Shown here: in pieces, positions 1 through 64,000 of the stretch
Numbering within the stretch: the first letter of the stretch is position 1
Layout: the number at the start of each line of letters is the position of its first letter
NCBI RefSeq assembly: GCF_031851795.1
Contig: NZ_CP134696.1
Location: forward strand, 7,440,001-7,504,000
Reading direction: 5' to 3'
Origin: Pontibacter sp. G13
GTDB lineage: Bacteria > Bacteroidota > Bacteroidia > J057
DNA: 64,000 nt
Program-made: the position numbers and the translations under genes
Notes under the pieces: generated by a model
Databases searched by the model: none
Seen by the model: the letters and a program-made list of their open reading frames with translations, nothing else
Told to the model about the DNA's origin: nothing

Positions 1-15
1 CCCTATCGCCAAACA

Positions 16-768
16 TTGTTGAAAACCGTGGGACGATTATTTTTTCATTTAGGACGATATGTCCTGTTGCTGGGCAGGATGTTTTCAAACATGGACAAGT
101 TCTCGATTTACTATCGACTGTTCGTGTCTGAGGTAGTTACGATGATCCAGGGAAGCTTGGTCATCGTCACCGTCATTTCCGTATTTATTGGAGCTGTTTC
201 GACTTTGCAGACCGCTTACCAATTGACTACCAGTTTGGTACCCAAGTCCATTATTGGAACCATTGTCTCTACCACTACCTTGTTGGAACTGTCCCCGACG
301 GTCTTGACTTTCATCTTGGCAGGACGAATAGGCTCCAAGATCGCCTCGGAAATCGGGACCATGCGAGTGACAGAGCAGATCGACGCACTTGAGGTGATGG
401 GAGTCAACTCTTCGGCATACTTGATTTTGCCCAAGCTAATTGCCGGCCTTTTGGCAGTACCTGTTTTGGTGACTGCATCGGCTTTTTTGGCACACGCAGG
501 GGGCTTGATTGCAGGTGATTTGACCGGTTCGGTGACCGTGACGGAATTTACCATGGGAGCGCAAACCTACTACGATCCTTATCAGGTGGTCGTGATGTAT
601 GTCAAGGCTTTTACCTTTGGATTCTTGATCACCTCAGTATCGGCCTATCAGGGATACTTCACACACGGAGGAGCCTTGGAAGTGGGAGCAAGCGCCACCA
701 AGGCGGTCGTTTACTCCTGCCTGTCCATTGTGACCTTTGATTACCTGATTGCACAGATCATGCTTTAG
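16..768 (+). CDS. MlaE-family ABC transporter permease
   Basis: Permease subunit of a Mla/Mce-type ABC transporter that moves phospholipid or other lipid between the membranes. The 250 residues match the usual MlaE length. Hydrophobic segments lie near residues 45-70, 90-110, 140-165 and 190-245, and the family-typical core 'LAGRIGSKIASEIGTMRVTEQIDALEVMGV' region (residues about 101-130) is intact. The TTG at 16 is the first in-frame start in the window, but the frame is open to base 1, so the true start may lie upstream. The partner ATPase and MCE protein are not downstream and would have to be elsewhere. A terminator follows at 796-830. Family assignment is confident; the cargo is unknown. 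Confidence 0.88.
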   Translation: MLKTVGRLFFHLGRYVLLLGRMFSNMDKFSIYYRLFVSEVVTMIQGSLVIVTVISVFIGAVSTLQTAYQLTTSLVPKSIIGTIVSTTTLLELSPTVLTFILAGRIGSKIASEIGTMRVTEQIDALEVMGVNSSAYLILPKLIAGLLAVPVLVTASAFLAHAGGLIAGDLTGSVTVTEFTMGAQTYYDPYQVVVMYVKAFTFGFLITSVSAYQGYFTHGGALEVGASATKAVVYSCLSIVTFDYLIAQIML

Positions 769-795
769 GCAAATCAATCACCACAGAAATACATG

Positions 796-830
796 AGGAG
801 CTGAACCCTGATGCGGTCAGCTCCTTTTCT
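796..830 (+). terminator. Terminator after the mlaE-like gene
   Basis: The arms AGGAGCTGA and TCAGCTCCT enclose a 12-base loop and are followed by TTTTCTTTT. It lies 28 bases after the permease stop, a standard intrinsic terminator layout. Confidence 0.8.
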
Positions 831-998
831 TTTGGAGCAACCGATGTCGGGGTACTTGGGCGATTTTCCCGATTGGGTGAATTAAGGTTGCAGGAGGACT
901 ATCAAGATAGAAAATTGGATTCAAGATCTCGCTTGGAATGATCGTTTTTCCGCGAAAAAAACAACCTTTTCCCCCAAATGCGATTTGAATCCTAAAAA

Positions 999-1448
999 AT
1001 GCCTCGACACTTCTTGTTATTTACCTCCCTTTGTGTGGGAATGAACCTATGCGTTTTGTCCCAGACGACCTCCAACAATGAGCAGCCGCTCTCCGAGTTT
1101 CAGTGGAAGAACCGAATCCTACTGGTCTTTTCCCCTAGCGACAGGGATGCTCGAATTCAACAGCAACATGATCAAATCATGGAAGATTGGGCTCCATACG
1201 CTGATAGAGATATGCGGGTCTTTGAGATTCTGCCTCACACGGTTCGGGAATTGCCTGAAGAGGTGGAGGAGCTAGGAGCGGCCGAATCTTTCAGGAGTCG
1301 CTATGCTGTTGCTCCGGATGAATTTAAGGTGATTTTGGTGGGTAAGGATGGCGGGGAGAAATTGTCCAGTACACGGCCAGTATCCAATTTGACTTTATTT
1401 GGCCTCATCGATCAAATGCCCATGCGCAAAATGGAAATGCGCGATTAA
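999..1448 (+). CDS. Secreted DUF4174 protein
   Basis: 149-residue protein with an N-terminal signal peptide (residues about 1-22, ending near VLSQ). The domain that follows begins with 'FQWKNRILLVFSPS', the hallmark opening of DUF4174, and ends with 'KVILVGKDGGEKL'. Both resemble edge strands of a thioredoxin-like fold, but no CxxC is present. The function of DUF4174 proteins is not known. The gene is the first of a close run with the VOC and HAD genes (gaps of 14 and 21 bases) and is probably co-transcribed with them. Confidence 0.75.
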   Translation: MPRHFLLFTSLCVGMNLCVLSQTTSNNEQPLSEFQWKNRILLVFSPSDRDARIQQQHDQIMEDWAPYADRDMRVFEILPHTVRELPEEVEELGAAESFRSRYAVAPDEFKVILVGKDGGEKLSSTRPVSNLTLFGLIDQMPMRKMEMRD

Positions 1449-1462
1449 CCTGAACTTGCCTT

Positions 1463-2092
1463 ATGAATCTCAATCTGATAGATCACCTCGTTTGGGCTGT
1501 TCCTGACCTCGATCAGGGGGTATCGCTCATACAGGAAAAATTGGGCATCATCCCAGTTCTTGGTGGGCAACACCCAGGAAGAGGGACCCGCAATGCGCTT
1601 TTTGCCATCGGGACTCGTCAATATTTTGAGATTATAGCACCTGACCCCGATCAAGCCAAACCAAGTGAGGGACGCTGGATGGCCATCGACCTGATCTCTG
1701 AACCTACGCTCACCAGATGGGCGGCCGCCACCAATGAGTTGAAGGAAAAGGAGGAGCAGGCGCATAAAGCTCAGATTCCGATAGGCCCTGTCAAACCAGG
1801 TAGCCGGAAGACTCCGGACGGTACTCTGCTTGAATGGGTATTGACGGTTCCCTCTATTGGGAAGAAAGTGGACCCATTCCCTTTTTGGATCGACTGGAGT
1901 GGGGCCCATCATCCTGCCGACCGTTTACCCCAAATGGTTTCGCTTCGGGAGTTCAAGGTGATTTCCCCTTATCATGAATTTCTCTCCCGGCAATTTCTGG
2001 CGCTTGGCATAGATATTCCGGTCGAGGATGGTTTTCGTCCGATGCTGTCTGTGAAATTGGAAGGCCCTAAGGGAGAGATTTGGCTTTCTTGA
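1463..2092 (+). CDS. VOC-superfamily protein (glyoxalase-like domain type 3)
   Basis: 209 residues. The start 'IDHLVWAVPDLDQGV' and the segment 'GTRQYFEIIAPDPDQ' are typical of the single-chain glyoxalase-like domain (Glyoxalase_3 type) of the vicinal-oxygen-chelate superfamily. His8 and the Glu of 'YFEII' are the expected first-half metal ligands. The substrate cannot be read from the sequence. It lies 14 bases after the DUF4174 gene and 21 bases before the HAD gene, so an operon is likely. Confidence 0.78.
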   Translation: MNLNLIDHLVWAVPDLDQGVSLIQEKLGIIPVLGGQHPGRGTRNALFAIGTRQYFEIIAPDPDQAKPSEGRWMAIDLISEPTLTRWAAATNELKEKEEQAHKAQIPIGPVKPGSRKTPDGTLLEWVLTVPSIGKKVDPFPFWIDWSGAHHPADRLPQMVSLREFKVISPYHEFLSRQFLALGIDIPVEDGFRPMLSVKLEGPKGEIWLS

Positions 2093-2113
2093 CCGTAACC
2101 GGAATATTGCAAA

Positions 2114-2842
2114 ATGGATAGACCCAAAATCAAGACTATCGCTTTCGATGCGGACGATACCCTGTGGGAAAATGAACCGCTGTTTGTGGATACCCAATCT
2201 AAGTGCGAGGAACTTATTCGAAGCTATGGAGACGCCGAGGACCTGCACGACAAGCTCTATGAAGTGGAAATGCGCAACCTCAGGCTGTTTGGCTATGGGG
2301 TGAAGGGCTTTACGCTGTCGATGATAGAAACGGCTATCGAAATGACACAGGGACGAATTACGGCTGACGACATTCACAAGATTGTCCAGCTAGGCAAGCA
2401 GATGTTGGACCATCCCATCGAATTGCTTCCTCATGTCCGAGAAACCCTCATCTCCCTCAAGCTGTCCTGCGAACTGATGATCATCACCAAAGGAGACCTG
2501 TTTGATCAGGAAAGCAAAATTGCGCGATCCGGATTGTCCGAGTGGTTTGATCGGGTGGAGATCGTTTCAGAAAAAGACCCAGAGACCTATTCCAAGGTCC
2601 TCAAACGTCATGGAATCACGCCCAGTTCTTTTCTGATGGTCGGGAATTCTCTCAAAAGCGACGTGCTTCCGATCTGCGAAATTGGCGGCCACGCCGTACA
2701 TGTTCCTTTCAGGACTACGTGGGTGCATGAGCAAATCCATTCAATTGACCATCCCGATGGTTATGGCGTAGTGGATGATTTGGGCGAATTGACGGGGTAT
2801 GTAGAAAATCACTTCGAACTTGTCCCCAATGGTCGGAATTGA
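2114..2842 (+). CDS. HAD-family hydrolase
   Basis: 242-residue haloacid-dehalogenase-type phosphatase. Motif I is 'FDADDTLWENE' (nucleophile Asp near residue 12, acid/base Asp two positions on). Motif II is 'MIITKGD', the Lys of motif III is within 'KDPETYSKVLKRHG', and motif IV is 'MVGNSLKSDVLP'. A four-helix cap lies between motifs I and II. It is a soluble cytoplasmic phosphatase or dehalogenase of unknown substrate, and the last gene of the run starting at 999. Confidence 0.88.
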   Translation: MDRPKIKTIAFDADDTLWENEPLFVDTQSKCEELIRSYGDAEDLHDKLYEVEMRNLRLFGYGVKGFTLSMIETAIEMTQGRITADDIHKIVQLGKQMLDHPIELLPHVRETLISLKLSCELMIITKGDLFDQESKIARSGLSEWFDRVEIVSEKDPETYSKVLKRHGITPSSFLMVGNSLKSDVLPICEIGGHAVHVPFRTTWVHEQIHSIDHPDGYGVVDDLGELTGYVENHFELVPNGRN

Positions 2843-3056
2843 TGATCCTCTTTTTGAAGGGAAGTTCAAGTCGATCTTTCGGCAGTTGCTGTGAGTGTAA
2901 AATGCAATTTCATGACATGATATTTAGGGGATAAATAAGGTTTTGTAATGCGATTTGTCTGGTAATTGGGAATAAGTGTCCGGCTTTTATATATTCGGAT
3001 ATTCGCAAAATAATGGCAAGCCCCGACCGCCGTTAGGGTTTGAAATGCAATCCGAT

Positions 3057-4175
3057 ATGAAGGTACTGGTGATTTCCAACTATCGCTCGACCCACAGTGT
3101 GCGTCCCGAGGCTGAGATGTTTATCGGGATGGCTCTTCAAGGCATACAGGTTACTATCATGACAGATGGGGATTGTGAATATGCCACCCGTTTTCGAGCA
3201 GTGGGAATTGAGGTGGTTGATTTCATGCCGAAGAAGAAGCTGGACCGGGCGGAAATTGCCTTTATCCGAAAGCATCTGAATGAGGGCGGCTTCGATGTCA
3301 TGCACTTGTTTAATAGTAAGGCAATCATAAACGGCATCCAAGCAGCCAAGGGACATCCGGTAAAAGTGGTCCTGTACCGAGGGTTTATCGGCCACGTCCA
3401 TCCTTGGGACCCTACTGCCTATTTCAAGTACCTGCACCCTCGTGTGGATCAGATCATTGGCAATTCAGAGGGAGTTGCCGAATCGCTTAGATCCAATATG
3501 TGGTGGGGCAAGGAAAAAGTCAGTAGAGTCTACAAGGGCCATCGTTTGGATTGGTACGCTTCCACTCAGCCTGCTTCTCGTGCAGAAATGGGCATCCCCG
3601 ATCATGCATTCCTGTCGGTTTGTACAGCAAATTATCGACCGATGAAGGGAATTTTGGAGCTGCTAGAAGCCATGGCGGCCATTCCCGAGGATTATCCTGT
3701 GCATTTGCTGCTAGTGGGCAAAGGCATGGACGCTCCGGTCATCGAACGAATGCTCAAGAATCATCCCCTCAAGGGTCGTATTCATCGTCTTGGATTTCGC
3801 CCAGACGTATTGGCCATTACGGCAGCATGCGATTTAGCCATTTGCCCTTCCACCAAAGCCGAGGGGATGGCCAAGACGGTCATCGAAGCCATGGCGCTGG
3901 GCGTACCTGTGTTGGCGACTGATATCCCCGGCAATCGTGAGCTGGTGATTCACAATGAATCGGGATGGGTGGTTCCTCCACGAGACCCCGTCGCGCTCGC
4001 TTCGGGTATCCGGTTGCTCTATGAAGATGTCGCCCTTCGTGAATCGCTCAAGACCGGCGGACCGGACCGGATTCAATCATTCTTGCATATTGACCAATCT
4101 GTGCAGGATACCTTGGACATTTACCAGAAACTTCTTCAGCCAAATTTTCGGAAGATTTCAAAAGGAGTGAAATGA
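3057..4175 (+). CDS. Glycosyltransferase family 4 protein
   Basis: Retaining GT-B glycosyltransferase, 372 residues from the ATG at 3057 (MKVLVIS). ATG 3045 and GTG 2976 are alternative in-frame starts, but the Rossmann strand of GT4 enzymes normally starts right at the N-terminus, so 3057 is preferred. The C-terminal donor domain carries 'LLLVGKGMD' and the EX7E element 'EGMAKTVIEAMALGVPVLAT', followed by 'PGNREL'. It probably transfers a sugar to a lipid or polysaccharide acceptor at the inner membrane face. It stands alone, without other polysaccharide genes nearby. Confidence 0.88.
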   Translation: MKVLVISNYRSTHSVRPEAEMFIGMALQGIQVTIMTDGDCEYATRFRAVGIEVVDFMPKKKLDRAEIAFIRKHLNEGGFDVMHLFNSKAIINGIQAAKGHPVKVVLYRGFIGHVHPWDPTAYFKYLHPRVDQIIGNSEGVAESLRSNMWWGKEKVSRVYKGHRLDWYASTQPASRAEMGIPDHAFLSVCTANYRPMKGILELLEAMAAIPEDYPVHLLLVGKGMDAPVIERMLKNHPLKGRIHRLGFRPDVLAITAACDLAICPSTKAEGMAKTVIEAMALGVPVLATDIPGNRELVIHNESGWVVPPRDPVALASGIRLLYEDVALRESLKTGGPDRIQSFLHIDQSVQDTLDIYQKLLQPNFRKISKGVK

Positions 4176-4229
4176 TTCTGGATTGGCATTTGAAGGGATC
4201 TTCCCGAAATTGAGGGATATCCTTCGAAT

Positions 4230-4814
4230 ATGGAAAGCCATTCTCTCAAGTCCTGCGTCTCTCAATTCGTCCGATTCCCAGAGACAGATTGGCAGGAGAT
4301 CGAGTCCCGTTTCAGGGCTGTTCATCTAGCCAAATCCGAATTCCTGATTCAAGCGGGTGCGCCTTGTCGAGTGATGGCCTTCATCGAGCGGGGATTTCTG
4401 CGCATGTACAATTTGGTGGATGGCAAAGAGATTACCCTATGGATCGGTCAGGGAGGCTCTTTCATTACTTCCCTCTCCAGTTTTGTCTTTGAAACGGAAA
4501 ACCATTGGACTATCCAGGCAGTGACGGACTGTGAGCTTCGGGTCATTTCCCGCGAAGACCACTTCAGGCTGTTGGACCAGTTCCCCAAGTGGTTGGCCTT
4601 CGACAACCATCTATTGGCCAGATCATTTGCTTTGCTAGAGCAGTCTATGTTTGCCCATCTTCACACCACGGCCCTTCAACGCCTGAATACCCTCATGGAT
4701 TCCCACCCCGGGATATTTCTTCACGTCCCCCATCAGCATATCGCCACGATGATCGGTGTCACTCCCGAAACCTTGAGTCGTCTTCGTAGGCAGCTCGCGC
4801 AGGGAACTTCTTGA
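4230..4814 (+). CDS. Crp/Fnr-family transcriptional regulator
   Basis: 194 residues. An N-terminal cyclic-nucleotide-binding-like beta roll covers residues about 25-115, followed by a dimer helix and a C-terminal winged helix with recognition segment 'HIATMIGVTPETLSRLRRQL'. The phosphate-binding cassette of true cAMP receptors (RxS) is not visible, which is usual for Bacteroidota members of this group, so the ligand is unknown. The small membrane-protein gene that follows may be its target or partner. Confidence 0.85.
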   Translation: MESHSLKSCVSQFVRFPETDWQEIESRFRAVHLAKSEFLIQAGAPCRVMAFIERGFLRMYNLVDGKEITLWIGQGGSFITSLSSFVFETENHWTIQAVTDCELRVISREDHFRLLDQFPKWLAFDNHLLARSFALLEQSMFAHLHTTALQRLNTLMDSHPGIFLHVPHQHIATMIGVTPETLSRLRRQLAQGTS

Positions 4815-4885
4815 CAAATGTCAAGAGAACTCCAGACTTGATCCGGAATCTTGTAGCATCGTTTAACTCCTCATTCATTTGTTCG

Positions 4886-5257
4886 ATGCGCATGTTATCC
4901 TTTTTTCTTCGTGCCAATGCGGCTTTTTCGATGACGACAGGCCTGATCTTGACGATTGCGCCGAGTATGACCGCCTCCTGGATGGGCGTTCAGGAAGCAA
5001 TTTGGTTCAGGGTTGTAGGAATAGGATTGTTGGCTTTTTCATTCCTTGTAGCCTGGCAGTCCAATGCTCAGATTCCCAGATGGGTCTCGGCCATTATCCA
5101 AATGGATTTCGCATGGGTCCTTGGCAGCCTGATGCTTGGTATATTCAATCCCTGGGGGTTCTCCGGGTTGGGGTTATGGACGATGGGGGGGACTGCTGTG
5201 ATCGTCCTGGGGTTTGGAATAGGCCAATGGCTTGGCTTCAAACGGGACTTGGGGTAG
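4886..5257 (+). CDS. Small four-helix membrane protein, unknown function
   Basis: 123 residues from ATG 4886. Four hydrophobic segments (about residues 8-28, 41-58, 70-88, 95-115) make it an integral inner-membrane protein. A TTG at 4811 would extend it by 25 polar residues and overlap the upstream stop by 4 bases; the ATG directly before the first helix is more likely. The fold recalls small DoxX-like proteins, but no diagnostic motif is present. It lies just downstream of the Crp/Fnr gene in the same direction and is probably co-transcribed or controlled by it. Confidence 0.65.
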   Translation: MRMLSFFLRANAAFSMTTGLILTIAPSMTASWMGVQEAIWFRVVGIGLLAFSFLVAWQSNAQIPRWVSAIIQMDFAWVLGSLMLGIFNPWGFSGLGLWTMGGTAVIVLGFGIGQWLGFKRDLG

Positions 5258-5848
5258 GACAAGATCGTGAGATGGGCGGGCAAGAGACCCTCAAGGTCCG
5301 CCCGCTTTCACATACAATGCCTCGAAGGTTGCATCGGTGAGTGAACTTTTCATCGATTTTGGTGGGGGAGATGTTAATTTCTATGGGGTTTGTGGAAGTC
5401 TATGTTTGCTTGGACGGATTCATTGAAATGGAAAAGGTCGAGATGAGTTGCGTGGCCTCTGAGACTAACGGTATTAGACGTAGTGGGTGCGCATTGGGCG
5501 TGATTTTTCCGTGATGCTGTTTCGAACAACCGTAGGTAATAATTCTTGTGAATTCAGAAAGAAAATTCTATCACCGTTAAAATCAAAGGTTGGATTGTGA
5601 AAGGCTGTTTATGAGGAGTGGGTAAATAGTTTAGTATTGAATGTTTCGGGAAGATTGAGCATGAATAATATTTCATCAATATGTCAAATTGTGGATAATT
5701 GATATGTGTTGAATTGTGCAAACTTAGTTACTGATCTCAGATTAATGCATTTACATTGAAAGTATGCGATAACTGGATTTTTGGAATGCTTTAAGAATGT
5801 TCAACAGATTCTCCCGTGCACGAGGGAGATGAAATACTGACCTATTAC
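5258..5848. other. Intergenic stretch, AT-rich, no gene seen
   Basis: About 590 bases without a credible reading frame. The right half is clearly AT-rich and probably holds the promoter and a long leader for the lipoprotein gene at 5849. A small inverted repeat (TCTCCC at 5810-5815, GGGAGA at 5824-5829) lies 20 bases before that ATG and could influence translation. Confidence 0.5.
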
Positions 5849-7384
5849 ATGCGACTCCCTATTACCTTTTACCTAGGAATGTTTCTCATTCTGGCGGCAT
5901 CTACACTTGTATCCTGCTCCCAGAATCCCCAAGACGTTGACGCTGTAGCTGTTTCCATTTCGCTAGACCAAGAGCGGCTGATTGAGCCCGGAAAAGTATT
6001 GAGCTCTAGTACTCAATCACTCAATAGGTATCATTCTAAACTCAGGGATCTGGAAACCCTTTCCTGCGCATTTGACCGGGAAACCCAAAAAATTCAGATT
6101 GGCCTCTCTGATCCTCAAACAGATGCCAGATTGGTGCTGCATGGTCTGGACGCCCGATTTCTGGTTCCAATTCTTCCTTATCACAATGAACAATCGCCTG
6201 ATGGATTCGATCTGGCCAATTTGATGTTGGCAGAATATGCACGAAATGGCATTGGACTGAGTTTTCAGGACCTAAACGATCGGTTTGGATATGCAGGCGC
6301 ATCGGATGGTCTTTTCGATGAGCAGGGGGAATTTATCTTTGGTGAAGATGGGCAGATCGCCCCGAATCCTGCTGTCAAACCCAAGCGTGTGGGAATCACC
6401 AATAATTGTCTCCAACCCGGCCTTTGGGAATTGGCTGCTAAGGATGCCGTGGGAGAAATGTATCATGGTTGGTTCAAACTCCCGCAGGAATTCTACTTGG
6501 ATATTATCAAGGATGTCAATGGAATTTCCATTTCAGATGAGGCATTGAACAAGGTATTGGAACATGGCTTTGGTGAAGGGGAAGTACCGCTTCATTTGGA
6601 ACGACTTCGGACCGTCAATGGATCATTCGAAGTTGGACCTGTTGCCCTCAACCGCTCCAAAGAACTGGGGAGCTATTCCTCCCAAGACTCCCGGAGAAAG
6701 GTCCAGCGGTCGTTTTTTCGGACCATGCGGGACGGGGCAGAACTCCCCGCTGATATTCTGGGGGATATGCAGGAAGGGGATCAGTTTGAGCTGACCGCTT
6801 TTGTGCCGCCCGGTGTTTACGATTCTTCTGAGCCCGTAAAAATCAATTTTGATCCCAATTGGGTGGAGGCTACCTGTTGGAATGTCTTACCCAAGACCTC
6901 CTATGGGCAAAATTCCGAAGACTACGGCCAGCAGGGCTATCTGGAACTTCATCTCGAATCAGGGGATGGCCTCCGGAAACTGGTCGTCGGGAATGTGCCG
7001 ATTTCCCTATTGGTGCCCCAGGAAGACTACCGTATTCCCGCTTTTGGCGTAGGTGTTTTTGCCCCTTCGGAATTGATCGAACGGCGATACTTACGGGTGG
7101 AACAAGGCCCGCCTCCTCATTTCGCCTATTTGGCTTCCAAGGCGGATGGCAACTGGTTTATGGTCAATAATCATGATGTCGGGTACGAACAGGTCATTCT
7201 CCGGCCTTTTCAAAAATCAGGACAATGGTTCCTGCGTCTGACGTTGGTTTCCTATGAACGGATCGTCGATCTCCTCGAGTTGGAAATCCAATTGTCCGAA
7301 GAGCTCGGAAATCGGCTTCAGAAAGCCGCTGCTACCTATTCTCCCCCTATTTACGAAGTCTACACTGATACCAACATTCTGTAA
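5849..7384 (+). CDS. Large lipoprotein of unknown function paired with a CRTAC1 protein
   Basis: 511 residues from ATG 5849. The start is chosen because it directly precedes a lipoprotein signal (hydrophobic stretch, then 'LVSC'); an upstream in-frame GTG at 5816 would add 11 polar residues. The mature protein begins at Cys of 'SCSQNPQDV'. No enzymatic motif is recognised; the C-terminal half looks beta-rich. The stop is only 10 bases from the CRTAC1-family gene, so the two are very likely translated from one mRNA and act together at the cell surface or periplasm. The family is not recognised. Confidence 0.65.
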   Translation: MRLPITFYLGMFLILAASTLVSCSQNPQDVDAVAVSISLDQERLIEPGKVLSSSTQSLNRYHSKLRDLETLSCAFDRETQKIQIGLSDPQTDARLVLHGLDARFLVPILPYHNEQSPDGFDLANLMLAEYARNGIGLSFQDLNDRFGYAGASDGLFDEQGEFIFGEDGQIAPNPAVKPKRVGITNNCLQPGLWELAAKDAVGEMYHGWFKLPQEFYLDIIKDVNGISISDEALNKVLEHGFGEGEVPLHLERLRTVNGSFEVGPVALNRSKELGSYSSQDSRRKVQRSFFRTMRDGAELPADILGDMQEGDQFELTAFVPPGVYDSSEPVKINFDPNWVEATCWNVLPKTSYGQNSEDYGQQGYLELHLESGDGLRKLVVGNVPISLLVPQEDYRIPAFGVGVFAPSELIERRYLRVEQGPPPHFAYLASKADGNWFMVNNHDVGYEQVILRPFQKSGQWFLRLTLVSYERIVDLLELEIQLSEELGNRLQKAAATYSPPIYEVYTDTNIL

Positions 7385-7394
7385 CCCATAAGAT

Positions 7395-10049
7395 ATGTCA
7401 AAACGATTACGCTCCAAAAAGGCCTTGCGCAGATTGCTTTTGGCCATTACCGTCATCTCCTTGTTGATCGTAGGCGCTCGGGTGAGCCTACAGGTGTTTG
7501 CTGGAGAAGATGCTGTGAACATAGCTGGCGGGCTGATTCGCCAAATGGTAGGCCTTGAGGCACCCTCCTATGATCAATCCACCGAGTTTTCCCAATCATT
7601 TACGGGAGAGGTCGTCTTGGATGGGACAATCGTTCCTTTCGAAGAAATCGGAGAAACGCTGGGAGACGCCGCCAAAGGCAACAATGTCATCACCTTTCGG
7701 GGGATGACGATTCTCGATGCCAATGGGGATGGAAAGCTCGATCTGTATTTCGCACACTCTGGGCGTCCACTCGCCAAACGCGATGACAGCGAGCAAGTCC
7801 TTCAGCCCAGTGAATTCGTTCCCGCAAAGCCCAATACCTTATACCTCAATCAAGGAAATGATGAAAAAGGCCATCCGATCTTCAAGTCGGTTCCTGATTT
7901 GATTGCCGGTCAGAATCGTCCCGAACTTGTCACTGCCGAATTGTTGTGCGAAAACAAGTATGTGCCTCGAACCTCCGTGGAGGAAGATCCGCATGGAGTT
8001 GGAAGAGTCGCTTTTGGGGCGGTATCGGCTGATTTCAATGGAGATGGCAGGGTGGATCTACTCGTACTCAATCACCATTATGGCATGCCGATGATTGCCT
8101 TGGAATACGGGATCAAGGTGTTTCCTCCAAGTGAGAATATCGGTCGAGCGGCTTCAGAGAAGCGGTATATCCGCACCACTTTGCCTCCATATTTGGCAGG
8201 GGACATGAAGGATGGGATGCATGCGGAGGTGGACTTCGGTGGCACGCCTGAACCCGAAGGACGGAATTCCCTCTATCTGAACCTGGGAGACCGGGACGGG
8301 GATGGAATCCCCGAATGGGAAGACGCTACGGTTTCTGCGGGAATGCATTCTACCAATTGGTCTTCGGCAAGTGCCACCATCGGAGATATGGACCGAGATG
8401 GAGATTTGGACATCTACATCGTGAATTTCATCGACCCGGATTTCTGGGGCTTTGGGGCAACAGAGTTTGCGGGTCATCCCAATGAGCTGTGGGTCAATCA
8501 GTTGTCGGAAACTGGGAAGATGTCCTTTGTGGAAATGGCGGCAGAGTTTGGTGTGGCGGGTCTCCACGAAGAGGAAGATTTGCCCTCCTCCATGTGGGAC
8601 CCCAAGCGCAAGGCCTTCTTCGACGATGACGACCAAATCTACGATGGGGAACCGATCGGGAAGCGAGCCGACCATAGTTGGGCAGCTCAGTTGGTAGATT
8701 TCACCCAAGATGGTTGGCCGGATTTGATTGTGGCCAATGACATCGGAAACCGGTTGCGTGTGTACGAAAATCTGCAAGGGAAAGGATTCAAGGTCTTTAC
8801 GCAATTCCATGATGCCCAGTGGAATGGGAGCTGGATGGGATTGGCCAGTGGGGATTTGGATGGAGATATGACCGACGAGATCATGGCGACCAGTTTCGGC
8901 ACCCAAAGTGTCTCGCTTCGCAATACGGCCATTTTTGCAGATGATCCGGATGAACTCAATCTCGCCGCGCTTTCCACTACCAATTATCTCGTGGGCAAGG
9001 CATCTACCCATCACGCCCTGATCAGCTACAATGGAGTTAACTTCGACGATCGGATCTTGGATGCCAAGGTGGAACATTCTCCCTACATTGCCCCGGATAT
9101 CACCCTTCGTCAAAATGTCGCTCCTGAGGCCTTTGAAGTATTTGATAAATTCAAATACGACCAATCATTGGCAGCATTGGAATTCGCCTGGAATCCCATC
9201 TTCTTCGATGTCGACAATGATAGCGATCTGGACATCTACACGGTGGGTTCGCTTTCTCGGGGGAATGACAATTTCTTTGGAGAAATGACCAATAGCGTCG
9301 GTAGGATGATGGTCAATGAGACCCAAGGCGGGAATATGCAGTTCCGGGACAGAACGCTTGAGTATCAGGTGCTGGATATTGCAGAGATGGATTATTCGGT
9401 GAACCCGCCTCGCCGTAAAGCACCTGGGACCAACTGGCACAAGCGAGATTACATCTACCTGCAGGATGTCGATGCCTTCGCCGACATGGGATTCGAGGCC
9501 TCTAAGAATAGCAAGGTGAAAGACTTGTTCCGCCTACACGAATCCGCCAATTGCGTGGTGAATGCAGACCTCAATGGAGATGGATTTCAAGACATGGTGG
9601 TATGTCACGCCGGGGGAAATAATTCCAATTTGCCCTCTGCCCGCAATCTCAAGGTAGAGGTGATGGGTCGGAAAATGGCCATGCCGCCGCCCAATAAAGT
9701 GATCAAGGCCCCTACGCAATTCGAAGATGGCCCAACATTCCTGTATGTCAATCAAGGTGTGCCAGAGGGAATCGCCTCCAATTGGGTGACGCTGGAACTG
9801 ATCGACGGAACGACTGAGAATGTATTCGGAATTGGTGCCAAGGTGGTCGTCAATGGCAAGATCATGCGCAGACACCTGATCGGCGGTCAATCCTTCAGTG
9901 GTGTTCATGCGCCGCTCCATATCGGATTGGGAAATGAGCGGCTGGAAACCGTAGAGATCTTTTGGGGGTCGGGCAGTCAAAAGCCACAACTGGTGGAATT
10001 TGGCCCGGCTGGACCTGCAAACCAACAGGTGACAATCGTCCGCGAATAA
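7395..10049 (+). CDS. CRTAC1-family protein (FG-GAP/VCBS repeats with ASPIC/UnbV domain)
   Basis: 884 residues. An N-terminal membrane or signal segment lies at about residues 10-35, followed by a beta-propeller made of FG-GAP repeats. At least seven calcium-loop sequences are visible, including DANGDGKLD, DFNGDGRVD, DMDRDGDLD, DVDNDSDLD and DLNGDGFQD. The C-terminal about 90 residues ('NWVTLELIDGTTENVFGIGA' onward, with 'GIGAKVVV' and 'GGQSFSGVH') are an ASPIC/UnbV domain. This family consists of secreted or surface calcium-binding proteins of unclear function, abundant in Bacteroidota. No T9SS tail is visible. It forms a tight pair with the upstream lipoprotein and ends at a terminator (10065-10100). 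Confidence 0.87.
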   Translation: MSKRLRSKKALRRLLLAITVISLLIVGARVSLQVFAGEDAVNIAGGLIRQMVGLEAPSYDQSTEFSQSFTGEVVLDGTIVPFEEIGETLGDAAKGNNVITFRGMTILDANGDGKLDLYFAHSGRPLAKRDDSEQVLQPSEFVPAKPNTLYLNQGNDEKGHPIFKSVPDLIAGQNRPELVTAELLCENKYVPRTSVEEDPHGVGRVAFGAVSADFNGDGRVDLLVLNHHYGMPMIALEYGIKVFPPSENIGRAASEKRYIRTTLPPYLAGDMKDGMHAEVDFGGTPEPEGRNSLYLNLGDRDGDGIPEWEDATVSAGMHSTNWSSASATIGDMDRDGDLDIYIVNFIDPDFWGFGATEFAGHPNELWVNQLSETGKMSFVEMAAEFGVAGLHEEEDLPSSMWDPKRKAFFDDDDQIYDGEPIGKRADHSWAAQLVDFTQDGWPDLIVANDIGNRLRVYENLQGKGFKVFTQFHDAQWNGSWMGLASGDLDGDMTDEIMATSFGTQSVSLRNTAIFADDPDELNLAALSTTNYLVGKASTHHALISYNGVNFDDRILDAKVEHSPYIAPDITLRQNVAPEAFEVFDKFKYDQSLAALEFAWNPIFFDVDNDSDLDIYTVGSLSRGNDNFFGEMTNSVGRMMVNETQGGNMQFRDRTLEYQVLDIAEMDYSVNPPRRKAPGTNWHKRDYIYLQDVDAFADMGFEASKNSKVKDLFRLHESANCVVNADLNGDGFQDMVVCHAGGNNSNLPSARNLKVEVMGRKMAMPPPNKVIKAPTQFEDGPTFLYVNQGVPEGIASNWVTLELIDGTTENVFGIGAKVVVNGKIMRRHLIGGQSFSGVHAPLHIGLGNERLETVEIFWGSGSQKPQLVEFGPAGPANQQVTIVRE

Positions 10050-10064
10050 GACAAAAGGATCCTT

Positions 10065-10100
10065 GGCCCCCTTGGGAAATATCTCTCATGGGGGCTTTTT
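10065..10100 (+). terminator. Terminator after the CRTAC1 gene
   Basis: GCCCCC at 10066-10071 pairs with GGGGGC at 10090-10095 and is followed by five T. It lies 15 bases after the stop codon. Confidence 0.65.
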
Positions 10101-10177
10101 GTATCAAATGGGTCCGATTGCGATGCGCGGACTGTGAATGCAGTTGATGCTTGCATAACTTCCCAAAAACTCGCGAT

Positions 10178-11035
10178 ATGAATGTATGGATAGTTCGGAC
10201 GATGGCTGTGATAGGGCTGATGCTGATGACCGTCTGTGATGGTGCTGCCCAGCAATGGATGAAGGAAACCTATCGCCAATTGGATTCCTCCGCATTGCAT
10301 CTGGAGATCTTGACCCCTGAAGGCCATTCGCCTTCCGCCATAAAACCCGCAATAGTCTTCTTTTTCGGAGGGGGCTGGAAGGTGGGAAATCTCAACCACT
10401 TTCGGCCGCAGGCGGAGGCATTTGCTGCGCGTGGAATGATCACGGTACTGGTGGAATACCGAACCAAAAGTTCTCATGGAGTTTCCCCCTTCGAATGTCT
10501 CGAAGATGCCAAGGCCGCTATCCGGTATATTCGTAAATCTGCGAATAGGCTCGGGGTTGATCCTGATCGGATTTGTGCAGCAGGAGGATCTGCTGGAGGA
10601 CATTTGGCTGCGGCCACTTCATTTATCCAAGGATTCGAAGCAGACATGGCCGATACCGCCATTTCCTGTCAGCCCAATTTGTTGGTCCTTTACAATCCCG
10701 TGATCGATAATGGCCCCGCTGGATATGGCTATGACCGAATTGGAGATCGATTCCGTGAGTTTTCACCGCTCCATAATCTTCGGGAGAATCTTCCTCCCAC
10801 GCTGTTTCTGCTGGGGGATCGGGACCATCTGATTCCGGTCGAAACGGCGACTTATTTCCAAAAATCCATGGAGCGTCTGGGAAACATTTGTGAACTCGAA
10901 ATCTATCCGGGAGGTAAACATGGATTCTTCAATCCCAGCTCCAAAAACAACTGGTTTCAAGCGACTTTGGACCGTGCAGATCAATTCTTGGTTGAACAGG
11001 GATACCTTTCGCCAAGAGCTCCCGCCACAGAATAA
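10178..11035 (+). CDS. Secreted alpha/beta-hydrolase (esterase/lipase, BD-FAE-like)
   Basis: 285 residues from ATG 10178, chosen because a signal peptide follows immediately ('MAVIGLMLMTVCDGAAQQ'). The fold is the hormone-sensitive-lipase/BD-FAE type: oxyanion strand 'FFFGGGWKVG', nucleophile elbow 'GGSAGG' with Ser138, acid in 'LGDRDHLIPV' and catalytic His in 'GGKHGFF'. It likely hydrolyses acyl or aryl esters, possibly acetyl groups on polysaccharides, outside the cytoplasm. It follows the CRTAC1 terminator and converges with the HxlR gene, with a 7-base gap. Confidence 0.85.
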   Translation: MNVWIVRTMAVIGLMLMTVCDGAAQQWMKETYRQLDSSALHLEILTPEGHSPSAIKPAIVFFFGGGWKVGNLNHFRPQAEAFAARGMITVLVEYRTKSSHGVSPFECLEDAKAAIRYIRKSANRLGVDPDRICAAGGSAGGHLAAATSFIQGFEADMADTAISCQPNLLVLYNPVIDNGPAGYGYDRIGDRFREFSPLHNLRENLPPTLFLLGDRDHLIPVETATYFQKSMERLGNICELEIYPGGKHGFFNPSSKNNWFQATLDRADQFLVEQGYLSPRAPATE

Positions 11036-11042
11036 ATACCTG

Positions 11043-11384
11043 TCAAGGTTTGGGCTTGGGCATATGGGCTTCTCCCCACTCGCGCATGGTACCGATGATA
11101 GGGAGTAGACTTTCTCCCAAATCCGTCAAATCGTACTCCACCCGGGGAGGAATCTCCGGAAAGATGGTCCGTCTCAGAATCCCATCCGCCTCCAATTCTC
11201 GAAGCTGCTTGGTGAGCATCTGCTTGCTGATCCCCTCAATTCCCCGTTGGAGAATCCCAAACCGATTTCCACCCTTGGTGATGAGGTATAGGATGATAGG
11301 TTTCCACTTGCCTCCGATCTTTCCCATGCAGTAGGTGACCGGACACTCCGCGAGGGCCATCTTGTCAGGCTCCATATTCGTCAA
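11043..11384 (-). CDS. HxlR-family transcriptional regulator
   Basis: 113-residue one-domain winged-helix regulator. The family signature Cys of 'ECPVTYCMGKIGGKWKPIIL' is present, followed by 'GISKQMLTKQLRELEADGIL' and 'PRVEYDLTDLGESL'. HxlR/MarR-like proteins of this kind sense electrophiles or oxidants through the conserved Cys and usually repress a divergent neighbour. Here the divergent neighbour starts at 11508, and the 123-base gap holds an imperfect palindrome (11453-11470). Confidence 0.9.
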   Translation of the reverse strand: MTNMEPDKMALAECPVTYCMGKIGGKWKPIILYLITKGGNRFGILQRGIEGISKQMLTKQLRELEADGILRRTIFPEIPPRVEYDLTDLGESLLPIIGTMREWGEAHMPKPKP

Positions 11385-11452
11385 ATTTTAAGTCCCTGAA
11401 AATCAGCAAGAGTCTAGAAAAGGTGACTAGGGCATTTTTCCATGACTACTTG

Positions 11453-11470
11453 ACCTTTAGGTACTAAGGT
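11453..11470. promoter_or_regulatory. Candidate HxlR operator
   Basis: Imperfect palindrome ACCTTTAG-GTAC-TAAGGT centred on GTAC in the divergent gap between the HxlR gene and the APCDD1-like gene. HxlR proteins typically bind such a site between divergent promoters. That it is the operator is inference. Confidence 0.45.
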
Positions 11471-11507
11471 ACTTCTTTGGGGCTTTCAAACCTAACCAAT
11501 ATAGGAT

Positions 11508-12113
11508 ATGCAAACCGGCATTCAACAGCAACAGCAGCAGCCCCAAACGCTTGCTGAAGTACAGGCTTTCGCCGTCGGAAAATGGCAAAGCCTCAGTGTG
11601 GAATTGCGCCCCACGGAGGACCGAACAGGTTCCGGCAAAATCGAACCAACCTTCCTTCGTAGACATTTCGATTACTTGGATACCGATCGATTCAAAGGCG
11701 TGATTACACTGTTTGGCGATCCATACGGACAACTTCCCTTGCTGGAATTTGAGTTTCGTGGAGCGTTGAATTGGGGTGGACCTCATCCCATTGCAGCTGG
11801 AGCCTACGAAATTGATTATGTACTCAATGAAAAATTTGGAGTAACTCCGCTTCACGATCAGTCCACCGAGATGCTCAATGCTGGATTGTTGAATGGAATG
11901 ACTCCTTTCCAGACAAATGTGCAATCCGACATCCTAGGGAAAGCCTTTCCCTTGTTCAATATCCAAGAAGGGCAGATCACCACGGATTACGATTTGATTT
12001 ATTTTCACGACGGCCTTCTCTTCATGGGCGCAAAGCATGTGGACGGGACTCCTTTCGACAGACCCGACCGTAGACCCCAACAGCTTCAGATTCCCCTGCA
12101 AAGGGCAAAATAA
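11508..12113 (+). CDS. APCDD1-domain-like protein
   Basis: 201 residues, no signal peptide. After a short glutamine run (residues 6-11) the pattern 'GKWQSLSVELRP', 'FLRRHFDYLDTDRFKG', 'GQLPLLEFEFRG' and 'GAYEIDYVLN' follows the layout of the APCDD1 domain known from animal Wnt antagonists: GxW-S, E-RP, a 'FxxRxFxF' strand, then a glycine-rich strand pair. That fold is a lipocalin-like barrel that binds lipids. The bacterial role is unknown. The gene is divergent from an HxlR regulator and is therefore probably induced by the stress that regulator senses. The assignment is by eye and could be another calycin-like family. Confidence 0.55.
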   Translation: MQTGIQQQQQQPQTLAEVQAFAVGKWQSLSVELRPTEDRTGSGKIEPTFLRRHFDYLDTDRFKGVITLFGDPYGQLPLLEFEFRGALNWGGPHPIAAGAYEIDYVLNEKFGVTPLHDQSTEMLNAGLLNGMTPFQTNVQSDILGKAFPLFNIQEGQITTDYDLIYFHDGLLFMGAKHVDGTPFDRPDRRPQQLQIPLQRAK

Positions 12114-12130
12114 ACAACGTTCGCTCCCTT

Positions 12131-12179
12131 AGGGCTCCCTTTTCCTTTGTGAATTCCCCGCAGGAAAAGGGAGCTCCCT
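12131..12179. terminator. Bidirectional terminator
   Basis: AGGG-CTCCCTTTTCC (12131-12145) pairs with GGAAAAGGGAGCTCCCT (12163-12179) with a 2-base bulge, between the convergent genes ending at 12113 and 12243. Confidence 0.65.
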
Positions 12180-12242
12180 CTTTCCTCCGAAATGTGGCGT
12201 CTAGGAAGGGGAAACTTTCCATAGATTGCCTGTACCGGCCAT

Positions 12243-12692
12243 TTACCCCCGATCCAAAACCATTACAGGCAAATATCTCCCCGGAATGGAACTCTCGAAT
12301 CGATCCACTACCCGAAATCCGTGTTTGAGATAGAAATCTACCGCATGTGGATCTGCATCCAGGGTGATCTGTCGGTAACCGGAATCCCAAATTCGTTCCC
12401 TCGCAAAATTTAGGAGCGACACGCCAATCCTGCGTCCCATGAAAGCCGGTAGGACGAATAGGCTATCCAGACAGGCAATCTCCTCGCTTTGCCGAGTCCA
12501 TGCCACATATCCGACGCATGTTTCTTCCACCCAAAAACCATGTACCTCATGAGCCCGGATAAATCCCGGAGTAACCGTCAATTCCTCCCGCCACTGGTTG
12601 AGCCACTCCATGGGATAGCCCCAGTGGGCTTTGGCAGTCTGGGTGATGTAGGTCAACTGAACGTCGTCGGAGGGATGGGCAGGTTTGATCAT
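12243..12692 (-). CDS. GNAT-family N-acetyltransferase
   Basis: 149 residues, single GNAT domain. The acetyl-CoA pyrophosphate loop is 'FMGRRIGVSLLNFARE' (R/Q-xx-G-x-G/A pattern), preceded by the strand 'IACLDSLFVLPAF' and followed by 'ITLDADPHAVDFYLKHGFRV'. The substrate is unknown. It begins 22 bases after the rlmF stop on the same strand and is probably co-transcribed with it. Confidence 0.88.
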   Translation of the reverse strand: MIKPAHPSDDVQLTYITQTAKAHWGYPMEWLNQWREELTVTPGFIRAHEVHGFWVEETCVGYVAWTRQSEEIACLDSLFVLPAFMGRRIGVSLLNFARERIWDSGYRQITLDADPHAVDFYLKHGFRVVDRFESSIPGRYLPVMVLDRG

Positions 12693-12713
12693 ATCAAGGG
12701 TGATTGAGCGTGG

Positions 12714-13634
12714 CTACCACCTGGCACCGCTCCAGAGTTTGCGTTGCTGGGAATTGAAAAAGGTCCATGCAATATACCGACTCCGTTTATTTCCTTGCCC
12801 CATATCGATGATCTCCCACTTGGCTGGGGCTACACGCTTGAGAAATTGCGTAATCGGTTTGAGATGGCGCTCTTGTGAGACGAGGGAAGTGAACCAAAAG
12901 ACCTGCTTTCCAAATTCTGCGCTTTCACGGATCATATTCCGGATGAATTCCACCTCTCCACCTTCGTACCACAGCTCATTGGACTGTCCCGCGAAATTCA
13001 GCACGGGCTTCTTTCCTGTATGCTTTCCGAGATTCTTGACTTTCCGGGTAGCGGCTTCACGGGCTTCAGTTGCCGAGCTGTGGAAAGGGGGATTGCAGAG
13101 GGTGAAATCAATCAGGTCTGTCGGTTGAATGATCCCCCGGAAGATGTGCTTGGATTCCTGTTGCTGGCGGATCTCAATGTGGTCTGGGAGCGGGGGATTG
13201 GCTTCAATATTTCGATGGGCAGACTGAATGGCCTTGGGATCAATTTCCGCACCGATAAAGGCCCATTGGTACAGGCGATTCCCCAAAATCGGATAGATCA
13301 AATTAGCTCCAGTTCCGATGTCCAGACCTGTGATGCGAGCGCCCTTGGGAATTTTCCCTTGATTGGATTTGGCCAATAGATCCGCCAAATGGTGTAGATA
13401 GTCAGCTCTGCCCGGGATCGGAGGGCACAGATATCCGTGTGGGATATCCCAATCTGAAATTTCGTAGTGATGGGCTAGGAGCGCACGATTGAGTGTTTTG
13501 ACAGCGATCGGGTCGGAAAAGTCGATGGAGGTCCGGCCATGGCCATTGTCTCTGGCATAGTCAGCAAGTGCTGGAAGTGTCTCGATGAGTCGCTGAAAAT
13601 CGTATCCCTGCTGGTGCAGATTTCGGGAGTGCAT
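12714..13634 (-). CDS. rlmF: 23S rRNA (adenine(1618)-N6)-methyltransferase
   Basis: 306 residues from the ATG at 13634; the upstream open frame to 13883 shows no conserved features. The N-terminus 'MHSRNLHQQGYDF' with 'LIETLPALADY', SAM motif I 'GLDIGTGANLIYP' and catalytic motif IV 'LCNPPFHSS' are characteristic of RlmF (YbiN), which methylates A1618 of 23S rRNA. 'QVFWFTSLVSQ' and 'QGNKRSRYIAWTF' near the C-terminus fit as well. It is upstream of the GNAT gene and divergent from the porin-like gene. Confidence 0.92.
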   Translation of the reverse strand: MHSRNLHQQGYDFQRLIETLPALADYARDNGHGRTSIDFSDPIAVKTLNRALLAHHYEISDWDIPHGYLCPPIPGRADYLHHLADLLAKSNQGKIPKGARITGLDIGTGANLIYPILGNRLYQWAFIGAEIDPKAIQSAHRNIEANPPLPDHIEIRQQQESKHIFRGIIQPTDLIDFTLCNPPFHSSATEAREAATRKVKNLGKHTGKKPVLNFAGQSNELWYEGGEVEFIRNMIRESAEFGKQVFWFTSLVSQERHLKPITQFLKRVAPAKWEIIDMGQGNKRSRYIAWTFFNSQQRKLWSGARW

Positions 13635-13775
13635 ATCCGTGCCGATTGAGTGGAAATGGGAATTTCTGCAAAGGTAGGCATTTGAGCTGATTCGCTCGCG
13701 AGTAAGCATGGTTGGAATTCTCCCTTCAGATGCGATTAGGGGATGGTTACCTTTTGGCCCGATCAAACGAATACC

Positions 13776-15050
13776 ATGAATCGAATCTGGATTCGCCTGT
13801 TTCTCTGTACTTGTTTCTTGCTCAGTTATGTTGTCGCCTTTTCCCAATTCGAAGAACCCGCAGATTATCGGGAAGAACAGCATTTGGGATTGGGACGAGC
13901 CGCGTCTGAAATTTTCTTTTCTGACAAGAAATTTACCTTCTCAGGCTACGGAGAGTTCAGTTTCGTGACTTCTGGTGAAGCCCAGCGGGATATATCCGCC
14001 GGAGATGTGGAGTTGTATTATGACAATTTGTTTCGGGTGGTTCCTTTTGTAGGGTTCCGGCTTTCCTCCCGTGTTTTTCTGATTGGGGAATTGGGCTTCG
14101 AATATATCCAAGGCGGCGATGGCGATGTCGATTGGGAGTTTTTTCCGGAAGCCTATTTCGATATTCTGCTACACGATGCCCTCAACATTCGGGCAGGGTT
14201 CCAGCCGCTGACCATCGGGTACATAAACAACAATGATGAGCCCGTCCTCTTTTACAGCGTCAATCGCCCCGAGACCGAGCGATTGGTCATCCCCACAGAA
14301 TGGATCTCGCCGGGGATTTCGTTCTATGGACACATCACCCGAGGATTTGACTATGCCATTGGATTTGTCAATGGTCTGGATGCGGAAGAATTCATCGGCC
14401 CCACTTGGATCAGAGGAGGTAAGGAGCACGTTTACCAAGTCTATCGGGGATATGGCGTCAATGCTCAGTTGAATACCCAATACATTCCCAATTCAACCCT
14501 CAGCATCAGCGGATATGCCGGCATCAACGGTACCGAAGGAAATGAGGTCGAAATCCAGTCTTCCATCATGTCCGCCTATTATCGGTTTGATCTGGCAGGT
14601 TGGTCGGTCATTGCGATGGGAGCCTATGGCAGCGCCTCCAATACCTCCAATTTCTACCAATACACCCTAGATCGGGGCGATCCGCAGATCTTGGGTGAAA
14701 CCGTTTTCGGGACGTACGTGGAGGTGGCCTACGATCTGTTTCAAGGATGGGATGATTTCAAGGCAAAGACCGAACAGCACCCAGATGCGGTTTTCAGGAG
14801 AAAGGACGCTGCTTTTCCAATCTTCGTGCGGTATGAACGGATGAACTCCCATTTATCTGTCGCTCCTCAGTTGGATGCGCTTGCCTATCCCCAACAGGAT
14901 TTGGATGTCTGGTTGGTGGGATTCAACTATCGGCCCAATGATTTCACAGCAGTCAAGGTGGATGTCCAATTCCGACGAAACCTCACCGACCAACCTGTTG
15001 AGGTCGCCAATGAAACCCTATTTGAATTGGGATTGGGAATCGAGTTCTAG
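13776..15050 (+). CDS. Porin-like outer-membrane beta-barrel protein
   Basis: 424 residues from ATG 13776, chosen since the signal peptide (hydrophobic 'LFLCTCFLLSYVVAFSQ') begins there. The mature part consists of alternating amphipathic strands ('FTFSGYGEFSFV', 'VVPFVGFRLSSRVFLIGELGFEYI', 'FPEAYFDILLHDALNIRAGF') and ends in Phe ('LGLGIEF'), the C-terminal signature of outer-membrane barrels. It resembles phosphate-selective-porin (OprO/OprP-like) proteins of Bacteroidota. The solute is unknown. The gene converges with a lipoprotein gene, overlapping it by 4 bases. Confidence 0.78.
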   Translation: MNRIWIRLFLCTCFLLSYVVAFSQFEEPADYREEQHLGLGRAASEIFFSDKKFTFSGYGEFSFVTSGEAQRDISAGDVELYYDNLFRVVPFVGFRLSSRVFLIGELGFEYIQGGDGDVDWEFFPEAYFDILLHDALNIRAGFQPLTIGYINNNDEPVLFYSVNRPETERLVIPTEWISPGISFYGHITRGFDYAIGFVNGLDAEEFIGPTWIRGGKEHVYQVYRGYGVNAQLNTQYIPNSTLSISGYAGINGTEGNEVEIQSSIMSAYYRFDLAGWSVIAMGAYGSASNTSNFYQYTLDRGDPQILGETVFGTYVEVAYDLFQGWDDFKAKTEQHPDAVFRRKDAAFPIFVRYERMNSHLSVAPQLDALAYPQQDLDVWLVGFNYRPNDFTAVKVDVQFRRNLTDQPVEVANETLFELGLGIEF

Positions 15051-15559
15051 AATCCCCTCGATTCCATGTTGTGAAGAATTCTCACTTCCGGCATGCGTTG
15101 CTTGAGTTGTTCGAGCCCTTCCTTCGAATATCTACATCCTCTGATGTTCAGTGTTTTCAGTGCCGGGAGACCTTGGAGTTGGGAACCGTATCGGTCAATT
15201 TCCAATTCGGAATTGTACGACACGTCCAGCACTTCCAGTTTTTGAAGCTTGGGCAGGCAATCCGGCAGTCCCGAAAGGAATGTACCGGAAATATTCAATT
15301 CCCGTAGGTTCGTCAGATTGCACAGACATTCGGGAATCGGACTGACCTTGTTGGGGTTGGTGATCGCCAATGGCTCGGGAGGAAAATCCACGATCCCTGT
15401 GGGAGCGAGATTGAGGGTCTTGAGATGACGGTTGCCGCAGATTTCCTCAGGAAATGCTTCCAGCGTATTTCCTTGGTAATTGGCTTGGGTCAGACAGCCT
15501 GTACCCACCAGACAGAGGAGGGCGGACAAGCAGATCCATTTGATGGGGGAATGGCTCAT
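15047..15559 (-). CDS. Leucine-rich-repeat lipoprotein
   Basis: 170 residues. The lipoprotein signal ends in 'LVGTGC', and about four leucine-rich repeats follow ('LKTLNLAP', 'LRELNISGTFLSGLPDCL', 'LEVLDVSYN', 'LKTLNIRGCRYSKEGL'). It is probably a small surface or periplasmic recognition protein. It is similar in style to the two tandem LRR lipoproteins at 46975-48494. The stop region overlaps the porin stop. Confidence 0.78.
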   Translation of the reverse strand: MSHSPIKWICLSALLCLVGTGCLTQANYQGNTLEAFPEEICGNRHLKTLNLAPTGIVDFPPEPLAITNPNKVSPIPECLCNLTNLRELNISGTFLSGLPDCLPKLQKLEVLDVSYNSELEIDRYGSQLQGLPALKTLNIRGCRYSKEGLEQLKQRMPEVRILHNMESRGF

Positions 15560-15714
15560 GGAATGGGAAACCTACAGAATTTGGCGTTGTTTACACATGG
15601 AAATTTCGTCCTGACTTAACGGATGACGGTAAACTGGAATTTGTGCCATCAATGCCGGATATTGTGTAAATCGCTCCGGTAGATCCGGTGTACATTGCCT
15701 GAAATTACACCCAC

Positions 15715-16638
15715 ATGTCAGAAGAAATCCTCCATATCCCCTCCATTGCCCGGCTCCATCAGCTCATGGGACTTGAACCCCCCAAGCATCCGCTGATTTC
15801 CATCGTGGATATGTCACGCCATCAGATGGACAAGACTTGGGTGGGTACCAAAATGTCCAACAATCTGTACTCCATCATGCTCAAGGATTATCCTTGCGGG
15901 GTGTTGTATGGCAAGAATCATTTCGACTTCGACAATGGGGTGCTCATTTTCACGGCGCCCAACCAAGTGATCCAGGTGACGGAGCCGCCAGACATGGAGG
16001 CAAATTGGGACGAAAAGAGCTGGATGCTCTTTTTTCACCCAGATCTGATTCGGGGGTTCCCGCTGGGTGAACGCATTCACCAGCATACGTTTTTTTCCTA
16101 CGAGGCCCACGAGGCACTGCACCTGAGCGATTCGGAGAAGCAGGACCTATTTGGCTGTATCCAGACCATTCGCAACGAATATGGCGAACGGATCGACAAT
16201 CATAGTTCACGGATTATCGTCTCCACCCTGGAGTTGCTCCTGAGTTATTGCTCCCGTTTTTACGAACGCCAGTTCAATACCCGGACCGCACAAAACCAAG
16301 ATGTGGTGAGCCAGATGGAGAAGATCTTGATCGACTACTACGATTCCGGCAAAATCGAGGAAGAAGGCGCTCCCTCCATCAAATATTGCGCAGAACAGGT
16401 ACATCTTAGCCCCAGCTATTTGAGCGATCTACTCAAAAAGGAGACCGGGCGCACCGCCAAGGACCACATCAACGATTTTCTGGTGGACAAGGCCAAGACC
16501 TTGTTGCTGGGTTCCAACGATAGCGTGAGTGAGATTGCCTATGCCTTGGGATTCAACTATCCACACTATTTCAGCCGGCTGTTCAAGACCAAAACAGGGA
16601 TGACTCCACTCAAATATCGAGGGATGGCATCCGCATAA
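15715..16638 (+). CDS. AraC-family transcriptional regulator
   Basis: 307 residues. An N-terminal cupin-like sensing region covers about residues 1-180. The C-terminal double helix-turn-helix has 'CAEQVHLSPSYLSDLLKKET' (HTH1) and 'VSEIAYALGFNYPHYFSRLF' followed by 'KTKTGMTPLKYR' (HTH2, the AraC signature). The effector is unknown. The next gene in the same direction is an SDR oxidoreductase 430 bases away, a plausible but unproved target; SDR genes are frequently adjacent to such regulators. Confidence 0.9.
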   Translation: MSEEILHIPSIARLHQLMGLEPPKHPLISIVDMSRHQMDKTWVGTKMSNNLYSIMLKDYPCGVLYGKNHFDFDNGVLIFTAPNQVIQVTEPPDMEANWDEKSWMLFFHPDLIRGFPLGERIHQHTFFSYEAHEALHLSDSEKQDLFGCIQTIRNEYGERIDNHSSRIIVSTLELLLSYCSRFYERQFNTRTAQNQDVVSQMEKILIDYYDSGKIEEEGAPSIKYCAEQVHLSPSYLSDLLKKETGRTAKDHINDFLVDKAKTLLLGSNDSVSEIAYALGFNYPHYFSRLFKTKTGMTPLKYRGMASA

Positions 16639-16708
16639 TTCCCCTTTTCAACCTCTTTCCTGCAAGCGGAGAATTCTTTTGGGTTCTTCGCTTTTTTGGG
16701 GGCTTTTG

Positions 16709-16920
16709 ATGGCGTATCTCGGCGTGCTTGGGAGGTATTCCCTCTCTGGGAGTCCTGTCGCCGAGTCGGACCCTTCTGGGCTCGCTGGTCGCTCGGTCGG
16801 CGGAAATGGGGTAAGGCCTGGGAATTTTTTCTGACCTGAAGATTTTCCGTCTAAAAAGTGACTATTTCCTCCCCCGACTGAACCCGCCAGACTCCTTACG
16901 CCCCACATGCCAGCCGCACA
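16709..16920 (+). repeat. GC-rich dispersed repeat, copy 1
   Basis: This stretch starts GGCGTATCTCGGCGTGCTTGG and ends CTTACGCC...CCAGCCGCAC, with internal GTCGGACCC and CTGG-type blocks. The same ends recur at 30050, 36739 and 39504, and inverted at 58148. It lies in the 430-base gap between the AraC and SDR genes and does not encode a protein. This copy is the most diverged and contains a longer middle part than copy 3. Confidence 0.65.
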
Positions 16921-17070
16921 TAGCCAATCATTTCTCCCAAATCCGGAAATCGTGTGTACCTCTCCGGAAATCCTGTGCTTTTGAGGGTTATGGACAAACT
17001 ACCTTTGTTTCAGATCAGTTGAGAGACTCAAGTTCCCCTTACTGATCATCGTATCATCAAACACAGATTC

Positions 17071-17886
17071 ATGAGCAAGACCATTCTTATCACAGGAGCC
17101 AGCACCGGCATTGGCCGTGCAACCGCCATCAAATTTCAGGCAGAAGGCTGGAATGTCGTGGCCACCATGCGTTCCCCGGAAAAGGAAACCGAACTCAATC
17201 AATTGGACAATGTCCTCGTGACCCGTCTCGATGTATTGGATCTCGATTCCATCAACGCAGCTGTTCAGGCCTCCTTGGATCGTTTCGGCAAGATCGACGT
17301 CCTCCTCAACAATGCAGGATATGGAGCTTATGGTCCATTGGAAGCATTCCCACGAGAGAACATCGTCCGTCAGTTCAATACCAATGTCATCGGCCTGCTG
17401 GACGTGACACGCGCTGTATTGCCGCATTTCCGGGCCGCCAAATCCGGCATGGTCATGAATGTCTCCTCCATCGGCGGAAAAATGACCTTCCCCCTGGGTT
17501 CCCTGTATCACGGAACCAAGTTCGCAGTGGAGGGAATCTCTGAAGCTTTGTCCTTCGAATTGGAGCCGATGGGCTGCCAAGTGAAGATCATCGAGCCCGG
17601 AGCAATCGCGACCGATTTCGGTGGCCGTAGCTTCGATCTCCAAAATGATGAAAGCATGGCTGAGTATCAGGGAATTGTAGGAGCCCTTTTCAAGGCATTT
17701 GAGAGCCTAGGCGCGCAAACTTCCCCAGCTAGCCTAGTTGCCGATGTCATCTATGGTGCCGCCACGGATGGCAGCACTCAACTCCGCTACACGGCGGGTC
17801 CTGATGCAGAGGTCTTTATGGCCAATCGCAAGCAGTTGGATGACGCTACCTTCATCGGAGGCGTGAAGCAACAACTCGGTTTGTAA
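17071..17886 (+). CDS. Short-chain dehydrogenase/reductase
   Basis: 271-residue classical SDR. The cofactor loop 'TGASTGIG' is at residues about 8-15, 'NNAGYG' near residue 89, the catalytic Ser in 'NVSSIGG' and the catalytic 'YHGTK' near residue 150. It catalyses NAD(P)-dependent oxidation or reduction of an unknown alcohol or carbonyl in the cytoplasm. It follows an AraC-type regulator gene and ends before a terminator at 17923. Confidence 0.9.
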   Translation: MSKTILITGASTGIGRATAIKFQAEGWNVVATMRSPEKETELNQLDNVLVTRLDVLDLDSINAAVQASLDRFGKIDVLLNNAGYGAYGPLEAFPRENIVRQFNTNVIGLLDVTRAVLPHFRAAKSGMVMNVSSIGGKMTFPLGSLYHGTKFAVEGISEALSFELEPMGCQVKIIEPGAIATDFGGRSFDLQNDESMAEYQGIVGALFKAFESLGAQTSPASLVADVIYGAATDGSTQLRYTAGPDAEVFMANRKQLDDATFIGGVKQQLGL

Positions 17887-17922
17887 GTAGATTAGATTTT
17901 AGTTATCGCACGTAAGATCAGG

Positions 17923-17950
17923 AAGGAGCTACAAGTTGTGGCTCCTTTTT
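17923..17950 (+). terminator. Terminator after the SDR gene
   Basis: AGGAGCTAC and GTGGCTCCT form a stem with a short loop, followed by TTTTT, about 37 bases after the stop. Confidence 0.7.
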
Positions 17951-17981
17951 GGATTGGGGAGATGATCCATCATGGGCCGAT

Positions 17982-18953
17982 TTAGGGCTCGACCTTCATC
18001 TGCCAAGAAATGGTCGTAACTGCACCAATGGCAGTTGCTTTGTTCCCATTTAGGCTAGCGAAAGATTGGAAACTTCCTCTGGCGAGTTGGATGTTCAATA
18101 CCATCCCCGAAGAAAATTGAGCTAAGTCGCTTTCAGTCAGGGTATAACTGCCCACATCTGGGAGTACCTTGACATACGCCTTGCGCGCTGGATATGTCTG
18201 GATGATTTGCTGGCCAAGGGAGGCGAGGTCTCTGTCCGAATACCAATGTGTAGTCATAGGACCTGCCTTGTAGGACATGGTCAAAATCACCTCTTCGTTA
18301 TTGGGACTGGGATTCCACCGGATTTGGGTTCCCGCTGTGAGATGCTCGGAATGTGGCAAGGGATATCTCCCTTTAAAGCAATCTGGAACATCTAGTTGAT
18401 GTTGGACCTCGGCTATTCCATCCGCTCCGGTAACTTCGAAGGAAACAGATTGTCCGTAAAGATTTCTCAATGTCCCTCCAATCGCATATTCCATCGGAAC
18501 CTCAAAACCTCCGCCAGGATAACAAGCCAGTTCATATTGCCCAATTTTCGCAGAATAATCACAGGTTCCTTCCTGAATGGTGGTCCAAGCATCAAAATTA
18601 CCCACTGTCTCGAGAGAATAGGCTGGAGGAGATGCTGGGGTAGCACTTGTTCCTAAAACGCTATTGTGCTGAAGTACCATCGTGATTTCATAGGAACCCT
18701 TCTGGAATTCCCAATAGTCAGTTAATAATTTATTGTTGATGGAAGATGGATCGATCCATAGAGCTTGGTCTGATGAAATATCCTCAGACATCGATTGTTG
18801 AACTTTTTGACCGCAGCCAAGTAGAGTTCCGAAAATCAATAGACCTCCTAGACAAAAGCTTTTCGAAGCTTGAATGCGAGTGGTGAAAGAGGTGTTTGTA
18901 GCTATCTGAAGATGAGGGAGGTATGCGTAAAGTGGAGAAATCGATGCTTTCAT
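17982..18953 (-). CDS. Lipoprotein of unknown function
   Basis: 323 residues as written. A hydrophobic segment ending 'GTLLGCGQKVQQS' (residues about 34-47) is a lipoprotein signal with Cys near residue 47. The 30 residues before it are unusually long for a signal peptide, so a non-ATG start closer to 'SKSFCLGGLL' is possible; no internal ATG exists there. The mature part is polar and beta-rich without a recognised domain. It stands alone between two opposite-facing units. Confidence 0.6.
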   Translation of the reverse strand: MKASISPLYAYLPHLQIATNTSFTTRIQASKSFCLGGLLIFGTLLGCGQKVQQSMSEDISSDQALWIDPSSINNKLLTDYWEFQKGSYEITMVLQHNSVLGTSATPASPPAYSLETVGNFDAWTTIQEGTCDYSAKIGQYELACYPGGGFEVPMEYAIGGTLRNLYGQSVSFEVTGADGIAEVQHQLDVPDCFKGRYPLPHSEHLTAGTQIRWNPSPNNEEVILTMSYKAGPMTTHWYSDRDLASLGQQIIQTYPARKAYVKVLPDVGSYTLTESDLAQFSSGMVLNIQLARGSFQSFASLNGNKATAIGAVTTISWQMKVEP

Positions 18954-19091
18954 ATTGATTGGTAAAATTTGCCTGTTTTCGTATGATACGAATGTAGTTA
19001 CTATATGTCAATACGGATTAATTTTATCCCCCCAACAGAATTTGTTTTCTTGCTGAATTTGATGGATCTACTAGATAGTTGGCCATTCAAG

Positions 19092-19127
19092 CAAAAAAAG
19101 GATAGCCAGACCCAAGTCCAGCTATCC
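19092..19127 (-). terminator. Terminator after the nitroreductase gene
   Basis: GGATAGC (19100-19106) pairs with GCTATCC (19121-19127); on the minus strand the stem is followed by a run of seven T. It lies 27 bases after the nitroreductase stop. Confidence 0.7.
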
Positions 19128-19153
19128 CAATATGTAGTTTCACCTATTTCGCG

Positions 19154-19783
19154 CTATCGCACGACAAACAGCTCTTCGGCAGGTTTGCGTACTTTGGGGG
19201 CGTTTTGTGTGGCATCCTCCTCAGAGCGATATCCAACAGGAACTACGGATACAGCCGACAAGCCTTGCTCGTTCAGTCCCAGGATTTCGTTGTATTGGTC
19301 TACTTCGAATCCCTCCATTGGACAAGCATCCACTTTGAGCTCCCCGGCAGCAGCCAGTAAGTTGCCCAGTGCGATATAGGCCTGGCGAGAGTTCCAATCC
19401 TGAATATCTGCCTGCTCGCGCTGGCCGATTTTGTCCTTCATGAAATCGCCATATCCCTTCAGATCTTCCACAGAGATTCCCATGGAATTGGCTTTGAGGG
19501 TCAAATATGCATCAATGTCCGCTGGAGTGACATGGGTTTGAGCGGCGAATACGAAGAGGTGAGATGCCTCGACGATCTGCGGCTGATTCCATGAAGCTGG
19601 AAGAAGCTTGGCTTTCAGATCAGCATCTTCCACTACGATGACCTTGTACGGCTGTAGCCCGAAAGAGGAAGCTGAAAGGCGGATGGCCTCTTGCATGGTG
19701 GCCAAATCTGCTTCGGACACCTTTTTTGTATTGTCAAATCTTTTGGTGGCGTAGCGCCAGTTCAAGTGATCGATCAGTCCCAT
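19154..19783 (-). CDS. Nitroreductase-family NAD(P)H-dependent oxidoreductase
   Basis: 209-residue FMN flavoprotein of the NfsB type. Typical elements are the N-terminal 'RYATKRFDNTKKVSE' (FMN-phosphate binding), 'AIRLSASSFGLQPYKVIVV' and the C-terminal 'GYRSEEDATQNAPKVRKP'. It reduces quinones, nitro compounds or related electrophiles with NAD(P)H. It lies downstream of a Crp/Fnr gene on the same strand, 171 bases away, with an inverted repeat (19848-19893) in between that could be a control site. Confidence 0.88.
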   Translation of the reverse strand: MGLIDHLNWRYATKRFDNTKKVSEADLATMQEAIRLSASSFGLQPYKVIVVEDADLKAKLLPASWNQPQIVEASHLFVFAAQTHVTPADIDAYLTLKANSMGISVEDLKGYGDFMKDKIGQREQADIQDWNSRQAYIALGNLLAAAGELKVDACPMEGFEVDQYNEILGLNEQGLSAVSVVPVGYRSEEDATQNAPKVRKPAEELFVVR

Positions 19784-19847
19784 AATGTTTTGATCATGGC
19801 CCGAAGGCCGTGTGTTTGTTGATGATAAAGCGGTTTAGGGCTTCCAC

Positions 19848-19893
19848 TTGAACTCAACCGATCACGCTATGCGCTATCACCGATTGAGCTCAA
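19848..19893. promoter_or_regulatory. Inverted repeat upstream of the nitroreductase gene
   Basis: TTGAACTCAACCGAT (19848-19862) and ACCGATTGAGCTCAA (19879-19893) are complementary at 12 of 15 positions. There is no T-run after it on the minus strand, so a protein-binding site is more likely than a terminator. It lies 65 bases before the nitroreductase start. Confidence 0.35.
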
Positions 19894-19954
19894 CGGCTGC
19901 AATTCTCTCACTTTAGGGCGAGGAAAAAATTGAACTAGTTCAATAAATACGGAT

Positions 19955-20575
19955 TCAGGACTGGGAGGCAATCTGTTTGCGGATTTTGGAAAGGAATTCG
20001 TGGGAAATTCCCAAGTAGGAGGCCATCTGGATATTGGTGACCATGTTGGCGATACCCGGATAGGTCTGGATGAAATGCTGGTATCGCTCCTTGGCAGAGA
20101 GGGTGTGTTCGCGGATCATGCGCTGCTGCATGGCGACTAGGGCCTTTTGGGTCATCATGCGGAACAGCCGTTCGACTTTGGGGCAATGATCGTAGAGGGA
20201 TTCCTTGTCCTGCTTGCTGATCATGAGGACTTCACTATCCGCCAAGGCTTGAATGGACAGAAATGCGGGGGTCTGATTGGTGAAGCTGTCAATATCATTG
20301 GTCCACCAGTCGCGTACCGCAAAGCTCAACACCTGCTCATTGCCAGAGGCATCTAGGGTGAAGTGGCGGAAACAGCCAGATATCACAAATCCCTCGAATT
20401 GGCAAATCTCTCCCTGTTGCAAGAGAAAGCCCTTTTTGGGCACGTGGTGAAGCTTGAACTTGGAGGCATAGTAGCCAAACTCCGGATCGGAAATATCGAG
20501 GTATTTGCGGCTGTTTTTCCGCAATAGTTGTAAGCCTTCCGCCAACCGCAACTGATCTGGTGAGATACTGTCCAT
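19955..20575 (-). CDS. Crp/Fnr-family transcriptional regulator
   Basis: 206 residues from ATG 20575 (MDSISPDQ); an in-frame ATG at 20617 would add 14 residues. The beta-roll sensor domain ('GFLLQQGEICQFEGFVISG') is followed by a C-terminal winged helix with 'NIQMASYLGISHEFLSKIRK' as recognition helix. The RxS motif of cAMP-binding members is absent. It is divergent from the DoxX-like gene at 20765 and upstream of the nitroreductase gene, which are the likely targets. Confidence 0.86.
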   Translation of the reverse strand: MDSISPDQLRLAEGLQLLRKNSRKYLDISDPEFGYYASKFKLHHVPKKGFLLQQGEICQFEGFVISGCFRHFTLDASGNEQVLSFAVRDWWTNDIDSFTNQTPAFLSIQALADSEVLMISKQDKESLYDHCPKVERLFRMMTQKALVAMQQRMIREHTLSAKERYQHFIQTYPGIANMVTNIQMASYLGISHEFLSKIRKQIASQS

Positions 20576-20764
20576 ACGCCTTTCTGCAAGCTCATTTACC
20601 ACTAGCAAATTTCTCAATCTATCGGGAGTTTCGCAAAAGATTGCCTTTTGTCATCGGATACTTCACAAATACGCCATATTGTTAAATCTTCAAAATCTGG
20701 GCATCTATTTTGAAATTTGTTTAGATTAGATTGTCAGATAATTCCAAAACTACTACTATTTTCT

Positions 20765-21235
20765 ATGAAATCGCTGGCAAATACTCCGCCTTCCAGCCTC
20801 GCTAAATGGCTGGGAACCATTCGCCTTCACCTCAAAAAGAACCACTTTTTGGCCATTTCCATCGGGTTGGTCTACCTTTGGTTCGGAGGCCTCAAGTTCA
20901 TTCCCCACCTTAGCCCTGCCGAGGATTTGGCTCGACGTACGACTGACGTATTGACGCTTGGACTGATCCCTTCCGATGTTTCCTATTTCCTATTGGCACT
21001 TTGGGAGACGCTCATCGGTGCCTGCCTTTTGTTGAATATCTATCGCCGCCCTGCCACGTTATTGGCACTCATCCACATGGTGTGTACGTTTGCGCCGCTT
21101 ATCATTTTTCCCGAACAATCCTTTCTGGAAGCCCCACTCTGCCTGACCCTCAAGGGCCAGTACATCATGAAGAATCTCATCATCATCGCTGCATTGATAC
21201 ACGTCTACCGATTGCCGATGAAAAAAACGATCTGA
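20765..21235 (+). CDS. DoxX-like integral membrane protein
   Basis: 156 residues from ATG 20765. Four hydrophobic helices; the first carries 'GLVYLWFGGLKFIPHLSPAE', matching the 'F-W-G-x-K-F' signature of DoxX/DUF417-type membrane proteins. The start is chosen over an upstream in-frame ATG at 20717 because it gives a short polar N-terminus. Family members are linked to redox or stress tolerance at the inner membrane. The gene is divergent from a Crp/Fnr regulator. Confidence 0.72.
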   Translation: MKSLANTPPSSLAKWLGTIRLHLKKNHFLAISIGLVYLWFGGLKFIPHLSPAEDLARRTTDVLTLGLIPSDVSYFLLALWETLIGACLLLNIYRRPATLLALIHMVCTFAPLIIFPEQSFLEAPLCLTLKGQYIMKNLIIIAALIHVYRLPMKKTI

Positions 21236-21283
21236 TGATGCTTTTCCGTGAATAGGATAGCTATCTTCATGGAAAGACCGCAC

Positions 21284-21760
21284 ATGGAAACTTATCAAGT
21301 AAACCTCGCTACCCTTCGAAACGCCCGGGAAATGGCCCTCGAATTTACCCGTTCATATCTGAATACTGAGGTGGATGGCTGGGGATGCGAGATCGATCTG
21401 CGGACTTCGTTGGAGGAAGATCTACATCTGGATCGTGAATTGGAGATGGAGATCTTCTTGAATGAATTTTTGGATCGCTACTTTATACCGGTGGAGGAAC
21501 AGGTATCCAGCCTGGAGGATCGTGTATTTCCCATCATCCGACTGATGATCGGAATACCGCTGTTCCCCTTGATGGTAGGTTGGATCGTGTGCCGGATGAT
21601 TTGGGAAAATTTCAAAGGGCCTAGGCAAAAGCCCCTTTCCACCCGAGCCAAAATTCGTCGGAATCATCACCAAATCACTGTGGGAGACCTTGCCGCTTCT
21701 TTGGTCGCCGATCGTTGGGTGAAACGGGAAGCAGTGAAGATTGAATTGGCCAGAAGGTAG
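21284..21760 (+). CDS. DUF1493-like protein with a C-terminal hydrophobic segment
   Basis: 158 residues from ATG 21284 (ATG 21269 is an alternative). The segment 'DLRTSLEEDLHLDRELEMEIFLNEFLDRYFI' (residues about 36-66), with an acidic helix after 'TSLEEDL', resembles the DUF1493 acyl-carrier-like domain. It is followed by one hydrophobic segment ('LFPLMVGWIVCRMIWENF'). Function unknown. It is 48 bases after the DoxX-like gene and 53 before the glycosylase gene, so it may be part of one transcript. Confidence 0.5.
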   Translation: METYQVNLATLRNAREMALEFTRSYLNTEVDGWGCEIDLRTSLEEDLHLDRELEMEIFLNEFLDRYFIPVEEQVSSLEDRVFPIIRLMIGIPLFPLMVGWIVCRMIWENFKGPRQKPLSTRAKIRRNHHQITVGDLAASLVADRWVKREAVKIELARR

Positions 21761-21812
21761 GAGCTATGTATCTTTTAGGAGGAATCGGATCATCCACCGC
21801 CAAGTTTTCCCC

Positions 21813-22415
21813 ATGCAGGAACAGATCCGTCAACATCTCATGGACCACGATGAGCACCTTGCGCCCATCGTCGAACAGCTCCCATTTCCCCAAATCATAT
21901 CCACCGGCTCGGTTTTTCACGACTTGATGAGTTGTGTGATCGAGCAGCAGATTCATTATCGGAGTACCAAACGAACCTTCGAGCGACTGCTGGAACGAGC
22001 CAATTTGACGTTGCTCACCCCTGATTCCATTCCCCAATTCGAGGAACGGGCATTAGGTACCATCAAACTCTCGGGCCGAAAAATCGAGACGATGGAGCGT
22101 GTGATCGACTTCTTTTCCCATCCGGAGCCCGATTGGACGGGTATGACAGATGAAGCAGTTCGGGAAACGCTAGGGGGGATCAAGGGAATCGGACCTTGGA
22201 CCGTGGACATGATCTTGCTCTACACCCTACAGCGCCCAAACGTATTCCCCGTGGGCGATTTCCATCTCAAAAAGCTCATGACTGCCCTCTACGAAATCGA
22301 TCCTTCCAGACCGCTTGCCAAGGAAATGAAGCAGATTGCCGAATTATGGCGTCCTTATCAATCATTTGGGGTGTTGTATGTGTTGGAATGGAAAAAGCAG
22401 CAATCCAAACGATGA
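21813..22415 (+). CDS. DNA-3-methyladenine glycosylase (AlkA-like, HhH-GPD)
   Basis: 200-residue base-excision repair glycosylase. The helix-hairpin-helix 'LGGIKGIGPWTVDMILLYTL' is followed 15 residues later by the catalytic Asp in 'FPVGDFHLKK', the HhH-GPD signature of the AlkA/3-methyladenine DNA glycosylase II group. It lacks the N-terminal domain of E. coli AlkA, as do many short bacterial members. The start is the ATG at 21813 (MQEQIRQHL). Its stop codon overlaps the start of the DUF763 gene (ATGA at 22412-22415), so the two are translationally coupled. Confidence 0.88.
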   Translation: MQEQIRQHLMDHDEHLAPIVEQLPFPQIISTGSVFHDLMSCVIEQQIHYRSTKRTFERLLERANLTLLTPDSIPQFEERALGTIKLSGRKIETMERVIDFFSHPEPDWTGMTDEAVRETLGGIKGIGPWTVDMILLYTLQRPNVFPVGDFHLKKLMTALYEIDPSRPLAKEMKQIAELWRPYQSFGVLYVLEWKKQQSKR

Positions 22416-23623
22416 AACAACGAGGTTCGGCAGATTTGGCCCTGATGGGTGGAAGTGTCCCCACATGGTTATTCGAGCGAATGACCCGCTTGAGCTTGGC
22501 CATGGTGGAGGCGATCTTGGCGGAATACGGACATCGAGCATTATTGGCCCGAATGGCTGATCCTTTTTGGTTCCAAAGCTTCGGTGCAGTCATCGGTATG
22601 GATTGGAACTCCTCTGGCGTGACCACCACGGTGATGCGGGCACTTCGGAATTCCATCAATCCCCATGGCAATGAATTGGGACTGTACATCTGCGGAGGTA
22701 AAGGCAAGGCCTCGATGCAAACTCCTGTAGAACTCAAACGAGTAGGGGACTTTACAGGATTGGATGGAGAGGCATTGGCGAGAACCAGCAAACTGGTGGC
22801 CAAGGTCGACAATACCGCCGTCCAAGACGGGCATCAACTCTATTTGCATAGTTTCCTGATCAGTACAGCAGGGGATTGGACGGTGGTTCAGCAAGGCATG
22901 AATCCCTCGGACCAACGCGCACGGCGCTATCATTGGCATTCCGAGGATATCCAGTCATTTGTGGAGGAACCGCATTCTGCCGTGTGTGGAGAAAACCAGG
23001 GAGACATTCTCAATCTGACTGCTTCTGCGGCATCGTCCACCAGAGACGGTATTTTGGATGTGGCAGGAGAATCTCCCGATCTGATGATGAAGGAGATTCG
23101 CAAGCTCGCCGTTCCGGGCAAAAAGGGAATTAGTTCGAGAGACGTGGATCTCAAGCGGATTCATTCGGTGCTTCAACTCGCACAGGACATTCCAACCGGT
23201 CAATTTGAGGATTTGCTGCTCTTGAAAGGACTGGGACCAAGGACCCTGCAGTCGCTTACGTTGGTGAGTGAGGTCATTCACGGTACGCCAGCCCGTTTTT
23301 CCGATCCTGCGAGATTTGCCTTTGCCCACGGGAGCAAAGGAGGCAACCCCTTTCCAGTTCCGACCAAAGCCTATGACGAGACGATCCAGACGCTTCGTAA
23401 AGCTGTTGATCTCGCCAAAATGGGGCAAGGAGATCGTCAGACCGCCATCAAGAAATTATCCAGCATGGCAAAATCCTTCGAGCGGCGTCAAAATGCCGAT
23501 ACCGATGTGGAGGAGTTACTTGCCAAGGAACGGAGAGATGCCTGGAAGCATGGAGGGCGAACGATGAGAGGATTTTCCAAACCACCCGGTACGGAAGAAG
23601 GCGGCCAATTGCGCCTGTTTTGA
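22412..23623 (+). CDS. DUF763 protein with a helix-hairpin-helix motif
   Basis: 403 residues. 'QRGSADLALMGGSVPTWL', 'KVDNTAVQDGHQLYLHSF', 'WTVVQQGM' and 'ARRYHW' are hallmarks of DUF763 (COG1415), a family found in archaea and bacteria with no established function. Around residue 270, 'LLLLKGLGPRTLQSLTLVSE' reads as a DNA-binding helix-hairpin-helix. The start at 22412 is set by the ATGA overlap with the glycosylase stop; an in-frame ATG at 22388 would overlap more. Coupling to a base-excision glycosylase makes a role in DNA repair or processing plausible; that is inference. Confidence 0.82.
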   Translation: MKQRGSADLALMGGSVPTWLFERMTRLSLAMVEAILAEYGHRALLARMADPFWFQSFGAVIGMDWNSSGVTTTVMRALRNSINPHGNELGLYICGGKGKASMQTPVELKRVGDFTGLDGEALARTSKLVAKVDNTAVQDGHQLYLHSFLISTAGDWTVVQQGMNPSDQRARRYHWHSEDIQSFVEEPHSAVCGENQGDILNLTASAASSTRDGILDVAGESPDLMMKEIRKLAVPGKKGISSRDVDLKRIHSVLQLAQDIPTGQFEDLLLLKGLGPRTLQSLTLVSEVIHGTPARFSDPARFAFAHGSKGGNPFPVPTKAYDETIQTLRKAVDLAKMGQGDRQTAIKKLSSMAKSFERRQNADTDVEELLAKERRDAWKHGGRTMRGFSKPPGTEEGGQLRLF

Positions 23624-23648
23624 AAGGGGCATTTGACCGCATCGACTG

Positions 23649-24500
23649 TTATCCGATTCTCACCGAGGTCATGCTGATGGACCCGCCAACGTACGCATCG
23701 TTGAATATTTGAATGTCGTCTTGTTTGCCGACCAATCCCAACGTGTAAAGCAATGGGAAATAATGGTCAGGTGTGGGAATGGCCAGATTCGCCTCCTTGC
23801 CTAGTTTCTGGAAATCCACGAGCGCCTGATGATTGCCGGAGTGTATATGGCGTTTGAAGGTTTCATTGATCTCGATGGCCCAATCGTATCCAAATTCCAC
23901 TTGCTGGCCGTCGGGACCCTTTTCCATAGCTTTCCTGAAATCTATCATCCGGAGATTATGGACAAGATTCCCACTACCGATGATCAAAACTCCCTTTTTA
24001 CGAAGCTCGGAAAGCGCTTGGCCCAATTCGTAGTGATGCTGGGCGTCGCGATGGTAGTCGATACTCAATTGAAGCACGGGGATATCGGCATTGGGAAACA
24101 TCTGTCGAGTGATGCTCCATGTGCTGTGATCCAACCCCCACTCGTGGTCCAGTCCTACAGTGAGGGGGTGAAGTTTCTGCTGGATTTCCCGAGCCAAGGC
24201 CGGATCACCCGGGGCAGGGTAGGACACTTCAAACAATTCCTGTGGAAATCCGCCAAAGTCGTGAATCGTGGGAGGGGCCGTCATGGCCGTCACATGCGTC
24301 CCCCGAGTCAGCCAATGGGCAGATACCACCAAGATTGCCTGCGGTTTGGGAATCTCCTGGCCGAGTTGGTGCCAAGTATCGGTGAAGATATTGTCCTCGA
24401 TGGCATTCATGGGGCTCCCATGTCCGATAAACAACACCGGCATAAGTCGATCTTGCCCTGGGAGTTGATCCGCTAATTTCTTGAGTTCCTGGGCACGCAT
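23649..24500 (-). CDS. ygiD: 4,5-DOPA dioxygenase extradiol-like protein
   Basis: 283 residues. 'MPVLFIGHGSPMNAIEDN', 'AILVVSAHWLTRGTHVT', 'IHDFGGFPQELF' and 'LDHGTWS'-like 'GLDHSTWSITRQMFP' carry the His and Glu ligands of the class III extradiol dioxygenase fold and match YgiD, a zinc-containing DOPA-type ring-cleavage enzyme. The N-terminal 'MRAQELKKLADQL' extension before 'MPVLFIGHGS' is normal for the family, so ATG 24500 is kept. It is monocistronic and convergent with the DUF763 gene with a 25-base gap. Confidence 0.88.
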   Translation of the reverse strand: MRAQELKKLADQLPGQDRLMPVLFIGHGSPMNAIEDNIFTDTWHQLGQEIPKPQAILVVSAHWLTRGTHVTAMTAPPTIHDFGGFPQELFEVSYPAPGDPALAREIQQKLHPLTVGLDHEWGLDHSTWSITRQMFPNADIPVLQLSIDYHRDAQHHYELGQALSELRKKGVLIIGSGNLVHNLRMIDFRKAMEKGPDGQQVEFGYDWAIEINETFKRHIHSGNHQALVDFQKLGKEANLAIPTPDHYFPLLYTLGLVGKQDDIQIFNDAYVGGSISMTSVRIG

Positions 24501-24707
24501 AATGGGCGTTTCACTTAATAGCTTTCAGATTCCAAAGTTACGAAAAGTAACTAATGGCGAGAAACGGGTCGAATGCCACAAGGTTACAGGACCGAAGAAG
24601 GATGAAAATGTGCAAGAAAGGAATGTTCTACGCGGATAAGCTGGCCAAATTCAGAACGGAAAAAAGTGAAGACCATTTCAGCTCTAGCCCAAAATTGCTT
24701 CAACCAT

Positions 24708-25226
24708 CTATTGATCATCGGACTGGTAAGCCCCTGAGGAATAGGTCAATTCATAGCTGTGGGAGTAGATCTCAAACACCACCCCAAATGGATCTTCGAC
24801 ATAGACCATGCGGTAGGGCTTTTCCCCCGGATAATACGCTCGGATCGGCATTCGCTGTTTTCCGCCATGTGCCACGATTTTGGCAGTTAGTCCCTCGAGA
24901 TCCGGGTCCTGCACACAGAAGTGAAACAACCCCGAGCGAAATGGATCGAAGTCTGGACGATTCTGCGATTTACCCGGAAAGGAAAACAACTCGATCCCCA
25001 CGCCATCGCTGGTGGACATGTGGGCTATGTGAAAGGTCTCCCAGCCGATTCCAAAAACATCGATACACATTTGGCCGATCGCGGTTTCTGTTTCCTCGAT
25101 TACGGTGGCAGGCTCCATGATGGTGTACCAGCCCATGACCTCTTGGTAGAATTTGACCGCCTCATATATGTCTGGAACTGTGATGCCGATGTGGGAGAAT
25201 CGACGGGGATAGGTGAGTTTTTCCAT
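24708..25226 (-). CDS. VOC-family protein (glyoxalase/bleomycin-resistance type)
   Basis: 172 residues from ATG 25226 (MEKLTYPRRFSHIGITV); the open frame to 25283 adds only a non-conserved leader. The first beta-alpha-beta module has 'HIGITVPDIYEAVKFYQEVMGW' and the second 'LFHFCVQDPDLEGLTAKI', with metal-ligand candidates His and Glu in 'HIGIT', 'GIELFSF', 'FHFCV' and 'GVVFEIYSHS'. It is a dioxygenase- or lyase-like VOC enzyme of unknown substrate, monocistronic. Confidence 0.83.
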   Translation of the reverse strand: MEKLTYPRRFSHIGITVPDIYEAVKFYQEVMGWYTIMEPATVIEETETAIGQMCIDVFGIGWETFHIAHMSTSDGVGIELFSFPGKSQNRPDFDPFRSGLFHFCVQDPDLEGLTAKIVAHGGKQRMPIRAYYPGEKPYRMVYVEDPFGVVFEIYSHSYELTYSSGAYQSDDQ

Positions 25227-25316
25227 GCTAATCGGGATTGTTAATGGGAAAGGGATATTCACCATCAACTTCCAGAATCCCAATTCATGAATGCATTCAA
25301 GATAACGTATGCAAAA

Positions 25317-25357
25317 ATCGTGGAAGCAAGCAATGGCTCTGCTCCCACGGTTTTTTG
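25317..25357. terminator. Bidirectional terminator
   Basis: CGTGGAAGCA (25319-25328) pairs with TGCTCCCACG (25340-25349), one mismatch, flanked by AAAAA on the left and TTTTTT on the right. It lies 14 bases past the stop of the minus-strand NmrA-like gene. Confidence 0.7.
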
Positions 25358-25370
25358 AAAGGATGAATGT

Positions 25371-26225
25371 CTATTGGGCCTTTGCCACTTCCGATTCGAA
25401 GTAATCCCGCAAATGGTGGGTGCCTGTTGTGGGGGCGATATTTTCCATCGACATAGCCGTCATGAAAAACTCCACCGGACCATAGGTCTTGGAAGCGGTG
25501 AACGTCCGCATCGCCCAGATGATGAATTTCCTGATTCCGTCAGGGAGATGAATGATCCGTGCTGGTTTGTCCCAGACTTCCAAGGCAAGGGCTGCCAACT
25601 CGTTTTGTGTGAACATGTCGGGACCGCCAATCGTCAGATCGGTTTCAGGTCTATTCAGACTATCCACACAGAAAGCCGCCAGATCCGCTCCATGAATTGG
25701 GTTTAGCTTGAATTCTCCATCTCCAAACAGGTACACCCTGCCACTCTTGGCCATGTCGAGGAAATCCCGCATATCCGAGAAGAACCCATTGGGCCGGATG
25801 ACTTGATGGGAAACATCGCAGGATACCAACCGGTCCACAAACCCTTCTTTGGCTTCGAAAATCTTGAGGTGACGCATTTGGTCCCCATTGATGGCGGAGA
25901 TGTATTGGAACCTGTCCACCTTCTCGGCCTGTGCTTGTTGCAAGAGGTTGAGATTACCCTGGAAATCCACGTCCATGTAAGTCATGCCGTCCTTTTGACG
26001 GGTGATGCCTACTGAGGTAATGACCCAATCGATGCCTTCACAAATGCCCGCTAGGGAGTTGGGATCGGTTATCTGTCCTACAAAGACATCATCCACAGCA
26101 TCGAACAGTGCCTCCTGCTCGGGTTTTCGAATCAGGACCCGGACCCAATGTCCACGGGCTTTCAATTCCCGGACGAGATAGCGTCCCAAGTACCCGGTGG
26201 CGCCGGCCACCAATACACGTTTCAT
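25371..26225 (-). CDS. NAD(P)-binding NmrA/SDR-like protein
   Basis: 284 residues, atypical (extended) SDR. The dinucleotide loop is 'VAGATGYLGRYLVREL' (GxxGxxG) at residues 5-20; 'VITSVGITRQ' and 'INPIHGADLAAF'-like 'LNPIHGADLAAFCVDSL' follow. The classical YxxxK is not evident, as in NmrA-like redox sensors and nucleoside-sugar-epimerase-like proteins, so it may sense NADP(H) or reduce an unknown substrate. Monocistronic, with its own terminator. Confidence 0.84.
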   Translation of the reverse strand: MKRVLVAGATGYLGRYLVRELKARGHWVRVLIRKPEQEALFDAVDDVFVGQITDPNSLAGICEGIDWVITSVGITRQKDGMTYMDVDFQGNLNLLQQAQAEKVDRFQYISAINGDQMRHLKIFEAKEGFVDRLVSCDVSHQVIRPNGFFSDMRDFLDMAKSGRVYLFGDGEFKLNPIHGADLAAFCVDSLNRPETDLTIGGPDMFTQNELAALALEVWDKPARIIHLPDGIRKFIIWAMRTFTASKTYGPVEFFMTAMSMENIAPTTGTHHLRDYFESEVAKAQ

Positions 26226-26500
26226 GATGGTAATAGTTGATTTGAGGCTCTAAGAAAAGGGAGTCACCGAAAGCATGGATGTACCGACGTCTGGGGAGTG
26301 GCAAGGTTGCAATTGAAGGCCAGAAACCACCCTGAGACGATTCAACCCACAATTGAATCAATCGGGACAGGTCAGCGATTTTTTTGGAAAAATGAGCAGG
26401 AGGCTTGAATAATTCTCATCCCTCTGTGAGGAAAATACCTCCTAGATTTTGCCTCGATTCTGTTCTACGAAGGAGCGGAAGCAAAATCACAAACTGCATC

Positions 26501-27667
26501 ATGAGGATTTTTACGTGGCTACTTCTTACGGTGATTTCAGGAGCCCTGATGGCCCAAACTGTCGCCAATGACTCCGTCCCTGTGCCGGGACAATGGTCCA
26601 AAGAACGAATTCAAGCTTGGTATGACCAACAGCCTTGGTTGGTCGGATGTAATTATTACCCTGCAACGGCCATCAATCAGATCGACATGTGGCAGGCGGA
26701 AACGTGGGACCCTGATCGCATCGATCTCGAATTGGGTTGGGCTGCCGATATGGGGATGAATACGCTCAGGGTATTCCTGCATGATCTCGTCTGGGAGAAC
26801 GACCGAAAGGGGCTGCTTGAACGCATGGATCAGTTCCTGAATATCTGCCAACGTCATGGGATTCGCCCATGGTTCGTATTCTTCGATGATTGCCATTTCC
26901 CCAATCCTCAATTGGGAGAGCAGCCCTTGCCAGTGGTGGGATACCACAATTCAGGATGGGTGAATTGCCCGGCAAGAGATGTGGCCAATCGCTATGCGCA
27001 GGAAGAAGCCACTAGAAAGGAGCGCAAGCGCCTCAAAGGATACGTCCAGACCACCATGCGAAGATTCAAGGACGATGATCGGGTCCTGATGTGGGAACTC
27101 TACAACGAGCCCGGACAAGCAGGAATCAAGGACGCTTCTCAGAGATTGGTCTACGACTCATGGGTGTGGGCCAGAGCCGTGAATCCTTCTCAGCCGATCA
27201 CCTCCTGTACAGCAGGTAGTGTAGGGGAAACCAATATTCAGATCAATGCCCTCAACTCCGATTTGCACTCGGTTCACGCCTATGGAGATGCCGACCACCT
27301 TCGCAAGCGGGTCAAGCCTTACATCGAAAGTGGCCGCCCTGTCATGGTCACAGAGTGGCTGGCTCGGGACCGCAAGAGTACGGTAGCGGAAATCCTACCT
27401 GTTTTGAAGGAATTGAACATGGGAGCCGTGAACTGGGGATTCGTCTCCGGTGAATCTGGGACCGTCTGGAATTGGGGAACTCGCCGAGCCCCAGCAGGTG
27501 GAAAAAGGAATGTGGAGGAGGAACGCGCTGCCGGGAATGTCGTGAACCCCGGAGAGGATTTTCCCGAACCCGAAATCTGGTTCCACGATTTGCTGCGAAT
27601 GGACGGAACTCCCTATGACGCCGAAGAGATTGCGCTGTTTCGGAAGCTGACAGGCGCAGAACGATAA
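26501..27667 (+). CDS. Secreted glycoside hydrolase, GH5-like (clan GH-A)
   Basis: 388 residues from ATG 26501, where the signal peptide ('IFTWLLLTVISGALMAQT') begins. It is a TIM-barrel retaining enzyme: acid/base Glu203 in 'WELYNEPG' and nucleophile Glu285 in 'VMVTEWLAR', with 'NTLRVFLHDLVW' as the early barrel strand. It probably hydrolyses a beta-glycan in the periplasm or outside. No sorting domain or carbohydrate-binding module is attached, and no SusC/D pair is nearby. The exact family (GH5 or a relative) cannot be fixed by eye. A terminator follows at 27698. Confidence 0.8.
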   Translation: MRIFTWLLLTVISGALMAQTVANDSVPVPGQWSKERIQAWYDQQPWLVGCNYYPATAINQIDMWQAETWDPDRIDLELGWAADMGMNTLRVFLHDLVWENDRKGLLERMDQFLNICQRHGIRPWFVFFDDCHFPNPQLGEQPLPVVGYHNSGWVNCPARDVANRYAQEEATRKERKRLKGYVQTTMRRFKDDDRVLMWELYNEPGQAGIKDASQRLVYDSWVWARAVNPSQPITSCTAGSVGETNIQINALNSDLHSVHAYGDADHLRKRVKPYIESGRPVMVTEWLARDRKSTVAEILPVLKELNMGAVNWGFVSGESGTVWNWGTRRAPAGGKRNVEEERAAGNVVNPGEDFPEPEIWFHDLLRMDGTPYDAEEIALFRKLTGAER

Positions 27668-27697
27668 CTTTTTGGGACAATATGATATTTGGAAGGC

Positions 27698-27728
27698 AGG
27701 CATTCGGGACTCCCTGAATGCCTGTTTT
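27698..27728 (+). terminator. Terminator after the GH5-like gene
   Basis: CAGGCATTCGGGA and TCCCTGAATGCCTG pair with one bulged base, followed by TTTTGC. Confidence 0.75.
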
Positions 27729-27871
27729 GCATGTCATGGCCGTTCAGGAGCGTGTACGTTTGATCATTTTGCACGAATTGAAGCAATTCGCCCCTAGCCG
27801 AGAATCATTCCATATCTTGGAAGAATGTACAGGGAATATCATTCAGCCTATTTATCTAAATCCATACTTCC

Positions 27872-28291
27872 ATGATGCTATTTGAAATCGATACCGAATT
27901 GGCAGAAGTCATCCGTACGAGTTGGTTTACCCTAGATCCCGATACATACGCCTACACCAAAGTGGAGGAGGTGCGCCATCCTGAAAAGCATTTGATCGTT
28001 ACCCGGGATGCAGACGAGATTACGGTGGTCACAGCGCTCCAGCATTTGGAATTGCTCGGTCGCTACGAGCGCAATCCCGAGAATTGGCGACTCATGAACA
28101 TCAAATGCGGCAATCCATTCTATTGCGTGGGATTCTTGGCGTCGATCTGCTCTGAATTTGCCAGAAACAGGATCGATGTCACGGCTACTTCTACTTACAC
28201 CAATGACTACATCATGGTCCAAGAAGGAGACCTGAACCGTTCGCTGGCCTTGTTGGTGACCTTGGGGTTTGAGCATCGGGAACAACGATAG
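27872..28291 (+). CDS. ACT-domain protein (CASTOR/ACT_7 type)
   Basis: 139 residues. The C-terminal half 'CVGFLASICSEFARNRIDVT' followed by 'STYTNDYIMVQEGDLNRSLA' matches the CASTOR-type ACT domain, which typically binds an amino acid. It is cytoplasmic, with no catalytic domain attached. It starts a probable operon with an ATP-grasp ligase (53-base gap) and a hypothetical gene, so it may sense the amino-acid substrate or product of that ligase. Confidence 0.75.
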   Translation: MMLFEIDTELAEVIRTSWFTLDPDTYAYTKVEEVRHPEKHLIVTRDADEITVVTALQHLELLGRYERNPENWRLMNIKCGNPFYCVGFLASICSEFARNRIDVTATSTYTNDYIMVQEGDLNRSLALLVTLGFEHREQR

Positions 28292-28344
28292 AAGCGGTCT
28301 GATTCCGCTGTGGAGAGCATGCTGGATCGCCGTTTATTTGAGTC

Positions 28345-29412
28345 ATGGAACCCGTTGCGATCCTATACCAACATGCGCCCCCGCCCATCGTCTCGGGCAT
28401 CTCCAAACCCATGAAACCCGGAGGATATTCGGATAGTGGAGCCGATATCGGCTATTGTCTCCATCATCGGGCCATTCCCCTTCGTGTACCCCGAATTCAT
28501 CCGAGGATGGAGGTAGACCTTGACTGGGTATTTCCAGATTCTGTAGAGGGAATCGAGCAGGCATATCAAGCTGGCGCACGGATCTTCTGGTTGAATACCG
28601 TCCTGTATGCGTCCCATCCAATCACGCAATTTTTTGACAGAGACATTCAGATCGTGGGGCAGTCCCCTTCGTTGGTAGACCGATACGATGATAAGCTGGT
28701 GGCCAACGCATTTCTGCAAAGCCAAGGACTGCCTGTTCCGCCATTCGCCAAATTCCAACTAGCCCAAGTCGAACAGGCAGCGGACTCCATTCCTGCATTT
28801 CCGGTGGTCCTCAAGCCCATCCGTGGAAGAGGAAGCCAAGGGGTTTCCTTGATTCAAGATCGCGCGGCATTCCTCGCAAACGCCCAGAAATTGACCGAAG
28901 CCGGAACGTACGGAGATGCTGCGTACTGGGAACCCTTTCTCCCCGGAAAAGAATTGACACTCACCGTCATGCCTCCAGATCGATTTAATATGGGGCGTCT
29001 GAAGGGTTGGAAATCAACCTATTGGTCACTGCCGCCTGTTGCGCGGATCAATCATTCAGCAGGCATCGCACCTTACAACGGCACAGTTGCAGTAGTTCAA
29101 AATTCAGCCGTGATTTCCCCTGATGAGATTCAACAACCAGCTGTACAGACCCTCATGCGACAATGCGAACGGGCCGCCCAACTCATCGGGGCTCAAGCGC
29201 CCATTCGCATCGATTGTAGGGCCGATTCCGAGGGGAATTATCAGCTGTTCGATGTGAATCTCAAACCCAACATGACCGGAGCGAGTCGGCCCCATCGGCG
29301 TGAGCAGGATAGCTTGACCATGATTGCTACCCGAGTATTGGGCTGGGATTACGGAGATTTGCTGGAGCGGATGCTCAATCTGCGCTGGAGACCCAGTGAT
29401 CACAGAGAATGA
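28345..29412 (+). CDS. ATP-grasp-fold ligase of unknown specificity
   Basis: 355 residues. The ATP-grasp core begins with 'SLVDRYDDKLVANAFLQSQGLPVPPF'-type sequence (split here near residue 113) and continues with 'FPVVLKPIRGRGSQGVSLI' (ATP-binding Lys and glycine-rich loop), 'WEPFLPGKELTLTVM' and the metal-binding 'IRIDCR...FDVNLKPNM' region. The layout is that of D-Ala-D-Ala-ligase/carboxylate-amine ligases. It probably joins an amino acid to a carboxylate. It sits between an ACT-domain gene and a small unknown gene. Confidence 0.8.
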   Translation: MEPVAILYQHAPPPIVSGISKPMKPGGYSDSGADIGYCLHHRAIPLRVPRIHPRMEVDLDWVFPDSVEGIEQAYQAGARIFWLNTVLYASHPITQFFDRDIQIVGQSPSLVDRYDDKLVANAFLQSQGLPVPPFAKFQLAQVEQAADSIPAFPVVLKPIRGRGSQGVSLIQDRAAFLANAQKLTEAGTYGDAAYWEPFLPGKELTLTVMPPDRFNMGRLKGWKSTYWSLPPVARINHSAGIAPYNGTVAVVQNSAVISPDEIQQPAVQTLMRQCERAAQLIGAQAPIRIDCRADSEGNYQLFDVNLKPNMTGASRPHRREQDSLTMIATRVLGWDYGDLLERMLNLRWRPSDHRE

Positions 29413-29452
29413 GTAATTGAAGAACTTTTCCTCACAAAAAACGGCCAATTTT

Positions 29453-30031
29453 ATGGGATTTTCAGGCTCGATGATCGCCATCGATCACAAAGATGCGACC
29501 CCGCTTCTTGAGGTTTTCGAATTGACCCGAACAGGAAAATGGATGGATTTTTTCTCAGGGGATTTTGCCGTTAGTCAACACGGTGATTATGCGGTACTTT
29601 GGCTGAACGATCCATATATGAGCTTTGAACGCATGCTCTTGTCGATGTCTCTCAAGCATCGGGTGCTGGCGCTTCATGTCAATGATACCGTGATGTGGTC
29701 AGGGGCGGTCAGGTATGATGGCGGACAGGTTACCTGGCAAGTTTTCCATGACTCGCAGGAAGGCACAGAGCATCTTTCAACCATCGGCCGATTACCCGAA
29801 AACTTTCAGGCCATCAAGGCAGCAGCTGTCAAAGCCCAGACAGAGGCAAAAGAGGAGCCTGATGAGTTTAGGGTTGATTATTTCTTCGATGTGCCTGTAG
29901 ATCTGTTCAATTCAATCGTAGATGCCGATTATCGGGTTGAATATGAACAAGAACTAGAAGCCGTTTCCCGAAAGCAATCTTCGGCACAAGCACCTAAAGA
30001 CAAGCCTTGGTGGAATCCTTTTGGTTGGTAG
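29453..30031 (+). CDS. Hypothetical protein in the ATP-grasp operon
   Basis: 192 residues from ATG 29453; an upstream in-frame TTG at 29417 is less likely. No signal peptide or membrane segment. The C-terminus has a charged helical stretch and ends 'KPWWNPFGW'. I do not recognise the family. The 40-base gap to the ATP-grasp gene suggests co-transcription. A GC-rich repeat follows directly. Confidence 0.6.
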   Translation: MGFSGSMIAIDHKDATPLLEVFELTRTGKWMDFFSGDFAVSQHGDYAVLWLNDPYMSFERMLLSMSLKHRVLALHVNDTVMWSGAVRYDGGQVTWQVFHDSQEGTEHLSTIGRLPENFQAIKAAAVKAQTEAKEEPDEFRVDYFFDVPVDLFNSIVDADYRVEYEQELEAVSRKQSSAQAPKDKPWWNPFGW

Positions 30032-30049
30032 TGGATGAGTTTCATGATG

Positions 30050-30273
30050 AGGGCGTATCCCGGCGTGCTGACCAGATGGGGGACGCATGGCATGATCGTC
30101 GCCGGGCCGGGCTGATCCACGGGTTCGCGTTGCTCCGTCCTCGGATGAAAAGACACGAAGAATCGTCAAACTCTCTTGAGAGATTGCTCCCAGCATTGCA
30201 TGCATCCTGCTCTTTCGGACCGCTCCTGATGGAGCGCCGTTCCCATCCCTTACGCCGCTACAACCAGCCGCAC
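30050..30273 (+). repeat. GC-rich dispersed repeat, copy 2
   Basis: It begins GGGCGTATCCCGGCGTGCTG and ends CCCTTACGCCGC...CAGCCGCAC, the same ends as copies 3 and 4, with a diverged and longer middle. It occupies nearly the whole gap between the hypothetical gene and the methyltransferase gene. Confidence 0.7.
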
Positions 30274-30314
30274 ATCCATGTTCGAAAAACCACCCAATTG
30301 GACATGCATTCCAG

Positions 30315-31142
30315 CTAGACATTGCCTGTGGCGTAAGTGGCGGTATTGCTGAGTGTGATGCGGCCATTTCCATAGCGCTCCTTCAAGATTTCCATGAGGG
30401 CGTCATGAACTTCGCCTTTTCCTTCTTCCCCAATTTGGTTGAAGAGCATCTTCACAGGAGGCGCACCTACAGTCAGCATGGCCCAAAGATCCTCTGGTTG
30501 GGCCACCTGGACCTCTCGGGTGGCATATCCGACCTCGACCCGCTTGAATCCCGCCGCCTCCATCTGGACCTTGAAGCTATTCAGATTCGCCAAACTGAAT
30601 ATCGGAGGAGGCGTGGAAGGCCGCTCAAGATTCGGCAAGGCCCGCTGAATGGATTGGATAAACAGGCTGAATGCCTCAAATCGATCCGGACCGGCCCAGC
30701 CACTCACAAAGGCGCGACCCTTGGGACGGAGCACACGCTTCAATTCGCTGAATCCACTCTCCCGGTCAGGAAAGAGCATGAGGCCAAAGCTACACGCCGC
30801 CCGATCCATAGAAGCATCTGCGAGTTCGAGTGCTTGCCCGTTCATTTCCCGAAAGGAGGCATTCCCAATTCCTGCCTGTGCGCATCTGGTTTCATTGATC
30901 TTAAGCATATTGGGAGAGAAGTCCGTCACGAGCAACTGCCCGACATTTCTGGCCAAGGTAAGCGTCAAGGCACCTGATCCTGCTGCCACCTCAACGGCCT
31001 CATGACCATCGTGCACTTGAAGCTGGTCAACGAATTCATCTGCAAAAAGCTCCATCATGAAAGGAGCGATCTTTTGGGCATAGCCTTGACTGGCCGCATC
31101 CCAATTCTCGGGCGTGTCGATAGGGGATTGAGGAGTATTCAT
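30315..31142 (-). CDS. Class I SAM-dependent methyltransferase
   Basis: 275 residues. SAM motif I is 'AVEVAAGSGALTLTLA', motif II 'LVTDFSPNMLKI', then 'ASFREMNGQALELADASMDRAAC' (post-II) and 'LKRVLRPKGRAFVSGW'. It belongs to the UbiE/Methyltransf_11-type small-molecule methyltransferases; the acceptor is unknown. Monocistronic. Confidence 0.87.
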   Translation of the reverse strand: MNTPQSPIDTPENWDAASQGYAQKIAPFMMELFADEFVDQLQVHDGHEAVEVAAGSGALTLTLARNVGQLLVTDFSPNMLKINETRCAQAGIGNASFREMNGQALELADASMDRAACSFGLMLFPDRESGFSELKRVLRPKGRAFVSGWAGPDRFEAFSLFIQSIQRALPNLERPSTPPPIFSLANLNSFKVQMEAAGFKRVEVGYATREVQVAQPEDLWAMLTVGAPPVKMLFNQIGEEGKGEVHDALMEILKERYGNGRITLSNTATYATGNV

Positions 31143-31312
31143 TGCGTGGAGTGATTGAAGGGTGAATTTGGACGGTCTTGCAGATTTCCTTCAGTCTGCA
31201 TCATGTCTTTGATGGATAAAGCCAAATTCGAGGTTGAAAGTTTGTTCCTGTAGATGCGGTCTTCTCACTTCCAATCCTTTTTCGATCAGGATACACCCAA
31301 AGTCCACCCGCC

Positions 31313-31341
31313 AAAAGTGTACAAAAGAAAAGTGTACAAAA
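31313..31341. repeat. Short tandem direct repeat
   Basis: Two adjacent copies of AAAAGTGTACAAAAG in the 282-base gap before the Cys-rich membrane-protein gene. GTGTAC-centred tandem sites could bind a regulator; the function is unknown. Nothing else is seen in this gap. Confidence 0.4.
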
Positions 31342-31424
31342 GGAAAAGCAAGTGAGCAGTTGTGGAATTCGGTCGGTAAACAGGTCTTGAACACAACAGT
31401 CCATTAACCTGAAAACTGATTGTC

Positions 31425-32195
31425 ATGACCCAGCCACTCGACTTTTCCGGATTTCGCCCTTGTTCGCAGAAATGGAGCGACATGACGCCCGCCGAAAAGG
31501 GCCGAAACTGTCTATCCTGCCAGAAATTTGTCCATGATTTTCGCGGTCATTCCGATTTTGAAATTGGCCGGGCACATATCCTGAGTGATGTTCCAATATG
31601 CGGAATGTATGACGCTTGGCGTGTGAATGGGGAGAAAACAGAAACTGCTAGGGAACCTTCTCTTTCCTCCAATCGCTGGTTGAAATGGGCGGGAATGGTT
31701 GCGGTACTGTTGGGAAGCCCAATCGAAATGCATGGGCATGGGCAAGAAATGATCCCACTGGATTCGCCGATTGTGAACGTAGATTCACTTCCTGTAAAAG
31801 TGGAGGCTTCCTTCGCTGTTTCTCCTACAGACCACCAGAACTTACGGATTGAAGGACGCTTGGTCTTGGCAGATCCTGATACGTTTTTGGTGCATCTAGT
31901 CGGAACGGAAATCGTGTTGCCGCTGGACACATTGGGTAGATTTCAGATAGAGATCCCAGACTCGGCGGCACAATGGAACCAGTGGACCCTCAAGTTTCAA
32001 TCATTTGGCGACCAAAGCTGGAGCGTGGAAATCTTGCCTGAGGAATTTTCCCGTTCGGGTCTGTATGTCTTGGATGTTGCCGCTCCGGCTCCTGTCAAAC
32101 AAACCATTTTGGGTTGCCAAACCATTTCAACTCCAAGACGGTCTTTTTTCTATCGCGCATGGAGGAGAATCTCTAGCGTGTTCCGCAAAAAGTAA
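31425..32195 (+). CDS. Cys-rich zinc-ribbon-like membrane protein, paralog A
   Basis: 256 residues. The N-terminus has four spaced cysteines: 'FRPCSQKWSDM', 'GRNCLSCQKFVHDFRG' and 'VPICGMYD' (C-x16-C-x2-C-x30-C), preceding one hydrophobic helix (about residues 87-105). A beta-rich domain and a basic aromatic C-terminus, 'FFYRAWRRISSVFRKK', follow. This N-terminal block is known as an unnamed leader in Bacteroidota proteins and should lie in the cytoplasm, with the rest outside. Function unknown. It is a clear paralog of the next gene, 157 bases away. Confidence 0.7.
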   Translation: MTQPLDFSGFRPCSQKWSDMTPAEKGRNCLSCQKFVHDFRGHSDFEIGRAHILSDVPICGMYDAWRVNGEKTETAREPSLSSNRWLKWAGMVAVLLGSPIEMHGHGQEMIPLDSPIVNVDSLPVKVEASFAVSPTDHQNLRIEGRLVLADPDTFLVHLVGTEIVLPLDTLGRFQIEIPDSAAQWNQWTLKFQSFGDQSWSVEILPEEFSRSGLYVLDVAAPAPVKQTILGCQTISTPRRSFFYRAWRRISSVFRKK

Positions 32196-32352
32196 TGATA
32201 CCCAGCCTACCCCTCGGAAACCCTTGCCCGGCTGTACGCATCGAAAAGGATCATCCATTTCGAAATATGATTGGATAAACTCATGTAGGTCTTGCCTGCA
32301 AGGAAAGATCAATTACCGCCCGTGAAACTCATTCAACAAACCTTTCAAAATA

Positions 32353-33111
32353 ATGCACAAAAGATTCAACCTCTCTCGCCTCCAATCTTGCCATCAAGTG
32401 TGGGACGAAATGCCCACCTGCGATCAAGGCCGCATTTGCCAAACTTGTGACAAGGTGATCCACGATTTTCGGGGTAAATCAGATTGGGACATTGCGTTGG
32501 CGCACGCCAAAACCTCTGAGCCTGTCTGTGGAATTTACGACCGCAGAAGATTGGATCATGACAAGCGCCTTTCATCAGTTTCCCTTCTTCCGCGCAAATG
32601 GTGGATGGCGGGAATTTTGGGGCTGTTGACTGCCGATCCCTTAACCGCTCAAGAACGAGTTGCTCCGCCACCTATCACCCAAATCCAAGGGGCTTCCAGT
32701 GATTCCCAATCTACCATCGACCAATTGAAAGATAGTGCTTTGAGCCCCCAAGTACAGATGTGCTGGATCGAAGGGATTGTCAAGGATTTTGAGGCTTATC
32801 CAGTGGTTGGGGCAGCGGTGATCCTAAAAGGGGCGAATCTAGGTACATTTACTGATACAGCTGGAGCTTTTACGCTTTCCATTCCTGATTCACTGTTGAA
32901 AAAGGATTCTCATACCTTCATCTTTCAGGCGATCGGATATCCGCAGAAGACCATTACGTTGAATGCTTCAGATTTTTCCAACTTGGGATTCACTGGATGG
33001 GAGATTGTCCTTGAACCGCCCCAGTTAATCGAATTTGGTGTGGAAAGGGCTCCCTGGCACAAACGGATGTTCTGGAGAGTTCGCAATTGGTTTAGGCGAA
33101 AAGATCGCTAA
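32353..33111 (+). CDS. Cys-rich membrane protein with carboxypeptidase-regulatory-like domain, paralog B
   Basis: 252 residues. It has the same four-cysteine block as paralog A ('LQSCHQVWDEM', 'GRICQTCDKVIHDFRG', 'EPVCGIYD'), one membrane helix around residues 80-97, then a CarboxypepD_reg-like beta-sandwich ('IEGIVKDFEAYPVVGAAVIL', 'GTFTDTAGAFTLSIPD') and a basic aromatic tail ('KRMFWRVRNWFRRKDR'). The sandwich is the type found at the front of TonB-dependent receptors and in peptidoglycan-linked proteins. Its partner and role are unknown. Confidence 0.72.
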   Translation: MHKRFNLSRLQSCHQVWDEMPTCDQGRICQTCDKVIHDFRGKSDWDIALAHAKTSEPVCGIYDRRRLDHDKRLSSVSLLPRKWWMAGILGLLTADPLTAQERVAPPPITQIQGASSDSQSTIDQLKDSALSPQVQMCWIEGIVKDFEAYPVVGAAVILKGANLGTFTDTAGAFTLSIPDSLLKKDSHTFIFQAIGYPQKTITLNASDFSNLGFTGWEIVLEPPQLIEFGVERAPWHKRMFWRVRNWFRRKDR

Positions 33112-33442
33112 ATACCAAGTATGTCCTCCGCAGCGATGTGATGTACACACGGGTGAATCCATAGTAGGTATAAGGCTCAACGATCGCGCTGAATTGTTGA
33201 GTCGGATGCCTGGATGGCAGGATTGGAAATTTGGAGGTGTCGGAAATTTAGGGCCTTGTCATGAAGGGATGCGATTGGCCTTATGGTCCGAATGATTGGG
33301 CGAATAGCGATCCCAAGCAAGTATTGGGACGTGCGGGCAATTCTAATGGAAGTACGAGCGGGTAGGGGACCCGCGCGATTCTCTTGATTGAAAAGAGTCG
33401 AAAGGACGGATACTTCTATTACCCAATCGCTAATTACTCGGC
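33112..33442. other. Intergenic stretch before the GH49-like gene
   Basis: 330 bases without a credible gene. Short frames run through it but have no start or family resemblance. It presumably carries the promoter of the large secreted hydrolase. Confidence 0.45.
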
Positions 33443-36199
33443 ATGAAAAAATTATGGCTACTGTTACTGGGTTGTATGTGCCTACAACCGCTCTCAGCCC
33501 AAGTGGAGACCTACTCGTACCCCAACGCCATTGTCAATGGCAACGATTCCGAAGTCAAGAAATCTACGCTCTATGATGTCAAGGTGACGCAAGGTTCCAC
33601 CACCAAGACTTGCTACGTCATGTACGACAAGAACCAAGGGATCAATGTCAACAACAATCTCGCGCTGAACCCCGACAACCACTGGACCAATTTCTCCACG
33701 AATAGCGCGGTTACCATCGAGATCAGCCGCATTGACGGCGGGAATATCACTTCCGCGGACGTGTACCCTCTCAAGAAGGGCTATACGGCTTCTGTCAGCA
33801 ATGGCAAGGCGACCATCAATCTCCCGGCAGGTGCCAACAAACTCCAGCTTTGGGTCGATATCAACGGCACCAGCTTGGACATGGACCCACTTTTCATCTT
33901 TGTCGATCCTCTGGAGACAGGGGTTCCCAGCAAGACCGCCAGCAATGTGACTTTGATTGAAACCACCGACAACATTGCCACGGTCATTTCCAAGCTCAAC
34001 GACAACAAGGAATACGCCTATTTCGAAGAAGGCATCCACAAATGGGGCAACGTCACCGGAGAAAACTATGACGGTTACCAACTGCCCCTGAAATCCAACA
34101 AGAAAATTTACATTCCCGGCGGGGCTTTTGTCATCGGTTCCTTCCAGGCAAATACCAACGACGGCTGGACCGTATTTGGGCGAGGAGTGATCTCGGGCGC
34201 GGGCTTGGACATTCTGCCGACCGCTACCTACATCCCTTGGTCCGCGATTCACAACACGGGAGGAACAGGCATGAAGATCGAAGGGATTGTGACCAATTGC
34301 CCGCCACACTTCGCCTTGACTGTCCGGGGTACCGTGGATATCGACAATGTGAAAATGATGAGCTGGTGGCACTCCACCGATGGGACGATTACGGGGGACA
34401 ATTCCACCGTCAACAACTGCTTCTTCAAAGTCATGGACGATGCCATCAAAGCCTACGGTAACAATTGTACCCATCTCAACAACACAGTCTTCCATCAGGT
34501 GAATGGCGCGGTAGTCCAATTCGCTTGGTCAGGACAAAATGGCGATGACAATGTGTTCGAAGATATCTACGTCATCAATAGTATCTACAAAAGTTTGAAT
34601 GGTCCCAGCAATACAGCCGTCATCAACTTGGTGGATCACAAGAACGGCGAGATCATCGAAAACAACTCCTTCGACGGAATCTACATTGAAAATGGCTGTC
34701 ATCGGCTGTTGGGTTTGAATCCTTCTACAGGAACTCACCGCAATTTCACCATTGAAAATGTAGAGCTGAATTCCGGCAAAAACCCGACTCCTCAAAAAGC
34801 GGAGAGCTACCTGAGTGGTGGAGGCTCCTTCAGCAATTTCGATATCATCAACCTCAAGATTGACGGAAATCAAATTACTGGGCTGAGCACGTCTTCTGAT
34901 CAGCCTTCCAATGGATTGTGGTGGTTTACCGGCCAAAGTGCTGCCATTTCCATCAGTGGAGGCTCCGGCGGTGGGGGCGGAACTCCGTCCGATTTGACAG
35001 ATCTGAGCGCGACGGTCACCAATTGTTCGACAGTTTCCCTGACATGGACAGATACCGATGGCGAGACTGCATATCGCATTCGCAGAAAGCTCCCAAGTGC
35101 TTCTGCCTACACCAACTTGACCGATGTGGCGGCGGGTTCCACGTCCTACACGGACAATTCTGTTTCCGAAAACACGGATTATGTCTATATGGTTCGCCCC
35201 GTCGTGAATGGGACTGCAGTGGCAACTTCCAATACCCCGACTGCTTCTGTGGGCGCATGCTCGGGAGGCGGAGGCGGCTCTCCAGTGGATTTGACCGACG
35301 TTGCCCTGAGTGCGCCGACTTGCAACGCTGTCGTTGTGACTTGGACAGATGGCCCCGGTGAGACGGCTTATCGTATTCGTCGCAAAGTGACAGGAGGAGC
35401 GACCTTCACCACCTTGGGAGATGTTGCAGCGGACGCGGAGACCTACACGGACAATTCAGTAGTGGCTGGGACCAATTACACCTACCAAGTACGTCCAGTA
35501 GTCAGCGGAACGGCTGTAGCCAATTCCAACCAGCCCAGTATCGCGGTTCCAGCTTGTGGGACAGGAGCACCCATTCCGGGGCGCCTCGAAGCGGAAGATT
35601 ATGATAGCCAGAGCGGGATTCAGACCGAGAATACTACTGATACCGGAGGCGGACAAAATATAGGGTTCATTCAAAATGGCGATTATATCGAGTTTGATGT
35701 GTCGGTGGCATCCACGGGAAGCTACGACATCGATTTCCGCGTAGCGACCAATACCAGCGGCGGCACCATCCAGCTCAAGCAGGGATCTACCATCTTGGCC
35801 ACACGGACGGTTTCCAACACCGGAGGATGGCAATCGTGGTCTACGGTCAGCACCACTGCCAATCTCACGGCCGGAAATTACACCTTCCGCTTCGAGTTTG
35901 TGGGAGGTTCCGGTTTCTTGTTCAACCTCAATTGGATTGATTTTTCCACCAACAGCGGGAGTCGAAAAGCTCAGGCTCTGGATCAGCCTCAGTGGGTGTT
36001 GTTCCCGAATCCGGTGACTGATTTCCTCCAAATCGAAGGAATAGAGTTTGGCGATGACGTGCTGGTTCAGATCTATAATCTGTCAGGCCAAGTCGTCCTT
36101 TCTCTTCCAGCAGCACACAAGCTGGATGTGGACCAGCTCGAAGCAGGCGTTTACTTGCTTCGCGTGGAGGGCATGACGGCCAAATTCTTCAAGCAATAG
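33443..36199 (+). CDS. Secreted multidomain glycoside hydrolase (GH49/GH28-like, FN3x2, CBM6, T9SS type A)
   Basis: 918 residues. Domain order: signal peptide 1-20; N-terminal beta-sandwich and right-handed parallel beta-helix to about residue 505; two fibronectin III domains (about 514-605 and 615-705) separated by Gly-rich linkers; a CBM6 (about 711-838, 'RLEAEDYDSQSG' to 'NLNWIDFS'); and a type A T9SS sorting domain (about 845-918, 'VLFPNPVTDFLQI'). The helix carries Asp313 in 'STDG' and Asp332-Asp333 in 'MDDAIKAYG', the acid cluster of GH28/GH49 enzymes. The GHG of true polygalacturonases is missing, which favours a dextranase-like (GH49) activity. It is exported by T9SS and anchored or released outside. 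Confidence 0.83.
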   Translation: MKKLWLLLLGCMCLQPLSAQVETYSYPNAIVNGNDSEVKKSTLYDVKVTQGSTTKTCYVMYDKNQGINVNNNLALNPDNHWTNFSTNSAVTIEISRIDGGNITSADVYPLKKGYTASVSNGKATINLPAGANKLQLWVDINGTSLDMDPLFIFVDPLETGVPSKTASNVTLIETTDNIATVISKLNDNKEYAYFEEGIHKWGNVTGENYDGYQLPLKSNKKIYIPGGAFVIGSFQANTNDGWTVFGRGVISGAGLDILPTATYIPWSAIHNTGGTGMKIEGIVTNCPPHFALTVRGTVDIDNVKMMSWWHSTDGTITGDNSTVNNCFFKVMDDAIKAYGNNCTHLNNTVFHQVNGAVVQFAWSGQNGDDNVFEDIYVINSIYKSLNGPSNTAVINLVDHKNGEIIENNSFDGIYIENGCHRLLGLNPSTGTHRNFTIENVELNSGKNPTPQKAESYLSGGGSFSNFDIINLKIDGNQITGLSTSSDQPSNGLWWFTGQSAAISISGGSGGGGGTPSDLTDLSATVTNCSTVSLTWTDTDGETAYRIRRKLPSASAYTNLTDVAAGSTSYTDNSVSENTDYVYMVRPVVNGTAVATSNTPTASVGACSGGGGGSPVDLTDVALSAPTCNAVVVTWTDGPGETAYRIRRKVTGGATFTTLGDVAADAETYTDNSVVAGTNYTYQVRPVVSGTAVANSNQPSIAVPACGTGAPIPGRLEAEDYDSQSGIQTENTTDTGGGQNIGFIQNGDYIEFDVSVASTGSYDIDFRVATNTSGGTIQLKQGSTILATRTVSNTGGWQSWSTVSTTANLTAGNYTFRFEFVGGSGFLFNLNWIDFSTNSGSRKAQALDQPQWVLFPNPVTDFLQIEGIEFGDDVLVQIYNLSGQVVLSLPAAHKLDVDQLEAGVYLLRVEGMTAKFFKQ

Positions 36200-36235
36200 G
36201 CATAGCAAAAGAGTTCGAGATAATCTTTTCCCGGG

Positions 36236-36270
36236 TCCCGTCTTTGACAATCGTCGAAGGCGGGATTTTT
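36236..36270 (+). terminator. Terminator after the GH49-like gene
   Basis: TCCCGTCTTTGAC (36236-36248) and GTCGAAGGCGGGA (36253-36265) form a 13-pair stem with two non-Watson-Crick pairs and a 4-base loop, followed by TTTTT. Confidence 0.75.
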
Positions 36271-36363
36271 CATCATGCAGCAGAAAGTACTTCTCGGTGA
36301 AACCTGATACATCTAATTCCGAAAAACCTATCTTGTCCAGCCTAAATGAGATGAATTCCAATC

Positions 36364-36699
36364 ATGAAAAACTTATTTCTCGATGATATCCGCACGATCG
36401 AAATGGTCTATGGCAAGGGGAGGGAAGGAGATTTTGACATCGTGAGGTCCTATGAAGCGTTCGTGGCATACATCCAAGCGCACGGACTCCCAGACTTCAT
36501 CAGCTTTGACAATGACCTCGGACTGGATCCCAACGGCGAGGTCGCACAGGACGGGTACGCCGCCGCCAAATGGCTCGTGTATGAATCGGGCCTAGACCTG
36601 CGCAATCTCCAGTTTCACGTCCATTCTGCCAATCCCGTAGCCGCTGAACAAATTCGCGGGCTATTGGGAAACTATATCCAATTTTTGAAATCAGAATAG
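36364..36699 (+). CDS. Stand-alone receiver-like protein (cyclic-phosphate processing REC type)
   Basis: 111 residues. 'NLFLDDIR' (acidic pair), 'DFISFDNDLGLD' (phospho-acceptor-site-like strand with Asp) and 'LQFHVHSANP' are arranged like a CheY-type receiver domain and match the cREC type, which also has His residues ('HVHSANP') and is predicted to act on cyclic phosphates. No output domain and no kinase nearby. Its position among glycan-hydrolase genes gives no clear hint of its job. Confidence 0.7.
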   Translation: MKNLFLDDIRTIEMVYGKGREGDFDIVRSYEAFVAYIQAHGLPDFISFDNDLGLDPNGEVAQDGYAAAKWLVYESGLDLRNLQFHVHSANPVAAEQIRGLLGNYIQFLKSE

Positions 36700-36738
36700 A
36701 CGGAGGCGCTTGGCTATTGGGAGGCTCTGGGTATTTGT

Positions 36739-36900
36739 GGGCGTATCCCGGCGTGCTGGGCATTGAATTTCCTGCTGGACCACCTAGTCGCCGGGTCGGG
36801 TCCTTCCAGACTCGGCTGTCGCCTCGGTCCCATCGCGAGCTCCGGGACGCTCCCGATGGTCGCCCTTCCAGACCCCTTACGCCGCACACGTCAGCCGCAC
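36739..36900 (+). repeat. GC-rich dispersed repeat, copy 3
   Basis: It begins GGGCGTATCCCGGCGTGCTG, contains CGCCGGGTCGGGTCCTTCC and GCGAGCTCCGGGACGCTCCC, and ends CCCCTTACGCCGCAC...CAGCCGCAC. It is the best-preserved copy with copy 4 (39504). It fills most of the 400-base gap before the first GH16 gene. Confidence 0.8.
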
Positions 36901-37102
36901 AAGAGATCATTTCCCCTTCAAATCCTTCTCTTTGAAAAAATCGATGAGCAAGAAAAGTGTGCTGCAAGGAATACAAATGTTCATGACCTTGCCACAAATG
37001 GATTCGGTGGAGGTTCGTTCAGGAATTCCGGATGATTCATTCGAAGCAAAAAAATCCATTTCAAAATCTTGGGACTTTCTTGGACAAAATCCCAAAAAAT
37101 CC

Positions 37103-38008
37103 ATGCGTATTTCTCTGCTTTTGTTGGCGGCATTGATTGCCGATGTTTCGTGGTCGCAAGCTCAGGATTGGGCCGATATTCCGGTTCCTGTGGAGGCCGG
37201 ATCAGGCTTGCGATGGGAGCTCTTGGAAGATTTCTCCGACGACTTCAATTACGATTCGAAGACCGATTCCGCATTCGTCAGCAAGTGGAATGATCATTAC
37301 CACAATCCCTGGAAAGGTCCCGGTTTGACGCATTTCGTTTCCGACCAATCAGAGATCCGTGGAGGCCATCTGGTCATCAAGGCTGCGCGTCGTGAAGGGA
37401 CCGAACTGGTCAATTGTGGCGTAGTTACCTCCAAAAAGCAGATCCTCTATCCCATGTACACAGAGGCCCGAATCAAGGCCAGTAGCCTTGTGCTCTCCTC
37501 CAATTTCTGGATGTTGAGCGAGGATGCCACGCGAGAGTTGGACATGGTGGAAGTGTACGGTACGGACCGCCCAGACCAGATTTGGCAGGCTTCCCACATG
37601 TCGACCAACTACCATATCTTCGAACGGACCCCCCGCCAAATCATTCACAACTACAGCAATAGCGCTCACCACGCGCTTACCGGAAATGAGCCTTGGCGCG
37701 AGGAATTTCACACGTTTGGCGTATACTGGAAAAGCCCGACCGAGATCACGTTCTACATCGACGGCGAACCCAAAAACTCCTTCTCCACAGAAAATATGGA
37801 GTCGTATGATGAAAACTTCATCGACCGTCCGATGTACTTGATTATTGATACCGAAGATCATGACTGGCGCTCTTCACCCAAAAATGGGCAAGATCCTGTG
37901 ATCGCCACGGATGAAGAACTGAAGGATTCTTCCCGCAACAAAATGCGCGTGGATTGGGTGCGTACCTATCGGCCGGTACCCATCGGAAATGACGAAGTTT
38001 CCAACTAG
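37103..38008 (+). CDS. Secreted GH16 glycoside hydrolase (beta-agarase-like), no sorting domain
   Basis: 301 residues from ATG 37103, the start of the signal peptide ('ISLLLLAALIADVSWSQAQ'); the open frame to 36932 adds 57 residues with no signal properties. The GH16 catalytic motif E-x-D-x-x-E is 'ELDMVE' (nucleophile Glu145, Asp147, acid/base Glu150). The surrounding 'VYGTDRPDQIW' and 'MSTNYHIFER' are typical of agarase or porphyranase-like GH16 enzymes. It ends directly after the catalytic domain, unlike its paralog at 38267, so it is periplasmic or carried by another route. Confidence 0.87.
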   Translation: MRISLLLLAALIADVSWSQAQDWADIPVPVEAGSGLRWELLEDFSDDFNYDSKTDSAFVSKWNDHYHNPWKGPGLTHFVSDQSEIRGGHLVIKAARREGTELVNCGVVTSKKQILYPMYTEARIKASSLVLSSNFWMLSEDATRELDMVEVYGTDRPDQIWQASHMSTNYHIFERTPRQIIHNYSNSAHHALTGNEPWREEFHTFGVYWKSPTEITFYIDGEPKNSFSTENMESYDENFIDRPMYLIIDTEDHDWRSSPKNGQDPVIATDEELKDSSRNKMRVDWVRTYRPVPIGNDEVSN

Positions 38009-38043
38009 TTTTTTGCTCCCAAAATAGCGGCAGCACATAGGAA

Positions 38044-38080
38044 GGGGAGCGGTGTAACATATCACCGTTCCCCAAATTTT
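38044..38080 (+). terminator. Terminator after the first GH16 gene
   Basis: GGGGAGCGGTG (38044-38054) and CACCGTTCCCC (38063-38073), with one wobble pair, followed by AAATTTTAT. Confidence 0.7.
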
Positions 38081-38266
38081 ATGTGTCCAAAGTTCTATCA
38101 CAAACGAGATCGTCTAGATCTGGTCTAGTTTCGGCGACGGGTAATTTTTGGGTGAATGAAGGCTTTTGAGAAAATTAAATGGCGGTTGAAGCAGAAAGAC
38201 GGCAAATAGTGCCATCGCTGACGCCCGTTTTCATGGCTTGAATCTTTATCGAAAACCTCATTTACC

Positions 38267-39421
38267 ATGCAATTCAAAACACTTCTACTCCTTGGCGCAG
38301 TCATCTGCGCTCAGCAGGTATTCGCTCAGGATTGGTCCGGACTTCCCGTGCCTCCCGATGCTGGAGCTGGAAACACTTGGGAGTTGTTGGAGGAGTTTTC
38401 AGACGACTTCAACTATTCCTCCAAGACCGATAGCATCTTCACCAGCAAATGGAATGATGACTATCACAACGGCTGGAATGGTCCCGGCTTGACGCATTTT
38501 GATCCCAATCAGTCCGAAATCACAGGCGGCAACTTGGTCATCATGGCAGCCAGACGCCCGAATACAAACAAAGTCAACTGTGGGGTGATCACCTCCAAGA
38601 CGCAGGTGCAATATCCTGTTTACACGGAAGCCCGCATCAAAGTCAGTAGCTTGGTGCTCTCTTCCAACTTCTGGATGCTCAGTCAAGACGACACGCGTGA
38701 GATTGATGTGATCGAGGTATACGGCAGCGACCGTCCTGACCAGAGTTGGTTTGCCTCGCACATGTCCACCAATTATCACATATTCGAGCGGACCTCTACC
38801 CAGATTCTCAACGATTTCAGCAATCAGCAGCACCATGCATTGCCCGGCAACGAGCCTTGGAGAAATGATTTCCACACCTTCGGCGTGTATTGGAAGAGCC
38901 CCACGGAGATCACCTTCTATATCGACGGACAGGAGAAAAACACCTTCACGGAACAGAACATGGAAACCTATGACGGCAATTACATCGACCGTCCCATGTT
39001 CATGATCATCGACACCGAAGATCACGATTGGCGATCCAATCCCTCAAATGGTAACCCCCTTGTAGTGGCCACTGACGCAGAATTGGCAGATACCACCAAA
39101 AACAAGATGTTGGTGGACTGGGTACGCACCTATCGTCCCGTATCCGCTACAGGACTAGAAGATCATTTGCTTCCGGAGATTCAGCATATTGTCCTCTATC
39201 CAAATCCTGCGGGGAATATGCTGGCGATCTCAGGACTTGAGAATCAGCCCTATGAATTGATCGTTCAAGGTATTCATGGGCAGGAGTTTCTTCAATCTAA
39301 ATGGCTGCCAAATGATCCCAGACAGCTTGATATCAGTAGTTTGCCATCAGGTCTTTACTTGCTCACCTTGAAAAGAGATGGTCTTCAGGCTACACTGAGG
39401 TTTTCCAAAATGGGAGCTTGA
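38267..39421 (+). CDS. Secreted GH16 glycoside hydrolase (beta-agarase-like) with T9SS type A domain
   Basis: 384 residues. Signal peptide 1-19 (ending 'VFAQ'), GH16 domain with 'EIDVIE' (Glu145, Asp147, Glu150, the same positions as in the upstream paralog) and 'VYGSDRPDQSW', 'MSTNYHIFER'. The C-terminal about 75 residues ('IVLYPNPAGNMLAI' to 'GLYLLTLKRDG') are a type A T9SS sorting domain. The catalytic domain is highly similar to that of the gene at 37103, showing a tandem duplication with gain or loss of the sorting tail. It likely cleaves agar or a related red-algal galactan outside the cell. Confidence 0.9.
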   Translation: MQFKTLLLLGAVICAQQVFAQDWSGLPVPPDAGAGNTWELLEEFSDDFNYSSKTDSIFTSKWNDDYHNGWNGPGLTHFDPNQSEITGGNLVIMAARRPNTNKVNCGVITSKTQVQYPVYTEARIKVSSLVLSSNFWMLSQDDTREIDVIEVYGSDRPDQSWFASHMSTNYHIFERTSTQILNDFSNQQHHALPGNEPWRNDFHTFGVYWKSPTEITFYIDGQEKNTFTEQNMETYDGNYIDRPMFMIIDTEDHDWRSNPSNGNPLVVATDAELADTTKNKMLVDWVRTYRPVSATGLEDHLLPEIQHIVLYPNPAGNMLAISGLENQPYELIVQGIHGQEFLQSKWLPNDPRQLDISSLPSGLYLLTLKRDGLQATLRFSKMGA

Positions 39422-39503
39422 TCTTTGGAGGAAAGAGATTTCATCTGGATTCCAGAATTTATTTTAGGCAAAATTTGGTGGATCATGAGAACTAGATAAT
39501 GGT

Positions 39504-39666
39504 GGGCGTATCCCGCCGTGTAGGGCGTGTTGGGCTCTTCCAAGCAGGGAGAGCCGGCGGGTCGGGCCCTTCCAGACTCGGCTAGCGCCTCGGTCCCTCC
39601 GCGAGCTTCGGGACGCTCCTGATAGTCGCCCTTTCAGGCCCCTTACGCCGCGCAAGCCATCCGCAC
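39504..39666 (+). repeat. GC-rich dispersed repeat, copy 4
   Basis: It begins GGGCGTATCCCGCCGTGTAG, contains GGCGGGTCGGGCCCTTCC and CGCGAGCTTCGGGACGCTCC, and ends CCCCTTACGCCGCG...CCGCAC. Same orientation as copy 3; together they bracket the two GH16 genes. Confidence 0.8.
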
Positions 39667-39736
39667 CTGGGTGAATGATGACCCGCTACAATAGGTAGCC
39701 TTCATGGCTGTGAGTCCAGACCGATCCATAGAAAAA

Positions 39737-39773
39737 TCAGACGGGTCGCCATCTTTTTTGGCGACCCGTCTGA
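39737..39773 (-). terminator. Terminator after the acyltransferase gene
   Basis: A perfect 15-base-pair stem (TCAGACGGGTCGCCA and its complement) with a 7-base loop; on the minus strand it is followed by TTTTTC, 30 bases past the acyltransferase stop. Confidence 0.8.
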
Positions 39774-39802
39774 ATGAATGATCATAGAAGAAGGGACATT
39801 GT

Positions 39803-40801
39803 CTAGACCTTCTTGGACAATAACTGGCTCGGACGTTCCACCAACTTCCAAACGATGTAGGCTGTAATGGTGGCAAGGATCACTCCCACAGTTATGACCA
39901 GAAATTTCTCCCAAGCTTCTGTAGTTCTATGAGACATGAAATTTATGAATCGAGCGCCTATCAGTGAGTGAAATAGATACAGTGAATAGGAAATCTTTCC
40001 GAAGAACCTACCTCCCTTGGTGGTGAGGTAAGGGAAGAAATGAATGACGGCTATTGCAACCGTAGCCAAACCTATATCTACCCATTCAATTTTGGAAACA
40101 GTCAAGCACATGACTATACTGAGGATACCCGCTGCCAGAAATTCCCGCAAAGAAAAATGCTTGGTAAGGAACATGGCATAAAAAATCCCCAATCCGAAGT
40201 AGGGAGCCCATCGTGGAAAAAAGGAAACCTTTACTGGGAATATCAGCGGGATCCCAATGACGATGAGGGCAAATAGCCACTTGAGGACAGGTTTCTTGCT
40301 CATCACCAAAGGAAATAAGATGGCAAGAAATAGATAGTATTGGAATTCGATAGAGAGGGTCCAATATACCGGTAATACCCATTTTGCATCTGAAACGAAG
40401 GGTACTAAATATCCAAAGTGGAGAAATATATCGCGAAGGGAAGGGGAGAGGTCGACCTGAACGGCAGATGGGAAATAATTCCGGGCAAAAAGGAACAAGA
40501 TTCCAAGTGCCAATGAGACCAAAAATGGGGGCTCAATCCGAGCAAATCGCCTTAAAAGGAACTTCCCGATCTTGGGTAGCTGATAGGAAGCTTTGATCAT
40601 CGATAGCGGAATGACAATCCCTGATATGATAAAGAATAGCTGAACTCCCTTTCTCCCAAAATGGAAAATGTCTAGCACCCACTCAGTTTGGATGTAGTCA
40701 GTGGTGGTATACACAAAGTGATAAAGTACTACAGAAAGAGCGGCAATACCCCGAAAGTCGTGAATGACGGGGATTTCAAAGGATTTTTTTTCCAGAGACA
40801 T
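39803..40801 (-). CDS. Acyltransferase family 3 (OafA/YrhL-like) membrane protein
   Basis: 332 residues with about ten membrane helices. The signature 'IHDFRGIAALSVVLYHFVY' at residues 13-31 contains the conserved R-x10-H of the acyltransferase-3 fold; 'LLRRFARIEPPFLVS' follows in the expected place. These enzymes transfer acetyl or other acyl groups to sugars of O-antigen, capsule or glycolipids at the inner membrane. Acceptor unknown; no polysaccharide cluster is next to it. Confidence 0.88.
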   Translation of the reverse strand: MSLEKKSFEIPVIHDFRGIAALSVVLYHFVYTTTDYIQTEWVLDIFHFGRKGVQLFFIISGIVIPLSMIKASYQLPKIGKFLLRRFARIEPPFLVSLALGILFLFARNYFPSAVQVDLSPSLRDIFLHFGYLVPFVSDAKWVLPVYWTLSIEFQYYLFLAILFPLVMSKKPVLKWLFALIVIGIPLIFPVKVSFFPRWAPYFGLGIFYAMFLTKHFSLREFLAAGILSIVMCLTVSKIEWVDIGLATVAIAVIHFFPYLTTKGGRFFGKISYSLYLFHSLIGARFINFMSHRTTEAWEKFLVITVGVILATITAYIVWKLVERPSQLLSKKV

Positions 40802-41061
40802 AAGGGCCGAGATAGTTAGCGGGTGGTGATGACGCGATTTTTCGAATCAGGCGATCTGAATAAATTAAGCACCGCGATGTAGATTTTAATTATGGGGCAA
40901 TATATAAAATCCTTGAATACATTAAGGATCCGAAAAGTATAAAATCCAAGAAGGGAGACCTTCACTAATCGGTTGGAAAGAAGGATGCCTTATTGGGTTT
41001 TAGGAGTTTTTTGGCTTGAGTACCAAGTGTGTGATTGGTTACTTCCCCAAAAGGGAAGCTC

Positions 41062-41943
41062 ATGAAGGAAAAATCCGCTTTGTATGTATCGGTCATGTTC
41101 GCCTCGCTGTTTGCTGTGATGGGAGTTGTATTCGGCATTGCCATCCAATCCAGCATGGTGATGTTCGATGGCATTTACTCTTCCATCAGCGTCGTGCTGT
41201 CGATCCTATCGGTGGTGGTATTGGGGATTGTGGTCTCAAGCGAAGAAGATGAAGCCTTTCCATTCGGCAAGTGGCATTTCGAGCCTGCGCTCGTGGTGTT
41301 CAAGTCGCTGGTGATTGTAGGGTTGTGCCTCTATTCGATGTCCCAAGCGATTTCCGATCTGCTCAGCGGAGGAAACGAAGTCGATGCCGGATGGGCGATG
41401 CTCTATGCAGGAGTTTCGACAGCCCTTTGTCTAGCGGTATTTCTTTATCTCAAGTTCCAAAACCGGAAGCTCAATTCCAGTTTACTCAAAGCCGAGACTG
41501 ATCAATGGCTAGGGGACACCCTCCTGAGTTTGGGGGTAATGATCGGATTTGGCGTTTCCCTCGCAATGCGTGGGACTCCTTGGGAGGGGCTGATCCCCTA
41601 TACAGATCCCTTCATGGTCATAGTGGCTTCCCTACTTTTTATTTCCTTTCCGATGGGTTCTCTGCTGCAGGGATTCCGTCAATTGCTTTTTTTCCGAACG
41701 GATCGTCAATTGTCCGGCAAGGTCAAAGACCAAATCGCTCAGATTGCAGAAGAAATGAAAGCCTCCTACAAAATTCACCTCGTCAAGATCGGTCGCGAAA
41801 CTTTTCTAGAGGTGAATTTCAAGGTTGCCGATCGCTCCTTTTCTGTGAGGGAAATGGATCAGCTCCGGTCACAAATTGCAGCGGGAATAGAAGGGGATCT
41901 ATGGTTGAATATGAGCATCACATCCGAGCAAAAGTGGATGTGA
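41062..41943 (+). CDS. Cation diffusion facilitator-like transporter
   Basis: 293 residues from ATG 41062, preceded by AAGGGAAG; a TTG at 41035 would add nine residues. Six hydrophobic helices and a C-terminal cytoplasmic domain of about 80 residues fit the CDF family. The metal site is unusual: helix 2 has 'FDGIYSSIS' rather than HSxxD-type sequence, and helix 5 reads 'TDQWLGDTLLS', where the His of the usual HxxxD is Gln. Either the metal preference differs or this is a divergent subfamily. Confidence 0.8.
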   Translation: MKEKSALYVSVMFASLFAVMGVVFGIAIQSSMVMFDGIYSSISVVLSILSVVVLGIVVSSEEDEAFPFGKWHFEPALVVFKSLVIVGLCLYSMSQAISDLLSGGNEVDAGWAMLYAGVSTALCLAVFLYLKFQNRKLNSSLLKAETDQWLGDTLLSLGVMIGFGVSLAMRGTPWEGLIPYTDPFMVIVASLLFISFPMGSLLQGFRQLLFFRTDRQLSGKVKDQIAQIAEEMKASYKIHLVKIGRETFLEVNFKVADRSFSVREMDQLRSQIAAGIEGDLWLNMSITSEQKWM

Positions 41944-42077
41944 GAAGGCGATTTGTCGGGATAGTTCCTCCCGAGGGATAATAAAATGATAATTTCAGGG
42001 TGTCAAACTTCAAACTTTTCGAATGAGGGATTATCCATTTTTCCAAGTCTTCGGCATCATTCAATCATCGAAATTTC

Positions 42078-42722
42078 ATGACCTTTACCCGTAAAAATCG
42101 ACAGTCTTGGTTCTTCCTTTTTCTCCCTGTTTTGGCAGGAGCAATCGGGTTGGCCTATGTGAGCTATCTTTCCCCTTCACGGTCTTATCAATTTTTCGGA
42201 ATCGGATTTGGGGGTTGGTTGGCTTGGTCCAGTATCCAGACGATGTGGTTCACCCGCAAGCAGATTTACCAAATTGAATTTTTGCCGGAGGAAGTGAAAA
42301 TCGAATTGCTCACTGGGAAGCGACTCTCGATTCCCAATGAGGAGTTCCGCTATGGACTGGAGTTCAAGAAGCGATTTCAGCCCGTTCGCCGCATCCAGAT
42401 CCTCCAAAAAAAGCACAAGAGGTTGGCATCTGCCAAGACGATTGGTACGCTGAGGGTCCGAGACTGGGACGGACAAATGCTCGACATGGCCAGATACCTC
42501 GTAAATAGCTCCTTCAATCGAAAGAACTTCAATCCTCCATCACGAGGGTTGGGGAATGTTTTTGGGCTATTCCAAATGCTGCTCAGACTGGTGGGGTTGA
42601 TCCTAGATTTCACCCACGATGGGGTGATCACCACCGCTGCAGAATTGATGTTGCTCGATGAGGATCAGCAAAAAAAGGACAAAGCCAACGCCGAGGAGCG
42701 ATTTCATAAAAAGCTTCTCTGA
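42078..42722 (+). CDS. Hypothetical protein with two N-terminal membrane helices
   Basis: 214 residues. Hydrophobic helices lie at about 12-32 and 38-56, then a soluble domain of alternating strands ('IYQIEFLPEEVKIELL', 'GTLRVRDWDGQML') that recalls bacterial PH-like domains, then a hydrophobic helix and a Lys/Glu-rich tail. No family recognised with confidence. Same direction as the next gene, 69 bases away, so the two may work together. Confidence 0.6.
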   Translation: MTFTRKNRQSWFFLFLPVLAGAIGLAYVSYLSPSRSYQFFGIGFGGWLAWSSIQTMWFTRKQIYQIEFLPEEVKIELLTGKRLSIPNEEFRYGLEFKKRFQPVRRIQILQKKHKRLASAKTIGTLRVRDWDGQMLDMARYLVNSSFNRKNFNPPSRGLGNVFGLFQMLLRLVGLILDFTHDGVITTAAELMLLDEDQQKKDKANAEERFHKKLL

Positions 42723-42791
42723 ACATCCCATTTTCCCTAATTTTGAATTTTTTGCCCTTCCATCCAATCTTGAATCTACCTACTGCACCCC

Positions 42792-43574
42792 ATGGAACCT
42801 TCCCAGGTTTTAAATTCCCTTCGTCCCGTTGAAGCCTATTTGATCATTTCCAAAGGGCGGGGATCAGAATCGGATCTGTACCGTATGGTCGTCCTGCAAC
42901 TGTTTTTGAAAGGCGCATTGGCATTCGAAGTCACTCGTAGAAGACCCGCTTCCCAAGCTCCCCTCATGACGTATCACCTCCTCAGTCGTGGACCCAATTA
43001 TGAGGGATTCCAAGCTACCCGACCAGAACGAATGTTTTTGGAGCCCTTTCGTCATGATCCGATTCTACTGGAAATGAAGCGATTTTCCAGAAAGATAAGT
43101 TCACTTAAACCGCCCTTGGAGGAGTTCATTTGGATGATGGCCGAGGCCCCAAGTTTGGCTGGTATGGCATATTCCAGTTACCTCTTTCCTTACTGGCCTA
43201 CTTTTGCGGGACGGAGGCTAGGGAAGTCATTAAAGAATTACCTCCTCTATCAACAAAGGATGCTGAATTCAAATTCTATCCCTCCGCGCAAAAAGCAAGC
43301 AATACTTTCTCGACTTGGGAACCACCTGGTGTTGATGGAAGATCTAGACTTCAGGAAGTTGGCGGATATCTTCGGCGAAATGGACAGGCATTCCTCTACA
43401 ACTGAAATTCCCAGATACTTAACTGAATATTTCAAACACTCATCAGGTTCCTTTCATCAATTTTTTGAATTGTTGGACCGTCTCAATTTCTTTCTAAATC
43501 AATTGGATTATATGCCAAAAAGGGTCCCCAGAGGTTCTGGGCCTTCTTCATTTGAAGGGTATTCGATTTCTTAG
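42792..43574 (+). CDS. Hypothetical soluble protein
   Basis: 260 residues, mainly helical, no signal peptide. The N-terminus 'SLRPVEAYLIISKGRGSES' followed by 'LYRMVVLQLFLKGALAFEV' looks like a winged-helix-type start. I recognise no family. It is the last gene before the repeat-rich accessory region, which begins 17 bases after its stop. Confidence 0.58.
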   Translation: MEPSQVLNSLRPVEAYLIISKGRGSESDLYRMVVLQLFLKGALAFEVTRRRPASQAPLMTYHLLSRGPNYEGFQATRPERMFLEPFRHDPILLEMKRFSRKISSLKPPLEEFIWMMAEAPSLAGMAYSSYLFPYWPTFAGRRLGKSLKNYLLYQQRMLNSNSIPPRKKQAILSRLGNHLVLMEDLDFRKLADIFGEMDRHSSTTEIPRYLTEYFKHSSGSFHQFFELLDRLNFFLNQLDYMPKRVPRGSGPSSFEGYSIS

Positions 43575-43590
43575 TCCGGATTGACTATGG

Positions 43591-43774
43591 GCCGGATTAC
43601 GCACGGGCCAATCCACCGGCCGGAATCCACTTCAGCGACAAAATTGCGTCATGCCGGACAAGCGCTCCCGCCCATGATAGGCTGGGGAAGAGGCTCCCGA
43701 ATTTGCATGGAAGTTAGGAGGAGCCATGCGCAGATCCTGTATCTCACGCCTCGTGCATGTAGGGTCTTGTCTTT
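43591..43774 (+). repeat. Paired repeat R2, left copy
   Basis: About 184 bases beginning GCCGGATTACGCACGGG and containing CATGCCGGACAAGCGCTCCC and CATGATAGGCTGGGGAAGAG. They recur with few differences and no net length change at 46311-46494, exactly 2720 bases downstream. No protein is encoded. Confidence 0.8.
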
Positions 43775-43811
43775 TGCCAAGCACGAGCATGATGTCTTTT
43801 TTAGTAGAGGA

Positions 43812-43906
43812 GTGTTTGGGGGAGGAAAAAATACCTTGGGTAAATGATCCTATGGGTTGGGAATTTCTTGTTTTCGTAATAGGGGGGGCTTGGTTTGAGG
43901 GGTGGG
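43812..43906 (+). repeat. Paired repeat R3, left copy
   Basis: A stretch containing GTTTGGGGGAGG, GGGTAAATGAT and TTTCTTGTTTTCG that recurs in diverged form at 55000-55079. In both places it is followed within 100 bases by a long hairpin and then the 3' end of a minus-strand small secreted-protein gene. No gene is seen between 43575 and 44051. Confidence 0.6.
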
Positions 43907-44002
43907 GGGGCAGCCATTGAACATACCCGAATCCGAATGCCTGTTTACGTGGCCTCAGGGGTCAACAATATTGAGAATCACTCCAATTCCCAAAGTTTAA
44001 TA

Positions 44003-44041
44003 TTGGCACAGCGACGGGAAATTAAACCGTCGCTGTGCCAA
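44003..44041 (-). terminator. Perfect 15-bp hairpin after a small secreted-protein gene
   Basis: TTGGCACAGCGACGG and its perfect complement surround a 9-base loop. It starts 11 bases past the stop of the minus-strand gene at 44052. There is no T-run, so it may be a processing or stability hairpin rather than a classical terminator. Confidence 0.55.
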
Positions 44042-44051
44042 TGGTACCCAT

Positions 44052-44414
44052 CTATCCTTTTCGTTTTTTTCTCCGTTTCTTTCCTTCTGGACATTTTAGT
44101 TTCCGATACCACCTTTGGTAGTCTTCAACCAATTGGTCATTAGAATTCCAATATATCCCTAATTCACCATATTCCCAGTGGGGAGCTTTTCCGGTAATCT
44201 CCCACAGAATTTCTCCGTAAAAAACATAACATATTCCTGGTATATTTTCACTCCTAGTCAAGACCCATTCTATTTTCTGACAATGGGTTATTGTTGTGTC
44301 TACAATAATATGACAAGGAAACATACCGTCACATTTTTCACAGTCTTGGGAATAAACCACCCCTTTGAAAAAAAAGAGGGCAAAGAGAATAGTACAAATC
44401 AACTTTAGCTTCAT
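44052..44414 (-). CDS. Small secreted Cys-containing protein
   Basis: 120 residues with signal peptide 1-22 ('LFALFFFKGVVYSQ'), then 'CEKCDGMFPC' and a Lys/Arg-rich end. The segment 'WYRKLKC' near the C-terminus recurs as 'WYRRLDC' in the protein at 46507-46902, and both have a W-rich middle, so they are distant paralogs. The codon use is AT-rich, unlike the flanking housekeeping genes. Function unknown. Confidence 0.6.
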   Translation of the reverse strand: MKLKLICTILFALFFFKGVVYSQDCEKCDGMFPCHIIVDTTITHCQKIEWVLTRSENIPGICYVFYGEILWEITGKAPHWEYGELGIYWNSNDQLVEDYQRWYRKLKCPEGKKRRKKRKG

Positions 44415-44438
44415 TTTTTTATTGTTTGGATAATAATC

Positions 44439-45379
44439 CTATGGATTTATTGGTTCAGCAGCACTTTGTTCTTCTTTTGTCTCTTCAAAAATTATAGGCC
44501 CTTTGATTCCAAAAGATCCGTCTTCCTTAAAATAGACTTTTGGGTCTATTACTTTTTGCGTAGAGATTATGATGGGTTCATGAGTAGGACTGAAAGTTAC
44601 AAATGAAAGGTAAGCTTCATAGGTAGCACCTTCACCCTCACCTATTTTCCTCATATGAAAAATTTCTGCCATGAGAGTAACTCCGTCAGGCTGCAAATCG
44701 CTTCCGAAGGGGATGGGGAACACTGGGTTGATATACTTTTCTAATAATCCCCAAGGATTTCAATTCTAACAATCAGATAATGAGGGTCTTCCAGCTCAAT
44801 CATCTCGCAATCGCAGTCATGGGTCAATACGTTCGAAATATGTATGGGAGTAATATAAGGAGGAATCTCTGCGAAAATGATTCTCGCGGAAAATGAATAA
44901 AACCCAATCTCTGTTCTCTTGGAGAGTGTGCACACACAGTTTTTCTTTACTTTTTTCTTCTTGAATTTCTTTAACTGTGAATTTGTGAATACATCCTCAA
45001 AGTAAACCAAGCTATCATCAAGGAAAAGTTTACATAGATCATCTCGGAGCATAGGACTATTAATCAAGTTATTGACCGTATCTGTATTCTCATGCAGAAT
45101 ATGAAATACGCCCGCCTGATAACAGGCATAAGAATTGATTTCTGATCATGCTTTTACGATAAGCGGAGCCCTGAAGTCAGCGCGGTATGTTGCTGCGTGT
45201 CCATATTCAAGAAAAAATATCCCCTCCAACGTGTCAGTTTCTTGCAAAGGGATACCTCCTAAAATAGTGGTTAAAGCCCCGACATCGTGGTTGCCGAGAG
45301 GAGCGTACTTCATCACTTGGGCATTTAGGCCTGATTGTGATGTCGCAATACAAAACAGAATTATTATCCAGCTTCTCAT
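44439..45379 (-). pseudogene. Decayed gene for a secreted protein (in-frame stop and frameshift)
   Basis: Three minus-strand pieces join into one protein of about 315 residues. Piece 1 (45379-45149) has a signal peptide ('MRSWIIILFCIATSQSGLNAQ') and runs to a TGA at 45146-45148. The same frame is then open ('SEINSYACYQAGVFHILHEN') through 44744, ending 'IEILGDY'. Restoring one G in the GGGG run near 44750 shifts the reading to 'LLEKYINPVFPIPFGSD' and on to 44439. So one nonsense change (TGG to TGA would do) and one 1-base deletion explain the breaks. No family is recognised. Assembly error is the alternative. Confidence 0.6.
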
Positions 45380-45446
45380 CTGATTGTGTTTCGATTATCT
45401 GAATCATTTATGATGTTCATGGTGTTTTCAGCAGTATTTAGACCGA

Positions 45447-45923
45447 CTATTTTAGCGAATGGATCTCAAATAGGTCCATATCACGCCTTCTCAAGCACGG
45501 GTCACAGATCATTTCTCCACTTGTATAATCTTCCTTCCTGATTAGTTCTCCATTTTCTGAATAGAATGTCCATATTCCCGATTCTCTTCCATTGTGGAAC
45601 TGGACGCTGTACTCAATGAGCCCATTGTCCCAGAAACGAATAAGTCTTACAATGGGATTGCCATTGACTTTAACAAAACCACCAAATCCCATATTTACAT
45701 AATTTCCATCGGCTACAAATATTTGATAATTAGGAGACCGATCCGAATCAGAAAGACCATAAGAAAATATTTCTATTCGGTAAAACCGAATATCTCCATA
45801 CCTATTTTTTAGGTGATGTGCCTTAGTGCTGTCGAAGGATTGTTCAAGGAATCCTTGAGACAGAACCCCTTTGGGGTACCCATTTGCTATTAGTGCCATA
45901 ATGGCAATGATGATCAATCTCAT
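45447..45923 (-). CDS. Small secreted YwqK/MORN-like protein, copy A
   Basis: 158 residues with signal peptide ('IIAIMALIANGYPKGVLSQG'). The C-terminal half has 'IRFWDNGLIEYSVQFHNGRE' and 'YSENGELIRKEDY', the repeated turn pattern of YwqK/MORN-2-like antitoxin-type modules, ending in 'CDPC'. A paralog at 55303-55767 has a nearly identical signal peptide and upstream DNA but a diverged middle. Function unknown. Confidence 0.65.
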   Translation of the reverse strand: MRLIIIAIMALIANGYPKGVLSQGFLEQSFDSTKAHHLKNRYGDIRFYRIEIFSYGLSDSDRSPNYQIFVADGNYVNMGFGGFVKVNGNPIVRLIRFWDNGLIEYSVQFHNGRESGIWTFYSENGELIRKEDYTSGEMICDPCLRRRDMDLFEIHSLK

Positions 45924-46290
45924 GGTTTTGGATATTTAATGGTTACTTTTCGATCTGGTTTTCTCTGCACTTCGGTAGTGGCTTGGCCTGACTTTCGCCT
46001 CATTCAGATATTTCTAAGTTTCGAGTTTTTGAGTCATTTGTATTAGAATGTTCTTGAGCAGCATTTGCCCTATTTTCGGGGGGATTTTTATTGTAGGCAT
46101 TTATCCTTTCCTCTTGGTGAGCCGAATTGTTCACGCGCCAGCGCAATTGCCGAAATCCGCCGCGCCGTCAAAGGGTCAAAGATCCTGCCCTGCGGGCGCC
46201 CAACCTACGACTCCCCTTGTTGTAAGGGTGAGATCCCGTATAAATTTCCCGGCCGCACGGGTTCCATCGGTTCGAAATTTTACGGGATGA
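45830..46290. repeat. Segmental duplication, left copy
   Basis: From the signal-peptide codons of the copy A gene through its upstream region (including GGCTTGGCCTGACTTTCGCC and CTATTTTCGGGGGGATTTTT) to the ACGGGATGACG end of a structured repeat. The same sequence recurs at 55674-56175 with only scattered differences and one extra block of about 40 bases there. The last 120 bases are one unit of the repeat that forms the 211-bp array at 56914. No gene is seen between 45924 and 46506. Confidence 0.85.
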
Positions 46291-46310
46291 CGGAGTTAGA
46301 TATAGTGGGA

Positions 46311-46494
46311 GCCGGATTACGCGCGGGTCAGCGCACCGGACGAAATCCGCCTCAGCGTCAAACATGCGTCATGCCGGACAAGCGCTCCCGCCCATGATAG
46401 GCTGGGGAAGAGGTTCCCGAGTTTTCATGGAAGTTAGGAGGAGCCATGCGCAGATCCGGTATCTCATGTATCGTGCATGCCGGGACTTGTCTTG
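46311..46494 (+). repeat. Paired repeat R2, right copy
   Basis: It matches 43591-43774 base for base over most of its length, with no net indel. It directly follows the structured repeat of the segmental duplication. Confidence 0.8.
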
Positions 46495-46506
46495 TTTGAT
46501 GAAAAC

Positions 46507-46902
46507 TCAGTTATGTATGGCTCCCAATAGGGCTAGTTTCTTTTTGCAGTCCAAGCGTCTGTACCATTTCCGATACATTTTCCGGATATCTGAAAACCAT
46601 ATCCCAAACTCACTGGGTCGATCCATTTTTCCCCAAACTCCAGTGGATATGGCCAATTCAAATGTAAACTCTTTTAACTTCCCTTCACATTGGATAGAAT
46701 CATTGCGAATGAGCAAGTCCAGTTTTTCGCAATCTGATGCCGTGCTGTCATATAAAATATCGCAGAAAGTCATAACATCTTCAATTTCTGATAAGTACAG
46801 GCTATCAGGCTGTTGGGCCTGTATGACTGCCCCGGCGCAAAGGAAATGGGCAGCAAGGAGGAATTGCACGAAGTGTTTTGTGATTGTTGAGGAGTAATTC
46901 AT
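46507..46902 (-). CDS. Small secreted protein, paralog of the 44052 gene
   Basis: 131 residues with signal peptide (about 1-29, ending 'AVIQAQ'). The mature part ends 'MYRKWYRRLDCKKKL', echoing 'YQRWYRKLKCPEGKK' in the protein at 44052. The rest has diverged. AT-rich codon use. Function unknown. Confidence 0.58.
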   Translation of the reverse strand: MNYSSTITKHFVQFLLAAHFLCAGAVIQAQQPDSLYLSEIEDVMTFCDILYDSTASDCEKLDLLIRNDSIQCEGKLKEFTFELAISTGVWGKMDRPSEFGIWFSDIRKMYRKWYRRLDCKKKLALLGAIHN

Positions 46903-46974
46903 GACGCTCGTTCAATAAGTCGTAAATATTAGTTTCTTCCTTCGGAGTATGTTTGCCTTCATTTTCAAGTAAGC

Positions 46975-47700
46975 CTAAGGCTCTAGTCCCAACTTGTCCC
47001 ATACCACACTGTCTGCAGTCAGTTCATTTTGAGAGGCAAAGGATTTCAGGCATTCAAGCTCCTCTGAGGCGGGATCAACCCATAATGGATTACCGGAAAT
47101 GGTCAGTCTGTTCAAACTATCCAGCCTACATACCGGGATGCTCAGTACGCCAAGGTTATTGTAGGCGAGGCTCAAGTCCTCCAATGCGGACAAGTTTTGT
47201 AAATGGGTAATGTGTGTAATGTCAGACCTGTTTACCGTCAATTGACGAAGCTGTGAGGGAAACCACTTTCCATCAATCGTATCTGAAAGGTTGGTACCCG
47301 AAAAACTGACTCCCCATAGGTTGGTCAGCGAGGACAGATCTGGTATTTCCTCCAATGCAGAATTATAGATACTTAAGGACCATAGCAAAGGAAACCGTCT
47401 TACGATTGAGATCTCTCGGACCTTGCAGTTAATAAGCTTTAATCCTTTTAGTCCGGAAAGGGTGGCAATTTCTTGCGGGAGCGTTTCTCCTGAATAGCCT
47501 TCCAAATCAATTCCAGTCACCTTACCTTGAGATTTTTGGAATGAGAGACTTCCATCGACAAAATGCTCATCCTCCGCCAATATCTGGAAAAAGCTCCTGT
47601 CAGGATCTTCAGGGCTGCCACAGCCCCATATCCCTGCGGTAAGAAGACAGGCAACCAAAAATGGCCTTTGAAAAAATCTGGTAGAAGTTGTTGAGCGCAT
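46975..47700 (-). CDS. Leucine-rich-repeat lipoprotein, tandem copy 2
   Basis: 241 residues from ATG 47700, which directly precedes the lipoprotein signal ending 'AGIWGC'; an ATG at 47730 would overlap the upstream gene. After 'HFVDGSLSF', irregular leucine-rich repeats run to the end ('LKGLKLINCKVREISI', 'LEDLSLAYNNLGVLSI', 'LNRLTISGNPLW'). It is paralogous along its whole length to the gene just upstream (47721). Probably a surface-exposed binding protein. Confidence 0.75.
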   Translation of the reverse strand: MRSTTSTRFFQRPFLVACLLTAGIWGCGSPEDPDRSFFQILAEDEHFVDGSLSFQKSQGKVTGIDLEGYSGETLPQEIATLSGLKGLKLINCKVREISIVRRFPLLWSLSIYNSALEEIPDLSSLTNLWGVSFSGTNLSDTIDGKWFPSQLRQLTVNRSDITHITHLQNLSALEDLSLAYNNLGVLSIPVCRLDSLNRLTISGNPLWVDPASEELECLKSFASQNELTADSVVWDKLGLEP

Positions 47701-47720
47701 AATTAAGAATAAAGGAATTT

Positions 47721-48494
47721 TCAGTACCACTGGGGCTGCAGGGCCTTTTGATCCGTTATGAATACGGGATGCTCCATGTCGGAGGGATCTAGAGAACTAA
47801 GATTTTTTAGACATCGGAAATCCAACGTATCCACTGATCCGAAGGGGTTACCCTCAATGTTGAGCGACCACAAACTGTTCAAAGCACAATACGCTTCAGG
47901 AAAATCGGCTAGTTGACAATCAGTAATCGCAAGCATTTTCAGATTCTCTAAATGGTTTAGATGAATGATATATTTAATCGGCGATTCCCTGATTATCAGG
48001 GAGGTTATGTTTGGGTTGAACCTACGAGCATCAACGGTGTCCTGTATCTGGGTTGAGGAAAATACTACATGATTAAGGGCTGGCATAGCACCAAGATTGG
48101 GCATTTTCTCCAGGGGTGTTCCTGAAACGATGACTGATTCGAGAGTAATCAATTGTTCGATGATGGATAGTGTTTTTAGTTTGCTTGTAGCGATCTCCAA
48201 ATGTCTGATGCTATCCAAAGCCCCGATTTCTATAGGCAAAGCCTCACCTTGGTAATCCTTCAGAGACAAAGAGGTGATATGGCCATCTTGGATTTTGATG
48301 GACAATGATCCATTTTGGAAATGTTCGTCTTGATCAAGGATATGCAACAATTCTCGATCTCTCGAAATATCAGGGCTACTACAACTTGATAAAACTGAAA
48401 TGATGAATATCAGCCCCAATAGTGCAATTCTAATGAAATAGGGATGATGTGGACTTATGTTCCGCCCTGTCAATATATTCATAAGGTTGGTCAT
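47721..48494 (-). CDS. Leucine-rich-repeat lipoprotein, tandem copy 1
   Basis: 257 residues from ATG 48494 (ATG 48482 is equally possible). The frame is open further upstream to 48650, but that part lies in a repeat element and is not coding. Lipobox 'SVLSSC', then the shared block 'DEHFQNGSLSI' and leucine-rich repeats ('IRHLEIATSKLKTLSI', 'LKMLAITDCQLADFP', 'LWSLNIEGNPF'). It is 20 bases from its paralog and likely co-transcribed with it. Its promoter must lie in or behind the repeat. Confidence 0.75.
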   Translation of the reverse strand: MTNLMNILTGRNISPHHPYFIRIALLGLIFIISVLSSCSSPDISRDRELLHILDQDEHFQNGSLSIKIQDGHITSLSLKDYQGEALPIEIGALDSIRHLEIATSKLKTLSIIEQLITLESVIVSGTPLEKMPNLGAMPALNHVVFSSTQIQDTVDARRFNPNITSLIIRESPIKYIIHLNHLENLKMLAITDCQLADFPEAYCALNSLWSLNIEGNPFGSVDTLDFRCLKNLSSLDPSDMEHPVFITDQKALQPQWY

Positions 48495-48504
48495 GTTCTC
48501 GCTC

Positions 48505-48680
48505 TTGTCGGGCATTAGAAATACCCGCTTGTGATGTGTCGTCCCTACAGGACTTAGGTCAAAGATCCTGCCCTTTGGGCGCTCAACCTGCGACTCCCCT
48601 TGTTGCAAGGGTGAGATCCCGTATAAATTTCCCGGCTGCACGGGTTCCAAGGCTTCGAAATTTTACGGGATGACGGAGTT
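48505..48680 (+). repeat. Structured repeat unit, isolated copy
   Basis: It contains TTGTGATGTGTCGTCCCTAC, GATCCTGCCCTTTGGGCGC, CTCCCCTTGTTGCAAGGG and ATTTTACGGGATGACGGAG, the same unit that forms the 211-bp tandem array at 56914-57575. It lies directly upstream of the tandem LRR lipoprotein genes. Confidence 0.8.
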
Positions 48681-48717
48681 GATTAAGCTGGATAGGCATC
48701 GTATGCCAAGTCCCCAA

Positions 48718-48755
48718 CAACAATCCCCGAACGCGCAAGCGTTCGGGGATTGTTG
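48718..48755 (-). terminator. Hairpin terminator after the type B T9SS gene
   Basis: A perfect 17-base-pair stem closed by a GCAA tetraloop lies 17 bases after the stop at 48772. It is the end of the minus-strand two-gene unit. Confidence 0.75.
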
Positions 48756-48771
48756 ATTGTGGAAGGGGGGG

Positions 48772-51700
48772 CTACCGAATCAATGTCATGACCCCGCTGA
48801 TGACCCGTGTGGTTCCATCTTCCAGCCCGAAATCGAGGATCCAGGCATATGCGCCCTGGGGGAGGGGAGCGCCGCCATGGGTTCCATCCCAGACTGCCGA
48901 GGGATCCTGTGTGGAGAAGAGCAGCTGACCATTTCGTGCGAAGACCTGCCACCGGTACCGGGTGAATGGGCAGCCGCCGTGGATCGGGGAAATGGTCTCG
49001 TTGGGTCCGTCCCCGTTGGGGGAGAAGGCATTGGGGACCGTGATGGGACAACCACATGGGATTCGGCGGATCAGGAGGGTGTCGGCATCGGTCCCGCATT
49101 CATTCCATGCGCTGGCCCACACGGGTCCGGGCGCTTCCCAGAGGAAGTATTCGCCCCCCGATCCGTCCGGCCATGTGATGGCATCGGAGGACCATGCACG
49201 TACGCGTACGGGTGTGTCCTCGCAGGCGACGGAATCGCCTTCCAGCCGGATCTCGGGCTGCGCACCTGGATGGAGGAAGCGTTCGTCCGAGGCAGATCCG
49301 CAAACCGAACGGAGGACCACATGCAGATACCCCGGATTCCGGATGGTCCGGATCCCCCCGGAGAATCCATCCGCCCATTCGTAGGAGGCCCCTTCCATGC
49401 GGACATCGAAGAGGATGGAATCTCCCGGGCAGAGTACGGAATCGGGTCCGAGTTCGACTACCGGTCGGGGCAGTCCTTCCAGGATCAGTGTATCGGAGGC
49501 GGTCGCGCATGCGGTGGAAACCGCCACCCAGTAGGTGCCCCCTTCGGTGAATTCCCGGCGGGGTTCCGTGGTTCCGTCCTCCCATCGGTACGAGGCGGAT
49601 GCCTGCGCGACATCCACGATCCTCACGCTCCCCCCGCAAATGGCCTTGTCGGGTCCGAGCTCCGCGACCGGCGCGGGGGCATATCCGATGTTGATCCGTG
49701 CACTGTCCATGCAATGCAGGTTGGCGGTCCAGACGGAGTAGGTCCCGGCGGCGTCCACCCTGTATGAACCTCCGCCGGAACCGTCCCCCCAGCGGATGTC
49801 CTGTCCGGGAATGGCCGGAGCCAGTTCGAGGGTCTCCCCGAGGCAGAGGGTGGTGTCGTTTCCGAGGAAGGCGACCGGAACGGGAACCCGGGTGATGTCC
49901 ACCGAGTCGAGGAATGTCCCGCAGGCGTTGGAAACCGATATGGAGTATGTGCCCGTCGTCCCGACCTCCAGGGAGGCCAGGTCCGATCCATCCTGCCATC
50001 GGTAATCCCGTGCATCCACCATCGGGTCCAGGACCATCGGCTCCCCTTCGCAGGGGAGGCTGTCGGGTCCGAGATCGGGCTCAAGTGGAGTGTTGAATTC
50101 CAGCCGCACGGTGTCTGAGGCACTTCCGCAGAAGTTGGAGAGGGTGAGATGGAAGGTCCCGGTCCATGCCGCGGGGAACCTGCCGCCGGTTGCGCCATTC
50201 TGCCAGGCGTATTGCGAGAAGCCGTTTCCGGTGAATGCGGTTGCCAGCCAGAGGGTGTCCCCTTCGCAGAGGATGGAGTCCGGGCCGAGGTCCACCCATG
50301 GGTCCTCCTCGAACAGGACGGTCAGGGTGTCGAGGAATGTCCCGCAGAGATTGGCGGCCTCTACGATGTAGGTTCCCTGCTGGGTGACCGAGAGGGTGCT
50401 GTCGGTGGACCCATCCTGCCACAGGTAGGTTCCGAGATCGATGGATCCGTCCAGGACGATCGTATCCGAGGCGCAGAGCCATCGATCCGGCCCGAGATCG
50501 GGAGGTGTGGGGTCTACCAGCCGTATCTCCACGGTGTCGGTGGCCACGCCACAAACTCCGGAGGACTGTACCCAGTACGTCCCGGACTGCTGGACCGACA
50601 GGGTGTCCCAAAAGGAGCCTGTGGACCAGTTGTGGGAGAGGAGGCTATCGTGCTTGACAGCGAGCTCCAGTGGAGCGTCGGACTGGCAGAGGATGGTATC
50701 CGGCCCCAAATCCGCCAGAGGCACCGGGTCCACCCAGATGGAGTCCCTGAGGGTGTCGGGTTCGGGGCACCCCTGGTAGATCCATGCCTCTACCTCGTAC
50801 CAACCGGGAGTGGAAAAGGCATGGAGGACGGTGTCCCCGAGCAGGGTCGCGGTTGCCCCGTCGGGGAGGGTATCTCCCGGCCACCAACGGATGGAGTCCG
50901 GGTGGCGGACCGGAAAGTCCAGATGCATGGAAACGGGAACGCCCTCGCATACGGGACTGGAGCCGAGCGATATCTCCCGGGGCATGAAATAGAATGCGGG
51001 GAAGTGGGGCAAGTCGCCATTTGTGCCGTAGGGCCCCATAACGAAGGAGGAATCGGGGATAAACCCGCATCCGGGCCCCGGGATGTCCGGATTGGGGATA
51101 TTGCCCACGGTATGGAAGGCACTGGGAATGGGGGTGGTAGCTGGATAGTAGTGCCCGATAAATGGGGAGGCCAGATAAATCCGCCCATCCGGCCCCAGTT
51201 GCATGGCCGAATAGACCTGGAAAAGATACGTACCGAAGGCCGTCAGGCTGGGAGGATCCTGGTAGATCAGCTGGTTGGAGGCGAGCATCGCTGCCGCAGT
51301 GGATTGGGTCAGGTCGACCTGGTAGACCCTGTCGTAGTTGATATAATATAGTAGGTCCCCGTTGGGCGAGATCTCGATATCGTAGAATATGCCCACGACC
51401 CATGGTACGGGGGGAGGGGGGAATCCGGATACCGAGATCCAATTGGACAGGATGCCGGCGGCATTGTCGAAATCGAACACGTTCAAGATTTGGGACTCCC
51501 ATTGGGTGAATACGATCCGATCCCCCCGGATATTCGCCCGCATTCTGGAATGTACTATTTCTTGGTTTCCTTGTGATATCTGGATATTGAAAGGACTGAT
51601 TACCGGATTGGGATCGATCCCATTGGGATCCACCAAGTAGCTGTGCATGTCCCCGGTCGAGGTGTCGCAGGCGACCAGCCAGTAGTCCCTGCCATTGGCA

Positions 51701-52266
51701 TGTTGGACGGCGGTGATTCCAGGAGTGGTGGGTTCCATCAGGGAGAAAATGGAATCGGAGACAATTCCCCCGGCACCGCCATTGAGGTTCCGGTCATATA
51801 TGGCATAGACGAGAAACGGCTTTCCATTTTGGTTGGAATCTTGTCTTATGAACGTTGCTGCCAGATAGGCCCGGTCCGGATTGCCGGGGTCGGGGAAGGG
51901 CAGGAAGGCCTGCATAATACCCTCACCGAAAAAATTATAGATTGGCTGGTGAAATTCATTGAAGATGGTGTCCATCCATTCGTAAAGGAGCAGGTTGCCG
52001 CATGCGTCCGAAAGGGAGGTGCTGAAGATGCTTCCTCCCCCGGTCCCTCCCCAAGGATTATTTACCGGATAATGGACGGGGGTGGGATCCCCCTGGTGGA
52101 AGGACATGCCGGAAGTACCATATGCGTACCAATTGTAGGTCTCGGCCTGCCCGAGAACGCTGGATGGGGTTGCCGCCAGCCAGCCGAGGATGAGTATCCC
52201 GAGGCATAGGGGCCTGATGATTCCGGCAGGTCGGGCATCCCGGCCTTTTCCGAAGGTGAGGATCAT
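48772..52266 (-). CDS. Large secreted adhesin-like protein with type B T9SS (gliding-associated) C-terminal domain
   Basis: 1164 residues from ATG 52266, whose ATGA overlaps the upstream stop; ATG 52272 is also in frame. Signal peptide to about residue 40. A propeller-like N-terminal region covers about 45-430 ('NWYAYGTSGMSFHQGDPTP' onward). Then eight modules of about 70 residues, each starting like 'DLGPDSILCEGD' and ending like 'GTYSISVSNACGT', so each has a Cys pair. The last 90 residues ('NAFSPNGDGPNETI', 'VFARNGQLLF', 'WDGTHGGAPLPQGAY') are the CHU_C/type B sorting domain that attaches proteins to the cell surface. The DNA is far richer in G and C than its neighbours. Confidence 0.88.
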   Translation of the reverse strand: MILTFGKGRDARPAGIIRPLCLGILILGWLAATPSSVLGQAETYNWYAYGTSGMSFHQGDPTPVHYPVNNPWGGTGGGSIFSTSLSDACGNLLLYEWMDTIFNEFHQPIYNFFGEGIMQAFLPFPDPGNPDRAYLAATFIRQDSNQNGKPFLVYAIYDRNLNGGAGGIVSDSIFSLMEPTTPGITAVQHANGRDYWLVACDTSTGDMHSYLVDPNGIDPNPVISPFNIQISQGNQEIVHSRMRANIRGDRIVFTQWESQILNVFDFDNAAGILSNWISVSGFPPPPVPWVVGIFYDIEISPNGDLLYYINYDRVYQVDLTQSTAAAMLASNQLIYQDPPSLTAFGTYLFQVYSAMQLGPDGRIYLASPFIGHYYPATTPIPSAFHTVGNIPNPDIPGPGCGFIPDSSFVMGPYGTNGDLPHFPAFYFMPREISLGSSPVCEGVPVSMHLDFPVRHPDSIRWWPGDTLPDGATATLLGDTVLHAFSTPGWYEVEAWIYQGCPEPDTLRDSIWVDPVPLADLGPDTILCQSDAPLELAVKHDSLLSHNWSTGSFWDTLSVQQSGTYWVQSSGVCGVATDTVEIRLVDPTPPDLGPDRWLCASDTIVLDGSIDLGTYLWQDGSTDSTLSVTQQGTYIVEAANLCGTFLDTLTVLFEEDPWVDLGPDSILCEGDTLWLATAFTGNGFSQYAWQNGATGGRFPAAWTGTFHLTLSNFCGSASDTVRLEFNTPLEPDLGPDSLPCEGEPMVLDPMVDARDYRWQDGSDLASLEVGTTGTYSISVSNACGTFLDSVDITRVPVPVAFLGNDTTLCLGETLELAPAIPGQDIRWGDGSGGGSYRVDAAGTYSVWTANLHCMDSARINIGYAPAPVAELGPDKAICGGSVRIVDVAQASASYRWEDGTTEPRREFTEGGTYWVAVSTACATASDTLILEGLPRPVVELGPDSVLCPGDSILFDVRMEGASYEWADGFSGGIRTIRNPGYLHVVLRSVCGSASDERFLHPGAQPEIRLEGDSVACEDTPVRVRAWSSDAITWPDGSGGEYFLWEAPGPVWASAWNECGTDADTLLIRRIPCGCPITVPNAFSPNGDGPNETISPIHGGCPFTRYRWQVFARNGQLLFSTQDPSAVWDGTHGGAPLPQGAYAWILDFGLEDGTTRVISGVMTLIR

Positions 52267-54974
52267 TTCCATCTTACATTCAAGCTAGTTTGTATCATCC
52301 ATTCCGGGGTGGTTGCCCAGTCGGCGTCCCCGGAAAGGGGGTTGTGGCGGAACCTCCGGAGGGAGGTTTCCAGGAAGACATGCTTTCCGAAGGGCATCTG
52401 GGCCATGAGCCAGATGCCCGATTTGGCCTGTCGGGGAAATTCAGCCCGATAGTGCCATCCGGCAGAGAGATTCCATCCGTTTCCGGTCATTCCCTGCATC
52501 CCCACCTGCAGATCCCGGATATCCTGCTGCGCTCCCCCGAATTCGGTCTGGATCCAGGACCCTGCGGCAGTCAGGCCCAGTTGCCCCCAGGTGAGGACCT
52601 GGCTGATCCCCGCCATCTGGGAGATGAATCCAGGGGTGTCGTCCCGGCTCTGGATCTGGCGGGTCCATATGACATTCCCGGAGCCGGTCAACTGTCCCCT
52701 TGCCCACTGGTGGGAAGCCTGGACGGAGATCAGGGAATGGGAGACTTCTGTCTGCGCCACGCTGTCAACTGGGGAAATGGTCCTGAAAAACGGGGCATAG
52801 GACAGCGTGAATCCCAGTCCGGATTTGGGATGGAATTGGACATGTCCCCCGGCGCTCTGGGAGATGGACCGCCGGACGGGGCCCGGCAGGTCGAATGGAC
52901 TCAGGTCCTCCCGGTAATGGGCGCCGACTCCGAGGCGTCCCTGCCAGAACCGCTGGTCCAACTGGAGGGACTTGTGGTTCCGCTGTATGAGGAGGGGAGC
53001 CCCCAGGGAGGCGTAGGATGCGTCCGATTGGGTCATCGTGGCCGACAGTTGGTTTCCGGGGAATGGGCGTACCCCCATCTGGATCTGCCAGGAGTTCCCC
53101 GATTGGTCGGTGGGGGCTGGAATCCGGAGGGTGTCGGACCCGGTCGCGTCATCCGGCAAGGTCGGGCGGAGCATGGACCTGAACCAATTCCCCGAAATCT
53201 GGATCCGGTCCTTTCCGAGGGAGCCGTTTGCCTGGAGCCCGGCCAGCAAATTGGTGTTCAGGTATCCGGAGACGGGCGGGCCTCCGGTGTTCCAGGGCAT
53301 GGGCCGCTCATCGATCCAGATGGCCATGCCCGTGACCTGGAGGGATTCCCGGACCCGGATACCGAGCTTTCCCGCCACCACCTTTGGCTTGGGCCGGTCC
53401 TGTTCGGTGCTGTCGAGCTGCCAGATCATCGGCATCAGTTCGCCGACGGTGACTCCCAGTTCCCATGGGCCCGGCGCATATACCATGTCCATTCCCCGGA
53501 CTCCGATCCCATCCAGCGTATTCGAGGAATAGCTGGGGAATACCGTCCCGACTTGCATGGTCCGGATATCGGACATGATCCTTTCCGCCTTGGACAGCGC
53601 CCCGACCTTGCCCAGCATCCCCGGATTGGCGAGCATGCCGGCCAATGAGGTGGCATCGAGCGAGTCTGCCTTCGCGGCCATTTCTATGATCTCCAGATAG
53701 GGGGCCAGATCCCCTGCTAGGAGTTCCAGTTCCCGGTATCGGGTATCCAGGCTGTCCAGATGGTCGCACTGCCGGCATTGCCGGTGCCAGTACCGGAGGG
53801 CTTCCGGATCGGCCTGGCCGAGGGAGTCCGAGAAGTGGGCCAGTTCCGTGGAATCGGCATGCGGATATCGGGTGCGGAATGCACGGCATGAATCCATCAA
53901 TGCCTGATATTCCGGCGCATTTTGGACTTTCCGGAGGTTCAGGTATTGCCTGTACATCTGGAGGTCCTGCCGGAGCAGCGAATCCCCGGCCAGTTCTTCC
54001 CAGCCGCCGTATCCGAGCCCGCGTGCCCGGTCGTCCGCGGTTCCGAGTATCTGCGCCAATTCCTGTTCCCTGAGGCTGGACAGCGATTGGTACCATTCGC
54101 TTCCCTTCCGGTGCTTGTCCCTCAGCCCCCGGACGCGATCGTCCTGCCCGAGATGGGATAGGATTTCCCGTTCCTCCGCCCGGATGGCCGCTTCGGCCTT
54201 GGCGCGCAACCGGCTGAGCAATGCCGCACGGTCCAGACCGAGGTTGATCCGGTTCATGCGGTAGGAGAACTGCTCATTTTCCGTGGAATAATGGATCTGG
54301 GCCGTAAGGGGGATGCCGAAAGCCGTCACCCTGGGGGCCGCCTCGAACCGCAGGTACCGGGTGACCGGAGGGGGAAATCCGATGGAAAGGCCCGGCGGTT
54401 CCGGAAGGGTGGAATATTGGCCGGTCAGGCGGAATGAGCCGCCGATAGAGAACTGCGAATTGCGTCTGTCCCATACCTCTTCCGCCCCTTCCCGCAGCCG
54501 GGAAAATGCCTTCTGCCGATACCAGTGTACATTCCTGCATGCCGTGGCGAGTTCCTCCCGGGTATCGCCGTCCAGGAGGAAAATGCAGAGCTGGTAGACT
54601 CCGGTCTGCAGGGAATCCAACCCGCCGGCGGATTGCGCACCGTATTGCATCGGGGTGGGCGGCAGGCCGATCTCCCGGTAGTCCAGGGCATTGCTGCCGG
54701 CCTGAATAACGGGGCTCTCCCAGCTCATGCGCAATGAGCCCCGGTTGTCGGTCAGGTAGGCCTCCATCTTCAGGCGACGGCTCCCCACGGTCCCGAGGAT
54801 CTCCACACGGAATACATCCTGCACCTGGAAGGTCGTGGGCACCTGCAACGGAAACCGTATGACCGATTGCGCCACGAGGGAATGTCCCGTGATCCAGATA
54901 CAGCATGCAAGGAGGAGGTGCTTCAAGGGGCGGTGTTTTGTCCGGGTTGCGGGAAATATCCCATTGGATGGCAA
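52263..54974 (-). CDS. Large outer-membrane-barrel-like protein, partner of the type B T9SS protein
   Basis: 903 residues. Signal peptide 1-35 ('LKHLLLACCIWITGHSLVAQ'). N-terminal beta domain to about residue 230, a charged helical middle (about 250-460, rich in Arg/Glu/Asp with 'CRQCDHLDSLD'), and a C-terminal half of alternating amphipathic strands ('KLGIRVRESLQVTGMAIWI', 'WNLSAGWHYRAEF', 'MIQTSLNVRW') that looks like a beta-barrel. It does not match the roughly 330-residue PorP/SprF proteins that usually accompany type B substrates. The stop overlaps the next start (ATGA), implying coupled translation. GC-rich like its partner. Family not recognised. Confidence 0.68.
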   Translation of the reverse strand: MPSNGIFPATRTKHRPLKHLLLACCIWITGHSLVAQSVIRFPLQVPTTFQVQDVFRVEILGTVGSRRLKMEAYLTDNRGSLRMSWESPVIQAGSNALDYREIGLPPTPMQYGAQSAGGLDSLQTGVYQLCIFLLDGDTREELATACRNVHWYRQKAFSRLREGAEEVWDRRNSQFSIGGSFRLTGQYSTLPEPPGLSIGFPPPVTRYLRFEAAPRVTAFGIPLTAQIHYSTENEQFSYRMNRINLGLDRAALLSRLRAKAEAAIRAEEREILSHLGQDDRVRGLRDKHRKGSEWYQSLSSLREQELAQILGTADDRARGLGYGGWEELAGDSLLRQDLQMYRQYLNLRKVQNAPEYQALMDSCRAFRTRYPHADSTELAHFSDSLGQADPEALRYWHRQCRQCDHLDSLDTRYRELELLAGDLAPYLEIIEMAAKADSLDATSLAGMLANPGMLGKVGALSKAERIMSDIRTMQVGTVFPSYSSNTLDGIGVRGMDMVYAPGPWELGVTVGELMPMIWQLDSTEQDRPKPKVVAGKLGIRVRESLQVTGMAIWIDERPMPWNTGGPPVSGYLNTNLLAGLQANGSLGKDRIQISGNWFRSMLRPTLPDDATGSDTLRIPAPTDQSGNSWQIQMGVRPFPGNQLSATMTQSDASYASLGAPLLIQRNHKSLQLDQRFWQGRLGVGAHYREDLSPFDLPGPVRRSISQSAGGHVQFHPKSGLGFTLSYAPFFRTISPVDSVAQTEVSHSLISVQASHQWARGQLTGSGNVIWTRQIQSRDDTPGFISQMAGISQVLTWGQLGLTAAGSWIQTEFGGAQQDIRDLQVGMQGMTGNGWNLSAGWHYRAEFPRQAKSGIWLMAQMPFGKHVFLETSLRRFRHNPLSGDADWATTPEWMIQTSLNVRWK

Positions 54975-54999
54975 TATAGGATTGTCCGGGCAGAGATGC

Positions 55000-55079
55000 T
55001 TGTTTGGGGGTGGGAAAATTACCTGGGGTAAATGATACTGAGGATTGGGATTTTCTTGTTTTCGGAATCGGGGGGCTTC
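55000..55079 (+). repeat. Paired repeat R3, right copy
   Basis: It shares TTGTTTGGGGGTGGG, GGGGTAAATGAT and TTTCTTGTTTTCGG with 43812-43906. It begins about 25 bases upstream of the start codon of the barrel-like gene, and so may carry its promoter. Confidence 0.55.
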
Positions 55080-55099
55080 GGTATGTTGGGGTGCAAGTG

Positions 55100-55156
55100 T
55101 TGAACGTGGGGCTTGAAAATGGCTCTATGGGGGCCATTTTCAAGCCCCACGTTCAA
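55100..55156. repeat. Perfect 24-bp inverted repeat
   Basis: Arms at 55100-55123 and 55133-55156 are perfectly complementary (starting TTGAACGTGGGGCTTG) around a 9-base loop. It lies between the start of the minus-strand barrel-like gene and the 3' end of the minus-strand gene at 55303. No T-run follows. It may be a transcript-end hairpin; no gene is seen from 54975 to 55302. Confidence 0.8.
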
Positions 55157-55302
55157 GGCGCGGTTGACACACTTTTCTGAACATTCCCTTTCTCGATTAC
55201 TTTTAAGATAAATCTTAGGTTAGTTTGGACTTCCATAGTTTTTCTTACTCAATTATTTAGGAAAACTCTTCAAACAAACCTTCGCCAGAAATCCACATTC
55301 CA

Positions 55303-55767
55303 TCAAGGCGAGATTCCAAATATCACCATATTGTCCAGACTATTGCAGGGGTCACAAACCATTTTTCCGCTTGTATAATCTTCCTTTCTGATCAATTCTC
55401 CATCTTCTGAGTAGAAAACCCATACACCATACTTTTCACCATTTTGAAATTGTACACAGCACCTAATAAGCCCATTGTCCCAAAATTCAATGAACCTCAT
55501 ACTAGGGTTTCCATATACATTCCAACTCGCGCCGAATTCTGTTGCATTATCCGTACTGGATATACTATATATTTGAGATCTGTTCGAATCTGATTCAGGG
55601 TAGGAATATATCTTAATAGCAGTAGTTTGAGGGTTTCCTGATTGATCAATTCCCCACCTTCTTACAGCTATGCTGTCGAAGAATTGTTCATGGAATCCTT
55701 GAGACAGAACCCCTTTGGGGTACCAATTTGCTATTAGTGCCATAATGGCAATGATGATCAATCTCAT
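55303..55767 (-). CDS. Small secreted YwqK/MORN-like protein, copy B
   Basis: 154 residues. Signal peptide almost identical to that of copy A ('IIAIMALIANWYPKGVLSQG'). The middle differs from copy A, but the C-terminal 'FWDNGLIRCCVQFQNGEKYG' and 'YSEDGELIRKEDYTSGKMVC' are conserved. The upstream 400 bases are nearly identical to those of copy A, so both probably share one promoter type. Function unknown. Confidence 0.65.
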   Translation of the reverse strand: MRLIIIAIMALIANWYPKGVLSQGFHEQFFDSIAVRRWGIDQSGNPQTTAIKIYSYPESDSNRSQIYSISSTDNATEFGASWNVYGNPSMRFIEFWDNGLIRCCVQFQNGEKYGVWVFYSEDGELIRKEDYTSGKMVCDPCNSLDNMVIFGISP

Positions 55768-56175
55768 GGTTTTGGATATTTAATGGTTACTTTTCGATCT
55801 GGTTTTCTCTGCACTTCGGTAGTGGCTTGGCCTGACTTTCGCCTCATTCAGATATTTCTGAGTTTCGAGTTTTTGGGCCATTTGTATTAGAATGTTCTTG
55901 AGCAGCATTTGCCCTATTTTCGGGGGGATTTTTATTGTAGGCATTTTTCCTTTCCTCTTGGAGAGCCGAATTGCTCCACGCGCCAGCGCAATTGCCGAAA
56001 TCCGGTTCAGCCAAAGGGGGGCAGCGCAATTACCGAAATCCGCCGCGCCGTCAAAGGGTGAAAGATCCTGCCCTGCGGGCGCCCAACCTGCGACTCCCCT
56101 TGTTGTAAGGGTGAGATCCCGTATAAATTTCCCGGCTGCACGGATGCCATCGCTTCGAAATTTTACGGGATGACG
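55674..56175. repeat. Segmental duplication, right copy
   Basis: Duplicate of 45830-46290, covering the start of the copy B gene, its upstream region and one structured repeat unit. It differs mainly by an inserted block at about 56000-56040 that itself duplicates GCGCAATTGCCGAAATCCG-like sequence. A further truncated repeat head continues to about 56280. Apart from repeats nothing is seen from 55768 to 56355. Confidence 0.85.
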
Positions 56176-56355
56176 CAGTTTTTTTGGGTGGAAGCCGGAT
56201 TGTCCGCTTATGCTCTTGTCGGGCATTAGAAATACCCGCTTGTGATGTGTCGTCCCTACAGGACTTGGGCCCGCGCAATTGCCGAAATCCACCGCGCCGG
56301 CAAAGGGTGGCGGGGCGTGGGAATCGACGAAATGTGGCCCAGTAAAAGAAGAAGG

Positions 56356-56874
56356 CTATCGGCAATCATCAATTTGATGCTCGAGCGTAAACTCTCTTCT
56401 AATCTCAGGATTATTTATATCCAAAATAGCCTGAAAATGTATCCTGAAAAATGAATACGGTTTATTGGCATTGGATGTCTTAGGGTGAATTTTGAGTCGA
56501 ATATGCTTACGATCTCTAGGCTTTAAACAGAAAAAGCTGGATGACCTGTAGCCAGTAACTTTAGCCGGAGCGGAAGTTAAGGCTTGGATTTTATATTTTT
56601 TCTGAGGCAATAAAAAGATCATAAGACTATCATTTTTAATGCTATCCGAATAAATGTCATAGGCAGTATCATATTCCATGCTTAGTATTAACGATTCGTC
56701 AAATACAATTACTATTGTACTATCCAGCTGATTGAATACTGAGATCTCTAAATAATAAGTAGAGGTCGCCTGCTCAAAACGACAATCCTCTACAGCCAAC
56801 TCAATAGGCTTATCTAGAATAGAGGTTCCTATAGAGACGAAAAGGGATGCAACCAAAATCAAGAAATGAGTCAT
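56356..56874 (-). CDS. Hypothetical exported protein between repeat units
   Basis: 172 residues with an N-terminal hydrophobic segment ('FLILVASLFVSIGTSI') as probable signal peptide. A beta-rich mature part follows ('TYYLEISVFNQLDSTIVIVF', 'HIRLKIHP'), ending 'HQIDDCR'. I recognise no family. The codon use is AT-rich. It sits between a broken repeat unit (to about 56280) and the 211-bp array (from 56914), so it interrupts the repeat series. Confidence 0.6.
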   Translation of the reverse strand: MTHFLILVASLFVSIGTSILDKPIELAVEDCRFEQATSTYYLEISVFNQLDSTIVIVFDESLILSMEYDTAYDIYSDSIKNDSLMIFLLPQKKYKIQALTSAPAKVTGYRSSSFFCLKPRDRKHIRLKIHPKTSNANKPYSFFRIHFQAILDINNPEIRREFTLEHQIDDCR

Positions 56875-56913
56875 GAATTTATGTTTTGAAGAAAAGCCGG
56901 GCCAAAATTAAAC

Positions 56914-57575
56914 CGCTTGTGATGTGTCGTCCCTACAGGACTTGGGTCAAAGATCCTGCCCTGGGGGCGCCCAACCTGCGACTCCCCTTGTTGCAAGGGT
57001 GAGATCCCGTATAAATTTCCCGGCTGCTCGGATGCCATCGCTTCGAAATTTTACGGGATGACGCAGCTTTTTGGGGTGGAAGCCGGATTGTCCGCTTATG
57101 CTGTTGTCGGGCATTAGAAATACCCGGTTGTGATGTGTCGTCCCTACAGGACTTGGATCAAAGATCCTGCCCTTTGGGCGCCCAACCTGCGACTCCCCTT
57201 GTTGTAAGGGTGAGATCCCGTATAAATTTCCCAGCTGCACGGGTGCCATCGCTTCGAAATTTTACGGGATGACGGAGTTTTTTTGGGTGGAATCCGGATT
57301 GTCCGCTCATGCTGTTATCGGGCATTAGAAATACCCGCTTGTGATGTGTCGTCCCTACAGGACTTGGATCAAAGATCCTGCCCTTTGGGCACCCAACCTA
57401 CGACTCCCCTTGTTGTAAGGGTGAGATCCCGTATAAATTTCCCTGCCGCACGGATGCCATCGCTTCGAAATTTTACGGGATGACGCAGTTTTTTTGGGTG
57501 GAAGCCGGATTGTCCGCTTATGTTGTTATCGGGCATTAGAAATACCCGGTTGTGATGTGTCGTCCCTACAGGACT
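56914..57575 (+). repeat. Tandem array of a structured 211-bp repeat
   Basis: Units at 56914-57124, 57125-57335 and 57336-57546, plus the first 29 bases of a fourth. The marker GTCCCTACAG lies at 56929, 57140, 57351 and 57562, spaced exactly 211 bases, and GATCCTGCCC at 56952, 57163 and 57374, again 211. Each unit holds small hairpins: GCCC-TTT-GGGC, CCCTTG-TTG-CAAGGG, and a longer stem between ATCCCGTATAAATTTC and GAAATTTTACGGGAT. Single units occur at 46166, 48505 and 56055. Frames on the minus strand are non-coding. The array abuts the ssrA terminator. Confidence 0.9.
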
Positions 57576-57610
57576 TGGGGCAACGCGCCTGCCGAAATCC
57601 GGTCCAGCCA

Positions 57611-57646
57611 CAAAAAAACCGGCTCATACGATTCGTATGAGCCGGT
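57611..57646 (-). terminator. ssrA terminator
   Basis: A near-perfect palindrome (AACCGGCTCATACGA and complement) directly behind the CCA end of the tmRNA, followed on the minus strand by a run of seven T. Confidence 0.88.
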
Positions 57647-58019
57647 TGGTGGAGACGGCGGGAGTCGAACCCGCGTCCGGAGAAGAAGAGCGCAATACTT
57701 TCTACATGCTTAGTCGCTCTTTGATACACACAAGACTACCCGAACGACAGGATGTATCTTATGCGTTTGCCACTAAATCTTTTGCCTTGGTCGTGGCGGC
57801 CCTCGGCAGCATACCATCTGGGATGATTGTACTCCTCGAATGGATAGCCGATGATCAAACTATCCGAGAAGCATCTCTCTGTCTAATCTAATTAGGCAGC
57901 GAGCGCGTAATTTCTTTCGCCAATTAAAAAGAAGCAACTGAGGATTTAAGAGGTCCAGCTACAGCCCTCCACATGCTTATGTATCACCTCAAACGACCCG
58001 TCAATACCGTGTCGTCCCC
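57647..58019 (-). ncRNA. ssrA: Transfer-messenger RNA (tmRNA)
   Basis: 373 bases. The 5' end GGGGACG pairs with CGTCTCC next to the encoded ACCA 3' end, with a G-U at the third pair as in other tmRNAs. The T-arm 'GGACGCGGGTTCGA' reads on the minus strand. The tag frame is at 57921-57892: GGC GAA AGA AAT TAC GCG CTC GCT GCC TAA, giving GERNYALAA, the Bacteroidota-type proteolysis tag. It rescues stalled ribosomes with SmpB. One-piece form, with its own terminator. Its 3' end is a common integration site for islands. Confidence 0.96.
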
Positions 58020-58147
58020 ATGTCAAAAAACGTCCCGCAGCATTTTGCAGATGACAAAGATAGCAAACGGATACGGATTTTCAAAGTTTCGATGTTGGAC
58101 ACTTTTCATGAATTCTGACCTGAAATCGCTCAAATATTGCGTAGGGA

Positions 58148-58350
58148 TGGCCTGTAGCGGCGTCAGGGATCGGAAGGGCGAGCCCTCGTTCGGCTCAAGG
58201 GAAGGCAGGGCGAGGTCCGAGCAAGTGGTAAGTCGTTCTGGAATCTCGAACACTTCCTGCGGATTCATGGAGCTAGGCGAGCTCACGTATCGCGAGGACG
58301 GGAGCGCCAGCGGACCCCTGAAATAGCCCGACCCCGCGCTTTCATGCCAA
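58148..58350 (-). repeat. GC-rich dispersed repeat, copy 5 (inverted)
   Basis: Read on the minus strand it contains GCGGGGTCGGGC, then CTCGCCCTTCCGATCCCTGA and CGCCGCTACAGGCC, matching in order the GGGTCGGG, TCGCCCTTCC and CCTTACGCCGC blocks of copies 2-4. It fills the gap between ssrA and the DUF1573 gene; no gene is seen from 58020 to 58454. Confidence 0.6.
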
Positions 58351-58386
58351 GCGGAAATCAATTGTCAGATCGCGGGGGGACGCCCA

Positions 58387-58428
58387 AAAGACAAAGACCG
58401 GAATGAAACATCTGGCTTCATCCCGGTC
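58387..58428 (-). terminator. Terminator after the DUF1573 gene
   Basis: GACCGGAATGAA and TTCATCCCGGTC pair with one mismatch; on the minus strand the stem is followed by TTTGTCTTTT. Confidence 0.7.
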
Positions 58429-58454
58429 AATCTCTTGGATCAGTACTCGCTTTC

Positions 58455-59579
58455 CTAACGATTGGAGGAAGTCGGGCCTACCGCGCCTGTGTGGAAAGGA
58501 TCTTTTTCCACGTAGACTTTGAGCTTGAGGAGCACATTGGGTTGGTCCGGATCGTTGGATTTGACGGTAATGGTCTTCTGCTGCTTGCCAGAACGGCCAC
58601 GGGAATCAAACGTCGCGACAATCTCTGAAGTAGCTCCGCCCGGTATTACCTTGTCCTTGGGAGCAGTCGCTGTACATCCACAAGAAGCGCGCACAGTCTC
58701 CAATACCAGATCGTCTTTGCCTGTATTGGTGAAGGTATATTTGACCTGAACTTTCTCTCCTTCGATCACGCTACCGCCGTCATACTCAAGTACATCGAAT
58801 TGGATGTTAGGCTGAGCGGCAAGTTCTTCGGCAGTCATCACCATGTTGATGGAACCACTGACGGTGATGATCTTGTTGGGTTGGTCGGCATCGTTGGTTG
58901 CCAAGGTAATGGCTTGGCTAAATGGGCCCTGCTTGTCGAATTTCTCTCCTCGAACAACCACGGTGATGGTCCCGATCCCACCGGGAATGATGGTCGTGGC
59001 AGATGGACGTACTTCCATGCGCATGGTCGGGTCCATGGTCTGCTTGAAGGTAATCGGCAGCGCTCCGTTGTTGCGGAACTTGAAGGTCAGGGACTTGCTC
59101 TTGTCGGAATCAAGGACTCCTACATTTTGGGAGATCTTGTCAAAGCCCATGTTGCCCTGCTTTTGCGGGTAGTTCATGGAAGGGTCCGCCTGAGGATTGA
59201 GGACCTCGCCTTTGATATAGAGCACGATAGGGCGCTCCACGGAATCGTAGGTGACAGTGATGGATTTGGTGAATTTGCCCACGCGTTGGGAGTTGTATTT
59301 CACCTGAATCTCCCCGGTCTTGCCGGGAGCGATGGGTTCCTTGGACCACTTGGGAGTCGTGCATCCGCAGGAAGCCTTCACGCGGGTGAGGGTGACGGGT
59401 TCCTCGGATTGGTTGGTGAATACAAATGTATGCTCTGCGGGATCACCTTTGTCGAGTTGGCCGAATTGGTGAGTGGTTTTGTCGAATTGGAGCTTTTTTG
59501 GGGCATCCTGAACTTGGGCGAATACCGATGTCCAAGCGAACAAAACCAAGGTCCATGTGGCGATGATGCGTGCCTGCAT
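58455..59579 (-). CDS. Exported DUF1573 (ASH-like) repeat protein
   Basis: 374 residues with signal peptide (to about residue 21, 'TSVFAQ'). Three immunoglobulin-like DUF1573 units follow; units one and three carry the typical 'VKASCGCTTPKWSKEPIAPG' and 'VRASCGCTATAPKDKVIPGG', each with a CGC pair and 'GEIQVKYNS'/'SEIVATFDS'. The middle unit lacks the cysteines. Such proteins are abundant in the Bacteroidota periplasm or outer membrane; the role is unknown. Monocistronic with a terminator. Confidence 0.88.
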   Translation of the reverse strand: MQARIIATWTLVLFAWTSVFAQVQDAPKKLQFDKTTHQFGQLDKGDPAEHTFVFTNQSEEPVTLTRVKASCGCTTPKWSKEPIAPGKTGEIQVKYNSQRVGKFTKSITVTYDSVERPIVLYIKGEVLNPQADPSMNYPQKQGNMGFDKISQNVGVLDSDKSKSLTFKFRNNGALPITFKQTMDPTMRMEVRPSATTIIPGGIGTITVVVRGEKFDKQGPFSQAITLATNDADQPNKIITVSGSINMVMTAEELAAQPNIQFDVLEYDGGSVIEGEKVQVKYTFTNTGKDDLVLETVRASCGCTATAPKDKVIPGGATSEIVATFDSRGRSGKQQKTITVKSNDPDQPNVLLKLKVYVEKDPFHTGAVGPTSSNR

Positions 59580-59691
59580 GTGATTTCGAGGTTACAGATT
59601 GATCGATAGGGGAATGCGCGGGAAAGGGGCTTGGAGCTGGCCTCACCCAACGGTTACAATAAACAAATATATAGCCTTTACGGATATTTTG

Positions 59692-61251
59692 CTATTCCAC
59701 TTGTCGCGACTTTGGTACATTGATCCACGATACGATGAGGTCCTCGTGGTGCTGGTAAGCTCGATAGGACGGTAAATGGCGGATGCCCTCCTCGATCGGG
59801 GAAATGGTTGTCCCGTCAGCTCGATAATGTACCCAGATCTGTACCGGGGTTTCCGAACTCCATGACGCCGCATCTTCCACTTGTTCCCAAGGGAGAAAGC
59901 TGGCTCCTGCCCATTCTGCGATTCTAAGATTGGCCTGCGAACAAAACACTTGGGGCAAATGATCTTTCTGATGGGTTTCCACGAGTTCCAAAGCCCAAAG
60001 CTCCGTAAGGTCGCTTCGATGATGTGGGGTAATGGTTTGAGGGGAAAAGTCCAAGATCACCCCTAGTGGAATATTCACCGCCACTACGACAATCCACAGG
60101 ACCCGTGCCCAACTTTTGGGATTGACGTAGGCTTGAAACCCCAACCAGATCACCAAAAGGAAAAGGAAGGGTGCATAGTATCTCGTTTCCATGACGAATG
60201 TCCAGTATCCGATCCAGTTCCAATGCTCGGGGGGATGCTTCAGGGAAAGCCATCCAAGCATTCCACAAATGAGGGCCAATGTGGAAAGGGAAATCCATTC
60301 CAGTCGATTGGCCACTGGATGGAATCTGCGAACCGCACCGACAGTCAGCGTAAGAAGGAGCCAAAAGGAGAGAATATGGGTGAATATTTTTAATGCCAAC
60401 CAACCTTGATGGTGATGCGATTTGAGGGCCAATTCATGCGGAATTCCGTGATAGAGTAGGGCCTTGGCGGGAAAGGTATCCCAATGGAGGAGGTTGCTCC
60501 AGAACCAATGGCGGGTTTGGGTCTGGATGTAGGAGTCTTCATAGCCGCTCGGACCGAGGGTAAGTGCCATGATCAATGCTGAGAGCAGTGCCAATGGGAT
60601 CCATTCGCGCCATTTGCTCTGACCAAACCACGGACCGAAGCAGATTGGAACCAATAGAAGCAACGGCCAAAAACTATATTTCACCCATCCGGAAAATGCA
60701 AAACAGGCAAGCGCCAAGAGCCATCTGAGCCAATGGTGGGGCTTTTCCATGCTTTCAAGCAAAAGCGATACGCCCAACAGAAAGCTTCCCAATGCCAATC
60801 TCCCCGGAGCCGCGAGATAGTGAAGGGGCGCAGGGGAAAAGATGAGAAACACCCAAAGCCAGATACTCCGCCATCGACACCACTTCATCCTCCAGACGAT
60901 TTTGCCCACCCCGGCAACAATCAGGAAAATGGAAAACAGATCGATCCATCCCATGGCGGATTTAGGACTGCCCTGTAGGTGCGCCAACCATCCTGCGATC
61001 ATGCCATATCCTCTTGCAAACGAATATTCTGTGTGCCAATAAGTAGATGCAAGGTCCTCTGGATGAGCGTATAGCGTGGCAAATGCTCCATGTTCCCAAT
61101 AGTGCATGCCTGCCGCTAGCTGGACTTGGGTATCTACATAGAGATTGGGAAAAATCCATACGTGATGGAGCATGGCCATCATCGTGATGAAAGCCATCAA
61201 CACCACTGGAAGAAAGGGCGCATTGAGCCAATTTGGATTCCTATGTAGCAT
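59692..61251 (-). CDS. Polytopic membrane protein, GT-C glycosyltransferase-like
   Basis: 519 residues with about ten to twelve hydrophobic helices from residue 12 to about 400, then a soluble C-terminal domain of about 110 residues. The first periplasmic loop, with 'FPNLYVDTQVQLAAGMHYWE', has an acidic residue in the position used by polyprenyl-phosphate-dependent GT-C enzymes (ArnT/PMT-like), which suggests sugar transfer to lipid or protein outside the membrane. The assignment is by layout only. Confidence 0.6.
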   Translation of the reverse strand: MLHRNPNWLNAPFLPVVLMAFITMMAMLHHVWIFPNLYVDTQVQLAAGMHYWEHGAFATLYAHPEDLASTYWHTEYSFARGYGMIAGWLAHLQGSPKSAMGWIDLFSIFLIVAGVGKIVWRMKWCRWRSIWLWVFLIFSPAPLHYLAAPGRLALGSFLLGVSLLLESMEKPHHWLRWLLALACFAFSGWVKYSFWPLLLLVPICFGPWFGQSKWREWIPLALLSALIMALTLGPSGYEDSYIQTQTRHWFWSNLLHWDTFPAKALLYHGIPHELALKSHHHQGWLALKIFTHILSFWLLLTLTVGAVRRFHPVANRLEWISLSTLALICGMLGWLSLKHPPEHWNWIGYWTFVMETRYYAPFLFLLVIWLGFQAYVNPKSWARVLWIVVVAVNIPLGVILDFSPQTITPHHRSDLTELWALELVETHQKDHLPQVFCSQANLRIAEWAGASFLPWEQVEDAASWSSETPVQIWVHYRADGTTISPIEEGIRHLPSYRAYQHHEDLIVSWINVPKSRQVE

Positions 61252-61413
61252 GAATCGAGGGCGAATATAGCCATCCTTCAGATGGGTTTCTTACTCATGT
61301 TATGATTTATATTTAGGTGAACCATTCCAAGATGAAGATTGATTTATCTTCGGGTAATACGCAGAAACGAATATTGTTTTTCGTGTTGTTTTAACTTCGG
61401 ATATTCGTACGGC

Positions 61414-62277
61414 ATGAGATTCCACAACCCACCTATCGTTTTGAAGTTTTGGCTTGCTCTGATGTTGATCGCTACCACCTTTCCCCTTCAAGGGCAGGAC
61501 ATAGGACCGTCCCGATCCATGGAAAACCCGCAGGAAGCTGCCGAGGTTATTCCTTTGATGGTTCATCTCAATACTTCTTTGCAGGATGCGTGGGAATTTA
61601 ATGGTCGGGTGGAAATCGGTCGTACCACTTGGCGCAGTGAGACTGGGGAGGATGCCTATGAGCTCGTGGTCCCCGGCACGATGCTTGAACCGGAGTACGC
61701 GATGGATTTTGATAAACTGACGCCCCCGCCGGTTCCATTGGCCAGTTATACAGCCAAGCGGGAAGCTGCCAAGGTCCGGCTAGATTGGACGACAGGTTGG
61801 GTGGAGTCGGTCGTGGAGTATCAGGTGCAAAGAAGTCTCAATGGGCTAGACTGGAAGCGTATTGGAGCGGTAAATGTCCTTGAAGAGCGCCAAACCCTCC
61901 GTCATTTCTCATATTATGACAATCATCCAAAATCTGGAGACAATCATTATCGTTTAGTACAAATCAGGGCTGACGGAACGCGCCATTTTGGAGATGAATT
62001 GATTGTCCAGATGCTGGAAGGCGGACATCACGTGACCTATATGTATCCACATCCTTCCATTTTCGGCGCATCGATCGACTTGATTTTGGATACTCAGGCT
62101 CGTGTCAACATTCGGATTTCGGATGATGCGGATCGACGGATTGCGGATATTTTCTCGAAGCTCACCAGTATTGGCAAGCACACCATAGAAATTGATATGG
62201 ATCGCCTTCCTCGGGGTACTTATTACTGCGATATCGAGGTAAACGGACAATGGTGCCGTAGATCTTTCACAAAATGA
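61414..62277 (+). CDS. Secreted protein with a C-terminal T9SS-like beta domain
   Basis: 287 residues from ATG 61414, which begins the signal peptide ('LALMLIATTFPLQGQD'); the frame to 61339 adds 25 unrelated residues. A fibronectin-like middle ('VEYQVQRSLNGLDWKRIGAV', then 'HYRLVQIRADGTRHFGDE') is the typical pre-sorting-domain module of T9SS cargo. The last 75 residues ('YPHPSIFGASIDLIL' to 'GTYYCDIEVNGQWCRRSF') resemble a type A sorting domain, although the first motif reads YPHP rather than YPNP. A terminator follows. Confidence 0.7.
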   Translation: MRFHNPPIVLKFWLALMLIATTFPLQGQDIGPSRSMENPQEAAEVIPLMVHLNTSLQDAWEFNGRVEIGRTTWRSETGEDAYELVVPGTMLEPEYAMDFDKLTPPPVPLASYTAKREAAKVRLDWTTGWVESVVEYQVQRSLNGLDWKRIGAVNVLEERQTLRHFSYYDNHPKSGDNHYRLVQIRADGTRHFGDELIVQMLEGGHHVTYMYPHPSIFGASIDLILDTQARVNIRISDDADRRIADIFSKLTSIGKHTIEIDMDRLPRGTYYCDIEVNGQWCRRSFTK

Positions 62278-62329
62278 ATTATGTGCAAACCCCTTTTTCT
62301 CCCGCCAGATTGGGTTATGGAAAAGGTAA

Positions 62330-62367
62330 GGGGCTGAACTCAATGCCAGAGTCAGCCCCCTTTTTTT
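62330..62367 (+). terminator. Terminator between convergent genes
   Basis: GGGGCTGA(A)CTC and GAGTCAGCCCC pair with one bulge, followed by CTTTTTTT, 53 bases after the stop. Confidence 0.8.
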
Positions 62368-62384
62368 GGGTTACGCCGAAGTGA

Positions 62385-63245
62385 TTATTCTTGATCCAAG
62401 ATCGCAAATAAGGCTTCCAGCTGTGGTTTCAGGATGATTTCGGTTCTTCGGTTGCGATCACGACCTTCTCGTGAGTCATTTCCTGCAATTGGATGGTATT
62501 TGCTTCGACCGCTAGGAATCAACCGCTCGGGAGCCACTTTGCCGCCCCACACCAAGATTCGAACGACTGTGGTAGCGCGCAGCACAGATAGATCCCAATT
62601 GTCCTTGATCTTGCCTGACTTGATGGGCACATCGTCGGTATGGCCCTCAATCATGACTTGAATGTCTGGGTTTCGATTCAGAACCTCGGCCACCCGGATC
62701 AGTGCGGATCGACCTTTGGGATTGACTTCGATACTCCCAGAACCAAATAGCAAATCATCGGACAGGGAAACGTATATATTCCCCTCTCGCTGGGAAACCG
62801 TCAATTCATCGGATTCGAAGGCCGTCAACGCATCCTGAACTTTTTGATATAGGAGATTGGCTAAGGAATCCTTTTGGCGAATCATGGTATTGAGCTCGCG
62901 AAGCCTTGCCTCACGGTCCCTCAATTCCTGTTCCTTGGCATTGAGTGCGGCTACCTTCTCCTGTAGTTCCTGGTTGGTCATGGCCAATTCTTCGGAAGAA
63001 GTGGTTTGCAATTGCTGGTATTCGGAAAGCATGTTGCGGAGATCAACGCCCAAGGAGGCGGTATCTCCGGTGAGATTCCGGATTTGCTCCTGTGCCATAA
63101 TCAGTTCCTGAGAACGGACTTGGCGGAGAGAGTCTTGGATAGCGCCCTGTTTCAAGGCTTCTGTATATTTCTTCTTGGAGACGCAGCCATTGAGGGTCAG
63201 CGCCATGCCAATCAGCAGCATGCTGTAGGCGAAAATTCGGTTCAT
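62385..63245 (-). CDS. OmpA-family lipoprotein with coiled coil
   Basis: 286 residues. Lipobox 'LTLNGC' (Cys at about 21), a long Gln/Glu/Leu-rich coiled coil (about 30-145), then an OmpA-C peptidoglycan-binding domain ('IYVSLSDDLLFGSGSIEVN', 'IQVMIEGHTDDVPI', 'NWDLSVLRATTVVRIL', 'GRDRNRRTEIIL'). 'NWDLSxxRA' and 'RRTEI' are the diaminopimelate-binding signature. It tethers the outer membrane to peptidoglycan; the coiled coil suggests oligomerisation. A palindromic site lies 100 bases upstream (63346-63358). Confidence 0.9.
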   Translation of the reverse strand: MNRIFAYSMLLIGMALTLNGCVSKKKYTEALKQGAIQDSLRQVRSQELIMAQEQIRNLTGDTASLGVDLRNMLSEYQQLQTTSSEELAMTNQELQEKVAALNAKEQELRDREARLRELNTMIRQKDSLANLLYQKVQDALTAFESDELTVSQREGNIYVSLSDDLLFGSGSIEVNPKGRSALIRVAEVLNRNPDIQVMIEGHTDDVPIKSGKIKDNWDLSVLRATTVVRILVWGGKVAPERLIPSGRSKYHPIAGNDSREGRDRNRRTEIILKPQLEALFAILDQE

Positions 63246-63345
63246 GGATTAATCGGAGTTAGCAGGTGAAAAACATCGGGTGTTTCCATATTTCAATTAA
63301 TAGAAAATCAATAGACATACAAATGATATTGTGTCAATAAAAAAT

Positions 63346-63358
63346 ATAACACTGTTAT
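63346..63358. promoter_or_regulatory. Palindromic site ATAACACTGTTAT, copy 1
   Basis: 13-base palindrome (arms ATAACA and TGTTAT around one base) within a longer identity AAATATAACACTGTTATGGG that recurs at 63630. It lies 100 bases upstream of the OmpA-family gene. Probably a binding site for one regulator acting on both flanking genes. The rest of the 395-base gap 63246-63640 contains no gene. Confidence 0.5.
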
Positions 63359-63397
63359 GGGGTGTTGTGGATCTCTTCCTTGATCGGGTAGGGTAGA

Positions 63398-63413
63398 TGT
63401 TCCACGCGGAACG
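63398..63413. other. parS-like palindrome
   Basis: TGTTCCACGCGGAACG differs at two positions from the parS form TGTTCCACGTGGAACA recognised by ParB in many bacteria. A single site; no parAB genes are in the window. It may be a degenerate parS or an unrelated operator. Confidence 0.35.
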
Positions 63414-63629
63414 TATGTGGCTGCAAATCAGTGATTTATGTGTTGGATTTGCTGTTTGGGCTTCATTTTCAGGTCATTAGGTCGGATATTCAGGAGCATC
63501 GATTCATCGTGATTGGGCATCACGGCTAAACTTTTTCGCAAGTTGGGTGGTTCGGTTCTGGTTAAGGAGGTAAAGGAAGCTGTTGATAGCGCGCTTGTTA
63601 ACAAGTGATTAAATTGTATATATAAAATA

Positions 63630-63642
63630 TAACACTGTTATG
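63630..63642. promoter_or_regulatory. Palindromic site ATAACACTGTTAT, copy 2, overlapping a start codon
   Basis: Identical to copy 1 and placed so that its last two bases (AT) are the start of the ATG at 63641. A bound protein would block translation start or transcription of the flavoprotein gene. Confidence 0.5.
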
Positions 63643-64000
63643 GGAAAGGTCGAGATTCGACATGAGACTGATATTGCGGTGATAGGCGGGGGGCAAAGCG
63701 GATTGGCTTTGGGATATTATCTCAGGAGGCTGGATCATGAATTTCTGATTTTGGATGCAGGGTCAAAATCAGGAGGTGCATGGAACTACACTTGGGATTC
63801 ACTCAAGCTATTCTCTCCGGCATTTGCGAGTTCGCTTCCAGGTCGAATTATGCCGGGTGGCCAGAACCATTATCCCAACCGAGGAGAGGTCCTTGACTAT
63901 CTGGCGGATTATGAGACAAAATATACCCTGCCGATCAAACGGCCCGTCAAGGTGCGGAATGTCCATCGGGTAGGAGAGGGCTTTGACCTGACGACATCTC
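63641..64000 (+). CDS. FAD-dependent monooxygenase/oxidoreductase (CzcO-like), 3' end outside window
   Basis: The first 120 residues are visible. The FAD dinucleotide loop is 'IAVIGGGQSGLALGYYLRRL' (GGGxSG), followed by 'EFLILDAGSKSGGAWNYTWD' and 'PNRGEVLDYLADYE', the standard start of flavin-containing monooxygenase-like proteins (annotated as CzcO/flavoprotein K+ transport-related). The ATG at 63641 is chosen since it just precedes this loop. The frame runs off the window end. The palindrome overlapping the start suggests tight control. Confidence 0.88.

Follow-up and report, generated by a model that had tools for sequence, protein, structure and literature searches.

The outer-membrane barrels known as PorP/SprF shuttles (PF11751; SprF, PorP, Fjoh_1677) are encoded next to genes with a type B CTD. 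The known shuttles recognize the CTD, are encoded directly downstream of their substrate and are ~330 aa long, and in F. johnsoniae 3 of the 12 type B substrates are orphans using one common shuttle (PMC12618676). Type B proteins are anchored by PorP/SprF-like barrels (PMC9143113). Rhs and other polymorphic toxin loci are likewise already known as a kind, including an SpvB-TcdB export class (Zhang et al., 2012; PMC3482391), and a version with T2SS genes has been noticed in one species. The F. psychrophilum CC-ST10 island carries T2SS genes (GspD, E and G), an OmpH/Skp chaperone and giant Rhs/ABC-toxin-like proteins, and dedicated translocation was proposed by its authors (PMC5808330). TANFOR polymorphic toxins (PMC7073777) also form Bacteroidota toxin loci, with T9SS substrates enriched nearby and with Ig/Fn3-rich proteins.

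Here, a stretch of 64,000 nucleotides (the window) was analyzed, in which the gene of a giant barrel protein, BAR (P0002), adjoins the gene of a type B T9SS substrate (P0001). This arrangement resembles that of the PorP/SprF shuttles; however, BAR has about 900 aa, is encoded upstream, contains an N-domain and an inserted helical domain, and has no PF11751 match. Relatives of BAR head a locus that, compared by description only, shares with the CC-ST10 island the OmpH/Skp chaperone and the giant Rhs/ABC-toxin-like proteins, but no BAR-family barrel is described in that island. As in the Rhs polymorphic toxin systems, one giant protein of the locus (giant B) has RHS repeats, an Rhs core and DUF6443, and on contig C2 of this genome an orphan Rhs tip and small genes come after it. 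In contrast to those systems, the locus has a second giant (giant A) with no Pfam, NCBIfam or PDB fold match, and the set of barrel, chaperone and carrier was not found in the passages of PMC3482391 that were consulted. A link to TANFOR was rejected, as TIGR02542 was matched by no protein tested. A search of the open-access journal literature found nothing naming the BAR family or the barrel-type locus, and nothing linking the barrel or DUF6443 to a function. The reading that we favor, at a probability of about 0.45, is that BAR may serve an Rhs export locus as its exit or docking port in the outer membrane, and that the BAR of the window became detached and coupled to a type B adhesin.

The gene pair and the predicted barrel

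Both genes lie on the minus strand, with the BAR gene upstream and coupled to that of P0001 (Table 1). The overlap measures 10 nt if P0001 starts at the listed ATG (52272), and a start at the in-frame ATG that follows (52266) leaves a 4-nt overlap, ATGA; the ATGA-style overlap described in the first-pass annotation is thus present. BAR has 903 aa when read from TTG 54974 and about 887 aa from TTG 54926. The latter is probably the true start, because a normal signal peptide (KHLLLACCIWITGHSLVAQ) is then N-terminal. The GC3 values of the two genes are 0.73 and 0.76, whereas every other window ORF of at least 90 aa has 0.67 or less and most flanking small genes have 0.32-0.50, which agrees with the unusual composition claimed earlier for the pair.

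Table 1. Coordinates of the BAR gene, the adhesin gene and their parts in the window.
Feature	Position	Strand	Evidence or remarks
BAR (P0002), giant outer-membrane barrel protein gene (predicted)	52263..54974	-	ORF listing, AlphaFold
BAR N-terminal beta domain, residues 37-151	54522..54866	-	AF2 strands, low to medium pLDDT
First BAR barrel strands, residues 175-247	54234..54452	-	AlphaFold
Charged helical domain between barrel strands, residues 249-468	53571..54230	-	AlphaFold; 30% DEKR over 251-470
Remaining BAR barrel, residues 470-902	52269..53567	-	About 22 long antiparallel strands, pLDDT mostly >=90
P0002/P0001 gene overlap, ATGGAAATGA	52263..52272	-	
P0001, predicted type B T9SS substrate, 1166 aa	48772..52272	-	Signal peptide, beta-rich head, eight ~70-aa Ig-like repeats, CHU_C CTD
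P0001 head, residues 41-435	50968..52152	-	44% identical to C2 copy; related to G002 head
Mosaic breakpoint at codon 593, where stalk repeat 2 begins	50496	-	55% nucleotide identity to C2 upstream, 93% downstream
P0001 stalk, eight repeats of 69-72 aa	49045..50712	-	Repeat starts 521, 592, 661, 733, 802, 871, 940, 1009
P0001 type B CTD, residues 1077-1166	48775..49044	-	CHU_C/TIGR04131; 92% identical to C2 copy

The pair and several small secreted-like genes are flanked by direct repeats of 97% identity (window 45827-46126 and 55671-55970, 9,844 bp apart), and the small genes at 45447-45923 and 55303-55767 are paralogues (53%). A dispersed intergenic repeat family, with pieces of about 50-260 nt, occurs at window 46139, 48522, 56022, 56910, 57121 and 57332, in tandem with 211-bp spacing at 56913-57593, and at no fewer than 100 other places in the genome; because of this spread, the flanking repeats were rejected as the signature of an Rhs immunity array. 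Directly downstream of the pair lie two overlapping leucine-rich-repeat-like lipoprotein genes (46975-47730 and 47721-48650), which are 32% identical.

P0002 had no above-cut-off match in Pfam or NCBIfam and none in a PDB sequence search, and no Pfam model was shared among 36 aligned relatives. Membership in PorP/SprF was rejected, since PF11751 did not match and hhalign gave a probability of 0.7%. By these searches, the family to which BAR belongs lacks a Pfam name and has no relation to PorP/SprF, and its separateness from PorP/SprF, which had been suspected from the first reading, was borne out. The AlphaFold model of BAR alone (37 aligned relatives; mean pLDDT 74, pTM 0.62) reproduced the beta domain, the charged helical middle and the barrel-like end that had been proposed for the 903-residue protein, with a confident barrel of about 25 strands, a count that, like the closure of the barrel, is approximate. 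The best Foldseek matches were the large outer-membrane barrels SlpA, MtrB, LptD and FimD (E 1e-8 to 1e-5), which have a large antiparallel barrel in common with BAR but only 6-12% identity and TM-scores of at most 0.44. MtrB has 26 strands, and large cargo passes FimD and LptD. BAR is thus predicted to be an outer-membrane barrel with no close solved relative in the PDB; with TM-scores this low, we only infer that it has an open channel and a channel function. The last residue is W or F in 44 of the 64 family members, and W/F is the usual last residue in outer-membrane proteins. BAR and the Ig-like protein that comes after it in Rhs loci have homologous N-domains: the IG profile matches P0002 residues 20-149 at E=4.4e-5, and other BAR members down to 1.7e-22.

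The Foldseek list also includes TonB receptors and porins. Together with the foreign composition of the pair and the 97%-identity repeats that bracket a 9.8-kb segment, this would fit a horizontally acquired surface cassette, with BAR as an ordinary uptake channel and the adhesin as its ligand-capturing partner. We regard such a cassette as improbable, as neither a plug or TonB box nor a SusD-like neighbour was recognized, and the family is stably linked to Rhs, chaperone and carrier genes and not to catabolic genes.

The downstream protein matches CHU_C with 46.3 bits (cut-off 27) and TIGR04131 with 39.5 (cut-off 35), both at its C-terminus. As the first-pass annotation had it, P0001 is by these profiles a type B T9SS substrate, a predicted secreted surface adhesin. 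The same annotation expected such a substrate normally to be paired with a PorP/SprF protein, but this expectation fared badly in the genome at hand, where there are 33 CHU_C proteins and only 4 PorP_SprF (PF11751) genes, with one adjacent pair.

The BAR family and its Rhs locus

A BAR profile found matches in 98 of 395 genomes of the class, some of them shorter barrel-only matches. In blastp searches P0002 matched 21 of 27 diverse BAR members, and it is homologous over its full length to the Rhs-locus barrels. Inspection of the neighbourhoods of 20 strong profile hits, and of those in close relatives, revealed a recurring Bacteroidota locus with the order BAR, Ig-like protein (about 370 aa), OmpH/Skp-like chaperone (PF03938, 2.6e-14), lipoprotein-like protein (about 200 aa), giant A (about 2,200 aa), LolA-like carrier (LolA3-like at 1.2e-17, below cut-off) and giant B (Rhs). 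DUF6443 and RHS_repeat (PF05593) are above cut-off in giant B, and the Rhs core TIGR03696 scored 31.3 (cut-off 32.5) in the giant B of C2. Giant A matched no model in Pfam or NCBIfam; an identity as an SpvB/TcB-like shell is not claimed, there being no PDB fold match at E<=0.001. Among the giants scanned, no T9SS CTD was detected.

When homologs were found via BAR itself, Rhs-locus genes lay within 6 ORFs in 24 of 26 cases, the exceptions being genome G002, where the contig ends, and L109. Conversely, when named genomes were scanned with an alignment of the conserved N-terminal part of giant A, at least 546 relatives turned up, and in the best 80 of these loci BAR was present in 37, immediately before the Ig gene in 34. 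On catalogued plasmids no BAR was found, and giant A was found on nine. The giant-A/OmpH/Rhs locus is carried by the named plasmids pAT2 of Aureibacter tunicatorum and plasm2 of Bernardetia sp. MNP-M8 (37 kb, with ParAB) (L213, L214), in which the locus proteins are mostly annotated "hypothetical". In the present genome, contig C3 (L212 2338-10264) has a pair of genes distantly resembling giants A and B (E 2e-12 and 2e-35).

The window itself contains none of the Rhs, giant A, Ig, OmpH, LolA-like and lipoprotein genes of the locus, and tblastn found no remnant of them; a decayed Rhs locus in the window was therefore rejected. With the Rhs, giant A, Ig and lipoprotein genes missing, the barrel of the window may act otherwise than its relatives do.

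Unlike PorP/SprF genes, most BAR homologs have no type B neighbour, and Rhs-locus genes adjoin them instead, contrary to the pairing foreseen in the first-pass annotation. In only three cases, all of the same family, did a type B gene come directly after BAR, namely the window, C2 and G002; in G002 the type B call rests on the head (28% identity over 742 aa), as the contig ends before the CTD. On the other side of BAR, a type B gene was found in L108 (same strand) and in L174 and L192 (divergent). G002 also encodes short BAR relatives of 558 and 598 aa (L210 5693-10527, L211 5829-13468), which directly precede Ig proteins of 1047 and 1945 aa. Judged by gene order, these short barrels and large Ig proteins appear to be a second pairing of a barrel with a surface protein.

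A second copy and a mosaic adhesin gene

Besides the copy in the window, the genome (7.67 Mb, 3 contigs) encodes a single further BAR, which lies on the 43-kb plasmid-like contig C2 together with a ParA-like gene. There, too, BAR is followed on the same strand by a type B protein, and the pair is divergent from an adjoining Rhs locus with Ig, lipoprotein, giant A, LolA-like and giant B genes, among which no OmpH gene was labelled. The frame of giant A on C2 is interrupted (L003 15767-15888), and the barrel ORF starts without a recognizable start codon and signal peptide; each may reflect decay or an assembly error. Giant B is followed (L054 12910-15773) by a 187-aa gene, an orphan Rhs tip, in which the Rhs core TIGR03696 scores 45.3 (cut-off 32.5), and a lipoprotein-like gene, as would be usual for a displaced toxin/immunity cassette.

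The two BAR proteins are 40% identical. Between their type B neighbours, identity is 44% over the head, 55% over the stretch that follows and 92-93% over the stalk and CTD, and the similarity of window and C2 ends at the stop codon of the adhesin. A two-segment fit placed the breakpoint within the stalk (Table 1) with a log-likelihood gain of 357. Across it, identity at fourfold-degenerate sites rises from mostly 0.4-0.55 to mostly 0.7-0.96, and because these sites change too, the identity of stalk and CTD reflects recombination and not selection. The GC3 of the C2 copy is 0.74 in the stalk, against 0.52 in BAR and 0.62 in the head. This contrast suggests that the type B gene of C2 is a chimaera whose stalk and CTD came from a source resembling the window copy. 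CTDs that are 92% identical beside barrels that are 40% identical indicate that the barrel is apparently not matched to the CTD, while the head stayed with the barrel. For these two copies, we infer that the head is the part linked to BAR.

These comparisons bear on the idea that BAR serves type B substrates as a novel shuttle or anchor, functionally replacing PorP/SprF. Given that PorP-like barrels anchor type B proteins (PMC9143113), the idea was a reasonable one, and it would agree with the translational coupling in the window, with the same-strand neighbours in C2 and G002, and with the many type B proteins of this genome that have no linked PorP/SprF gene. Nevertheless, most BAR homologs have no type B gene to serve, the barrels have diverged far beyond the CTDs that known shuttles recognize, BAR differs from these shuttles in size and gene order and has no profile similarity to them, and orphan type B proteins can use a common unlinked shuttle (PMC12618676). 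We consider a role as such a replacement quite unlikely. These sequence comparisons favor viewing the pair as an offshoot of the Rhs-locus barrel family over viewing it as a new device for anchoring type B proteins. Of the first-pass annotation, the pair, the barrel, the distinction from PorP/SprF and the composition stood, and the expected PorP/SprF partnership proved weak. Of the two findings that it had named as refuting its proposal, BAR homologs lacking an adjacent type B gene did turn up, whereas the predicted structure does contain a barrel. Its proposal of a new display or anchoring device lost ground through the homologs and the 92% versus 40% identities, and retains the prospect of display via the head.

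Type II secretion and a candidate exit port

T2SS core genes occur in 8 of the same 80 best giant-A loci and never with BAR; in L181, for example, the secretin and the ATPase matched at 3.6e-35 and 3.5e-126. BAR, full-length or as a fragment, occurs without T2SS genes in 39 of the 80, and no T2SS gene was found within the stretches examined of BAR-type loci. The exclusion of BAR and T2SS has p=0.005, and genome-wide a secretin was found in 0 of 17 genomes with a BAR-type giant-A locus versus 13 of 17 with a BAR-less one (p=5e-6), both p values ignoring kinship although the genome groups are phylogenetically clustered. One of these 13 genomes (L134, the same assembly as G224) carries BAR elsewhere. 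Among genomes sampled through BAR first, a secretin was present at a rate equal to that of BAR-negative controls (6 of 32 versus 6 of 28), so that absence of the secretin from all barrel genomes was rejected. The only secretin of the present genome lies on C3, and this, together with the 6 of 32, means that the exclusion of BAR and secretin is not absolute. The distribution supports the view that BAR-type loci would not need a secretin, and that BAR-less ones usually come with one.

BAR might instead be a surface scaffold that anchors the Ig-like protein, the Rhs complex or the adhesin head, while export takes another route. The homology of its N-domain to the Ig protein of the next gene, its pairing with different surface proteins (with the Ig protein of Rhs loci, with large Ig proteins in G002 and with the type B adhesin in the window) and the co-divergence of head and barrel all speak for a scaffold. 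However, no secretin was found in the 17 barrel-type genomes outside this family, and the scanned giants have no detected T9SS CTD; lacking both, they need some route through the outer membrane, and none other than BAR was found. On balance, a scaffold with export elsewhere seems unlikely to us.

We consider an exit or docking port for the Rhs giants more likely than a new way of anchoring adhesins. With BAR as such a port, giants A and B, which have hydrophobic N-termini, would cross the inner membrane by Sec, be kept in the periplasm by the Skp-like chaperone and the LolA-like carrier, and exit or be displayed at the surface via BAR, which would take the place that a type II secretin has where the locus lacks the barrel. 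The BAR of the window would have been separated from the Rhs genes and become translationally coupled to the type B adhesin. For its own export the adhesin would use the T9SS, probably together with an unlinked PorP/SprF shuttle encoded elsewhere in the genome, and its head, having co-diverged with the barrel, would dock at or near BAR on the outside.

It is possible, though rather doubtful, that these loci represent as a whole an undescribed Bacteroidota export route for giant Rhs proteins, in which a ~25-strand barrel with a helical insertion, a dedicated Skp chaperone and a LolA-like carrier would be evolutionarily interchangeable with a type II secretin, and that in one family the barrel has become detached and joined to a T9SS adhesin whose head is matched to it and whose stalk and CTD are freely exchanged. 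For the passage of giant Rhs proteins across the outer membrane of Bacteroidota, the conserved unnamed barrel offers a concrete candidate exit port, since the scanned giants have no T9SS tail and the sampled genomes with BAR-type loci outside this family mostly have no secretin. The alternation with type II secretion genes makes the exit-port idea testable genetically, and the mosaic adhesin is a natural test of which region in a type B protein is matched to its neighbour.
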